DNA of 39,474 nt, from contig CALVAL010000013.1 in assembly GCA_944325535.1 (NCBI GenBank), forward strand, positions 1 through 39,474, written 5' to 3'. This document shows positions 1 through 39,474 of this stretch, piece after piece. The position numbers and the translations under genes are program-made. The first letter of the stretch is position 1. Every line of letters starts with the position of its first letter. The notes under the pieces are model-generated. The model was not told the origin of the DNA and ran no database searches. It saw only the letters and a program-made list of their open reading frames with translations. Origin of the DNA: Candidatus Gastranaerophilales bacterium. Its GTDB lineage: Bacteria > Cyanobacteriota > Vampirovibrionia > Gastranaerophilales > Gastranaerophilaceae.

Positions 1-831
<831 letters not shown>

Positions 832-843
832 GGAGATAGGAAA

Positions 844-2553
844 TTGTCTACAAGTATTGATTATTTTGATTATATACGCATAAGCATTGCTTCACCTGAA
901 AGAATTTTGAAGTGGTCTTATGGCGAGGTTACAAAACCTGAAACTATTAACTATAGAACTCTAAAACCAGAAAGAGATGGTCTTTTCTGTGAAAGAATTT
1001 TTGGGCCAACAAAAGACTGGGAATGTTATTGCGGAAAATATAAAAGAGTTCGTCATAAAGGTATTATATGTGAACGCTGTGGTGTTGAAGTTACTGATTC
1101 AAAAGTTAGACGTCACAGAATGGGCCACATAAAATTGGCTGCTCCAGTCTCTCACATATGGTTCCTAAAAGGTATTCCATCTTACTTAGGATTACTTTTG
1201 GATATGACTTTAAAAGATTTAGAACAAGTTATTTACTTTAATAACTATGTTGTTCTAGATCCTGCTGACAGCCCATTTAAGAAATTACAGCTTTTAACAG
1301 AAGAAGAATATGAAGATTTCATTATGGAAAATGAAGAATCTAAGTTAGAAGTTGGAATTGGTGCTGAAGCAATTAAGCAACTTTTAAGTGAAATAAATGT
1401 AAAAGAACTAGCAGAAGAAATTAGATCTGAATTAGCAGGTCATGTTACATCTGTTCAAAGAAAAGGTAAGTTAATCAAGAGATTAAGATTATTAGATTCT
1501 TTAATTTCTTCTGAAACTGATCCTACTTGGATGGTAATGGATGTATTACCGGTAACTCCTCCTGATTTGAGACCTATGGTTCAATTAGATGGTGGTAGAT
1601 TTGCTACTTCTGACTTAAATGATTTATATAGACGTGTAATCAACAGAAACAATCGTCTACAAAGATTATTAGAAATGGGTGCTCCTGAAATTATTGTAAG
1701 AAACGAAAAACGTATGTTACAAGAAGCAGTTGATGCTCTAATCGATAATGGTAGAAGAGGTAGAACTGTTGTAGGTCCAAATAATAGAGCATTAAAATCT
1801 TTATCTAATATTATTGAAGGTAAGCAGGGTCGTTTCCGTCAAAACTTATTAGGTAAACGTGTTGACTATTCAGGTCGTTCTGTAATTGTTGTTGGTCCTA
1901 CTTTGAAATTAAATCAATGCGGTTTACCAAAAGAAATGGCAATTGAGTTGTTTAAGCCGTTTGTAGTTAATAAACTAATTGAAAGAGGATTCGTTCAAAA
2001 CATTAAATCTGCAAAGAAAATGATTGAAAGATCAGATGCAAGAGTTTGGGATATTTTGGAAGAGATAATTGACGGTCATCCGGTTATGTTGAACCGTGCA
2101 CCAACCTTACACAGATTAGGTATTCAAGCATTTGAACCAAAATTAGTAGAAGGTCGTGCTATTCAATTACACCCACTAGTTTGTACAGCATTCAACGCTG
2201 ACTTCGACGGTGACCAAATGGCTGTTCACGTACCTCTATCAATAGAAGCTCAAACAGAAGCAAGAATGCTTATGTTAGCTACTAATAACATTCTAGCTCC
2301 AGCAAATGGTAAGCCTATTATTACTCCTTCTCAGGATATGGTCTTAGGTATGTATTACTTAACTATTATGAAAGATCCTGAGCAAGATGTTCAAGGCTAT
2401 TTCTATAGCTTCCAGGATGCAATATCAGCTCTAGAGGCTAAGGTCATAACATTACATGATAAAATTGTAGTTCGTGACGAAAAAGGTAAGAGAATAGAAA
2501 CTACAGTAGGTAGAATTATATTCAACGAAGCAGTAAGAAAAGCACTAGCTTAG
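844..2553 (+). CDS. rpoC1: RNA polymerase beta' subunit, N-terminal half (gamma), split-gene form
   Basis: This is the N-terminal half of beta', carrying the zinc ribbon and the catalytic Mg site of RNA polymerase. The start is TTG at 844, with AAGGAG at 830-835 and 8 bases of spacing. Zinc ligands C61, C63, C76 and C79 are present, and the catalytic [12 protein letters not shown] motif gives aspartates D453, D455 and D457. The protein stops at 569 residues, somewhat shorter than the roughly 620 usual for cyanobacterial RpoC1, and ends soon after the active-site domain. The rest of beta' is encoded 27 bases downstream in rpoC2 with its own start. The rpoB-rpoC1-rpoC2 order is the cyanobacterial/plastid arrangement. 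Confidence 0.97.
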
Positions 2554-2580
2554 AAGTAAAATAATTGAGGAAATTGTAAT

Positions 2581-5500
2581 ATGGAAAATACTTATACACA
2601 TAAAACTCATACTCCAGATTTCATCAATAAACAGATGGATAAGAAGGGGTTGAATAAATTACTAGCTCAAATGTATTTAGAGTATGGCGGTGCTAAGACT
2701 GCTGAGCTTGCTAATACATTGAAAAATTTAGGCTATAAATATGCTACTAAATCAGGTGTTACTATTTCTATTGCCGATCTTTCAGTTCCTGAATCTAAAA
2801 AAGATTTATTAAAAGAAGCTGAAGCAGAAATAGAAAAGTCAACTAATCGCTATTTAAAAGGTGAAATTACTGAAGTAGAAAGATATACAAAGGTTATTGA
2901 TACTTGGTCTGAAACAACTGCAAAATTAACAGAACAAGTGGTAGAGAATTTTGATAAATTAAACCCTGTATATATGATGGCATTCTCAGGTGCAAGAGGT
3001 AACTTATCTCAGGTATCACAATTAGTAGGTATGAGAGGTTTGATGGCAGACGCACAAGGTCAGATTATCGATTTACCTATTACATCTAACTTTAAAGAAG
3101 GTCTATCAGTTACTGAATACATTATTTCATCTTATGGCGCAAGAAAAGGTCTTGTAGATACAGCGTTAAAAACAGCTGACTCTGGTTATTTGACAAGACG
3201 TCTGGTTGACGTTGCTCAAGACGTAATCATCCGTGCAGAAGATTGCGGTGGTGATAAATATATTAATATGAAACCTATTTGTGATGGTGATAATGTAATT
3301 GTTCCATTAATAGATAGATTGTTAGGAAGAACAGTTGCTCAAGATATTTTTGATGAAGATGGAAAGACATTGCTAGTTGCAAAAAATACTACGATGGACA
3401 GAAAAGATATTAAGAAAATTTCTCATCTAAATCTACAAGAATTAAAAGTTAGATCAGGTTTAACTTGTTCTTTAGAATATGGTGTTTGTCAAAAGTGTTA
3501 TGGTTGGGCACTAACTACTCAAAAACTTGTAGATGTAGGTGAAGCAATTGGTATTATAGCTGCTCAATCAATTGGTGAGCCTGGTACACAGCTTACAATG
3601 AGAACATTCCACACAGGTGGTGCTGTTGGCGTAAAAGAAGCTACAAGAGAAATTCATGCGTCAGAAGCTGGTACTGTTGATTCTAAGATTAAGACTCGTG
3701 AATTGAGAACTCGTCACGGTGATGTTGTAAGAGTATCAATTTATGAAGCTGATATAGAAGTTAAAGGTAAAAAATCTGTTAAATACCATATTCCTGCAGG
3801 TGCAGTAGTTTTCTTTGAAAATGGTATGGAAATTGAAAAAGATTTTAAATTAGCAGAATATAAACCTAATTCAAATGATTCAGGTCGTTTGACAGAAAAA
3901 GCTACAAAAGATATCAATGCTGATATGTCTGGTGAAGTTCTTTTTGAGGATTTTGTTGCAGATGAAAAGAAAGACAGACAAGGTAATATTTCTAGAACTG
4001 CTAACAAAAACGGTATTGTATGGATTATCGGCGGTGATGTATACAATTTACCTGGTGGTTCTAAAGTTCTAGTAGCTGATGAACAAAAAGTAAAAGCTGG
4101 AGATAAATTAGCTGAAACAATTATGATTTCTGAACATGGTGGCGAAGTTAGATATTCAGAAGATTTAGTTGTTGAAGAAGTTAAATCTGGTAAAAATAAA
4201 ATAAATAAAATTGTTCAAGGTAAAGAGATTACTATTGTAATTGCATCTTTAGCTCCTTCAAATGCAAAATTTGAGCAGACTAAAAAAGAACAATTATGGA
4301 CAGTTGATAATACTGGAGAAAAATTCATCGTAAAAGCTCCAATTGATACTACTGTTGAAAACGGTATGATAATTGCTGAGTTAATTGATGATGAATGTTC
4401 AGTAACTTCTTCTGGTGAAATTAAATATATAGATATTGAAGTTGATGATAATCAAATAGTTAAAAAACCTGGTAATATCGTATTTATTCCAGAAGAAGTT
4501 CATCAAGTAAATAAAGATTCTACCTTAAGAATGGTAGAAAATGGTACATTTGTAACAGCAGGAACTGAAGTTGTTAAGGATATATATTGTCACATTGATG
4601 GTATTGTTGAATTTAAAGAATTCAATGATGTAATTCATGAAGTGACTATACGTCCAGGCGAAGTTCATACATTGCCAAATGTATCAGAATTAAAGGTTGA
4701 AGAAGGTTCTGTCGTCGAAGCTGGAACAACAATTGCTAAAGGTATAAAAGCTAAAGAAACTTCTATAGTAACAATAATGGAAATGGATTTTGATGATCTT
4801 GATATTGATGATTTAGATGAAGAAATCGATACATCATCATTAGAAGAAGAATCTTTAGAAGATAAACCTATTCAAATTCTTGTAAGACCTGTTCAACCTA
4901 TGTTTATTGATCAAAAAGATGTTTCAATTAAATTTGATTCAACTGATGAATTAATAGATATCGTTCCAGTAACTCAATTGCAATATAAAGACGGTGCAAG
5001 AGTAAGAAATTTAGATGGTGCGACTCTTACAAGAACAAGTTTAGTACTTCAAATGCAAGGATATTTATCTCATTTGAAAGGGCTAGTAGAACTTGATAGC
5101 AATGGCGAATTGAAGATAGTCGTTTTAGAAACTCTAATTGTTCGTCGTGAGTTAGAAGGTAATTCTAAGATGAATAGCTCTTTACAGACTGAATTATTAG
5201 TAGAAAATGGTCAAGTTATTGATCCAAGAACTCCTATTGCAAAAACAGAAGTTCTAGCTATAAATGATGGTATTGCATCAATAAAGGGTGATGTTACTGA
5301 ATCAAGACGTTTGTTATTAAATAGTGCTAATTACGAGACAGTAATTTCTACAAAATCTAAACCTTCAGTTAAGAAAGGTTCATTTATAAAAATTGATTCA
5401 GAATTAGCATCTTCAGGAGAAATTGCTACAGTTTCTGGTCAAATAGTAGATGTTACTGATAAGTCTGTTACTATTAGAAATGGTCGTCCTTATTTGATTA

Positions 5501-6438
5501 GCCCTGGTACTATGTTACAAGTAGAAGCTGGTTCTCTTGTATTAAGAGGTGATATGCTTGCAACATTAGTATTTGAAAGAGAAAAAACAGGCGATATCGT
5601 TCAAGGTCTTCCAAGAGTTGAAGAATTATTAGAAGCAAGAAAACCAAAAGATTGTGCAATTTTAGCAGAATATGATGGTGTAGCTGAAATCGAAGTGGAA
5701 GATGATGTACCAAGATTGTTCTTAGCTTCTGAAGGTGGTAGCAGAACTGAAATTAAATTTGCTATAGATGCAAGTATTGTTGTTCAAAATAAACAAAAAA
5801 TTAAAAAAGGTCAACCTTTAACAAGCGGTCCTTTGAATCCACATGATGTAATAAGACTATGTGGACCAGAGGAAGCACAACAATACTTAGTTGATGAAGT
5901 TCAAAGAGTATATCGTTCTCAAGGTGTAGAAATTGCTGATAAGCATATTGAAATAATTGTTCGTCAGATGACAAAGAAAGTTCGTATTATTGATTCTGGT
6001 GATACAAACTTATTACCTGGAGAACTGGTAGAAGTTCAAACTTTCGAAAATGAAAACAAAGCTGTAAGAGAACATGATGGTCAAGAAGCAACTTGCGAAT
6101 ACATGTTATTAGGTATTACTAAAGCTTCATTGAATACAGAAAGTTTCATTTCAGCTGCTTCATTCCAAGAAACTACAAGAATTCTTACAGAAGCTGCAGT
6201 AGAAGGTAAAAAAGACTTATTAAGAGGTTTAAAAGAAAACGTTATTATTGGTCGTTTAATACCTGCAGGCACTGGTTTCTATCACTTATCTTGCGCTAAT
6301 GAAGAACGTGATAAAGAGGCTCAAAAAAGAGCAGCTCAGAGAAATCAAGCTCGTAAGCCTTCTGCAATTTTAGAAGAAATTGAAGGTATGTTTGGAGCAC
6401 CTGATTTAGCTGTAGGAACTGATTCTAAAGAAGATTAG
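2581..6438 (+). CDS. rpoC2: RNA polymerase beta' subunit, C-terminal half, with large SI3-type insertion
   Basis: This is the C-terminal half of beta' (1,285 residues): bridge helix, trigger loop and jaw. Its ATG at 2581 follows GAGGAAATTGTAAT. A zinc-binding cysteine set appears around residues 219-309 (C-G-G-D, then C-S-L-E-Y-G-V-C-Q-K-C). The trigger-loop start IIAAQSIGEPGTQLTMRTFHTGG ends at G347 and the conserved continuation GLPRVEELLEARKPK resumes at residue 1009. About 650 residues are therefore inserted between the two trigger-loop halves, matching the SI3 insertion of cyanobacterial RpoC2. SI3 here includes a strongly acidic D/E-rich linker encoded near 4780-4860. A strong hairpin terminator follows the stop, closing the rpo transcription unit. 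Confidence 0.97.
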   Translation: MENTYTHKTHTPDFINKQMDKKGLNKLLAQMYLEYGGAKTAELANTLKNLGYKYATKSGVTISIADLSVPESKKDLLKEAEAEIEKSTNRYLKGEITEVERYTKVIDTWSETTAKLTEQVVENFDKLNPVYMMAFSGARGNLSQVSQLVGMRGLMADAQGQIIDLPITSNFKEGLSVTEYIISSYGARKGLVDTALKTADSGYLTRRLVDVAQDVIIRAEDCGGDKYINMKPICDGDNVIVPLIDRLLGRTVAQDIFDEDGKTLLVAKNTTMDRKDIKKISHLNLQELKVRSGLTCSLEYGVCQKCYGWALTTQKLVDVGEAIGIIAAQSIGEPGTQLTMRTFHTGGAVGVKEATREIHASEAGTVDSKIKTRELRTRHGDVVRVSIYEADIEVKGKKSVKYHIPAGAVVFFENGMEIEKDFKLAEYKPNSNDSGRLTEKATKDINADMSGEVLFEDFVADEKKDRQGNISRTANKNGIVWIIGGDVYNLPGGSKVLVADEQKVKAGDKLAETIMISEHGGEVRYSEDLVVEEVKSGKNKINKIVQGKEITIVIASLAPSNAKFEQTKKEQLWTVDNTGEKFIVKAPIDTTVENGMIIAELIDDECSVTSSGEIKYIDIEVDDNQIVKKPGNIVFIPEEVHQVNKDSTLRMVENGTFVTAGTEVVKDIYCHIDGIVEFKEFNDVIHEVTIRPGEVHTLPNVSELKVEEGSVVEAGTTIAKGIKAKETSIVTIMEMDFDDLDIDDLDEEIDTSSLEEESLEDKPIQILVRPVQPMFIDQKDVSIKFDSTDELIDIVPVTQLQYKDGARVRNLDGATLTRTSLVLQMQGYLSHLKGLVELDSNGELKIVVLETLIVRRELEGNSKMNSSLQTELLVENGQVIDPRTPIAKTEVLAINDGIASIKGDVTESRRLLLNSANYETVISTKSKPSVKKGSFIKIDSELASSGEIATVSGQIVDVTDKSVTIRNGRPYLISPGTMLQVEAGSLVLRGDMLATLVFEREKTGDIVQGLPRVEELLEARKPKDCAILAEYDGVAEIEVEDDVPRLFLASEGGSRTEIKFAIDASIVVQNKQKIKKGQPLTSGPLNPHDVIRLCGPEEAQQYLVDEVQRVYRSQGVEIADKHIEIIVRQMTKKVRIIDSGDTNLLPGELVEVQTFENENKAVREHDGQEATCEYMLLGITKASLNTESFISAASFQETTRILTEAAVEGKKDLLRGLKENVIIGRLIPAGTGFYHLSCANEERDKEAQKRAAQRNQARKPSAILEEIEGMFGAPDLAVGTDSKED

Positions 6439-6458
6439 TTTTATAGGATATAAGAGAG

Positions 6459-6492
6459 AAAAGCCTTGAATCTTAAGTTTCAAGGCTTTTTT
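6459..6492 (+). terminator. Intrinsic terminator after rpoC2
   Basis: An 11-base inverted repeat (AAAAGCCTTGA ... TCAAGGCTTTT) with a loop of about 10 bases runs directly into a T-tract, 20 bases after the rpoC2 stop. It ends the rpoB-rpoC1-rpoC2 unit and separates it from the CooC-like gene. Confidence 0.9.
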
Positions 6493-6555
6493 ATTTGTAT
6501 AATATTATTTTTATGTTAAATTAGAAAATATATTTAGTTCTATGAGAGGTAAGTT

Positions 6556-7308
6556 TTGACAATAAAAATTGCAATAACTGGTAAAAGTGGTAGTGGTAAA
6601 ACGACTATAGCAAAGGCTTTTTTAGAGATTTTAAAGGAGTACTTTCCTGAAAAATCTATTTTGTTATTTGATAATGATCTTACAAGTGAGCTATCTCATT
6701 CTTTTGGTCTGGATATAAGAAATACTATTTATGGAATCAGAAGTGGAAAGCATGAATATAAAACTGGTATTCCGCAAGGTATGACAAAACAAGAATATGT
6801 AGAATGGGCTTTGGAAGATATAATAGTTTCTTTGTCTGATAATGTAGATATCATTGTATCTTGGCTAGTTGGCTCAAAAGATTGCAGATGCCCAATTACC
6901 GAGCAAATTAATAATTCATGTCAAAAATTAATAGATAGGTATGATTTTGTAATTTTTGATTGTGAGTTTGATTTAAAATACTTAAATCAGCTTGTCGATA
7001 CTGATATTGATTTAGCAGTAATTGTAGCAAATCCTACTGTAGATTCTATACATTTAGCAAAAAGAATAAATGAGTTTTCTGCAAAATATGCTGCAGGGGG
7101 GCAGTTAGGTGTAATCTTAAATAAAAATAGCGATTTAGATTTGTCTCTAGTCTCAGAACAATTATCCTCATCAGAATTTGATATTTTAGGAACTATCCAG
7201 TATGATCCTGATTTATCAAAAGGTTGTTTAGAAAAAAAATCTAAAATCGTAGTTGATTCAGTAAAGCAATTTTATTATCGTTTAAACTTACCGCAGGAGA
7301 ATATGTAA
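6556..7308 (+). CDS. CooC/MinD-family P-loop ATPase (CODH nickel-insertion factor-like)
   Basis: This 250-residue SIMIBI-class NTPase has the deviant Walker A motif G-K-S-G-S-G-K-T-T at residues 9-17, including both the signature lysine K10 and the P-loop lysine K15. It reads TTG at 6556 after AGAGGT. A C-R-C-P element near residue 117 and the following Y-D-F-V-I-F-D-C-E-F-D and V-I-V-A-N-P-T segments match the layout of CooC, which loads nickel into carbon monoxide dehydrogenase (C-x-C motif, Walker B, adenine region). Its stop TAA overlaps the folD ATG by one base (TAATG), so the two are translationally coupled. No CODH or acetyl-CoA synthase gene is in the window, so the client protein is unknown. 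A general MinD/ParA-type role is the alternative. It carries a G6 run around 7095. Confidence 0.72.
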   Translation: MTIKIAITGKSGSGKTTIAKAFLEILKEYFPEKSILLFDNDLTSELSHSFGLDIRNTIYGIRSGKHEYKTGIPQGMTKQEYVEWALEDIIVSLSDNVDIIVSWLVGSKDCRCPITEQINNSCQKLIDRYDFVIFDCEFDLKYLNQLVDTDIDLAVIVANPTVDSIHLAKRINEFSAKYAAGGQLGVILNKNSDLDLSLVSEQLSSSEFDILGTIQYDPDLSKGCLEKKSKIVVDSVKQFYYRLNLPQENM

Positions 7309-8126
7309 TGCTTTTAGATGGTAAAAAAGTTTCTTTAGAAATTTTAGATGATGTTAAAGAACGTGTTTCTAAAATGAATGTCACACCACACTTAGCAGTA
7401 ATTTTAGTTGGGGATAATCCTGCAAGTGAAATATATGTGAGAAATAAAAAATTAGCAGCCGAAAAAGTTGGGATTATGTCTTCTATAATAAAGTTAGATG
7501 CTAATATTAAAGAAGAAGAACTACTTCATAAAATTAAAGAGTTAAATAATAATCCAAATATCACTGGGATATTAGTACAGCTGCCATTGCCAGGACATAT
7601 AGATAAGAATAAAGTGATAACTACTATTTCTCCTAAAAAGGATGTCGATGGTTTTACTCCTGAGAATGTGGGTAAACTCTCTATTGGGATTGAACCGTAT
7701 TTTTATCCGGCTACGCCTCAGGGAATTATAATGTTATTAAAAAAATATAATATTAAAATTGAAGGTGCTGACGTTGTTGTAATAGGACGTTCAACTATTG
7801 TTGGAAAGCCTATGGCTCAAATGTTTATAAATAATAATGCAACTGTAACCTTATGTCATTCATATACTAAGGATTTAGAAGATAAAATAAAAACCGCTGA
7901 TATCGTCGTATCTGCGGTTGGTAAAAAAATTGTAAGATGTAAGATGGTTAAGAAAAATTCTGTTATTATTGACGTTGGAATTTTTAGAGATTCCAATGGC
8001 AAGCTCACTGGAGATGTTGATTTTGATTTAGTTGAACCGACTGTTAAATATATTTCTCCAGTTCCAGGTGGTGTGGGTCCAATGACCATAGCTTCTTTAA
8101 TGTACAATGCTTCAAAGGTTTATTAA
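7308..8126 (+). CDS. folD: Bifunctional methylenetetrahydrofolate dehydrogenase / methenyl-THF cyclohydrolase
   Basis: FolD interconverts 5,10-methylene-THF and 10-formyl-THF in the cytosol, supplying one-carbon units for purines and formyl-methionine. At 272 residues it has near-normal length. Visible signatures are the Y43-x3-K47 active-site pair in S-E-I-Y-V-R-N-K-K, the family motif V-Q-L-P-L-P-G-H near residue 90, K-D-V-D-G-F-T-P-E-N near 111-120, the Rossmann segment G-R-S-T-I-V-G-K-P, and the C-terminal P-V-P-G-G-V-G-P-M-T. The ATG overlaps the stop of the upstream CooC-like gene. Coupling to a CooC-like protein recalls Wood-Ljungdahl gene clusters of acetogens, but no other gene of that pathway is visible here. 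Confidence 0.96.
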   Translation: MLLDGKKVSLEILDDVKERVSKMNVTPHLAVILVGDNPASEIYVRNKKLAAEKVGIMSSIIKLDANIKEEELLHKIKELNNNPNITGILVQLPLPGHIDKNKVITTISPKKDVDGFTPENVGKLSIGIEPYFYPATPQGIIMLLKKYNIKIEGADVVVIGRSTIVGKPMAQMFINNNATVTLCHSYTKDLEDKIKTADIVVSAVGKKIVRCKMVKKNSVIIDVGIFRDSNGKLTGDVDFDLVEPTVKYISPVPGGVGPMTIASLMYNASKVY

Positions 8127-8148
8127 TGAGGATTAAATCCTCATTAAT
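8122..8148. terminator. Inverted repeat between convergent genes, probable two-way terminator
   Basis: A perfect 13-base inverted repeat (ATTAATGAGGATT / AATCCTCATTAAT, one-base separation) overlaps the folD stop and lies 6 bases before the end of the minus-strand gene at 8154-8585. Its position suggests termination in both directions. It lacks a long T-tract on either side, so its efficiency is uncertain. Confidence 0.6.
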
Positions 8149-8153
8149 TATTA

Positions 8154-8585
8154 CTATGATTGTAATAGACCTGTATCTTGAGCAGCTGTTGAAGTAGCAG
8201 TCTTTTCTGATTCTTGTTGTGCTCTTAATTCTTCAAGCATTGTGTCATACATAGTTTTCATAGTATCATATTCAATATCTAAATCAGCTAATTCTAAAGA
8301 AAGTTCTTCGCTGTATTGCTTAACTTTTGCATGTGCGTATAAATCAGCAATATATTCACTTTGGTTGTTTGCTCTAACTGTTACACCACTAGCAGTTAAA
8401 TCTTTTGTATTATCAATAGCTGAGTCAAATGCACTTTGCCATTTTTGTTCGTACTTGACTTGCTCTTGTAATTTAGCGCTATTAGCTTCATACTTAGCAT
8501 TCCAAAAAATTGATTGTTGTGTATAGTAGTTAATATCTGCGTTTGTGTTTAATAAATTTCCTAATAATGCTGCTGTGTTTGCCAT
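8154..8585 (-). CDS. Hypothetical small all-helical protein
   Basis: I do not recognise this 143-residue protein. It has no signal peptide and no hydrophobic segment long enough for a membrane helix. Most of the sequence is amphipathic and predicted-helical in character, with long runs of E, K, Q, A and L from about residue 25 to 70 and 85 to 128, ending in a Q/E/S/T/A-rich tail. It starts at ATG (complement of 8583-8585) after AAAAAAGGTATAAGAAA. It is a single-gene unit, convergent with folD and divergent from the 77-residue gene at 8801. Small, soluble, helical, polar proteins of this kind include secreted filament or chaperone components as well as cytosolic adaptors, and nothing in the sequence chooses between them. 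Confidence 0.75.
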   Translation of the reverse strand: MANTAALLGNLLNTNADINYYTQQSIFWNAKYEANSAKLQEQVKYEQKWQSAFDSAIDNTKDLTASGVTVRANNQSEYIADLYAHAKVKQYSEELSLELADLDIEYDTMKTMYDTMLEELRAQQESEKTATSTAAQDTGLLQS

Positions 8586-8750
8586 TTTCTTATACCTTTT
8601 TTAAATCTTACATATATATAAAGTAAATATAAAATATCTAATTTCAGCTTCTATAATATTTGTTACAATTCTTAATAAATCTATAAACTTTCAAATATAT
8701 ATTTAAATTTAAGATATTAAGATATGTAGATAAATTAATACACTAAAAGA

Positions 8751-8781
8751 TTGATTGATTTTTATAATTAATAGATATAAT
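8751..8781 (+). promoter_or_regulatory. Candidate promoter for the 77-residue gene
   Basis: A perfect TATAAT at 8776-8781 is preceded by two overlapping TTGATT words at 8751-8756 and 8755-8760, giving 19- or 15-base spacings, both off the 17-base optimum. The rest of the 215-base gap at 8586-8800 is AT-rich, without hairpins I can defend. Confidence 0.4.
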
Positions 8782-8800
8782 CTAAATAAAGAGGTCTTTT

Positions 8801-9034
8801 GTGAATAAGAATCAGATAAAAAAACTAATTTACCAAAAAGAGTTAGAAATTAAAAAATTACATTTACACCAAGCTTCAAATCAAGCTTTTGAAAGTTTGT
8901 ATAATTCTTTGATTTTAGAAAAAGCAATATTAAAAAAAGAGTTAGAAAAACTTGAAAAGAATAATTTAATAGATTGTTTAAAAAGAGTTTTACCTAAAAA
9001 AGAAAAATTAATATGTGACTATTTTAAATCTTAA
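8801..9034 (+). CDS. Hypothetical lysine-rich small coiled-coil protein
   Basis: This is an unrecognised 77-residue, strongly basic protein with heptad-like spacing of L, I and K over most of its length (for example K-E-L-E-I-K-K-L, then L-K-K-E-L-E-K-L-E-K). It has one cysteine near residue 59 and another near 72. The GTG start at 8801 is supported by AAAGAGG at 8788-8794 with 6 bases of spacing, and by a candidate promoter upstream. It has no membrane segment or signal peptide. It sits alone between the divergent helical protein and the transketolase-led cluster. The next gene has its own promoter, so it is probably monocistronic. Function cannot be read from the sequence. Confidence 0.6.
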   Translation: MNKNQIKKLIYQKELEIKKLHLHQASNQAFESLYNSLILEKAILKKELEKLEKNNLIDCLKRVLPKKEKLICDYFKS

Positions 9035-9061
9035 AAAAGTTTAGCAGTTTTTCATAGTTTA

Positions 9062-9070
9062 TGATATAAT
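9062..9070 (+). promoter_or_regulatory. Extended -10 promoter of the transketolase/ftsEX cluster
   Basis: TGATATAAT is a perfect extended -10 (TGnTATAAT), 20 bases before the start codon at 9090. No good -35 lies 17 bases upstream, which is typical of extended -10 promoters. Confidence 0.6.
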
Positions 9071-9089
9071 TTTTTTAAGAAGGGGAATT

Positions 9090-10037
9090 ATGGTAAAAAT
9101 AGACTATGAACTAAAAAAATCCGTAAGAGGTGCTTTTGGTGAAGCATTAGCTGAACTAGGTAGTCTTAATAAGGATATCGTTGCTTTAGATGCTGATTTA
9201 TCGGGCTCTACACAAACTTCAATTTTTGCAAAATCTTTTCCTGATAGATTTTTTGATGTAGGAATTGCAGAACAAAATCTTATGACTACTGCATTGGGAT
9301 TATCACTAGAAGGAAAGATTCCATTTGCAGCAACTTTTGCTGTATTTGCAACAGGAAGAGCTTATGATCAAATAAGAAATTCTATTTGTTATCAGAAAGC
9401 TAATGTGAAGATTATAGGTGCTCATGGTGGTATTACTGTTGGAGAAGACGGTGCTAGTCATCAGGCGTTAGAAGATATATCCTTAATGCGAGGTTTGCCA
9501 AATATGATGGTCTTTGTGCCTGGAGATTATATTCAAACGAAAAAAATTGTTGAGTATGCTTCTAAATATCAAGGTCCTGTTTATATAAGACTTTCAAGAA
9601 TGAATGTACCTTGTGTTTTTGGTGATGATTATAAGTTTGATCCAAATAAAGCTGTTATATTAAAAGAGGGTTCAGATGTCACTCTAGTTACTTGCGGAGA
9701 TGTCATATCCGAGGTTTTAAAAGCAGCAGAAATCCTTGAGAATAAAGGCATAAGTGCAGAGGTTATAAATACTCCTGTTATAAAACCTTTAGATTGTGGA
9801 ACTATATTAAATAGTGCTAAGAAAACTAATTTTGTTATAACGGTAGAAAATCATTCTATTATTGGTGGACTTGGCTCTGCAGTTTGTGAATGTATAGCGG
9901 AAAGCTATCCAACAAAGGTTCATAGAATAGGTATAAACGATACTTTTGGACAAAGTGGAACTCCAGAAGAGTTGATAAAATTTTATAATTTAGATGCTGA
10001 TAGTATTGTGAAAAAGGTTATTGAGTTAAAGAAATGA
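9090..10037 (+). CDS. Transketolase, C-terminal (pyrimidine-binding) subunit of a split enzyme
   Basis: This 315-residue protein corresponds to the second half of transketolase, the non-oxidative pentose-phosphate enzyme that transfers two-carbon units between sugar phosphates. The motif D-V-G-I-A-E-Q-N at residues 56-63 holds the glutamate E61 that activates thiamine diphosphate. It is followed by the family segment G-A-H-G-G-I-T-V-G-E-D-G-A-S-H-Q and a C-terminal V-E-N-H-S-I-I-G-G-L-G domain. The N-terminal diphosphate-binding half is not adjacent and not in this window, so a partner must be encoded elsewhere. The start ATG follows AAGAAGGGG. Its stop overlaps the ftsE start as ATGA, so translation is coupled to a cell-division gene. 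A 1-deoxyxylulose-5-phosphate synthase-type half is a less likely reading. Confidence 0.9.
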   Translation: MVKIDYELKKSVRGAFGEALAELGSLNKDIVALDADLSGSTQTSIFAKSFPDRFFDVGIAEQNLMTTALGLSLEGKIPFAATFAVFATGRAYDQIRNSICYQKANVKIIGAHGGITVGEDGASHQALEDISLMRGLPNMMVFVPGDYIQTKKIVEYASKYQGPVYIRLSRMNVPCVFGDDYKFDPNKAVILKEGSDVTLVTCGDVISEVLKAAEILENKGISAEVINTPVIKPLDCGTILNSAKKTNFVITVENHSIIGGLGSAVCECIAESYPTKVHRIGINDTFGQSGTPEELIKFYNLDADSIVKKVIELKK

Positions 10038-10711
10038 TACAGTTAAGATCGGTTACAAAAAAATATAAGAATAACTATGCATTAAAAAATATTAATTTGG
10101 ATATTTTATCAGGTGAATTTGTCTTTATAACAGGTGCATCAGGTGCAGGAAAGTCTACCTTGATGAAAATGTTATATAAAGAAGAAACTCCTACTACCGG
10201 TACAGTTTTAATTGGGGGTATTAATATTGCAAACTTGCCTCCAGAGAAGGTTCCAAATCTAAGAAGGTGTATGGGGATAGTTTTTCAAGATTATAAATTG
10301 TTACAAAACCAAACTGTATACGATAATATAGCTTATGTGATAAGAACTTTAGGTATAAGTTCTTCAGATATAAGAACTAGAGTAACTGGAGCTTTAAAAG
10401 TTGTTGGACTCTTAGATAAAGCAAAGGCAAAGCCTTCTGAACTCTCTGGTGGAGAACAGCAGCGTGTAAGTATAGCAAGAGCGTTGGTAAATGGACCTCC
10501 TTTACTTATAGCAGATGAACCTACTGGTAACTTAGATCCTAAAAATTCATTAGAAGTTATGCAGATTCTTGAACAAATTAATCAAAGAGGTATTACTGTA
10601 ATAGTATCTACGCATGACTATACATTGGTTGATAGATTTAGAAAACGAGTTTTGACACTAGAACATGGTGAAATAATTAGAGATATTCAGGCAGGTACTT
10701 ATGGACAATAG
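10034..10711 (+). CDS. ftsE: Cell division ATP-binding protein FtsE
   Basis: This is the ABC-type ATPase of the FtsEX complex, which sits at the division septum and activates peptidoglycan hydrolases rather than transporting a solute. It has 225 residues, as usual. Walker A is G34-A-S-G-A-G-K40-S-T, the signature is L-S-G-G-E-Q at 137-142, and Walker B is L-L-I-A-D161-E162-P-T-G-N-L-D. The start overlaps the stop of the transketolase half (ATGA), and its 3' end overlaps ftsX by 11 bases. The order ftsE-ftsX with overlap is the standard arrangement. Identification over other MacB/LolD-type ATPases rests on the adjacent FtsX-type permease. Confidence 0.94.
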   Translation: MIQLRSVTKKYKNNYALKNINLDILSGEFVFITGASGAGKSTLMKMLYKEETPTTGTVLIGGINIANLPPEKVPNLRRCMGIVFQDYKLLQNQTVYDNIAYVIRTLGISSSDIRTRVTGALKVVGLLDKAKAKPSELSGGEQQRVSIARALVNGPPLLIADEPTGNLDPKNSLEVMQILEQINQRGITVIVSTHDYTLVDRFRKRVLTLEHGEIIRDIQAGTYGQ

Positions 10712-11621
10712 CAGACAGCAACTAAAAAAGCAAGTTAAAAAGCACATTCCAAAAGATTGGTTGTGTGAGTTGCGTATTGCATATAGAATTGTAAAAGAAG
10801 CTGTAAATGATATAAAGCGAACAGGGATAATAAATTTGGTTATAATAACCACAATGGCAGCAATTTTGACTATATTTGGCGTATTATTCAGATTTACTCT
10901 TTCTTTATCAACTTTCGCAAATGAGTTGGGAAATGTTCTTGAAATATCAGTTTACTTGAAACCAAATACTTCTGCTGATAGATCTCCTGAAGTTATAAAG
11001 AACCGTATAAAAGATATAGAACATGTAAAGTCTGTGACTTTAAAAACTAAAGAAGAGTCTTGGAATAGTTTTAAGCAAGAGTATGGTATGCATGATGTTG
11101 CAAATCCTTTACCTGACACTCTAAGAGTAAGAGTTGATAAACCTGATAATATTAAATATGTCTGTGAGCAGATAAAATCAATTTCTGGTGTTGACGATAT
11201 GGGCTATGCAGAAGAATTAGTCAAAAAAATGCAGATTTTAACAAAAGTCGTTAATACTTCAATGTTTTTTGTAATAATCATTTCTGCAGCACTTACTATT
11301 ACTATAATAAACAATACAATTCAATTGGTTATTCAGTCTAGAAAAGAGGAAATAGAGATAATGAGGCTAATGGGAGTAAGTAACTGGTATATAAAAACTC
11401 CTTTAATTATGCAAGGTGCTTTTTATGGATTTATTTCTTCTGTGATAGCGGTTCTACCATTGAATTGGATACAAGGGTTATTAATTGAAGTTCATAAATT
11501 CTTTTATATACCTAATCCAATCTATGCCCAAAATATAGTGATAATAGCCTTATTACTAATTGGGTCAACATTTGGTGCTATAGGTAGCTTTTTATCAATT
11601 AAGAAGCATTTGCAAGTATAA
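10701..11621 (+). CDS. ftsX: Cell division permease-like protein FtsX
   Basis: FtsX is the membrane partner of FtsE. The 306-residue protein has the expected four-helix plan: a cytoplasmic N-terminus with basic residues, a first membrane helix near residues 43-68, an extracytoplasmic domain of about 100 residues (including the V-Y-L-K-P-N-T region), then helices near 188-210, 233-257 and 277-300. The cytoplasmic segment S-R-K-E-E-I-E-I-M-R-L-M-G-V between helices two and three is the coupling helix typical of FtsX. It overlaps ftsE by 11 bases and is followed 24 bases later by the HDOD gene, so it is probably in the same transcript. Confidence 0.93.
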   Translation: MDNSRQQLKKQVKKHIPKDWLCELRIAYRIVKEAVNDIKRTGIINLVIITTMAAILTIFGVLFRFTLSLSTFANELGNVLEISVYLKPNTSADRSPEVIKNRIKDIEHVKSVTLKTKEESWNSFKQEYGMHDVANPLPDTLRVRVDKPDNIKYVCEQIKSISGVDDMGYAEELVKKMQILTKVVNTSMFFVIIISAALTITIINNTIQLVIQSRKEEIEIMRLMGVSNWYIKTPLIMQGAFYGFISSVIAVLPLNWIQGLLIEVHKFFYIPNPIYAQNIVIIALLLIGSTFGAIGSFLSIKKHLQV

Positions 11622-11645
11622 ATAGTAAATAAAAGGTGAATTAAT

Positions 11646-12443
11646 ATGGATAAAACAATAGAATTAGTAAATAATGTTAAAGATATACATGCTATGCCAA
11701 GTGTTATTGTAAAGGCTCTAAATATAATGAAAAAACCTACTGCGAGTATGAAAGAGTTAGGTGATATAGTTATGTATGACCAGTCTTTAACAATAAAAAT
11801 CTTAGCATTAGTCAATTCTGCATATTATGGATTTTCTCAACAGATAAGTTCAATAAGTATTGCATTATCTTTATTAGGCATGGTAAAAGTTAAGAATATT
11901 ATTGTTGCAGTTGCTATGAAGCCTATGATGTCAAATCAGGGTGATAAAGAGTTATGGAAACACTCAATGCGAGTCGCAGCAGGCTGTGAGTATTTAGCAA
12001 ATGTTACTAAAATTATGGATTCTGATGAAGCTTTTATTGCAGGATTTGTCCATGATGTCGGTAAGCTTGTTTTGCATATGACGAATGAAAAGCTATATGC
12101 AAAAGTTCTTTCTGCTGTTTCAGAAGGTGCAGATATAATAGATGCAGAACGTAAGTATTTTGATTCTGATCATGTTAAAACAGGATCTTTATTAGCTAAG
12201 AGATGGCAGCTTCCAATTTTGTTAGCTAATATAATTTCATACCACCATACGCCTTCTTTGTCTTCTATACCGGTGCCTTGTAACTTGGTTTGTTTAGTTG
12301 ATAAATTAGTTCAAGAAAATTATAATCCGAGTACTTTGGATAAAGATTTTATAAAAACATTAGGAATAGATTTTGCCGATATTGAAGATCTTAGAGAGAC
12401 TATTATGCAAAAAGCAGAGTTGTTAATTTCTGAATTAGCTTAG
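11646..12443 (+). CDS. HDOD-domain signalling protein
   Basis: This 265-residue protein consists almost entirely of one HDOD domain, a degenerate relative of HD phosphohydrolases found in bacterial signalling and cell-cycle control. Typical N-terminal text (M-P-S-V-I-V-K-A-L near 17-25, D-Q-S-L-T-I-K-I-L-A-L-V-N-S-A-Y-Y-G at 45-62) is followed by H106 and an intact-looking H136-D137-V-G-K segment. The ATG follows AAAGGTGAATTAAT. It is co-directional with ftsX (24-base gap) and with the degenerate receiver protein (8-base gap), so the pair probably forms a signalling output. The substrate or partner cannot be named from sequence. Confidence 0.88.
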   Translation: MDKTIELVNNVKDIHAMPSVIVKALNIMKKPTASMKELGDIVMYDQSLTIKILALVNSAYYGFSQQISSISIALSLLGMVKVKNIIVAVAMKPMMSNQGDKELWKHSMRVAAGCEYLANVTKIMDSDEAFIAGFVHDVGKLVLHMTNEKLYAKVLSAVSEGADIIDAERKYFDSDHVKTGSLLAKRWQLPILLANIISYHHTPSLSSIPVPCNLVCLVDKLVQENYNPSTLDKDFIKTLGIDFADIEDLRETIMQKAELLISELA

Positions 12444-12451
12444 GATTAAAT

Positions 12452-13651
12452 ATGTCAAATAAAATAGTCTTGGTATCAGATGATTTGGACTTTTTTGAGT
12501 ACATAATTCCTAGGTTGAGTCTAAGAAAGAGTGATGAGTTGTTTCGTTTTAACTATGAATCTTTTTTAGATAAAGTTTATCTTTTTGATACTTCATTGAT
12601 AATATTAAATAGTAATAACGATGAAAAACGAGCTTTAGAGTTAATAAAAGTGTTAGCTAAAAATCCTGTTATTGTATTTAATTTGAATGAAAGTCTAGAA
12701 TATAAAAATAAAGTTTTGAAATATGGAGCTTGTGATTATATAACTCCATATACATCAGATGATGAAATTAAGTATAAAGTACTAGCTGCACTCAGATTTT
12801 CTTCAATATTAGAGAAAAAATCTTATTATAGAGAATTATTAGTAAAAAATAATATTATATCGAAAAATAATGAAGTATTTATTGATTATAAATATATATT
12901 AGAACAAGAGTTAGAAAGAATTAATGATAAGTCTATTCCAACTATTATTGTTGCAATATCGCCAAATGAGAAAACTAAATTTTTATTACAAGCAAATCAA
13001 ATTGAGACTTGTATATTAAATGTAATTAGAAAAAATGATATTTTATTAAATTATGCGCCTAATAAATATTTTTTATTATTATTTAATACAGATATAGAAT
13101 CTGCTCAGAAATTGTGGGATAAGATAAGAGAGTTTATTCCCGAAAAAATGTATGCAGGATTTGCAAATGCTTTATATAAAAAGAGGGAACAGTTAATTAA
13201 TGAAGTTTTAAATAAATTGCATATTGCTATAAATTATGATAAAGATTATGTGGATGAAGATAAGTTAACTAATGATAATATAATAGGTAATAATTTTAAG
13301 AATTACAGACAGGCTTTTGAAAAGAGACTAGAAAATGTAATAGTTCCTGTTTTTTTTCAGGTACAACAAAATTTTAATAGTAAATTATTTGGGATGAAAA
13401 TAGAACAAAATGTAACAAGTAATAGCTATGAGTTGAGCATAAAAGATAGAATAGCTGTAGCAAATTTTAGGGTCTCTTCTGCTGGTTTTACTAAAATTAA
13501 TATCGATATAACTTACGAAAATATAAAAGGTAAGTCGGATATGAAAAGGATTTCTTTTAACACAGAAGAATTTGAAGCAGGGATATTAGAAGACTTGCTT
13601 GAACAGTTTATAATAGAATTTAAAAAGGAGTGCACAAATGACAATGCTTAA
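12452..13651 (+). CDS. Degenerate receiver plus degenerate GGDEF-like regulator
   Basis: This 399-residue protein resembles a response regulator whose catalytic and phosphorylation positions are lost. Residues 1-115 follow the receiver pattern (V-L-V-S-D-D at 7-11, K-Y-G-A-C-D-Y-I-T-P near 89-98), but the phosphoacceptor aspartate position at the end of beta-3 reads N53 (L-I-I-L-N). Residues about 135-265 resemble a GGDEF fold (R-K-N-D-I-L-L-N-Y ... Y-F-L-L-L-F-N-T), with the GGDEF loop replaced by A-P-N-K-Y. Residues 280-399 form a domain I do not recognise. It starts 8 bases after the HDOD gene and its 3' end overlaps the isochorismatase-type gene by 14 bases. It is probably a non-enzymatic signalling scaffold. 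The domain calls are from pattern only. Confidence 0.65.
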   Translation: MSNKIVLVSDDLDFFEYIIPRLSLRKSDELFRFNYESFLDKVYLFDTSLIILNSNNDEKRALELIKVLAKNPVIVFNLNESLEYKNKVLKYGACDYITPYTSDDEIKYKVLAALRFSSILEKKSYYRELLVKNNIISKNNEVFIDYKYILEQELERINDKSIPTIIVAISPNEKTKFLLQANQIETCILNVIRKNDILLNYAPNKYFLLLFNTDIESAQKLWDKIREFIPEKMYAGFANALYKKREQLINEVLNKLHIAINYDKDYVDEDKLTNDNIIGNNFKNYRQAFEKRLENVIVPVFFQVQQNFNSKLFGMKIEQNVTSNSYELSIKDRIAVANFRVSSAGFTKINIDITYENIKGKSDMKRISFNTEEFEAGILEDLLEQFIIEFKKECTNDNA

Positions 13652-14183
13652 TTTAGAAGAATCTTTGGTTTTAATAATAGATATACAGGAAAAGCTTTTA
13701 AATGCGGTATTTAATAAACCTTTATTAGAGAAGAAAGCTGAAATTATAGCTAAAGCTACTAACGTTTTAGATATTCCAACTATTGTGACTGAGCAATATC
13801 CAAAAGGTCTAGGAAATACTGTTCCTGTTATAAAAGATAATTTGACCAATGCAAAGTATTTTGAAAAAACAGACTTTTCTGCTCTTAATACTAACGAATT
13901 GAAAGATGTTCTTAAAAATATGAAGAAAAGACAGATTGTTATATTTGGAATAGAAACTCATATTTGTGTTAAGCAAACAGTTGCAGCACTTATTGAAGAG
14001 GGTTATGAAGTACATGTTATAAGTGATGCTTGCGGAAGTAGGGCTGAAATGGAATATTCAGCTGGTCTTACTAGAATGAAAGATAATGGTGCTTATATTA
14101 TTACAACTGAAATAGCTCTATTTGAATGGCTAAGAGGTGCAAAACATCCTAAATTTAAAGAAATTCAAAGCTTAATCAAATAG
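13638..14183 (+). CDS. Isochorismatase-family cysteine hydrolase
   Basis: This 181-residue hydrolase has the family's catalytic triad in place: D15 in L-I-I-D-I-Q, K77 in F-E-K-T-D-F-S-A, and nucleophile C110 in G-I-E-T-H-I-C-V. The conserved cis-peptide region precedes the cysteine. The family contains isochorismatases, nicotinamidases and N-carbamoylsarcosine amidases, and the substrate is not evident here. The lack of metal-ligand histidines argues against a nicotinamidase, and the text is closest to the YcaC/isochorismatase-like group. The ATG at 13638 is supported by AAGGAG at 13625-13630. The gene overlaps its upstream neighbour by 14 bases and, tail to tail, the minus-strand decarboxylase by 19 bases. 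Confidence 0.88.
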   Translation: MTMLNLEESLVLIIDIQEKLLNAVFNKPLLEKKAEIIAKATNVLDIPTIVTEQYPKGLGNTVPVIKDNLTNAKYFEKTDFSALNTNELKDVLKNMKKRQIVIFGIETHICVKQTVAALIEEGYEVHVISDACGSRAEMEYSAGLTRMKDNGAYIITTEIALFEWLRGAKHPKFKEIQSLIK

Positions 14184-15199
14184 GTAAGTTTTATTAATTT
14201 CTCTTTAGTAGTTCCAAGTCCAGTGACTAGCATAGTGGATTTTTCGTTTGTTTTTTCATCCTCTATGTTGAATTTGTCATACAATATTTCAGATAACTTA
14301 AATCCACTTATACCTTGTTTTTTTATTAATATTTTTGTAATATCATCGCCATAGAATTCAATATTGGAAAGTTTAGTGCGAATGTTTTTTATATTATTTA
14401 TTAATTCATTAATTTTTTTCTTTCCCTTTTTTGAAGCTAAAAATTTAATATTAGCCTCAATAGTCATTAACATCGGATAAGATGGTGATGTTGTAGATAT
14501 TAGCTCTAAAGCTTTTTTTATATTTAAATCGCAATTACAGTGTAAAAGAGCTGTCGGATTCAGTCCTCCTGCCGTTTTATGTAATGACTGTACAATAAAG
14601 TCGGCATAATTAACAGCGCTTTCTGGAAGATGTTCGCTAAAAGGGTATAATGCACCATGTGCTTCATCTACAATTAATATTACACCTAATCGTTTAGATA
14701 TTTCAGAAAAGGATTTAATATCAGAGACAATCCCTTCATAAGAAGGTGATGTTATTATTATTGCTTTAGGAGAATGTTTTAGTAATAATTTTTCAAATTC
14801 TAAAACATCCAACTTTTCATATATTCCCCATTCAGAATTATAAGGTAGTTCATACTCTATTATTTCTGCGTTTGCTAAAATACCAGCATTTCTATGACAT
14901 TTGTGAGCTTTACTCCAGATAAGTAATTTATCATTAGGTCTACAAGATGCAAGTACAGAAGCTATAATACCACTTGTTGAACCATTAGTTAAGAAGTTGG
15001 TAGATTTTGTACCATAGATTTTTGCTGCATACTCTTCGGCTTGTTCTAATTTTTTTTGAGGTTCATAAAAATCAATTTCTGAAATATCAGCTCGATACCA
15101 TTGGTAGAATTTATGTAAAATAAAAAATTGTCCGCTATGACTAGGTGTTGTAAAAAATGATTTATTAGATTTCTTTTTTAAAATTGATAATAGACTCAT
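14165..15199 (-). CDS. Compact Orn/Lys/Arg decarboxylase-family PLP enzyme
   Basis: This is a fold-type I PLP enzyme of the prokaryotic Orn/Lys/Arg decarboxylase family. Counting from the ATG at 15199, the features are the phosphate/PLP segment N-G-S-T-S-G (72-77), an S-K-A-H-K-C-H element near 96-102, D178-E-A-H (PLP pyridine and ring stacking), and the Schiff-base lysine K208 in Q-S-L-H-K-T-A-G-G-L. At 344 residues it is much shorter than the usual 450-490, with a reduced C-terminal domain. The frame also has an ATG at 15223, eight codons upstream. Neither start has a convincing ribosome-binding site, and I prefer the inner one because the family begins there with a short helical leader. 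The 3' end overlaps the convergent hydrolase gene. The substrate amino acid is undetermined. Confidence 0.85.
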   Translation of the reverse strand: MSLLSILKKKSNKSFFTTPSHSGQFFILHKFYQWYRADISEIDFYEPQKKLEQAEEYAAKIYGTKSTNFLTNGSTSGIIASVLASCRPNDKLLIWSKAHKCHRNAGILANAEIIEYELPYNSEWGIYEKLDVLEFEKLLLKHSPKAIIITSPSYEGIVSDIKSFSEISKRLGVILIVDEAHGALYPFSEHLPESAVNYADFIVQSLHKTAGGLNPTALLHCNCDLNIKKALELISTTSPSYPMLMTIEANIKFLASKKGKKKINELINNIKNIRTKLSNIEFYGDDITKILIKKQGISGFKLSEILYDKFNIEDEKTNEKSTMLVTGLGTTKEKLIKLTYLIKL

Positions 15200-15296
15200 A
15201 ATAATATCATAACAAAAAAACAAATTTAAGATTAAGTGTATTTTGTACTATAAATAAATAGTTCAAAAGTATTATTATTATTTTATTACAACCCTC

Positions 15297-15325
15297 TTGA
15301 GAATGTATTAAGTGTATGATATAAT
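15297..15325 (+). promoter_or_regulatory. Strong promoter upstream of the NAGPA-domain gene
   Basis: TTGAGA (15297-15302), a 17-base spacer and TATAAT (15320-15325), with an extended -10 TG at 15317-15318. This is among the best sigma-70-type matches in the window. Transcription would start near 15332, leaving a leader of about 175 bases. Confidence 0.75.
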
Positions 15326-15331
15326 AAAAGT

Positions 15332-15506
15332 AGAGGATAAAATTCTCGTAAATTGAAAACTAAACAATAAAATAGGGCAAAGTAAATAATATGGAGGTAA
15401 TTACTTAAAAGACCAACAAAAACATTTACACCCGAGAGTGTTATAGCCCCACACCACTCTTTAATAAAAAAGGTATCCTGTAACTTTAAAGACAATGGTG
15501 AGAGCT
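15332..15506 (+). promoter_or_regulatory. Long 5' leader of unknown function
   Basis: About 175 untranslated bases lie between the strong promoter and the start codon. They contain a hairpin at 15434-15461 (GAGAGTG / CACTCTT, 14-base loop holding CCCC), an alternative overlapping pairing GTGT/ACAC, and a five-codon open frame ATG-GAG-GTA-ATT-ACT-TAA at 15391-15408. I could not match it to a riboswitch class I know. Confidence 0.4.
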
Positions 15507-16727
15507 ATGGATACGATTATTTTACAAAGACCCCAATTAGAAAAAACTGCAACTAGTGCAGCAGGTGTAATTATTGCAATTTGCCTTCTGGTTTTTCAAA
15601 ATTCATTCATTTCAGCAAAAGATACAAGCAACTTAATAGCAACTAACCCAAGCATTAATTATTTAAAAATACAAACCAACAATATAGAAAGTGAATTTAA
15701 CAAAGAAATATCTAGTAAGTATAAAAATTCAAAAATTGTAGAAGTAGAAAAAGGTGTTAGCCATGTCAGAATGATTAGATTTTATAACAATAAGCCAGTT
15801 CGAATAAATATAGTTGAACTCTCACAAGGTGTAAATGAAAGTTTATCAATCGAACCATCAATTGCATCAAATACTTTAGCAAATAGAACAAAAATTTCGC
15901 AAATGGCAAAAAGAGAAAATGCAATAGTCGCAATAAATGGTGGATATTTTAAACCACAAACCGGAGTTCCATTAGGAACCTTGATGATAAATAAAAAAAT
16001 TTATACTGGACCAGTTTATGACAGAGTAGCAATGGGTATATTTGATAATGGCTATGATATGGCAAGAATACAGCTCAAAGCTAATGTTGAAACTAACATA
16101 GGAGGGCTAAAAATTGATAATATCAATCAACCTAGAATGTTGTCAGTGCATACAATTGTTTATACAGCGGATTGGGGCGAGAATTCTCCGCCTTCTCCTC
16201 GGTATGGAAAACAAATAGTCGTAGAGAATGGAAAAATTGTTCGAACGAGCTATGGAAGTAATAGGATTCCGAAAAATGGATTTGTTATTGTAGGAGCAGA
16301 AAAGAATTTAAATAAAATAATAGATGCTAAAAAGGTAAAATTGGAGATAAAAATAAATCCCGAATGGGAGAATGTTAACCATATAATAAGTGGTGGACCA
16401 TATCTTGTAAAAAATGGTGAAATTTTTGTAGATATGACTGCTCAAAAACTAGCATCTGTTGGTGGTAGAAACCCTAGAACGGCTATTGGATATACTAAAG
16501 ATAATCATTTAATTATGTTAACTGCTGATGGCAGAGAAGGTTCATCAATAGGATTAACATTGATGGAGCTAGCAAGTTTAATGAAAGAGTTGGGCTGTGT
16601 AAATGCAATGAACTTAGATGGCGGCGGCTCGACAGTTATGTATGTTAATGGACAAGTTGTTAATCGTCCTGCAGTACAAGGTGGAATACCTCTTTCTCAC
16701 ACTTTAATTGTAAAGAAAATTTCATAA
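15507..16727 (+). CDS. Membrane-anchored phosphodiester glycosidase (NAGPA-domain) protein
   Basis: This 406-residue protein has an N-terminal membrane anchor or uncleaved signal (about residues 17-36) and an extracytoplasmic phosphodiester-glycosidase domain, related to the mammalian 'uncovering enzyme' and to exopolysaccharide-associated bacterial proteins. The family text includes A-I-N-G-G-Y-F near 141-147, a central G-G-R-N-P-R-T-A-I-G, and the hallmark N-L-D-G-G-G-S-T near the C-terminus. I chose ATG 15507 because GGTGAG lies at suitable spacing. An in-frame ATG at 15495 has no ribosome-binding site. It is transcribed alone from a strong promoter through a long leader and is followed by a terminator. 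Its natural substrate is likely a cell-surface or exopolysaccharide glycan, which is inferred from the family. Confidence 0.88.
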   Translation: MDTIILQRPQLEKTATSAAGVIIAICLLVFQNSFISAKDTSNLIATNPSINYLKIQTNNIESEFNKEISSKYKNSKIVEVEKGVSHVRMIRFYNNKPVRINIVELSQGVNESLSIEPSIASNTLANRTKISQMAKRENAIVAINGGYFKPQTGVPLGTLMINKKIYTGPVYDRVAMGIFDNGYDMARIQLKANVETNIGGLKIDNINQPRMLSVHTIVYTADWGENSPPSPRYGKQIVVENGKIVRTSYGSNRIPKNGFVIVGAEKNLNKIIDAKKVKLEIKINPEWENVNHIISGGPYLVKNGEIFVDMTAQKLASVGGRNPRTAIGYTKDNHLIMLTADGREGSSIGLTLMELASLMKELGCVNAMNLDGGGSTVMYVNGQVVNRPAVQGGIPLSHTLIVKKIS

Positions 16728-16753
16728 AATTTCGCTACTTAGAATAAAAAACT

Positions 16754-16800
16754 ACCCTCCTTTGGAAAACATTTACCCCAAGGAGGGTTTGAGTATTTTT
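16754..16800 (+). terminator. Intrinsic terminator after the NAGPA-domain gene
   Basis: ACCCTCCTT pairs with AAGGAGGGT (16754-16762 with 16780-16788), extendable by TTGG/CCAA with one bulge. It is followed by TTTGAGTATTTTT. Confidence 0.8.
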
Positions 16801-16859
16801 ACTGTTCAAGTTCTTTTGGTAATTATTAAAAAAAAATAAACTTTGCTTGTATATTGGAT

Positions 16860-16887
16860 TTGATAACTTATAATTATCATATATAAT
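16860..16887 (+). promoter_or_regulatory. Promoter of the grpE-dnaJ unit
   Basis: TTGATA (16860-16865), a 16-base spacer and TATAAT (16882-16887), 21 bases before the grpE start. No CIRCE (HrcA) inverted repeat is visible around it, so heat control by HrcA is not supported by the sequence here. Confidence 0.6.
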
Positions 16888-16908
16888 GATTAATAAAGGG
16901 GAGAAATT

Positions 16909-17523
16909 ATGGAAAATCCATTTAAAAAAGCAGTTGATAATGCTAATGAAAATAAAAAAGAAGATATGAATGTTCAAGAACAAAATTCTACAATAAAAGA
17001 AGATTCTAATGTCGAAGAGGAAGAAGTAGCAAATGAACAAATTGATGCTGCTAATGAGTCTCAGGAACAAGAAGAAAAAAATCCTTATCAAGAGAAATAT
17101 GAACAGTTGAATAATCAGTATATTCGATTAGCAGCAGATTTTGATAATTATAGAAAGCGTCAAGAACAAGAACGTGAAGCGCTTTTAAAATATGGTGCGG
17201 AAAATACTTTAAAGAAAATGTTAGAAGTTCTAGATAATTTCGAAAGAGGTCTTAAGGCCATAGCTACAGTGGAAGATTGTGAAAAGGTAAAAGAGTGTTA
17301 TAATCTTGCTTACAAAAATTTTACAGATGTATTGACAAAAGCTGGTTTGGAGACTATTCCAGCTGAAGGTGAAATTTTTGATCCGAATTTCCATGAAGCA
17401 GTTATGCAGACTCCTACAAATGAAAAACCAGAGCATACAATAATAGCTGAATTACAAAAAGGATATAAATTAGGGGATAAGGTCTTGAGACCTACACTAG
17501 TAAATGTTGCAACACAGGAATAG
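16909..17523 (+). CDS. grpE: Nucleotide exchange factor GrpE
   Basis: GrpE releases ADP from DnaK in the Hsp70 chaperone cycle. The 204-residue protein has the normal layout: an acidic, disordered N-terminus rich in E, N and Q (about 1-58), a long coiled coil (Y-E-Q-L-N-N-Q-Y-I-R-L-A-A-D-F-D-N-Y-R-K-R from about 64), and a C-terminal beta domain with F-D-P-N-F-H-E-A-V near 161-169 and V-L-R-P-T-L-V-N-V-A at the end. The ATG follows AAAGGGGAGAAATT. It is followed 9 bases later by dnaJ, with no dnaK between them, unlike the common grpE-dnaK-dnaJ order. Confidence 0.95.
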   Translation: MENPFKKAVDNANENKKEDMNVQEQNSTIKEDSNVEEEEVANEQIDAANESQEQEEKNPYQEKYEQLNNQYIRLAADFDNYRKRQEQEREALLKYGAENTLKKMLEVLDNFERGLKAIATVEDCEKVKECYNLAYKNFTDVLTKAGLETIPAEGEIFDPNFHEAVMQTPTNEKPEHTIIAELQKGYKLGDKVLRPTLVNVATQE

Positions 17524-17532
17524 AAAATAGCG

Positions 17533-18657
17533 ATGAGTGATTATTATGAAATATTAGGCGTAAGTAGAGACGCTAGCAAAGATGAGATAAAAAGTGCATT
17601 TAGAAAAATGGCACGTAAGTGGCATCCGGACGTAAATAAGGCTCCGGAAGCGGAAGCTAAATTTAAGGAACTGGGTAAGGCCTATGAAACTCTTATGGAT
17701 GACGATAAAAGAGCTACATATGATCGTTTTGGTGAAGATGGATTGCAAAATGCCGGTTTTAATACTCAAGGACCATTTGCTAATGGTTTTGGAGATCTTG
17801 ATGAGGTATTTAGTTCATTTTTCGGCGGTTTTGGGTTTGGAGGAAATTCTAGAAGACAGGATCCAAATGCACCTCAAAGAGGTGATGATCTAAGACTGGA
17901 TATAGAATTAGAGTTTGAAGAGGCTGTATTTGGGCTTACAAGAGAAATAAAAATAGATCATTTGGAAAAATGTACAACTTGTAATGGCACAGGTGCTAAA
18001 GCTGGCTCAAAGCCAACGACTTGTAAGACTTGTGGAGGGACAGGACGTGTTCAACAAACAACTAAAACAGTTCTAGGACATTTTACTCAGATAGTTACTT
18101 GCCCTCATTGTCATGGAAAAGGTACTGTTATTTCAGATCCTTGTCCTGATTGTAATGGAGAAGGCAGAAAGTCTGTAGAAAAGAAAATAGAACTTAAAAT
18201 TCCAGCAGGTGTTGATAATGGATCTAAAATGAGATTGTCACATGAAGGTGATGCCGGCATTAATGGTGGTGTTGCAGGCGATTTATATGTGGTAATTCAT
18301 GTGAAGCCGTCTTTATACTTCAAACGTGATGGTGTAAATGTGTTTACAAAACTTGACATTACACCTGCTCAAGCTGTTTTAGGTGATACAGTAAAAATTA
18401 AAACTCTAGATGGTGAAAGAGATATTTCTATTCCTGCAGGTATTCAACATGGTGAAGCTGTAAAGCTTAAAGGTGCAGGTGTGCCAAATCTTTCTAAACC
18501 TTCAGTAAGAGGTGAACATGTTGTAGTAATAGGAATAAAAACTCCTACGCATATATCAAATGAAGAAAAAGTTTTATATCAAAAACTATATGAAATACAA
18601 GCGGGGCGTAAAAATAAAGAATCCGTAAAAGAACGACTTAAAGGTGTTTTTAAATAA
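17533..18657 (+). CDS. dnaJ: Chaperone protein DnaJ (type I Hsp40)
   Basis: DnaJ stimulates DnaK ATPase and delivers unfolded clients. The 374-residue protein has all type I parts: an N-terminal J domain with H31-P32-D33, a G/F-rich linker (about 75-115), four C-x-x-C-x-G-x-G zinc repeats ([32 protein letters not shown], about 150-215), and the C-terminal substrate-binding domains. It starts 9 bases after grpE without a strong ribosome-binding site, so translation is probably coupled. The downstream beta-propeller gene follows within about 47 bases on the same strand. Confidence 0.96.
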
Positions 18658-18704
18658 GTAAAATTGTGATAGAATATAATGAGTTGAAAAGTACGGGAGA
18701 GATG

Positions 18705-20144
18705 ATGCGGAAGTTTTTGTTAATATTGGGGATTTTACTTATTGGAGCTTCATCTGCATTTGCAGCTAAAATTCCTGATGAGGTAAAAAGTTATATTCTA
18801 GAAAAAATTCCGCAAGCTGATATTAGATTTGATGGAGTTATTATATTTCCTGATAATACTATATATTTGCCACTATATCCATCTTTATTTTCAGATATAA
18901 AAACTTTAAAGATAAAAGAGACATTCCCTGCTAATAAGGAACTAAAACAAGAACCAGATGTTGTTATTTTTAATAATGATTTTACATTATTAAAAGTTTT
19001 ATCAGATGGGGAGGGGCATAGAACTGTAGCGCATTTAACAAATCCACCTTTACAAGTAAGAACTGGATTATTACCTCAAGATATGCTTGTTCCAAGTGGG
19101 CTTATAATCCCAGAAAATATTAAAGGGATTATAGGTAATTTAAAAATAGACACAAAAAGTGAAGATATGATTAAGGTAGAAAATAAGGATTCTTATGAAG
19201 ATTTTTTATCTGAATCCGAGCCTGTTAATCCTCAAGCACTAATTTCTCAGCTTAAGAATAAAGTTCTCTTTGTTACTACAAATTATTCTAAAAATATACA
19301 AATAGTGCAGCCTGCAAAAGCTGTACCTAGATATTCTTTAGCTCAAAAATCAATTCCTATAGATGTTAAAGCTGTTAATAAGGGTAAATTTTTATTAGTA
19401 ACTACTTATGATAGACCATTTGTAGATGTAATTTCGGTAGCTGATTCAAGATTTATTAAGCAAATCAATCTTTCTTCTAATCCAGAAGAAATTTTGATAG
19501 ATGCTGCTAATAATAAAGCATATGTCACGTCTCCATCTGCATCTACGATTTTTGTAATTGATATAAACACTATGTCTCTTATTCAAAAAATCAAGATTAA
19601 CGGATATTGTGAAAACTTATTACTTACTGATGATAAGTTATTCTATGTGGATAAGTTAAAGAGTGAAATTTGGGCTATTGAGTTAAAGAATGGTTATGAG
19701 CTAAAAGATATTGGTAGATTTCCTAATGTTTCAGCTTTAGCGTTTACTAACAATAAATTGTATATTTCAAGTAGAACAAAAAGCCGAATTGCAGTTATAG
19801 ACTATTCTACACTAGGACTAATTAGCGAATTTACGACTGTTAATAAGCCTTTAAAAATGATATTAAGAGATAAAACTTTATATATTCTTGGTGCAGAAGC
19901 TAACGTAGTACAGTTAATTGATACACAAAATGATAGTGTAATTGGTAATATAGAATTAGGAACCGGAGGTTTTTCTGCTGGATTCAATTTAATAGATGGT
20001 ACTGATTATGCAGTAGTTACAGATTTAAAGAAAAATCAATATTCAATAATAGATTTAGCAAAAGGTAAATTTTTAAAAACATATTTTCTAAACGTACCAA
20101 TAAAAGATGTTATAATTACAGATAAAGTTGAATTATTTGATTAA
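18705..20144 (+). CDS. Secreted YVTN/YncE-like beta-propeller protein
   Basis: This 479-residue protein begins with a clear cleavable signal peptide: M-R-K followed by a hydrophobic core L-L-I-L-G-I-L-L-I-G and an A-F-A-A cleavage region near residue 20. Residues from about 220 to the end contain repeated beta-propeller blades of the YVTN/YncE kind (for example N-N-K-A-Y-V-T-S-P-S-A-S-T-I-F-V-I-D-I, then N-K-L-Y-I-S-S ... I-A-V-I-D-Y). The N-terminal about 180 residues are an unrecognised domain. The frame is open back to GTG 18666, but the GGGAGAG at 18695-18701 and the signal peptide support the second of two adjacent ATGs (18702, 18705). It is likely periplasmic or surface-exposed. Its place behind dnaJ says little about function. 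Confidence 0.8.
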   Translation: MRKFLLILGILLIGASSAFAAKIPDEVKSYILEKIPQADIRFDGVIIFPDNTIYLPLYPSLFSDIKTLKIKETFPANKELKQEPDVVIFNNDFTLLKVLSDGEGHRTVAHLTNPPLQVRTGLLPQDMLVPSGLIIPENIKGIIGNLKIDTKSEDMIKVENKDSYEDFLSESEPVNPQALISQLKNKVLFVTTNYSKNIQIVQPAKAVPRYSLAQKSIPIDVKAVNKGKFLLVTTYDRPFVDVISVADSRFIKQINLSSNPEEILIDAANNKAYVTSPSASTIFVIDINTMSLIQKIKINGYCENLLLTDDKLFYVDKLKSEIWAIELKNGYELKDIGRFPNVSALAFTNNKLYISSRTKSRIAVIDYSTLGLISEFTTVNKPLKMILRDKTLYILGAEANVVQLIDTQNDSVIGNIELGTGGFSAGFNLIDGTDYAVVTDLKKNQYSIIDLAKGKFLKTYFLNVPIKDVIITDKVELFD

Positions 20145-20157
20145 TGGGTAATACTTT

Positions 20158-20724
20158 ATGGATATAATACTAGACGAAATTACAAATGAAACTTTAGCAG
20201 AGTTAGAAAAAACACAAAAAGATTTTTGGAATATTCCACGTAAAACTGGGGTATTAATGAATATGTTCATTAAAATGATGAATGCTAAAAGTGCTTTAGA
20301 AATAGGAACATCTAATGGTTATTCCGGGCTTTGGCTCGCTAAGGCATTAAAAGAAACTAATGGTAGACTTACTACTATTGAGTATTACGATAAAAGGCAG
20401 AGTATTGCGATAGAGAATTTTAAAAAGTGTGGAGTATTTGATATAGTGAGACCTTTACAAGGTTCTGCCTGTGATATTATAGAAAACTTTGAAGATAATG
20501 AAAAATTTGATTTTGTATTTATTGATGCAAATAAACGAGAATATGTAAAATATTTTGAACTAATAAAACCGCATCTTACTCAAAAAGCTATGATTGTAGC
20601 GGATAATATAACCTCACATGCAGAAAAAGTTCAAACATTTATTGATGCTATAGATAGTGATGACGAATTTCAATATGAAATTATAGAAGTTCCTGGTGGA
20701 ATTCTAGTTGCATATAGAAACTAA
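20158..20724 (+). CDS. SAM-dependent O-methyltransferase (class I)
   Basis: This 188-residue cytosolic methyltransferase resembles the catechol/caffeoyl-CoA O-methyltransferase family. SAM motif I reads A-L-E-I-G-T-S-N-G-Y-S-G near 46-57. It is followed by the acidic residue ending the next strand (T-T-I-E-Y) and by F-D-F-V-F-I-D-A-N-K-R-E-Y near 120-132, which contains the family's metal-binding/catalytic aspartate region. A second D-N-I-T segment (N-L/N-V-type in the family) lies near 149. It starts 13 bases after the propeller gene, so it is probably in the same transcript. The substrate is unknown. Its stop is only 4 bases from the stop of the convergent sigma-factor gene. Confidence 0.88.
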   Translation: MDIILDEITNETLAELEKTQKDFWNIPRKTGVLMNMFIKMMNAKSALEIGTSNGYSGLWLAKALKETNGRLTTIEYYDKRQSIAIENFKKCGVFDIVRPLQGSACDIIENFEDNEKFDFVFIDANKREYVKYFELIKPHLTQKAMIVADNITSHAEKVQTFIDAIDSDDEFQYEIIEVPGGILVAYRN

Positions 20725-20728
20725 GAAT

Positions 20729-21427
20729 TTAGTAATCTTCTCTTCCATGACTTTTTAAATATTCTCTAATTTGATTTAATGAGAACTGCACAATTCTTGT
20801 GATTCTAGAAGGTGATAGCCCTACCATATTAGCAATGTCTTTTGCTTGCATGTTTCTATAAAATCTGTACTCTACAACGGTACGTTCTTTTTGAGGTAAT
20901 TTAGCAATAGCTTGTTTTATAAGTCTACTCATCTCTACAATTTCAGCTTTCTCATCTGGTAGAGCTGATGGATCTTTCAAAAAGTCAAAAGGAGAAGCAT
21001 TGTCTGTTGCAGCTGCAGCAAGACCATCTATTGATAAAATTGTTTCATATACTGCTTCTCGAACTTTTGTTGGTGATATGCTAAATCCCATATCTTCAGA
21101 GGAATTATCCTCATTATTATTTTCTATTACATTAGAAGTATAATCTTCCGTATCGCCATCTTCTTTTTTATGTTTAAGTGTATACCATTTATAGCGATGT
21201 CTTAATTCATTTCTAATAGCCCACTTAACGGCAGTACCAATATAAGCTTCATTATAGTGTGAAAGCTGTTCTTCTGTTTTGCCTTTAATTAACGTTTGCA
21301 CAGCGATTATACCAATGCTCACTAATTCTTCATACTCTATCATGTGGTTTGGTATTCGTCTATGCTCTACTCTTGCTATTTTCTGTACAATACCTATGTA
21401 CTGATTAATTAAAGTTTTATTGTCCAT
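20729..21427 (-). CDS. Alternative RNA polymerase sigma factor (sigma-70 family, group 3-like)
   Basis: This 232-residue sigma factor has region 2 at about 7-78 (Y-I-G-I-V-Q-K-I-A, E-Y-E-E-L-V-S-I-G, then a W-A-I-R-N-E-L-R-H promoter-melting/-10 segment) and region 4 at about 172-226 (L-P-Q-K-E-R-T-V-V-E-Y-R-F, then a helix-turn-helix ending S-P-S-R-I-T-R-I-V-Q). The middle (85-165) is acidic and low-complexity with only a weak region 3. It lies 87 bases downstream of flhB on the same strand, with its own candidate promoter. This fits a flagellar/export-regulon sigma such as FliA, but its region 2 text differs from classical FliA, so I leave the symbol empty. Confidence 0.87.
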   Translation of the reverse strand: MDNKTLINQYIGIVQKIARVEHRRIPNHMIEYEELVSIGIIAVQTLIKGKTEEQLSHYNEAYIGTAVKWAIRNELRHRYKWYTLKHKKEDGDTEDYTSNVIENNNEDNSSEDMGFSISPTKVREAVYETILSIDGLAAAATDNASPFDFLKDPSALPDEKAEIVEMSRLIKQAIAKLPQKERTVVEYRFYRNMQAKDIANMVGLSPSRITRIVQFSLNQIREYLKSHGREDY

Positions 21428-21455
21428 CTTTTCTTATTAAAACTAACCTTATTCT

Positions 21456-21484
21456 ATATTACATTGATTTTAATATTTTTTCAA
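21456..21484 (-). promoter_or_regulatory. Candidate promoter of the sigma-factor gene
   Basis: On the minus strand TTGAAA (21484-21479), a 17-base spacer and TAATAT (21461-21456) precede the sigma-factor ATG by about 30 bases. It may allow expression independent of flhB. Confidence 0.45.
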
Positions 21485-21514
21485 GTAAATTTAAACCTCT
21501 AAATTTCTTTCAAA

Positions 21515-22579
21515 CTAATTCTCTTGTTTATTTTTTAATCCGTATACAAATAATAGAATTTCTGCGACAGCTTTATATAATTCAGGCGGTATTTGTTGAT
21601 TTAAATCTACCATTCTGAATAATGCACGAGCAACTGGTGCGTTATCTATTACAGGTACATTGTGCTGTATAGCAATATCTATAATTTTTTTTGCAATAAG
21701 CTCTGTTCCTTTTGCTGTAAGTGTCGGAGATTGCATAGTCTCGGCATCATATTTAAGAGCGCAAGCAACGTGGGTTGGATTTCTTACTACAAAATCAGCA
21801 TCAGGTACAGAATCCATTGCACCTTGCTGTAACATTTGCATACGACGCTGTCTTAGTGCAGCTTTAACATGCGGATCACCTTCGGAGTTTTTATACTCAT
21901 CTTTAATTTCTTTAAAAGACATTTTTTGGTCTTTAAGAAATTTCCATTTTGTCATTCCATAGTCAGCAGCAGCAATTATTAAGAATGCAATACAAGCTTT
22001 ATAGATAAATTCTACAATTAATTTCCCGAATTCTATCATTACTGCAAAATGATTATCTATTGCTGCAAGCATAAGAATGCTTTCTAAATGTTCCTTATAT
22101 ACTGTCCAACCAACAAGACCTAGAACTGCTACTTTTACAATATTTTTGCCTAGCTCAAATAATGTTTTTACTTGGAATAAATTCTTAAAATATTTTGTAG
22201 GATTTAATTTATCCAATTTAGGTACAAGTGGAGCTGTTGCAACAAGTGGACCTACTTGGATAAAATCTCCTATTATTGAAACAAATGCTGCAACAAAAAG
22301 AATTGATCCTATAATTACAACAGTTGGTATTAATGATACTGATAAAATATATGGTAGTCCAATATTTGAAAGGTGCTGATTAGGTATTTGTTCATAAAGG
22401 GTTTTGAATAGACCCACAATTAATTGCCAAATTATTGGTGCCAGCATGTTTATAAAAGAGAACATTACAAGTAGAGATAGTGCAATGGACACATCTTTAG
22501 ATTTTACAACTTGCCCTTCTTTTCTTGCTCTTTCTAACTTCTGGGGCGTGGCGTCAAACTGTTTATCTTCATCACCCAT
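21515..22579 (-). CDS. flhB: Flagellar/type III export switch protein FlhB (SctU family)
   Basis: FlhB is the inner-membrane export-gate component that cleaves itself to switch substrate class in flagellar or injectisome type III secretion. The 354-residue protein has the typical start D-A-T-P-Q-K-L-E-R-A-R-K-E-G-Q near residues 9-23, four membrane segments (about 30-60, 78-106, 147-170 and 185-207), a basic linker, and the autocleavage site N267-P268-T269-H270. The C-terminal cytosolic domain is conserved (N-V-P-V-I-D-N-A-P-V-A-R-A-L). The ATG follows AAGGTAAGAATAT. No other gate genes (fliP, fliQ, fliR, flhA) are adjacent. The partner ATPase gene fliI is 6 kb away on the other strand. Flagellar and injectisome versions cannot be separated from this gene alone. 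Confidence 0.93.
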   Translation of the reverse strand: MGDEDKQFDATPQKLERARKEGQVVKSKDVSIALSLLVMFSFINMLAPIIWQLIVGLFKTLYEQIPNQHLSNIGLPYILSVSLIPTVVIIGSILFVAAFVSIIGDFIQVGPLVATAPLVPKLDKLNPTKYFKNLFQVKTLFELGKNIVKVAVLGLVGWTVYKEHLESILMLAAIDNHFAVMIEFGKLIVEFIYKACIAFLIIAAADYGMTKWKFLKDQKMSFKEIKDEYKNSEGDPHVKAALRQRRMQMLQQGAMDSVPDADFVVRNPTHVACALKYDAETMQSPTLTAKGTELIAKKIIDIAIQHNVPVIDNAPVARALFRMVDLNQQIPPELYKAVAEILLFVYGLKNKQEN

Positions 22580-22664
22580 ATATTCTTACCTTAGTTGGAT
22601 TTTATTAATATTATTCTATCATAAAGTTTTATTTTAGTGTAGAATGATTATCAAGGAGTAATTT

Positions 22665-22958
22665 ATGAAAAAATTTTTATTAATATTAGGATTGCTTATA
22701 ATTCTTGCATTATCTGCTTATATTTATTTAAATATATCAGGCAAAATCGGAATGATTAGTCTTTTTATATGTGGAATTTTACTTGGAATATTTTTAATGA
22801 ATTTTGTTTTGAATGTCAAAAATCAAAAGCTTAATTCATATAAGCGAGAGTTGGAAAAAGAAAGTATTAATTCAACAGAAAATAGCTCCAGGGTCAAAGT
22901 ACTGGAAGCAAAAATTGAAGTATTGGAAAAGGCTCTTGAAAATGCTTTAAAAAAATAA
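22665..22958 (+). CDS. Small two-helix membrane protein with coiled-coil tail (LapA-like)
   Basis: This 97-residue protein has two membrane helices (about 4-24 and 30-53, the second containing F-I-C-G-I-L-L-G-I-F-L) and a charged helical cytoplasmic tail (about 58-97) with coiled-coil character. That is the topology of LapA/DUF1049 proteins, which act in envelope assembly. ATG 22665 follows AAGGAG at 22653-22658. It is divergent from flhB (85-base gap) and precedes clpP, which has its own promoter. Similarity to LapA is by layout and hydrophobic pattern only, so the functional call is tentative. The gene itself looks real. Confidence 0.68.
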   Translation: MKKFLLILGLLIILALSAYIYLNISGKIGMISLFICGILLGIFLMNFVLNVKNQKLNSYKRELEKESINSTENSSRVKVLEAKIEVLEKALENALKK

Positions 22959-22976
22959 ATCATATATTTATCCTAT

Positions 22977-23005
22977 TTGAATTCAAGCAGGTTTTATAGT
23001 AAAAT
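22977..23005 (+). promoter_or_regulatory. Promoter of clpP
   Basis: TTGAAT (22977-22982), a 17-base spacer and TAAAAT (23000-23005), 24 bases before the clpP start codon. Confidence 0.6.
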
Positions 23006-23029
23006 AAGCTTGATAAAAGGAGAGATGGA

Positions 23030-23641
23030 ATGACAACTGATTATAAAAAAATATTGAGCTATGTACCAACAGTAATTGAATCATCTTCAAGAGGTGAGAA
23101 GTCTTTTGATATTTTTTCAAGATTACTAAGAGAACGTATTATTTTCTTAGGGACTGAAATTGATGATGATGTAGCTAATTCAGTAGTTGCTCAGCTTCTT
23201 TTATTAGATAGTGAGAATCCTGAAAAAGATATAATGCTTTATATAAATTCTCCAGGTGGTGTAATAACTGCAGGAATGGCTATTTATGATACTATGAATC
23301 TTATAAAAGCTGATGTTCAGACAATTTGTTTAGGTGAAGCAGCTTCTATGGGAGCATTCTTATTATCAGCAGGTGCTAAAGGAAAAAGAATGGCACTGCC
23401 TAGTGCAAGAATAATGATTCACCAACCATTAGGCGGCGCTAAAGGTCAAGCTACTGATATTGAATTAGAAGCTAAAGAAATTTTGAGAATGAAAGATATG
23501 TTAATTGGAATTATGGCTGAAAATTCAGGTCAGGATTTTGAAAAAGTAAAAGCTGATTGCGAAAGAGATCACTACCTATCTGCAGCAGAAGCTGTAGAAT
23601 ATGGCTTAATTGATAAAGTTGTCACATCGGCATATAACTAA
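23030..23641 (+). CDS. clpP: ATP-dependent Clp protease proteolytic subunit
   Basis: ClpP is the barrel-shaped serine protease that degrades proteins fed by Clp ATPases. The 203-residue protein has a complete catalytic triad: S106 in G-E-A-A-S-M-G-A, H131 in M-I-H-Q-P-L-G-G, and D180 in C-E-R-D-H-Y-L-S-A. The start is ATG 23030 after AAAGGAG. An earlier ATG six bases upstream runs straight into TGA and is not used. No clpX or clpC follows. A hairpin terminator lies just after the stop. Family length and motifs are normal, so it should be an active peptidase. Confidence 0.96.
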
Positions 23642-23656
23642 AAAGTTTTTAAAATG

Positions 23657-23690
23657 TAAAAGCGAGTTACAATATTGTGACTCGCTTTTA
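23657..23690. terminator. Hairpin terminator after clpP
   Basis: A 14-bp stem (TAAAAGCGAGTTAC / GTGACTCGCTTTTA with one G-T wobble) and a 6-base loop start 15 bases after the clpP stop. It has a short T run inside the 3' arm. Confidence 0.75.
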
Positions 23691-23719
23691 ACATATATTA
23701 ATAATTTGAAGGATATTTT

Positions 23720-23748
23720 TTGCAATTTAAAATTCTTCATAATACAAT
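23720..23748 (+). promoter_or_regulatory. Promoter of metK
   Basis: TTGCAA (23720-23725), a 17-base spacer and TACAAT (23743-23748). The predicted start near 23755 gives a leader of about 59 bases. Confidence 0.55.
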
Positions 23749-23754
23749 GTTGCT

Positions 23755-23813
23755 ATTGTACAATCCGGGTCGGAATTAAAAACCTTACCGGAATAATAAT
23801 TAAGGAGAAAAAA
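23755..23813 (+). promoter_or_regulatory. metK leader with possible small pseudoknot
   Basis: The short leader contains GGGT-CGG-AATTAAAA-ACCT-TA-CCGG at about 23766-23791. GGGT can pair with ACCT, and the loop CGG can pair with the downstream CCG, forming an H-type pseudoknot with an A-rich loop shortly before AAGGAG (23802-23807). Alternatively the outer CCGG words pair with each other. It matches no SAM riboswitch consensus I can recall. Confidence 0.35.
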
Positions 23814-25085
23814 ATGACATCAAAAAAATTTTTATTTACTTCCGAATCAGTAACGGAAGGACACCCAGACAAAGTTTGCGATCAAATTTCTGACGCAATT
23901 TTGGATGAGTTTTTATCAAAAGATCCGCAATCGAGAGTTGCTGCAGAGACTACAGCTACTACTGGTATGGTACTTGTATGCGGAGAAATTACATCTAATT
24001 GTTATGTAGATATTCCACAAATAGTTAGAAATACAGTAAGAAATATCGGTTATTCAGGAACTGCTGGTGGTGGTTTTGATTGTGATACTTGCGCAGTATT
24101 AACAAGTATCGATGAACAGTCTATTGACATTGCTGGCGGTGTTAATAAAGCTCTAGAAACAAGATCTGAAAATGCTGATACATCTAAATCAGAAACTGAA
24201 AATATTGGTGCTGGTGACCAAGGTATTATGTTTGGATATGCTTGTAACGAGACTCCTGAATTAATGCCGTTACCAATCAGCTTAGCTCATAAACTTTCTT
24301 ATAGACTTGCAGAAGTAAGAAAAGAAGGTATTTTAAAATACTTAAGACCAGACGGTAAATCTCAAGTAACAGTTGAATATGTGGATGGAAAACCTTCAAG
24401 AATCCATACAGTACTTTTATCTACTCAACATTCAGCTGAAATTAATGGTGTAAGTGATAACTCAAAAGTTCAAAATATAATTAATGAAGACTTAAGAAAA
24501 TATGTAGTAGATCATGTATTTGCTAACGAATCAATCAAACCTGATAAAGAAACTATTATTTTAATAAATCCATCAGGAAGATTCGTAGTAGGTGGTCCTC
24601 AAGGTGATTCAGGTCTTACTGGTAGAAAAATTATCGTAGATACATATGGCGGATATTCTCGTCACGGTGGCGGTGCTTTCTCAGGAAAAGATCCTACTAA
24701 AGTTGACAGATCTGCTGCTTATGCTGCAAGATATGTTGCTAAAAATATTGTAGCAGCAGGACTTGCTGAAAAATGTGAAATAGAATTAGCATATGCTATT
24801 GGTGTAGCAGAGCCTGTTTCAATTTTTGTTGATACATTCGGTACTGGTAGAATTTCTGATGATGAAATTTCTGAATTAGTTAGAAAGAACTTTGATCTAA
24901 GACCGGCTGCTATCATTACTAATTTTGATCTAAGAAATTTACCTGCTAAAAATGGTGGTAAGTTCTATCAAAAATTAGCTGCTTATGGTCACTTAGGCCG
25001 TACTGATTTAGATTTACCTTGGGAAAAATTAGATAAGGTAGATGAATTAAAAAAGTCTTTAGATAGTGCTTGTGCACTTTGCTAA
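23814..25085 (+). CDS. metK: S-adenosylmethionine synthetase
   Basis: MetK makes S-adenosylmethionine from methionine and ATP. The 423-residue protein starts at ATG 23814 (AAGGAG at 23802-23807). The open frame extends about 200 bases further upstream, but that part crosses the clpP stop region and a terminator and is not coding. Family signatures are all present: [10 protein letters not shown] near 14-23, [12 protein letters not shown] near 129-140, and [19 protein letters not shown] in the C-terminal half. It is monocistronic, bounded by hairpins on both sides. It supplies methyl donor for enzymes such as the nearby O-methyltransferase. Confidence 0.97.
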
Positions 25086-25108
25086 TAAGTTTTAAAGATT
25101 ATAAAATG

Positions 25109-25142
25109 CAAATCCGTCTCATTAATTTGAGGCGGGTTTGTT
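25109..25142 (+). terminator. Intrinsic terminator after metK
   Basis: A 13-bp stem (CAAATCCGTCTCA / TGAGGCGGGTTTG, with G-T wobbles) and loop TTAATT are followed by TTTATTTA, about 24 bases after the metK stop. Confidence 0.8.
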
Positions 25143-25171
25143 TATTTATGTAAAATTTATTAAACAAGCTA

Positions 25172-25200
25172 GTGACAATAAAACTGTATTAAGATATTAT
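25172..25200 (+). promoter_or_regulatory. Promoter of the 158-residue gene
   Basis: GTGACA (25172-25177), a 17-base spacer and TATTAT (25195-25200). It lies between the metK terminator and the AAGGAG of the next gene, and supports the internal GTG start rather than the longer open frame. Confidence 0.6.
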
Positions 25201-25236
25201 AGACTTATCAAGCGAGGGGAAAAGGAGTTTGGGCTA

Positions 25237-25713
25237 GTGATTAATAAGAAGATTGAAACAGTATATCCTGTGCAGAGTAGTCTGTCTAACAATGATGATG
25301 CATTTACTGCACTATCTACATCAGCTTTATTAGCAAAAAGTGCTGTTCCATATTCTCATCGTAGAGTTGCTGATAATTATGTTATTATTAAAAGAATTTA
25401 TCGTTTCCAAGCTGTTCAAAGTAGAATAAATAATTCAGAGTTACAATTATTAAAGAAATATGATTTTAATACACTTGAATTTTCTACTATTAAGCAAATT
25501 AACGAAGAGTTATCATATTTAAAAAAATGGTCTACATCAAATAATGAATTATTAAGAAAAGATGCTGACAATCTTCTTCAAATCAGGTGCAAGGAACTTA
25601 AATACATTGTTGCAAGTAGATATGCTACTGTAACTAATGAAATTTATAATGGCTATAAAGCTTTGGAAAAGTATTTTGAAGAAATTTCTAAGTTTTATTC
25701 CCCAATTTGTTAA
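25237..25713 (+). CDS. Hypothetical helical protein
   Basis: I do not recognise this 158-residue protein. The frame is open from 25138, but that start lies inside the metK terminator. GTG 25237 has AAGGAG at 25222-25227 with 9 bases of spacing and a promoter just upstream. The first about 45 residues are polar and rich in S, N and A. The rest is charged and helical (repeated L-K-K, E-E-L, Y-K-A-L-E-K-Y-F-E-E), without membrane segments or a signal peptide. It has one internal cysteine near residue 117 and another at the very C-terminus. It is followed 67 bases later by the tagged membrane-protein gene on the same strand. Confidence 0.65.
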   Translation: MINKKIETVYPVQSSLSNNDDAFTALSTSALLAKSAVPYSHRRVADNYVIIKRIYRFQAVQSRINNSELQLLKKYDFNTLEFSTIKQINEELSYLKKWSTSNNELLRKDADNLLQIRCKELKYIVASRYATVTNEIYNGYKALEKYFEEISKFYSPIC

Positions 25714-25780
25714 TAATTCTTAACAAAAAGACAAATTTTTGCTTTCACGTGTTTTAGGATTGCTGAAAGGTAATTGTATT

Positions 25781-26506
25781 ATGTTAAATTCTGTTAACTA
25801 TACTAATTCAAATCCTAAATTTGGTCATGGACATAGCTATAGTAATAGTACATATAATAAGCAAGAAAAGAGATTAATAGCTACAACTACAGCATTAGGT
25901 GTAATAGGAAGTTTAGCTTATTTGTCAAAGTCTGCAGGGTATTCCCTTAAACCTCAGAAAATGTTCAAGAACATAAAAAATAGCTATCTTGTAAAAGCTC
26001 CTTATAATGATGAAAAAGATATAATTACGATAGGAGCTGGATCTTGTCTTGGAGGTCTTTTAGGAGGATGTATTGTTGATAAAAATAAACAAAACAGAAA
26101 AGCAAAACTTCAAGAGACTTTATTGCAGATTGCAAATATATCTTTGCCAGCATTGTTTACAGTTAGATTTGCGAAAGCAGGGGAATATCTAGGTAGTAAG
26201 TTTTTAGAAAAGAATCCTCTTAAATCTACATATAAAACAACCATAGCAAAATCTACAGCTGCAATGACAGGATTAATGCTTGGGGTGTATTTTAGTAATA
26301 TCTTAGCTAATAAAGTAAATGAGATTATATTTAAACAAGGAAAAGGAAGACCTGTTAAATTAAGTGATTTTTCAGCTCATTTGGATGATATGTGTTTAGC
26401 AGCAAGACAATTTGGAGAACATCCTATAATTAATGCAGTATCTATGTTTATTCCTGTTGCATTAATGACTGCAGGTAATGAAATAGGCAATAAAACGGCA
26501 AATTAA
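25781..26506 (+). CDS. Hypothetical multi-helix membrane protein with N-terminal P-K-F-G motif
   Basis: I do not recognise this 241-residue protein. The start is ATG 25781 (AAAGG at 25766-25770). An upstream in-frame TTG at 25739 lacks a ribosome-binding site. The N-terminus is unusual: about 25 residues rich in N, S, T, Y and H with N-P-K-F-G-H-G at 11-17. It is followed by hydrophobic segments near 36-52, 78-98 (G-S-C-L-G-G-L-L-G-G-C), 118-135, 155-178 and 215-232. Glycine-rich helices suggest membrane packing. The N-terminal part resembles the start of the epimerase and GH13 proteins further on. A terminator follows directly. It could be an envelope or inclusion-membrane protein, and no function can be assigned. 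Confidence 0.7.
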   Translation: MLNSVNYTNSNPKFGHGHSYSNSTYNKQEKRLIATTTALGVIGSLAYLSKSAGYSLKPQKMFKNIKNSYLVKAPYNDEKDIITIGAGSCLGGLLGGCIVDKNKQNRKAKLQETLLQIANISLPALFTVRFAKAGEYLGSKFLEKNPLKSTYKTTIAKSTAAMTGLMLGVYFSNILANKVNEIIFKQGKGRPVKLSDFSAHLDDMCLAARQFGEHPIINAVSMFIPVALMTAGNEIGNKTAN

Positions 26507-26535
26507 AAGCTGTAGAGCAAGTCCACAGCTTTTTT
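26505..26535. terminator. Intrinsic terminator between facing genes
   Basis: AAAAGCTGT (26505-26513) pairs with ACAGCTTTT (26525-26533), followed by TT. It overlaps the stop of the membrane-protein gene. Read the other way it could also end the minus-strand mini-gene. Confidence 0.8.
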
Positions 26536-26576
26536 AATCATTTTCATACTCCCTTTAAACACACACATATAGCTTG

Positions 26577-26729
26577 TTAAGCTAAACCTAAAGCTTTTCG
26601 ATACCAAGAAAAAGACTCCAATTCCATTCCGTTAAAAGTTGTCTTTAACTGTTGTTTTCTTAAATAATTTTCAAATTCTTCGTTGAATGAGGTCTTAACC
26701 GTTTTTACTTCTTTAGAAATCAATTTCAT
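26577..26729 (-). CDS. Hypothetical 50-residue protein
   Basis: A small minus-strand frame, starting at ATG 26729 after AGGAGATGTAGGG. A longer frame to 26771 lacks a ribosome-binding site. The product is charged and probably helical (K-T-S-F-N-E-E-F-E-N-Y-L-R-K-Q-Q), with no membrane segment, and matches nothing I know. Support comes from a strong minus-strand promoter at 26833-26861, giving a leader of about 98 bases, and from the terminator at 26505-26535 downstream. The transcript could equally be a small RNA. This is the only gene candidate in the 513-base gap between 26506 and 27020. The remaining 26862-27019 is AT-rich, with nothing I can name apart from a possible promoter for the next gene. 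Confidence 0.45.
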   Translation of the reverse strand: MKLISKEVKTVKTSFNEEFENYLRKQQLKTTFNGMELESFSWYRKALGLA

Positions 26730-26832
26730 CCCTACATCTCCTATTTTGAGTAACACACTTATATACGCCAAATCTGTATATTTAAATGAAATGTTTACCA
26801 GTTAAATTCCACACCACTTAATTTATGGGTAA

Positions 26833-26861
26833 ATTATAGCATAAATAAATGCCTTTAACAA
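26833..26861 (-). promoter_or_regulatory. Strong minus-strand promoter for the 50-residue gene or a small RNA
   Basis: On the minus strand TTGTTA (26861-26856), a 17-base spacer with extended TGC, and TATAAT (26838-26833). Transcription would run toward the mini-gene, starting near 26827. Confidence 0.65.
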
Positions 26862-27019
26862 TCTATATGTAAAGAATTGTAAGTAAAATAGGCAAAAATT
26901 ATCCTATAGTATTAAGTTTATCTATTGATTATATAATTATAAAGTATAAGTTGATGTTGATTTAGAGCTTTGTTTAGTATATTGTAATTAAGTAATAGGG
27001 TAGTCGGGAGTTAAGAAAT

Positions 27020-28396
27020 ATGTACAATGTAGCAATTATTGGTGCTGGTCCTGCTGGGATTTTTTCTGCTTTGGAAATCGTAAAACGTCGTCCAGAATGG
27101 AAGGTTATATTAATAGAAAAAGGACAAAAAATTGAAAAGCGTAAATGTCCTATTAGAGAAGGTTCTCCAAAATGCGTTAATTGTAAACGTTGCGGACTTC
27201 TTTGCGGATGGGGCGGTGCAGGAGCGTTTTCTGATGGTAAATTAACCCTAACTCCTGATGTAGGTGGTCATTTAGTAGACTATATGTCTAGAGATAAAGT
27301 CGAAGATTTGATTAAATATGCTGATAATATGTATTTAGAACACGGTGCCACAGATGAAGTTTTTGGTACTGATATGGAGATTTTTAGGGATATTGAGCGC
27401 CAAGCTGTTCTTGCTGAACTAAAGCTTGTTCATTCTCCTGTTCGTCACTTAGGAACAGAGCGAAGCCTAGACGTTCTAAAACATATGCAAGATTATTTAG
27501 ATGATAAAATTACAATTTTGAATAATGTATCAGCGCAAAGTCTTATTGTAGAATGTGAGCAGGTAAAAGGTATTGTTCTTGATAACGGTGACACAATTAA
27601 AGCTGAATATACAATTATTGCTCCAGGAAGAGAAGGTGCTGATTGGCTGACTCATGAATTTGCAAAAAATAAAATTGGAATGGTAAATAATGCTGTTGAT
27701 ATTGGGGTAAGAGTAGAATTACCGGCTCCAGTTTTTGCACCTCTTACAGATAAATTGTATGAATCAAAATTAGTCTATCATTCTCCAACATTTGGGGATG
27801 AGGTCAGAACTTTTTGTATGAATCCAAATGGCGAGGTTGTACAAGAAAATTATAATGGAATAGCGACTGTAAATGGTCATAGTTATGCAAATATAAAAAC
27901 TAATAATACTAACTTTGCGCTTTTAGTTAGTAAAAAATTTACAGAACCATTTAAACAACCAATAGCTTATGGACAGCACATTGCAAGTCTTGCTAATATG
28001 CTTGCTGGAGGGATATTGGTACAAAGATTTGGTGATCTATTAGAAGGAAGACGTTCGACTCCTGATAGAATAAAATCAAGTATTATTACTCCGACATTAA
28101 CTTGTGCTACCCCAGGAGATTTGAGCTTAGTTATACCTTATCGTCAAATGAAGAGTATTATTGAAATGCTTTTTGCTCTTGATAAAATCGCTCCTGGAAC
28201 GGCTTCTAGATATACTCTTTTATATGGTATCGAAGTTAAATTCTATTCTGCTAGGGTTAAATTAACAAATGAATTGGAAACAGAAGGGGTAAAAAACTTA
28301 TTTACAATAGGTGATGGAGCTGGTGTTACAAGAGGTCTAATACAAGCATCTGCTTCTGGTGTATATGTTGCTCAGACTATCTGCGAAAGGGGATAG
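27020..28396 (+). CDS. FAD-dependent dehydrogenase (COG2509-like)
   Basis: This 458-residue flavoprotein begins with a dinucleotide-binding motif G-A-G-P-A-G at residues 8-13. The cysteine-rich stretch C-P-I-R-E-G-S-P-K-C-V-N-C-K-R-C-G near 43-59 is followed by C-G-W-G-G-A-G-A-F-S-D-G-K-L, the hallmark of the COG2509 'uncharacterised FAD-dependent dehydrogenase' family. The C-terminal F-T-I-G-D-G-A-G-V-T-R-G-L closes the FAD site. The four-cysteine cluster could bind a metal or Fe-S centre, but that is inference. The ATG follows GGGAG at suitable spacing. It is apparently monocistronic, with fliI starting 185 bases downstream from its own promoter. The physiological substrate is unknown. A G7 run overlaps and follows its TAG stop. 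Confidence 0.88.
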   Translation: MYNVAIIGAGPAGIFSALEIVKRRPEWKVILIEKGQKIEKRKCPIREGSPKCVNCKRCGLLCGWGGAGAFSDGKLTLTPDVGGHLVDYMSRDKVEDLIKYADNMYLEHGATDEVFGTDMEIFRDIERQAVLAELKLVHSPVRHLGTERSLDVLKHMQDYLDDKITILNNVSAQSLIVECEQVKGIVLDNGDTIKAEYTIIAPGREGADWLTHEFAKNKIGMVNNAVDIGVRVELPAPVFAPLTDKLYESKLVYHSPTFGDEVRTFCMNPNGEVVQENYNGIATVNGHSYANIKTNNTNFALLVSKKFTEPFKQPIAYGQHIASLANMLAGGILVQRFGDLLEGRRSTPDRIKSSIITPTLTCATPGDLSLVIPYRQMKSIIEMLFALDKIAPGTASRYTLLYGIEVKFYSARVKLTNELETEGVKNLFTIGDGAGVTRGLIQASASGVYVAQTICERG

Positions 28397-28545
28397 GGGG
28401 GGAAATGTACTGGGCTTATAGTCTAAATTACAAGCTTAGCGTTAGAAGTAGATAAGTTTGTAAGTTTAGGAGTTGTGATAGCGATAAAAATCTAATCTCT
28501 ACTCACTAATCACTATTAACTAAAAACAAACTATTAAATCTTTTG

Positions 28546-28575
28546 TTTACTAACTTAAATATAGTATGATAAAAT
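28546..28575 (+). promoter_or_regulatory. Candidate promoter of the fliI operon
   Basis: TTTACT (28546-28551), an 18-base spacer, extended TG and TAAAAT (28570-28575) end only 6 bases before the fliI ATG. If used, the transcript would be nearly leaderless. The rest of 28397-28569 contains a T/A/C-rich segment with recurring CACTAA-type words and no defensible hairpin. Confidence 0.45.
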
Positions 28576-28581
28576 AAGAAT

Positions 28582-29928
28582 ATGGATGGAGTAGATCAAG
28601 AGTATTTAGATAATTTAAAAATCAAGGTTCATGAAAAAATCGAGAACCTTGATTTATATCAATTTAAGGGCAGTGTATCTAAATTATTAGGATTAACTGT
28701 AGAAGTAAAATTACCGGGGCTTAAAATTGGTGATTTATGCTATATAGAAGCTGCAAATGGTGAAAAGAAACCTGCTGAAGTTGTTGCATTTAAAGGTGAT
28801 GCTGCTCAATTATTACTTTTATACGATGGAACAGGAATTGGACAAGGTAGTCTAGTGCAGACGACTGGTAAACCTATTATTATTCCTGTAGGGGATTTTC
28901 TTTTAGGTAGATTAATTAATCCTATGGGTGAACCTATTGATGGTAAGCCTCTTAATTTAGAGGGAGCAACTTGGCGTCCTGTAGAAGGACCTCCCCCAGG
29001 ACCTTTTGAAAGACCAATTATTACTGAAATGTTTTCTACTGGAGTACGAGCAATAGACTCTTGTCTTACATTTGGTTGCGGACAACGTATGGGATTATTT
29101 GCAGGCTCTGGAGTCGGTAAGAGTACTCTGCTTGGTATGATAGCAAGAAATTCTGATGCTGATGTAAACGTCGTAGCTCTAATAGGTGAACGTGGAAGAG
29201 AAGTTAAGGAATTTGTAGAGGATGCGCTTGGTCCAGAAGGTATGAAAAAGTCAGTTTTAGTATGTTCAACTGGAGACCAGCCTCCGTTAATTAGACAAAA
29301 GTGTCTCTTAACTGCAACTGCTGTTTGTGAGTACTTTAGAGATCAAGGAAAAAAAGTTTTTCTTATGACAGATACTGTAACTCGTTGTGCAATGGCAGGT
29401 CGTGAGGTTGGACTGTCAATCGGAGAACCACCTACGATGAAAGGTTATCCGCCTTCAATATTTTCTTGGCTTCAAAAGGTTCTTGAAAGAGCCGGAAATA
29501 GTCCAAAAGGCTCAATAACAGCTTTTTATACAGTACTTATGGAAGGTGATGACATTAATGACCCAATTGTAGATACCGTTCGGGGGATTACGGATGGTCA
29601 TATATTTTTATCAAGAAAAGTTGCAGAAGCAAACCATTATCCTGCAATAGATATATTAGGTAGTATTTCAAGACTTATGTCAGCTATAGCTTCTCAGCCG
29701 CATAAAGAAGCTGCTTCTAAGTTACGGAAAATAATGTCTATGTATCGTGAAAATAAGGATTTGATTGATGTTGGTATGTATCAGCCTGGTTCTAATCCAA
29801 AATTAGATACTGCTATTGAAATGATGCCAAAAATTAATGCTTTTTTACAACAAAGAACTACAGATAGTGTTAATATGCAAAATACAATTGATACACTGAT
29901 TAATATGATGTCTGGTGTAGATATTTAA
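28582..29928 (+). CDS. fliI: Flagellar/type III secretion ATPase FliI (SctN family)
   Basis: FliI is the hexameric ATPase on the cytoplasmic face of the flagellar or injectisome export gate; it unfolds substrates and releases them from chaperones. The 448-residue protein has Walker A G175-S-G-V-G-K180-S-T, Walker B V-F-L-M-T-D264, and the family blocks L-I-G-E-R-G-R-E-V, G-E-P-P-T-M-K-G-Y-P-P-S-I-F and E-G-D-D-I-N-D-P-I. The text D-T-V-R-G-I-T-D-G-H-I-F-L-S-R sits closer to flagellar FliI than to F1 ATPase. ATG 28582 has no ribosome-binding site and lies about 7 bases after a candidate -10, so translation may be leaderless. It heads a co-directional run with the coiled-coil, epimerase and glgA genes. 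Confidence 0.93.
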   Translation: MDGVDQEYLDNLKIKVHEKIENLDLYQFKGSVSKLLGLTVEVKLPGLKIGDLCYIEAANGEKKPAEVVAFKGDAAQLLLLYDGTGIGQGSLVQTTGKPIIIPVGDFLLGRLINPMGEPIDGKPLNLEGATWRPVEGPPPGPFERPIITEMFSTGVRAIDSCLTFGCGQRMGLFAGSGVGKSTLLGMIARNSDADVNVVALIGERGREVKEFVEDALGPEGMKKSVLVCSTGDQPPLIRQKCLLTATAVCEYFRDQGKKVFLMTDTVTRCAMAGREVGLSIGEPPTMKGYPPSIFSWLQKVLERAGNSPKGSITAFYTVLMEGDDINDPIVDTVRGITDGHIFLSRKVAEANHYPAIDILGSISRLMSAIASQPHKEAASKLRKIMSMYRENKDLIDVGMYQPGSNPKLDTAIEMMPKINAFLQQRTTDSVNMQNTIDTLINMMSGVDI

Positions 29929-29998
29929 AAATAGTTCTAATTAACTAGCAAATTTTATTTTTAGACGTTTTATACTTTTTAAAGAAAGGAATTTTGTC

Positions 29999-30331
29999 TT
30001 GAAAGTTACGTTACAGACCTACCAGCTGTCTTACAAAGCATCTGCCAGTGATTTAAAATTTTTGGACAGCATTCGTGATAAAAATGTTGCTGTATTTGAG
30101 AATTTGCAAAAGCAAAAAATTGAAACACTTCTAAAATACAGAGAAGTAAAAAAGGTTATAGAAAACTATCACAATCTTTTAAATAGCTACTCTAATACTA
30201 ATATTGCAGACGAAATAATAACAAATGCAAAAAGAGATTTAGAGGATATGAAAGTTTTTAAAGATACTTTATGGAATAAATTACGAGAAATAAATCTGGC
30301 TATTTTAGCAGAGGAAGAAAAAAATTATTAG
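29999..30331 (+). CDS. Small coiled-coil protein in fliJ position (FliJ/SctO-like)
   Basis: This 110-residue protein is almost wholly helical and charged. It starts with TTG at 29999, supported by AAAGGA at 29985-29990 with 8 bases of spacing. Two long helical stretches (about 15-60 and 67-108) are compatible with the antiparallel coiled coil of FliJ/SctO, the stalk protein that works inside the FliI hexamer, and it lies directly after fliI. FliJ is usually near 145 residues and I see no diagnostic residue, so the assignment rests on position and shape. The first 14 residues (ending Y-Q-L-S-Y-K-A) loosely resemble the N-terminal tag of neighbouring proteins. The epimerase follows after 11 bases. 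Confidence 0.62.
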   Translation: MKVTLQTYQLSYKASASDLKFLDSIRDKNVAVFENLQKQKIETLLKYREVKKVIENYHNLLNSYSNTNIADEIITNAKRDLEDMKVFKDTLWNKLREINLAILAEEEKNY

Positions 30332-30342
30332 GAAGGACCTGT

Positions 30343-31401
30343 ATGTTAATAGGAAAAATAAATTCTGGTAATTTAGGGTTTAAAGGAATATATGATCCAA
30401 ATGTATTAATTACCGGCAGTTCAGGATATATTGGAAGTCATTTAGTCCCAAAACTTGCTGATGACGGATTTAATTGTATAGTGTGTTGCAGAGATAAATA
30501 TAAACAGGAGTATCTAGATAGTATTATTGCTGAAATAAATCGCTATAAGACTGATAAAAGTTTCTGTTCTTTTGCAAATATTGATTTGACTAATGAAGCA
30601 GAAATTAATAGATTTTTAAAAGAAAATAAACTTGTGGATGTAGTTATTCACCTTGGAGGGGTAACATATAATTCCGAATCACTAGTTAATCCGCGGAAAT
30701 ATTATGATAACAATGTTATTGCCTCACGAAACCTTGTTAACTCTATGCTTGACAATGATGTTAAAAATATTTTGTATGTTTCAACAGCATCGATTTATCC
30801 TAAAACTGTTCAAGGAAAAGTTTCCGAAAAAAGAACACCTGTTCCAAAAACACCTTATGCAAAAACAAAATTTATTACAGAACATTTGATTAACGACTAT
30901 AAGGTTTATGATTTAAAATCTACAATCCTGAGAGTTTTTAATGTCGCAGGAGCTCACGGGTTTAATGATTTGGATATTGGTAAGAATGTAATAACAGTGC
31001 TCCTAAATTTAATAAAGAATGATAGACTATTTACATTAATGGGAAATGATTATCCTACCCCTGATGGTACCTGCGTAAAGGATTTTATCCATATTGATGA
31101 TGTGACAGATGCCATTGGTAAATCTGTTGCAAAACTTTTAGAGCCGAATACAACTTCCAAAACTTATAATTTAGGTACAGGTAAGGGCACTTCACTTGGA
31201 GAACTTATTCGAAAGAGTATTGATATCACAGGTAAGGAATTAAAGCTTCGTATAGGAGCAGCATTAAAAGACGAAGTACCAAGTCTAATTGCTGACAATA
31301 CAAAAATTAAAAAAGAGCTTGGCTGGATGCCTCAAAAAAATATTGATGAGATAATAACAAGCTGCTGGAAATGGTTGCTCCAGAACGGAGGTAAAAAATG
31401 A
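30343..31401 (+). CDS. NAD-dependent sugar-nucleotide epimerase (GalE-like) with N-terminal K-I-N/N-L-G-F-K-G tag
   Basis: This is an extended short-chain dehydrogenase of the UDP-glucose 4-epimerase type. The NAD motif is T-G-S-S-G-Y-I-G-S-H starting near residue 24. The catalytic S/T lies in V-S-T-A-S-I-Y-P, and Y-A-K-T-K (Y-x3-K) follows in T-P-Y-A-K-T-K. The late segment D-F-I-H-I-D-D-V is family-typical. Length is 352 residues, with about 18 extra residues before the Rossmann fold: K5-I-N, then N10-L-G-F-K-G15. The ATG follows GGAAGGACCTGT, 11 bases after the fliJ-position gene. The stop overlaps the glgA start (ATGA), so it is coupled to glycogen synthase. Activity on UDP-glucose/UDP-galactose is inferred; other hexose or N-acetylhexosamine substrates are possible. 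Confidence 0.85.
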   Translation: MLIGKINSGNLGFKGIYDPNVLITGSSGYIGSHLVPKLADDGFNCIVCCRDKYKQEYLDSIIAEINRYKTDKSFCSFANIDLTNEAEINRFLKENKLVDVVIHLGGVTYNSESLVNPRKYYDNNVIASRNLVNSMLDNDVKNILYVSTASIYPKTVQGKVSEKRTPVPKTPYAKTKFITEHLINDYKVYDLKSTILRVFNVAGAHGFNDLDIGKNVITVLLNLIKNDRLFTLMGNDYPTPDGTCVKDFIHIDDVTDAIGKSVAKLLEPNTTSKTYNLGTGKGTSLGELIRKSIDITGKELKLRIGAALKDEVPSLIADNTKIKKELGWMPQKNIDEIITSCWKWLLQNGGKK

Positions 31402-34019
31402 TATTAGCTATAAGTGTAAATAATACCGATTATACGAATAGTATACGTGCAAAAAAGTCTGAGAAATTAAAAAACAGATATTCTACAATTGTCTTTAGGG
31501 GTGGAGAAAATCCAAAACAGGTTGCATTTATTTCTTTCGAAACAGTTCCTATAAATAAAACAGGAGGTATGGCTGATGTAGTCGGAGAACTTGCCCCGGA
31601 ATTAAATAAACGAGGAATGGATGTGAGATGTATAATTCCAATGCTTAATGCTCAAGGTGGAGTTCCTGTGAATGATAAAGGCCGGCAAATATACAGAACT
31701 CCAAAAGGTAAGGAGTTTCCTATTGATGACCTTGGAATAGATTTTGATTACAATTATGGTACAAAAAGCGGAAAGGGGAGAATTTTTAAGGTAAATGACA
31801 GCCGTGTAAAGTTTCCAGTGTATGTTCTTTATTGTCCTGACGATGTTTCTAATAACAAGACGGAGTATCAGGGTTGGATAATGGATCAGGTTAAAAATCA
31901 GGAAGCTTTCTGTAAAGCAGGGCTTGAAGCTCTTAAAGAACTAAAAGACGCAGAAAAATTTAATCCTAAATATGTTATGTCATATGAATGGACAACAGCA
32001 CCTGTTATTGAGGCTATGAGTAAGGATGATTATTACAAAGACAAAATAAAAATTGCAAATATAAATAATTTTGGTCCTGTTTATCAAGGACGTGTGGGGG
32101 CACCTGTAGCAGCTCCATACCTTCTTGATAACAAAGAGCTGGAAAATCACTGTGCAGAACCACGTGTAAAAGTTCTTCTTGAAGAAATAGGCAGAGCTGT
32201 TGAAGCTAGAGCTGGTAAGCTGAATCCTTTGAACATAAATGACGAAATTTCCAGGGGTGATTATAAAGCTGCTTATCTGAAGGTCGCTGAAAATTATGAA
32301 AAATATATTCCATACACTACAAATCATCTTGGATTTATGGATAGTATGGTAATGGAGAGCTTTCCTAAAAAAGGATGGTTTAAACAATATTATAATTTTT
32401 ATGTGCCTGCAGTTAGGAAAGCTGATTCAATAGTAAGCTGTTCTGATACTTATATAAAAGAATTAGCAGAGGAAGACAGATATTCAGATGGTGTTTCTAA
32501 CCTGATGAACTTTGAAAGGCTTAAGAGTTTTGGTATAACAATTGGTATGGATTACAGCCTCCATAATCCTGCTGCAACAGAAAAAGAAACAACTAATCCG
32601 GTAAAGTATCCATTTTCTGCTAATGAAAATGAACTAAAAACTAATCCAAAATTGTTAGATTATAAAATCGGTAAAGCTATGAATAAATCTTATTTGCAAG
32701 AAATTTTAGGAGCAAAGATACCAGATAAGGAAACTGCTTTTAATAAATTAGTCGGAGCAAAGCAGTACGGATTTCTTGAAAATGAACCCAATGCACTAGT
32801 TTCAGTATTTATCACAAGATATGACCCACAGCAGAAAGGAGTTGATATTGCAATAAAGACTGCACAAAAATTGCTTGAAGAAGAAAAAGATGCGCAAATA
32901 ATTCTTGCAGGCCCAAATTTTAGTAAAGATTATGCACTTATAAAAGAGTATCTTGAGAATGTAGTTTATAAATATCTGGGCAGGGCGGTTTTATGTGACG
33001 GTTTTATAAACAATATTTCACAGTTTTATGCAGGTTCGGACACAGTTTTAATTCCGAGCAGATTTGCACCTTTTGAACTTGTTCAGCTTCAAGGTATGAG
33101 AATGGGCGCAATCCCGATTGTATCTAATGGGGGCGGGCTTGCAGAAATTATTGTTGATCCTCGAGAAGATAATGACGAAAAAATATTAGGATTTAAAACT
33201 GAAACGTCACTTTTTCTAACGCCGAATCCTTATAAATCGTATTGTGATACAATCAAACGAGCATTGGATGTTTATAAAAATCAGCCAGATAAGTGGGATA
33301 AAATGCTGTTAAACGGGCTCAGGTATAAAAGAACTTGGGATATACCCGCACAAAGATATTTGGAAACTGTGTTTAATCCTAAAAATTATAGTAATATCAA
33401 AGATTTGTTCTACTTAGATCCCAAATTTAGCACCGGTGAAATTTCAGCTGATGATAAACAAAAACAAAAAGAAGATTTTGAGTATCTAAAACACAAGGGA
33501 TTTACACAAATTATCCAAATTGATAAGGAGAATGAAAAACTAAAAAATCTTGCAACAAAATACAGTATAAAATATAAAAATATAGAATTCGGTGATACTC
33601 CGACAGAGGAAAGCACTGTAAAATTGCTAAAGGAAATTGATAATGATGCTGAAAAAAGTTTTATCAATGAATCTGAGGGTAAAAATAATAAGTCGGTACT
33701 GGCATGCTTCTATCTTGCATATAAAACTTTCGACAGTATTGATAAAATTATGTACAAAATTTGGACTGAGCGAGAGAAAGATTTTTATGACGTTATCTGG
33801 GGTGATAAGAATAAGATAAAAAATATAATGACAAAACTTTCAATCCTCGGTGAGAAATATAATCATGATATCAAAAAGCTTTCACTCGACGAGCTATTCA
33901 GTATTAATCCTAATATGATAAACATTACTCTAAGACGTACCCGAGAAATCGTAGAGAAATTCAGAGATTTAAATTCTTGGAAAGAGGTAGTATACTCGGG
34001 CAGACATTATATAAAGTAA
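31398..34019 (+). CDS. glgA: Enlarged glycogen/starch synthase (GT5), altered E-x7-E position
   Basis: GlgA extends alpha-1,4-glucan from ADP- or UDP-glucose. The ADP-glucose loop K54-T-G-G-M-A-D-V-V-G is intact, and the C-terminal GT domain has D-G-F-I-N-N-I-S-Q-F-Y-A-G-S-D and S-N-G-G-G-L-A-E-I. At 873 residues the protein is nearly twice the usual about 480: an N-terminal extension of about 39 residues with F33-R-G-G, extra sequence between the two halves, and about 180 extra C-terminal residues of unrecognised, lysine-rich helical character. The segment normally reading R-F-E-P-C-G-L-T-Q reads R-F-A557-P-F-E-L-V-Q, so the critical glutamate (E377 in E. coli) is alanine here. It overlaps the epimerase gene (ATGA). 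It could be active with shifted chemistry, or a glucan-binding paralogue. Confidence 0.86.
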   Translation: MILAISVNNTDYTNSIRAKKSEKLKNRYSTIVFRGGENPKQVAFISFETVPINKTGGMADVVGELAPELNKRGMDVRCIIPMLNAQGGVPVNDKGRQIYRTPKGKEFPIDDLGIDFDYNYGTKSGKGRIFKVNDSRVKFPVYVLYCPDDVSNNKTEYQGWIMDQVKNQEAFCKAGLEALKELKDAEKFNPKYVMSYEWTTAPVIEAMSKDDYYKDKIKIANINNFGPVYQGRVGAPVAAPYLLDNKELENHCAEPRVKVLLEEIGRAVEARAGKLNPLNINDEISRGDYKAAYLKVAENYEKYIPYTTNHLGFMDSMVMESFPKKGWFKQYYNFYVPAVRKADSIVSCSDTYIKELAEEDRYSDGVSNLMNFERLKSFGITIGMDYSLHNPAATEKETTNPVKYPFSANENELKTNPKLLDYKIGKAMNKSYLQEILGAKIPDKETAFNKLVGAKQYGFLENEPNALVSVFITRYDPQQKGVDIAIKTAQKLLEEEKDAQIILAGPNFSKDYALIKEYLENVVYKYLGRAVLCDGFINNISQFYAGSDTVLIPSRFAPFELVQLQGMRMGAIPIVSNGGGLAEIIVDPREDNDEKILGFKTETSLFLTPNPYKSYCDTIKRALDVYKNQPDKWDKMLLNGLRYKRTWDIPAQRYLETVFNPKNYSNIKDLFYLDPKFSTGEISADDKQKQKEDFEYLKHKGFTQIIQIDKENEKLKNLATKYSIKYKNIEFGDTPTEESTVKLLKEIDNDAEKSFINESEGKNNKSVLACFYLAYKTFDSIDKIMYKIWTEREKDFYDVIWGDKNKIKNIMTKLSILGEKYNHDIKKLSLDELFSINPNMINITLRRTREIVEKFRDLNSWKEVVYSGRHYIK

Positions 34020-34022
34020 TAA

Positions 34023-34050
34023 TTGTAATTTTATATTTATGTAATATAAT
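34023..34050 (+). promoter_or_regulatory. Candidate promoter of the giant GH13 gene
   Basis: TTGTAA (34023-34028), a 16-base spacer and TATAAT (34045-34050), just after the glgA stop. It leaves a leader of about 125 AT-rich bases, so the GH13 gene can be expressed separately from glgA. Confidence 0.5.
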
Positions 34051-34181
34051 AGAATGTAAAATTTAGTGGTAACGTGTATTATATACAATATTAAATTTTG
34101 TAAAATTTTTTGTTTGTATGCTTAAAATTTAGCAAAAATATTTTTTTTACAATCTTTATATATGTAGAAGGAGTCTCAAAA

Positions 34182-37100
34182 GTGTTTGTAAATAAGATTA
34201 ACGGTGTATCAAATTTAGGGTTTAAGGGTTATCAACATGTGAAAAATAATGTTGGTGAAACAATTATGAAGTTTAATTATCCTTATGACAGTGATAAGGA
34301 AACCTGTGAAGTACAAATTTTTAGAGCTGTTCCAACAGAAAAATATAATTATAAAATTGATGAGACTCCAATTACATCATTTTTCTTAAAACCAGAGGGT
34401 GTTGAGGTTGATATACAAGACCTTACTAATTTAGATAAGGATGCTCCTTTTGCTTATAAAATAGTTAGAAGAGATAAAGATTCTGGTAAAGTTATTTATG
34501 AAGGTCCTGATACAGGTGTAAAAATGAAGTCTCTTGGTAATGAATATGGCTTTAGAGTTCATAATGATAGAACTTGGTATCAGGTCAAAGATAAAGATGG
34601 TAATGTTATAAAAGCTTATGAAGGATATCAAGACCCTATAGAAAATTACCAGTATACTCTAGTTACTAGAAAAGGCACTACTCCGATGGTACAAGGAGCT
34701 GGATATCTTATCACTCCGGATTCATTAATGCCGGGTGCAATGTACAGAGGTTTTAAAGAAGAAAATACCGGAGAAATATACTACGATAAAGAATATCAAA
34801 AAAGGATGGAAGGAGTTATCAAAACTTTTTCAAACATATACGGGGGTAGTATTGCAGGTGCCCAAAGAATAATCCCATATTTAAAACAAAACGGATATAA
34901 ACTTATGTTCTCTACACCGATTGCAAACGGTTCAAAAGGCTGGTCTCTCGGATACTGGAATAAAAACAACATGCAGATTTCTCCTAACATGGGAAATACA
35001 GAAAATTTTGCATCATTTTTTAGAGATTTATATGCTAATGGTATGAAGTATGTTTATGATGGTACATTTACCTCAGAAGGTCTTGAAGGGATCCACTTCC
35101 AATATGCATTGAGATGGGCGGAAAAAAAACCGCAATCATATTACTGGTTCAGAATGAGCGGATTAAAAAATTCTAACCTCGGACTCGGAACTGTCCCTAA
35201 AAACAAAGAAAACTTGAGACATAGAGTTATAAATGCACCATATAATTATGAACTGCAATCCAATGGTACATATAAGGAAGTTGCAAACCCTAATTATAAT
35301 AAAAACAAAGAAACTCTTGTTCAAATATATGATGCTTCTCAAGCGAGTGATGAACAGCTTGGAAAATTAGATAAAGCTATTGAAAACTATGAAAAATTGA
35401 CCTCAGGAAATGAATTAGCTATCAACAACCATGATGATACAATTATCAACTTTGTATTCCAGATTAACCCTAATGAATATCGCAAACGAATTAATGTTAT
35501 TAATGAATTAAATAAAAACTTTGAGAAGCACATTCAATTAGATACTCCTGACGGAACTATAATAGCATGCGAATTCTCTAACTTTAAAATTGATAAGAAA
35601 ACAGAAGGCGGTTTTGTAACTTGGGATGCTAATACAGATATGGTAAAAATGAATTACCATATCTCAGGATATGATGAAAAATTATTACAAGCTATTCCGG
35701 ATAGAGCAAAACGTTATCAAGAGCAACAGATGATAGAACGTGGTGCAAGAGAAGTTCAGGATATGGCAATTCAAGCCGGAAAATATTGGACAGCAAAAGT
35801 TAATGATATACAAAAAATGTATATCGCTCAGACGGTTAGCGGAGTAAAAACCGTTGATGGAATTAATAAGCTTATTGAAGAAGGGAAATTACCTCAAGAA
35901 GCAAAGATTTCTGATAAAGTTCTAAATAACATCTTAAATGCTCAATACTTAGTAAAAGCAAAAGGTAATTTACCTAAAGATGATGTAACAGTAAAATCAT
36001 TGATGAAAATGCCATTAGATACTTTAGAGTTTGGCGAAAATACAGTAGGAGTAATAGCAACATCATATTTTTCTAATCGAGCAACTACAGATGATACAAT
36101 TGGTGTTTCAAGATTTGATTTGATGAAAAATGGAAACCCTCATTTAGTAGCTCCATATAGCAAAAACTATAAAAAAGTAAACAGTATGTATACAAATGAG
36201 GTTAAAGAGTTTGCAGATAAAATTATAAAAGAAGTTAATATCCATTCTAATGAAAAATTGTTAGATGCAAATGGTGACTATACTGAATACGGTGAATACG
36301 TTATAGAATTAGTAGGTCAAGATATTGCAAAGTATGCATTTTTAAAATCTTTAACTGGTGATAAGTTAAAAACAAAATTACTTAATAGTGGTGAAATTAC
36401 CTATGATTATGATTCTTTAAAAAATGATACAACTCTAAAATCATTGAAAATTAATGCTCATAATCCTGAAGACGAGGCTGAAATTTTAGCTCAAAAAATG
36501 CAAAAGGGTTTAAAATCTCTTAGTAAAGAAGATATTTCATATGTAGCAGAATCTATAAATAAAAGAATAGCTGGTACTGATACTGCAAGTTTCAGAATTG
36601 CAGAAGCTCTAAATGAAAGATCAGGACTTGGTCTTGATTGGAGATTAGATGCTGCAAAAGATGTTATGGATATGGATGCTATAAGAAATGGTGATAATGA
36701 TTTCAATGACAATTGGAATGATGTAATAGACTTTTGGAAAAAATTTGTTCAAGGTATAAAGTCTGAAAACCCTAATTCCTATATTGTTGCTGAAATTACA
36801 GATATTCCAGATTTAATGCGTGGTACGTATGGATCTGATTCTTGTCCTTATAATGGTTGGACAAATGTAAATAATGCAAAGTTTAATGGAGAACCTGATT
36901 CTTTAGCAAAATTCTTTAATGAAACAGGTATAACATCTGAAGCTGGTTATTCTTATTTCTTTACAGATTTATTAACAATATTTGCTCCTTCATTCGATGA
37001 AGGAAATGGCGAATCTACAAATCATGATAGATTCAGAAAGCGTATGGATTTATTACTACATACAAGAAGCGTTGATTATTTAAGAAATCTATACACATTT

Positions 37101-39020
37101 ATGGGTAATCATGATAAGCCAAGACTAATTCATGGTTTGGCACTTGATATGAAATTATTCCATGATAGTGGTGATAAACTTCAAAATAGATTAGATGCAT
37201 TGCAAGTTTTATCAGATTCAAAGTCTATTAATGAAATACCAATAGAATTAAAATTAAATGCAGCTAATCCTGAATACTTTAGAACATTAAGTACTAAGGC
37301 AATAGCAATGAGTAAGCTTCTTAAGGATGTTCTAAATAATGATATTGGAAATGTTGTATCTGATGAAGATAAAAAACTAATTAATTCAGCTATTGTAGAT
37401 TTGACAAATGGTAATTATTTAGGTGAAGGTGTTACCAATAATTTCCAAGTTGTTAATATTAAAGAATTATCAAGCATAGAAAATGCTTTTAATGAAATCA
37501 TAAAAATAGCAGAAGAAAAGTATAGTCTTAAACTAACAGAAAAAGAAAAATCTGAGTTATTAGCTTCAATACAAGAAAATGTAAATAAGAATTTTAGAGA
37601 TTATCTTGTAAAAGGAAAATTTGAAGGTGATGATGAACAAAGTGTTTATAATAGAAAATTAGCTAGTATGCTACTTAATAAGAATAACAAATTAGAAGAT
37701 ATTTCTAATAGTACAGTATCAAATACAAGTGGTTTTAATCAATATAATTTATACACAGTTAATTTAGCTGCATTAATAAGAGATTCTTATGTTGCATCAG
37801 GAAAAGCTGCAAATGCAAAAGATTCTATATTTAGTGCGGTGAAAGATTTTGTTGAAAAATATGATGAAAATATGGTTAAAAGCAATTCTTCAGAACTTCC
37901 AAAAATAGAAGACCCTGTAATAGGAATGAGAAAGAATGGCTATGCAGCAAGAGATATAAGAACTGCAATTTCTATGGCAATAAAGCAAGCAGAGTATAAA
38001 TCTGGTAAAGAAATTGCTAATAAACAAGCTGTTATTGATAATGTTTATAAAGCTGCAACAGAACCTGCAGAGGCAAAATCAGAAATGATAATGGAATACT
38101 TAAAAGGTTTATTTGGTATTCCAACAATGTTTGCTGGTGATGAGCTAGGAATGAGTGGTTATGAAGAAAAAGCTAAAAATATTTATTTACAAAATAGAAA
38201 TGCTCTTCCTTGGGAACAATTAAATGAGGATAATTTAATTGGAAACTATAGAAAAACAGTTATGAATAGAATGAACGAAACTGTAAAATCTCGTTCAGAT
38301 AATGAATTACAAGCTTTGAATAATGGTACTCCATATGCTTTAGATGTTTTAGTAAATTCTAAGAATAGAGATGCTGTTCAAGGTCGTATTTACCAAATAA
38401 ATGATGAGTTAAAGAATAATTCTATAGATGCTAAAACAAGAGAAGCATTAGAAAAAGAAAGCAGAGAATTGTCTAAGCAATTAGCAAAAATTGCATATAT
38501 GATGCAAAATGCAAATGGAGATATGACAGTTACTCTAATGAATGCTGGAGACGTAGAATTTGGTAATAGAGTTGATTATTTTGCAAAATATGGTTTAGAT
38601 ACTGAAGAAAAACGCAAGAAATTCTTTGAAGAAAACAACATTGATTCTATCAATCCAGAAAATAGATATGTACCAATTCTTCCTAAATCAGAAGTTGACT
38701 CTATATTATTAGCCGCTGGTGTTTCAATTCCTGTTGGAACAATCTTTATGAACTCAAATACTAGAGATAAAGCTAGGTATGTTGTAAAAGATTTAGGTAA
38801 TGGGATGCGTGGTATTGTAAAAGAAGGTGGCGGAAAAATTATAATGGATGGTCTTACTTCTAAAAATGGAGTAATGATATTGAAGCATATTAAAAATATA
38901 GTATTTAAAGGAAATAAACATAGAGAATACTATAATCCTCAATACAATTTTGTTTCAAATCCATATAAACAAAAAGAAATCCCTGTAGAAGGAGAAAAGT
39001 TATCATTACTTTCAAAATAG
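34182..39020 (+). CDS. Giant GH13 alpha-amylase-family protein with N-terminal K-I-N/N-L-G-F-K-G tag
   Basis: This 1,612-residue protein belongs to glycoside hydrolase family 13 (alpha-amylase/branching/transfer enzymes). The GTG start at 34182 has AGAAGGAG just upstream; a longer open frame to 34110 lacks such support. Order: tag (K5-I-N, N11-L-G-F-K-G16); a beta-rich N-terminal domain (about 20-210, CBM48-like); barrel start with a region-I-like Y-D293-G-T-F; nucleophile region W-R821-L-D823-A-A-K; acid/base V-A-E871-I-T-D; N-H-D978; and late G-I-P-T-M-F-A-G-D-E-L near 1312. All three catalytic acids are present. The spacing between regions I and II (530 residues) and after region IV (334) is far larger than usual, so the barrel has big helical insertions. 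No signal peptide is seen. Substrate is probably glycogen/starch; hydrolysis versus transfer is undetermined. Confidence 0.84.
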   Translation: MFVNKINGVSNLGFKGYQHVKNNVGETIMKFNYPYDSDKETCEVQIFRAVPTEKYNYKIDETPITSFFLKPEGVEVDIQDLTNLDKDAPFAYKIVRRDKDSGKVIYEGPDTGVKMKSLGNEYGFRVHNDRTWYQVKDKDGNVIKAYEGYQDPIENYQYTLVTRKGTTPMVQGAGYLITPDSLMPGAMYRGFKEENTGEIYYDKEYQKRMEGVIKTFSNIYGGSIAGAQRIIPYLKQNGYKLMFSTPIANGSKGWSLGYWNKNNMQISPNMGNTENFASFFRDLYANGMKYVYDGTFTSEGLEGIHFQYALRWAEKKPQSYYWFRMSGLKNSNLGLGTVPKNKENLRHRVINAPYNYELQSNGTYKEVANPNYNKNKETLVQIYDASQASDEQLGKLDKAIENYEKLTSGNELAINNHDDTIINFVFQINPNEYRKRINVINELNKNFEKHIQLDTPDGTIIACEFSNFKIDKKTEGGFVTWDANTDMVKMNYHISGYDEKLLQAIPDRAKRYQEQQMIERGAREVQDMAIQAGKYWTAKVNDIQKMYIAQTVSGVKTVDGINKLIEEGKLPQEAKISDKVLNNILNAQYLVKAKGNLPKDDVTVKSLMKMPLDTLEFGENTVGVIATSYFSNRATTDDTIGVSRFDLMKNGNPHLVAPYSKNYKKVNSMYTNEVKEFADKIIKEVNIHSNEKLLDANGDYTEYGEYVIELVGQDIAKYAFLKSLTGDKLKTKLLNSGEITYDYDSLKNDTTLKSLKINAHNPEDEAEILAQKMQKGLKSLSKEDISYVAESINKRIAGTDTASFRIAEALNERSGLGLDWRLDAAKDVMDMDAIRNGDNDFNDNWNDVIDFWKKFVQGIKSENPNSYIVAEITDIPDLMRGTYGSDSCPYNGWTNVNNAKFNGEPDSLAKFFNETGITSEAGYSYFFTDLLTIFAPSFDEGNGESTNHDRFRKRMDLLLHTRSVDYLRNLYTFMGNHDKPRLIHGLALDMKLFHDSGDKLQNRLDALQVLSDSKSINEIPIELKLNAANPEYFRTLSTKAIAMSKLLKDVLNNDIGNVVSDEDKKLINSAIVDLTNGNYLGEGVTNNFQVVNIKELSSIENAFNEIIKIAEEKYSLKLTEKEKSELLASIQENVNKNFRDYLVKGKFEGDDEQSVYNRKLASMLLNKNNKLEDISNSTVSNTSGFNQYNLYTVNLAALIRDSYVASGKAANAKDSIFSAVKDFVEKYDENMVKSNSSELPKIEDPVIGMRKNGYAARDIRTAISMAIKQAEYKSGKEIANKQAVIDNVYKAATEPAEAKSEMIMEYLKGLFGIPTMFAGDELGMSGYEEKAKNIYLQNRNALPWEQLNEDNLIGNYRKTVMNRMNETVKSRSDNELQALNNGTPYALDVLVNSKNRDAVQGRIYQINDELKNNSIDAKTREALEKESRELSKQLAKIAYMMQNANGDMTVTLMNAGDVEFGNRVDYFAKYGLDTEEKRKKFFEENNIDSINPENRYVPILPKSEVDSILLAAGVSIPVGTIFMNSNTRDKARYVVKDLGNGMRGIVKEGGGKIIMDGLTSKNGVMILKHIKNIVFKGNKHREYYNPQYNFVSNPYKQKEIPVEGEKLSLLSK

Positions 39021-39030
39021 AATATTAGTA

Positions 39031-39070
39031 AAACAAATTGCCGCTTCTTAGAAGAAGCGGCAATTTGTTT
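39031..39070. terminator. Strong two-way terminator between convergent genes
   Basis: An 18-bp inverted repeat (39031-39048 with 39053-39070, loop TAGA) is followed by T-runs on both strands, between the GH13 stop (39020) and the minus-strand stop (39072). Confidence 0.92.
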
Positions 39071-39071
39071 T

Positions 39072-39474
39072 TTAGAATCCTATTGCGTAGTTGAATATTT
39101 TCTTTTTGAATATTTGTTTGGTCTTAGATGTATTATCTACAACAACTTCTGGAGCTTCAATTACTTGGCCAGCTCTCTGTAGCATATTATTTTTTTCCAT
39201 AGTCTTATCAACATTATTAAATGATTTTAGACTATCAAGTTTATTTTGTAATTCTTCATTTTCATTATTCAATATTACAGTTTGACGACTTAAGTCGTTT
39301 AATTTCATTTCACAAGATATAACAAAATAATAGCTTATAATTACTACACCAATGAATAAGCTTAAAATAACACATAGAGTTTTATTTACTCGTTTTATTG
39401 CCATATCTCTTACAAGAGTCTCCTGTGGAAAGTGCCCTTCTATTATACTATTAACGGCTAATTTTTGAATAGAT
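39072..39474 (-). CDS. Membrane-anchored coiled-coil protein (FtsL/DivIC-like shape), probably partial
   Basis: The frame has an ATG at 39404 that would give 110 residues: a short basic N-terminus, one membrane helix (about 10-31), a coiled coil (about 33-62, L-N-N-E-N-E-E-L-Q-N-K-L) and a tail with L-Q-R-A-G-Q-V-I-E-A-P-E-V. This single-helix plus coiled-coil layout is that of FtsL/FtsB-type divisome proteins, but no diagnostic residue is seen. The same frame stays open upstream of the ATG to the window edge (about 23 codons, protein-like composition), and the ATG has no well-spaced ribosome-binding site. The true start may therefore lie outside the window. A strong terminator follows the stop. 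Confidence 0.6.
   Translation of the reverse strand, partial: SIQKLAVNSIIEGHFPQETLVRDMAIKRVNKTLCVILSLFIGVVIISYYFVISCEMKLNDLSRQTVILNNENEELQNKLDSLKSFNNVDKTMEKNNMLQRAGQVIEAPEVVVDNTSKTKQIFKKKIFNYAIGF

What the first reader, a model, noticed from the sequence alone, without database searches (positions are those of the whole stretch)
30343..34230. Same short N-terminal tag on unrelated carbohydrate enzymes
The epimerase begins with K5-I-N ... N10-L-G-F-K-G15 and the GH13 protein with K5-I-N ... N11-L-G-F-K-G16. The enzymes share no fold. The coding DNA is nearly identical over 17 bases (30370-30386 and 34212-34228, one difference), although codon choice is free. Looser versions begin the membrane protein at 25781 (P-K-F-G at 12-15), the fliJ-position protein (S-Y-K-A at 11-14) and GlgA (F33-R-G-G). 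The tag precedes the catalytic fold in each case, is N/S/T/I-rich, and looks like a sorting, assembly or export signal not described by the enzyme families. That function is inference.
Basis: partly seen in the sequence, partly recalled or inferred. Interest (0 to 1): 0.85.

Follow-up and report, generated by a model that had tools for sequence, protein, structure and literature searches.

The report
Order-specific N-terminal protein sorting tag
In this gut bacterium and its relatives, many unrelated proteins begin with the same kind of short floppy peptide ending in Phe-Lys-Gly, often switched on by one shared DNA element, which looks like an undescribed address label whose reader and destination are still unknown.

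Summary
The epimerase and GH13 tags are at the stated coordinates. The 17-bp DNA match is ordinary (P about 0.2 given codon usage), but the peptide tag is not. In 828 kb sampled from the same genome, 43 of 796 proteins carry such a tag, against 12.8 in composition-matched shuffles. Unrelated control DNA shows no excess. In 28 orthologues of a tagged AAA ATPase (33-72% identity), the start M-[RKN]-[IV]... and the Phe of [ILV]-[NST]-F-[KRQ]-[GAS] are kept, while the N/S/T/Q-rich linker varies in length and sequence. Epimerase and GlgA orthologues keep the ending too. The nearest untagged epimerase relatives start at the catalytic fold. AlphaFold leaves exactly the tag disordered. Tagged genes also share an upstream element, TAGCAAA-(A/T)n-TTTTTA-N3-GTTTTA. 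It is present throughout the family, sparse in the rest of the order and near zero outside. Cargo is not limited to carbohydrate enzymes. Encapsulin and microcompartment shells are absent, and the element does not track the second type III secretion gate. Best reading: an undescribed N-terminal sorting signal with its own regulon. The receptor, the destination and any cleavage are not shown.

The parts
30343..30387 (+). N-terminal tag of the epimerase, MLIGKINSGNLGFKG
   Evidence: orthologues MKINRINYPNQNTGFKG and MIVNKASSSNTTFKG; AlphaFold pLDDT <50 for residues 1-15, first strand at residue 20
30343..31401 (+). tagged GalE-like NAD-dependent epimerase (352 aa)
   Evidence: Pfam PF01370 2.6e-43; the relatives at about 40% identity start at query residue 15-21, i.e. 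untagged, one of them in the same genome (G000:C36)
31398..31502 (+). N-terminal tag of the GlgA-like protein, ending STIVFRG
   Evidence: orthologues end ISFRS, LSFRA; family-f3 homologues at about 30% identity end LSFTG/LSFSG with unrelated prefixes
31398..34019 (+). tagged glycogen/starch-synthase-like glycosyltransferase (873 aa)
   Evidence: PF08323 2.6e-19, PF13692 1.2e-13
34182..34229 (+). N-terminal tag of the GH13 protein, MFVNKINGVSNLGFKG
34182..39020 (+). tagged 1612-aa protein with an alpha-amylase (GH13) domain
   Evidence: PF00128 5.5e-9, residues 208-326
29999..30040 (+). N-terminal tag of the 110-aa protein, MKVTLQTYQLSYKA
   Evidence: orthologues SYRA (G019) and SYKA (G003)
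29999..30331 (+). tagged 110-aa protein, first gene of the block; no Pfam match; not fliJ by synteny
25781..25825 (+). degenerate tag of a predicted membrane protein, MLNSVNYTNSNPKFG
29946..29976 (+). promoter-like element TAGCAAATTTTATTTTTAGACGTTTTATACT before the tagged block
   Evidence: same element (TAGCAAATTTTATTTTTACGTGTTTTATA) before the orthologue in G019
34130..34160 (+). promoter-like element TAGCAAAAATATTTTTTTTACAATCTTTATA before the GH13 gene
25743..25756 (+). downstream half of the same element (TTTCACGTGTTTTA) before the 25781 gene
   Evidence: read from the sequence

Best explanation
The tag is a bipartite, intrinsically disordered N-terminal targeting peptide. It has a fixed start (M-[K/R/N]-[I/V]-x-x-[I/V]), a free N/S/T/Q/P-rich linker of about 5 to 50 residues, and an end box [I/L/V]-[N/S/T]-F-[K/R/Q]-[G/A/S] directly before the folded domain. 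It sits on about 4-5% of the proteins of this genus, and often on genes transcribed from one lineage-specific promoter-like element, so the cargo is made as a regulon. The most likely mechanism is that a receptor, not yet identified, reads the Phe-basic-small box (and perhaps the start) as a linear motif and brings these otherwise cytosolic-type enzymes (a GalE paralogue, GlgA-like, GH13, phosphatases, AAA ATPases and others) to one place in, on or outside the cell. Shown: recurrence, conservation, disorder, add-on nature in the epimerase family, the shared upstream element, the lineage-restricted distribution of that element. Inferred: that it is read by a receptor, that it sorts, the destination, that the element is a promoter, and whether the tag is cleaved.
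For: Proteome-wide excess: 43 tags against 12.8 in shuffles that keep the first three residues (max 23 of 60 shuffles). A stricter motif taken from one orthologue family gives 11 against 1.17 (max 4 of 100), with 0 in 1294 control proteins. Conservation: 28 AAA orthologues over families f1, f3, f6 and f7 keep both ends while the linker changes; Phe54 is invariant in a 23-member alignment, alongside catalytic AAA residues such as G276-T-G-K279. The same holds for the end box of GlgA, epimerase and the 110-aa protein. Add-on: the epimerase relatives at 35-40% identity, including one in this genome, begin at the Rossmann strand. Disorder: pLDDT <50 for residues 1-15 (epimerase) and 1-58 (AAA; tag ends at 56). 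Composition of the prefix: N 23.5% against 6.7%, D+E 3.6% against 12.9%. Co-regulation: TAGCAAA upstream of 15/44 tagged and 24/657 other genes, p = 7e-10; strict element with tag 8, without tag 1, p = 3e-9; some apparent non-tagged genes with the element turn out to be tagged (MKIKNVAPVNFNA, MDIVCNTKFQPTFTS, MKVQSTPQYQNKNVNFKN). Distribution: element 29 against 0 control in this genome, 4-32 in genus g1, 0 in four class outgroups, 0-2 in cyanobacteria. All four genes of the accessory block 29999-39020 are tagged.
Against: No receptor, protease or destination was identified. The tag score is weak per protein (about 14 of 45 loose calls are expected by composition), and outside genus g1 the sampled excess is small. 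The upstream element was found before about a third of tagged genes only. Several cargo enzymes need cytosolic substrates (ATP, nucleotide sugars), so export out of the cell would be odd. The element was derived from tagged genes of the same genome, so its p-value there is partly circular; the independent tests are other genomes (p = 0.005 with the loose pattern, 0.15 with the strict one) and whole-genome counts. The distribution of the tag itself, as opposed to the element, was not counted in whole genomes.
Confidence: 0.55

Rival explanations
1. The tag is a type III (flagellar-type) export signal: the disordered, polar N-terminus is fed to an FlhA/FlhB gate and the cargo leaves the cell, as chlamydial glycogen enzymes do.
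For: T3S signals are N-terminal, disordered and S/T/N/I-rich (established knowledge); FlhA is found in 117/117 genomes of the family and in all sampled order members; the tagged block lies behind fliI; C. trachomatis GlgA is secreted and almost all of its glycogen enzymes carry T3S signals (PMC3722199 abstract; PMC4829429).
Against: Flagellin (L043:215-1306) has no tag, and the upstreams of G020 flagellin and of FliD lack the element. The element does not track the second FlhA class: mean 5.7 sites in 11 family genomes with it, 6.6 in 20 without, genus g1 left out. Class outgroups f8 have FlhA but no element. The fliI neighbourhood is not conserved. A conserved Phe box is not a known T3S feature (own knowledge).
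Confidence: 0.15
2. The tag is an N-terminal degron: a disordered start plus a short motif read by an AAA+ protease, so that the regulon's products can be removed together.
For: The lambda O ClpX signal TNTAKILNFGR (PMC8138137) resembles tags such as MNISQINNINFGAK; M-basic-hydrophobic starts also occur among ClpX N-motifs (own knowledge).
Against: ClpX is near-universal, the signal is lineage-specific. The conserved part here, F-[KR]-[GA], is not the part of N-motif 1 known to matter (own knowledge). Many tagged proteins are large enzymes, for which constitutive degradation would be wasteful.
Confidence: 0.12
3. The tag is a propeptide: a protease cuts after the [G/A/S] and the prefix only keeps the protein inactive or soluble until then.
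For: The box ends in a small residue and lies directly before the fold, as signal-peptidase and transit-peptide sites do.
Against: The position after the box shows little preference; some tags carry two boxes (G202 protein MKVEKISQNQVFKG...IINFKG); no candidate protease.
Confidence: 0.1
4. The tag is a by-product of translation: A/T-rich first codons (AAA, AAT, ATT) help initiation and yield M-K-I-N starts.
For: N, I and K codons are A/T-rich and the start region is rich in N and I.
Against: Does not explain an invariant Phe box at a variable distance of up to 56 codons downstream, or the lineage-specific upstream element.
Confidence: 0.04
5. Chance: low-complexity starts plus a common tripeptide in an A/T-rich genome.
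For: About a third of loose hits are expected by composition.
Against: Orthologue conservation across families, strict-motif enrichment 11 against 1.2, no excess in control DNA.
Confidence: 0.04

Closest known systems
Plastid and cyanelle transit peptides (Cyanophora paradoxa, PMC4510345)
   Same: N-terminal polar extension on unrelated soluble enzymes that is poor in acidic residues, contains a required or favoured phenylalanine, and precedes a normal catalytic fold.
   Different: In cyanelles the Phe lies within residues 1-10 and serine or alanine dominate; here Asn dominates and the Phe box lies at the end of the tag (tag length 8-56). A bacterium has no plastid envelope. No import machine is known here. 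The link is analogy only.
Type III secretion N-terminal signals, including chlamydial glycogen enzymes (PMC4829429, PMC3722199)
   Same: Disordered polar N-terminus; glycogen-type enzymes among the cargo; T3SS gate present in the order.
   Different: T3S signals have no conserved box; flagellin lacks the tag; the element does not follow the second gate.
Encapsulin cargo-loading peptides and microcompartment encapsulation peptides
   Same: Short tags on otherwise ordinary enzymes; encapsulin peptides also end in a basic-Gly pair (own knowledge).
   Different: Encapsulin peptides are usually C-terminal; both shell proteins are absent.
ClpX N-terminal recognition signals (lambda O, TNTAKILNFGR)
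   Same: Disordered N-terminus with an L-N-F-G stretch.
   Different: Different key residues, lineage-restricted, tied to an upstream element, and present on large enzymes.
N-terminal loading signals of extracellular contractile injection system effectors (PMC11495950)
   Same: N-terminal signals on varied cargo, with an AAA ATPase involved in loading.
   Different: Those systems load few effectors (own knowledge); here some 70-100 genes are scattered over the genome (extrapolated). Contractile sheath genes were not searched for.

Membership tests
Encapsulin cargo-loading peptide | an encapsulin shell (PF04454) in the genome | tested here: not met
   0 of 34 genomes, controls ring
Microcompartment encapsulation peptide | BMC shell protein (PF00936) in the genome | tested here: not met
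   0 of 34 genomes, controls ring
Microcompartment encapsulation peptide | amphipathic helix | tested here: not met
   no helix in residues 1-15 of the epimerase model, pLDDT <50
Sec/Tat/lipoprotein signal peptide | hydrophobic core after the n-region, lipobox Cys or twin Arg | tested here: not met
   window tags have no hydrophobic stretch, Cys or RR pair; the genome-wide tag definition excludes hydrophobic runs by construction
Type IV prepilin leader | small residue at -1 followed by a hydrophobic helix with E5 | tested here: not met
   sequence after the box is unrelated in each protein
Type III secretion signal | disordered, polar N-terminus | tested here: met
Type III secretion signal | T3SS export gate in the genome | tested here: met
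   FlhA 117/117 in the family and in all sampled order members
Type III secretion signal | genuine substrates of the same genome carry the same signal | tested here: not met
   flagellin L043:215-1306 begins MATITINTN without a tag; G020 flagellin and FliD upstreams lack the element
Type III secretion signal | cargo is secreted | not testable with these tools
   needs a secretion assay
Plastid/cyanelle-type transit peptide | polar, acid-poor N-terminal extension absent from untagged homologues | tested here: met
Plastid/cyanelle-type transit peptide | removed by a processing peptidase after import | not testable with these tools
   needs N-terminomics
ClpX N-terminal degron | match to N-motif 1 (lambda O) or N-motif 2 | tested here: inconclusive
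   L-N-F-G resemblance by eye only; the motif definitions were not scored

The most novel reading that the evidence does not exclude
The Gastranaerophilales-like lineage has a dedicated protein-sorting pathway of its own: a Phe-box N-terminal address, an unknown receptor, and a promoter that makes the cargo together. It would send paralogues of cytosolic enzymes to a sub-cellular site or structure that has never been seen in these barely cultured relatives of cyanobacteria.
Probability: 0.4. Interest if true: 0.93.

Novelty: categorically new. Interest (0 to 1): 0.8.

Why it matters
General address tags on soluble enzymes are common in eukaryotic cells with organelles and rare in bacteria, where known examples are tied to Sec/Tat, sortases, type III/IV export or protein shells. 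A conserved tag on perhaps 70-100 proteins, with its own upstream element, in a large group of gut bacteria related to the cyanobacterial ancestors of plastids, would point to an undescribed sorting system. It gives a direct handle (peptide pull-down, localisation of tagged reporters) on the cell biology of a group known almost only from genomes. It would also let annotators group many of its unknown proteins into one regulon. The broad idea of an N-terminal targeting peptide is of course known; what is new is that no described bacterial signal tested here fits.

Tried and rejected
Frameless DNA scans for ATG-AWR-ATH...TTY-ARR-GS over 146 and 57 genomes were too noisy for counting, although single in-frame tags are visible. 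Simple a-x-b dipeptide enrichment did not single out the motif; the start-anchored, linker-aware definition did. Rejected: shared DNA ancestry of the two window tags; FliJ identity of the 110-aa gene; encapsulin and microcompartment cargo; dependence on the second T3SS gate. A first version of the element pattern had the spacer one base too long and was corrected. Literature searches of the open library found no description of such a tag; subscription papers and preprints were not searchable.

Full report
Observation. The 17-base match is the only exact pair of its kind in the genome, but with this genome's codon usage the same six residues give 16 or more identical bases one time in five. The peptide, not the DNA, is the signal.

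Is it recurrent? The window is contig 13 of a 1.99-Mb draft genome. I sampled 0.83 Mb of it and called genes with a simple start-scoring script. Listing N-termini showed dozens of the same kind, for example MNISPINSALNFRG, MKVNSNRDISFKG, MVQSVNTPINFKA, MKINANTQYNQQFNG, MNLNNVSNQNFRG, MRITPIYSKS...NTGMNFKG. With a fixed definition, 43 of 796 proteins are tagged, against 12.8 (max 23) when residues 4-70 are shuffled. In 1294 proteins of unrelated control DNA there is no excess. A strict motif learned from one orthologue family gives 11 against 1.2 in this genome and 0 in controls. Elsewhere the samples are smaller: the sister genome G020 is clearly positive, other genera of the family and other families of the order carry single clear tags.

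Is it conserved? Yes, as two short fixed ends with a free linker. In 28 orthologues of a tagged AAA ATPase from four families of the order, nearly all begin M-[RKN]-[IV]-x-[PK]-[IVL] and the tag closes with [IVL]-[NST]-F-[KRQNC]-[GAS], while the middle varies in length and sequence. The Phe is invariant in a 23-sequence alignment in which many of the other invariant residues are catalytic. The GlgA-like protein ends its tag VFRG, ISFRS or LSFRA in its orthologues and LSFTG/LSFSG in homologues at about 30% identity from another family. The epimerase has GFKG, GFKG, TFKG; the 110-aa protein SYKA, SYRA, SYKA. The nearest untagged epimerases, including one in the same genome, begin at the first Rossmann strand, so the tag is an addition to a normal enzyme. 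AlphaFold models leave residues 1-15 of the epimerase and 1-58 of the AAA protein (tag end 56) below pLDDT 50, and the fold begins just after.

What carries it? Carbohydrate enzymes (GalE-like, GlgA-like, two GH13, a sugar-nucleotidyltransferase in G202), two dual-specificity/tyrosine phosphatases, three AAA ATPases (one most like p97 N-D1 by fold), an HD domain, an ankyrin protein in another family, and many proteins of no known family. It is not a carbohydrate-specific tag. In the window, four consecutive genes (29999-39020) are all tagged; this block follows fliI only in three related species, so it is an accessory module and its link to the flagellar ATPase is incidental.

A second, DNA-level signature. 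Upstream of tagged genes an element recurs: TAGCAAA, an A/T then T tract, three free bases, and GTTTTA (aligned). TAGCAAA is within 150 nt of 15 of 44 tagged and 24 of 657 other genes, and several of the apparent exceptions turn out to be tagged genes that the definition had missed. The strict element has 8 tagged and 1 other downstream gene in this genome. Counted in 80 whole genomes: 29 sites here against 0 for the reversed control, 4-32 in the genus, 0-21 in other genera of the family, 0-8 in other families of the order, 0 in four outgroups of the class, 0-2 in cyanobacteria. In the window it stands at 29946 and 34130, and half of it before the 25781 gene; the G019 orthologue of the block has it too. 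It is most simply a promoter, but that is inference.

How it may work. The conserved parts are a start box and a Phe-basic-small box held by a flexible linker directly in front of a folded enzyme. That is the anatomy of a linear targeting motif read by a receptor. Together with co-expression (inferred from the element) and lineage restriction it suggests a dedicated sorting route for about 4-5% of the proteins in this genus. Encapsulin and microcompartment shells are absent. A flagellar-type export gate is present in the family (117/117) and in all sampled order members, so type III export stays possible, helped by the chlamydial precedent of secreted glycogen enzymes (PMC4829429, PMC3722199). 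Against it: flagellin lacks the tag, flagellin and FliD upstreams lack the element, the element does not follow the second gate (means 5.7 and 6.6 sites), and class outgroups with the gate lack the element. A degron reading is kept as a rival because of the lambda O ClpX signal TNTAKILNFGR (PMC8138137).

Comparison. It works most like a transit peptide (compare the Phe-containing cyanelle peptides, PMC4510345), but it meets the definition of no described bacterial signal tested here. Open-library searches found no account of it.

Noticed in passing
G000:C39:13589-15580 and family genomes: Two classes of FlhA: one of about 715-735 bits in nearly all family genomes, and a second of about 870 bits, in a FliP-Q-R-FlhB-FlhA cluster, in a subset of genera. 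Two flagellar-type export systems coexist in many members.
   Followed up: partly
e.g. G032:C1:53574-54587, G027:C1:554305-555333: Most order members hold a third, roughly 490-aa frame that matches only the C-terminal half of FlhA (profile positions about 310-655) at 145-184 bits; a possible stand-alone FlhA-C-like protein.
   Followed up: no
L041:16287-18812 (G000:C5): Tandem array of three paralogous unknown genes, all starting MLNINP[MI]N.Y.KSN..FKSQKD, next to a tagged dual-specificity phosphatase.
   Followed up: no
L048:17106-19165 (G000:C10): Three consecutive tagged genes, two of them paralogues (MNINSINNLNFGAK, MNISQINNINFGAK), each paralogue with its own TAGCAAA element 38 nt upstream.
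   Followed up: no
L186:5110-6909 (G202): Tagged nucleotidyltransferase with two Phe boxes in its first 55 residues (QVFKG and INFKG).
   Followed up: no
window 28582-29928 and G000:C10:30651-31892: Two FliI-type ATPases per genome (about 50% identical); the window one is the copy that lies beside the widespread FlhA class in other families.
   Followed up: partly
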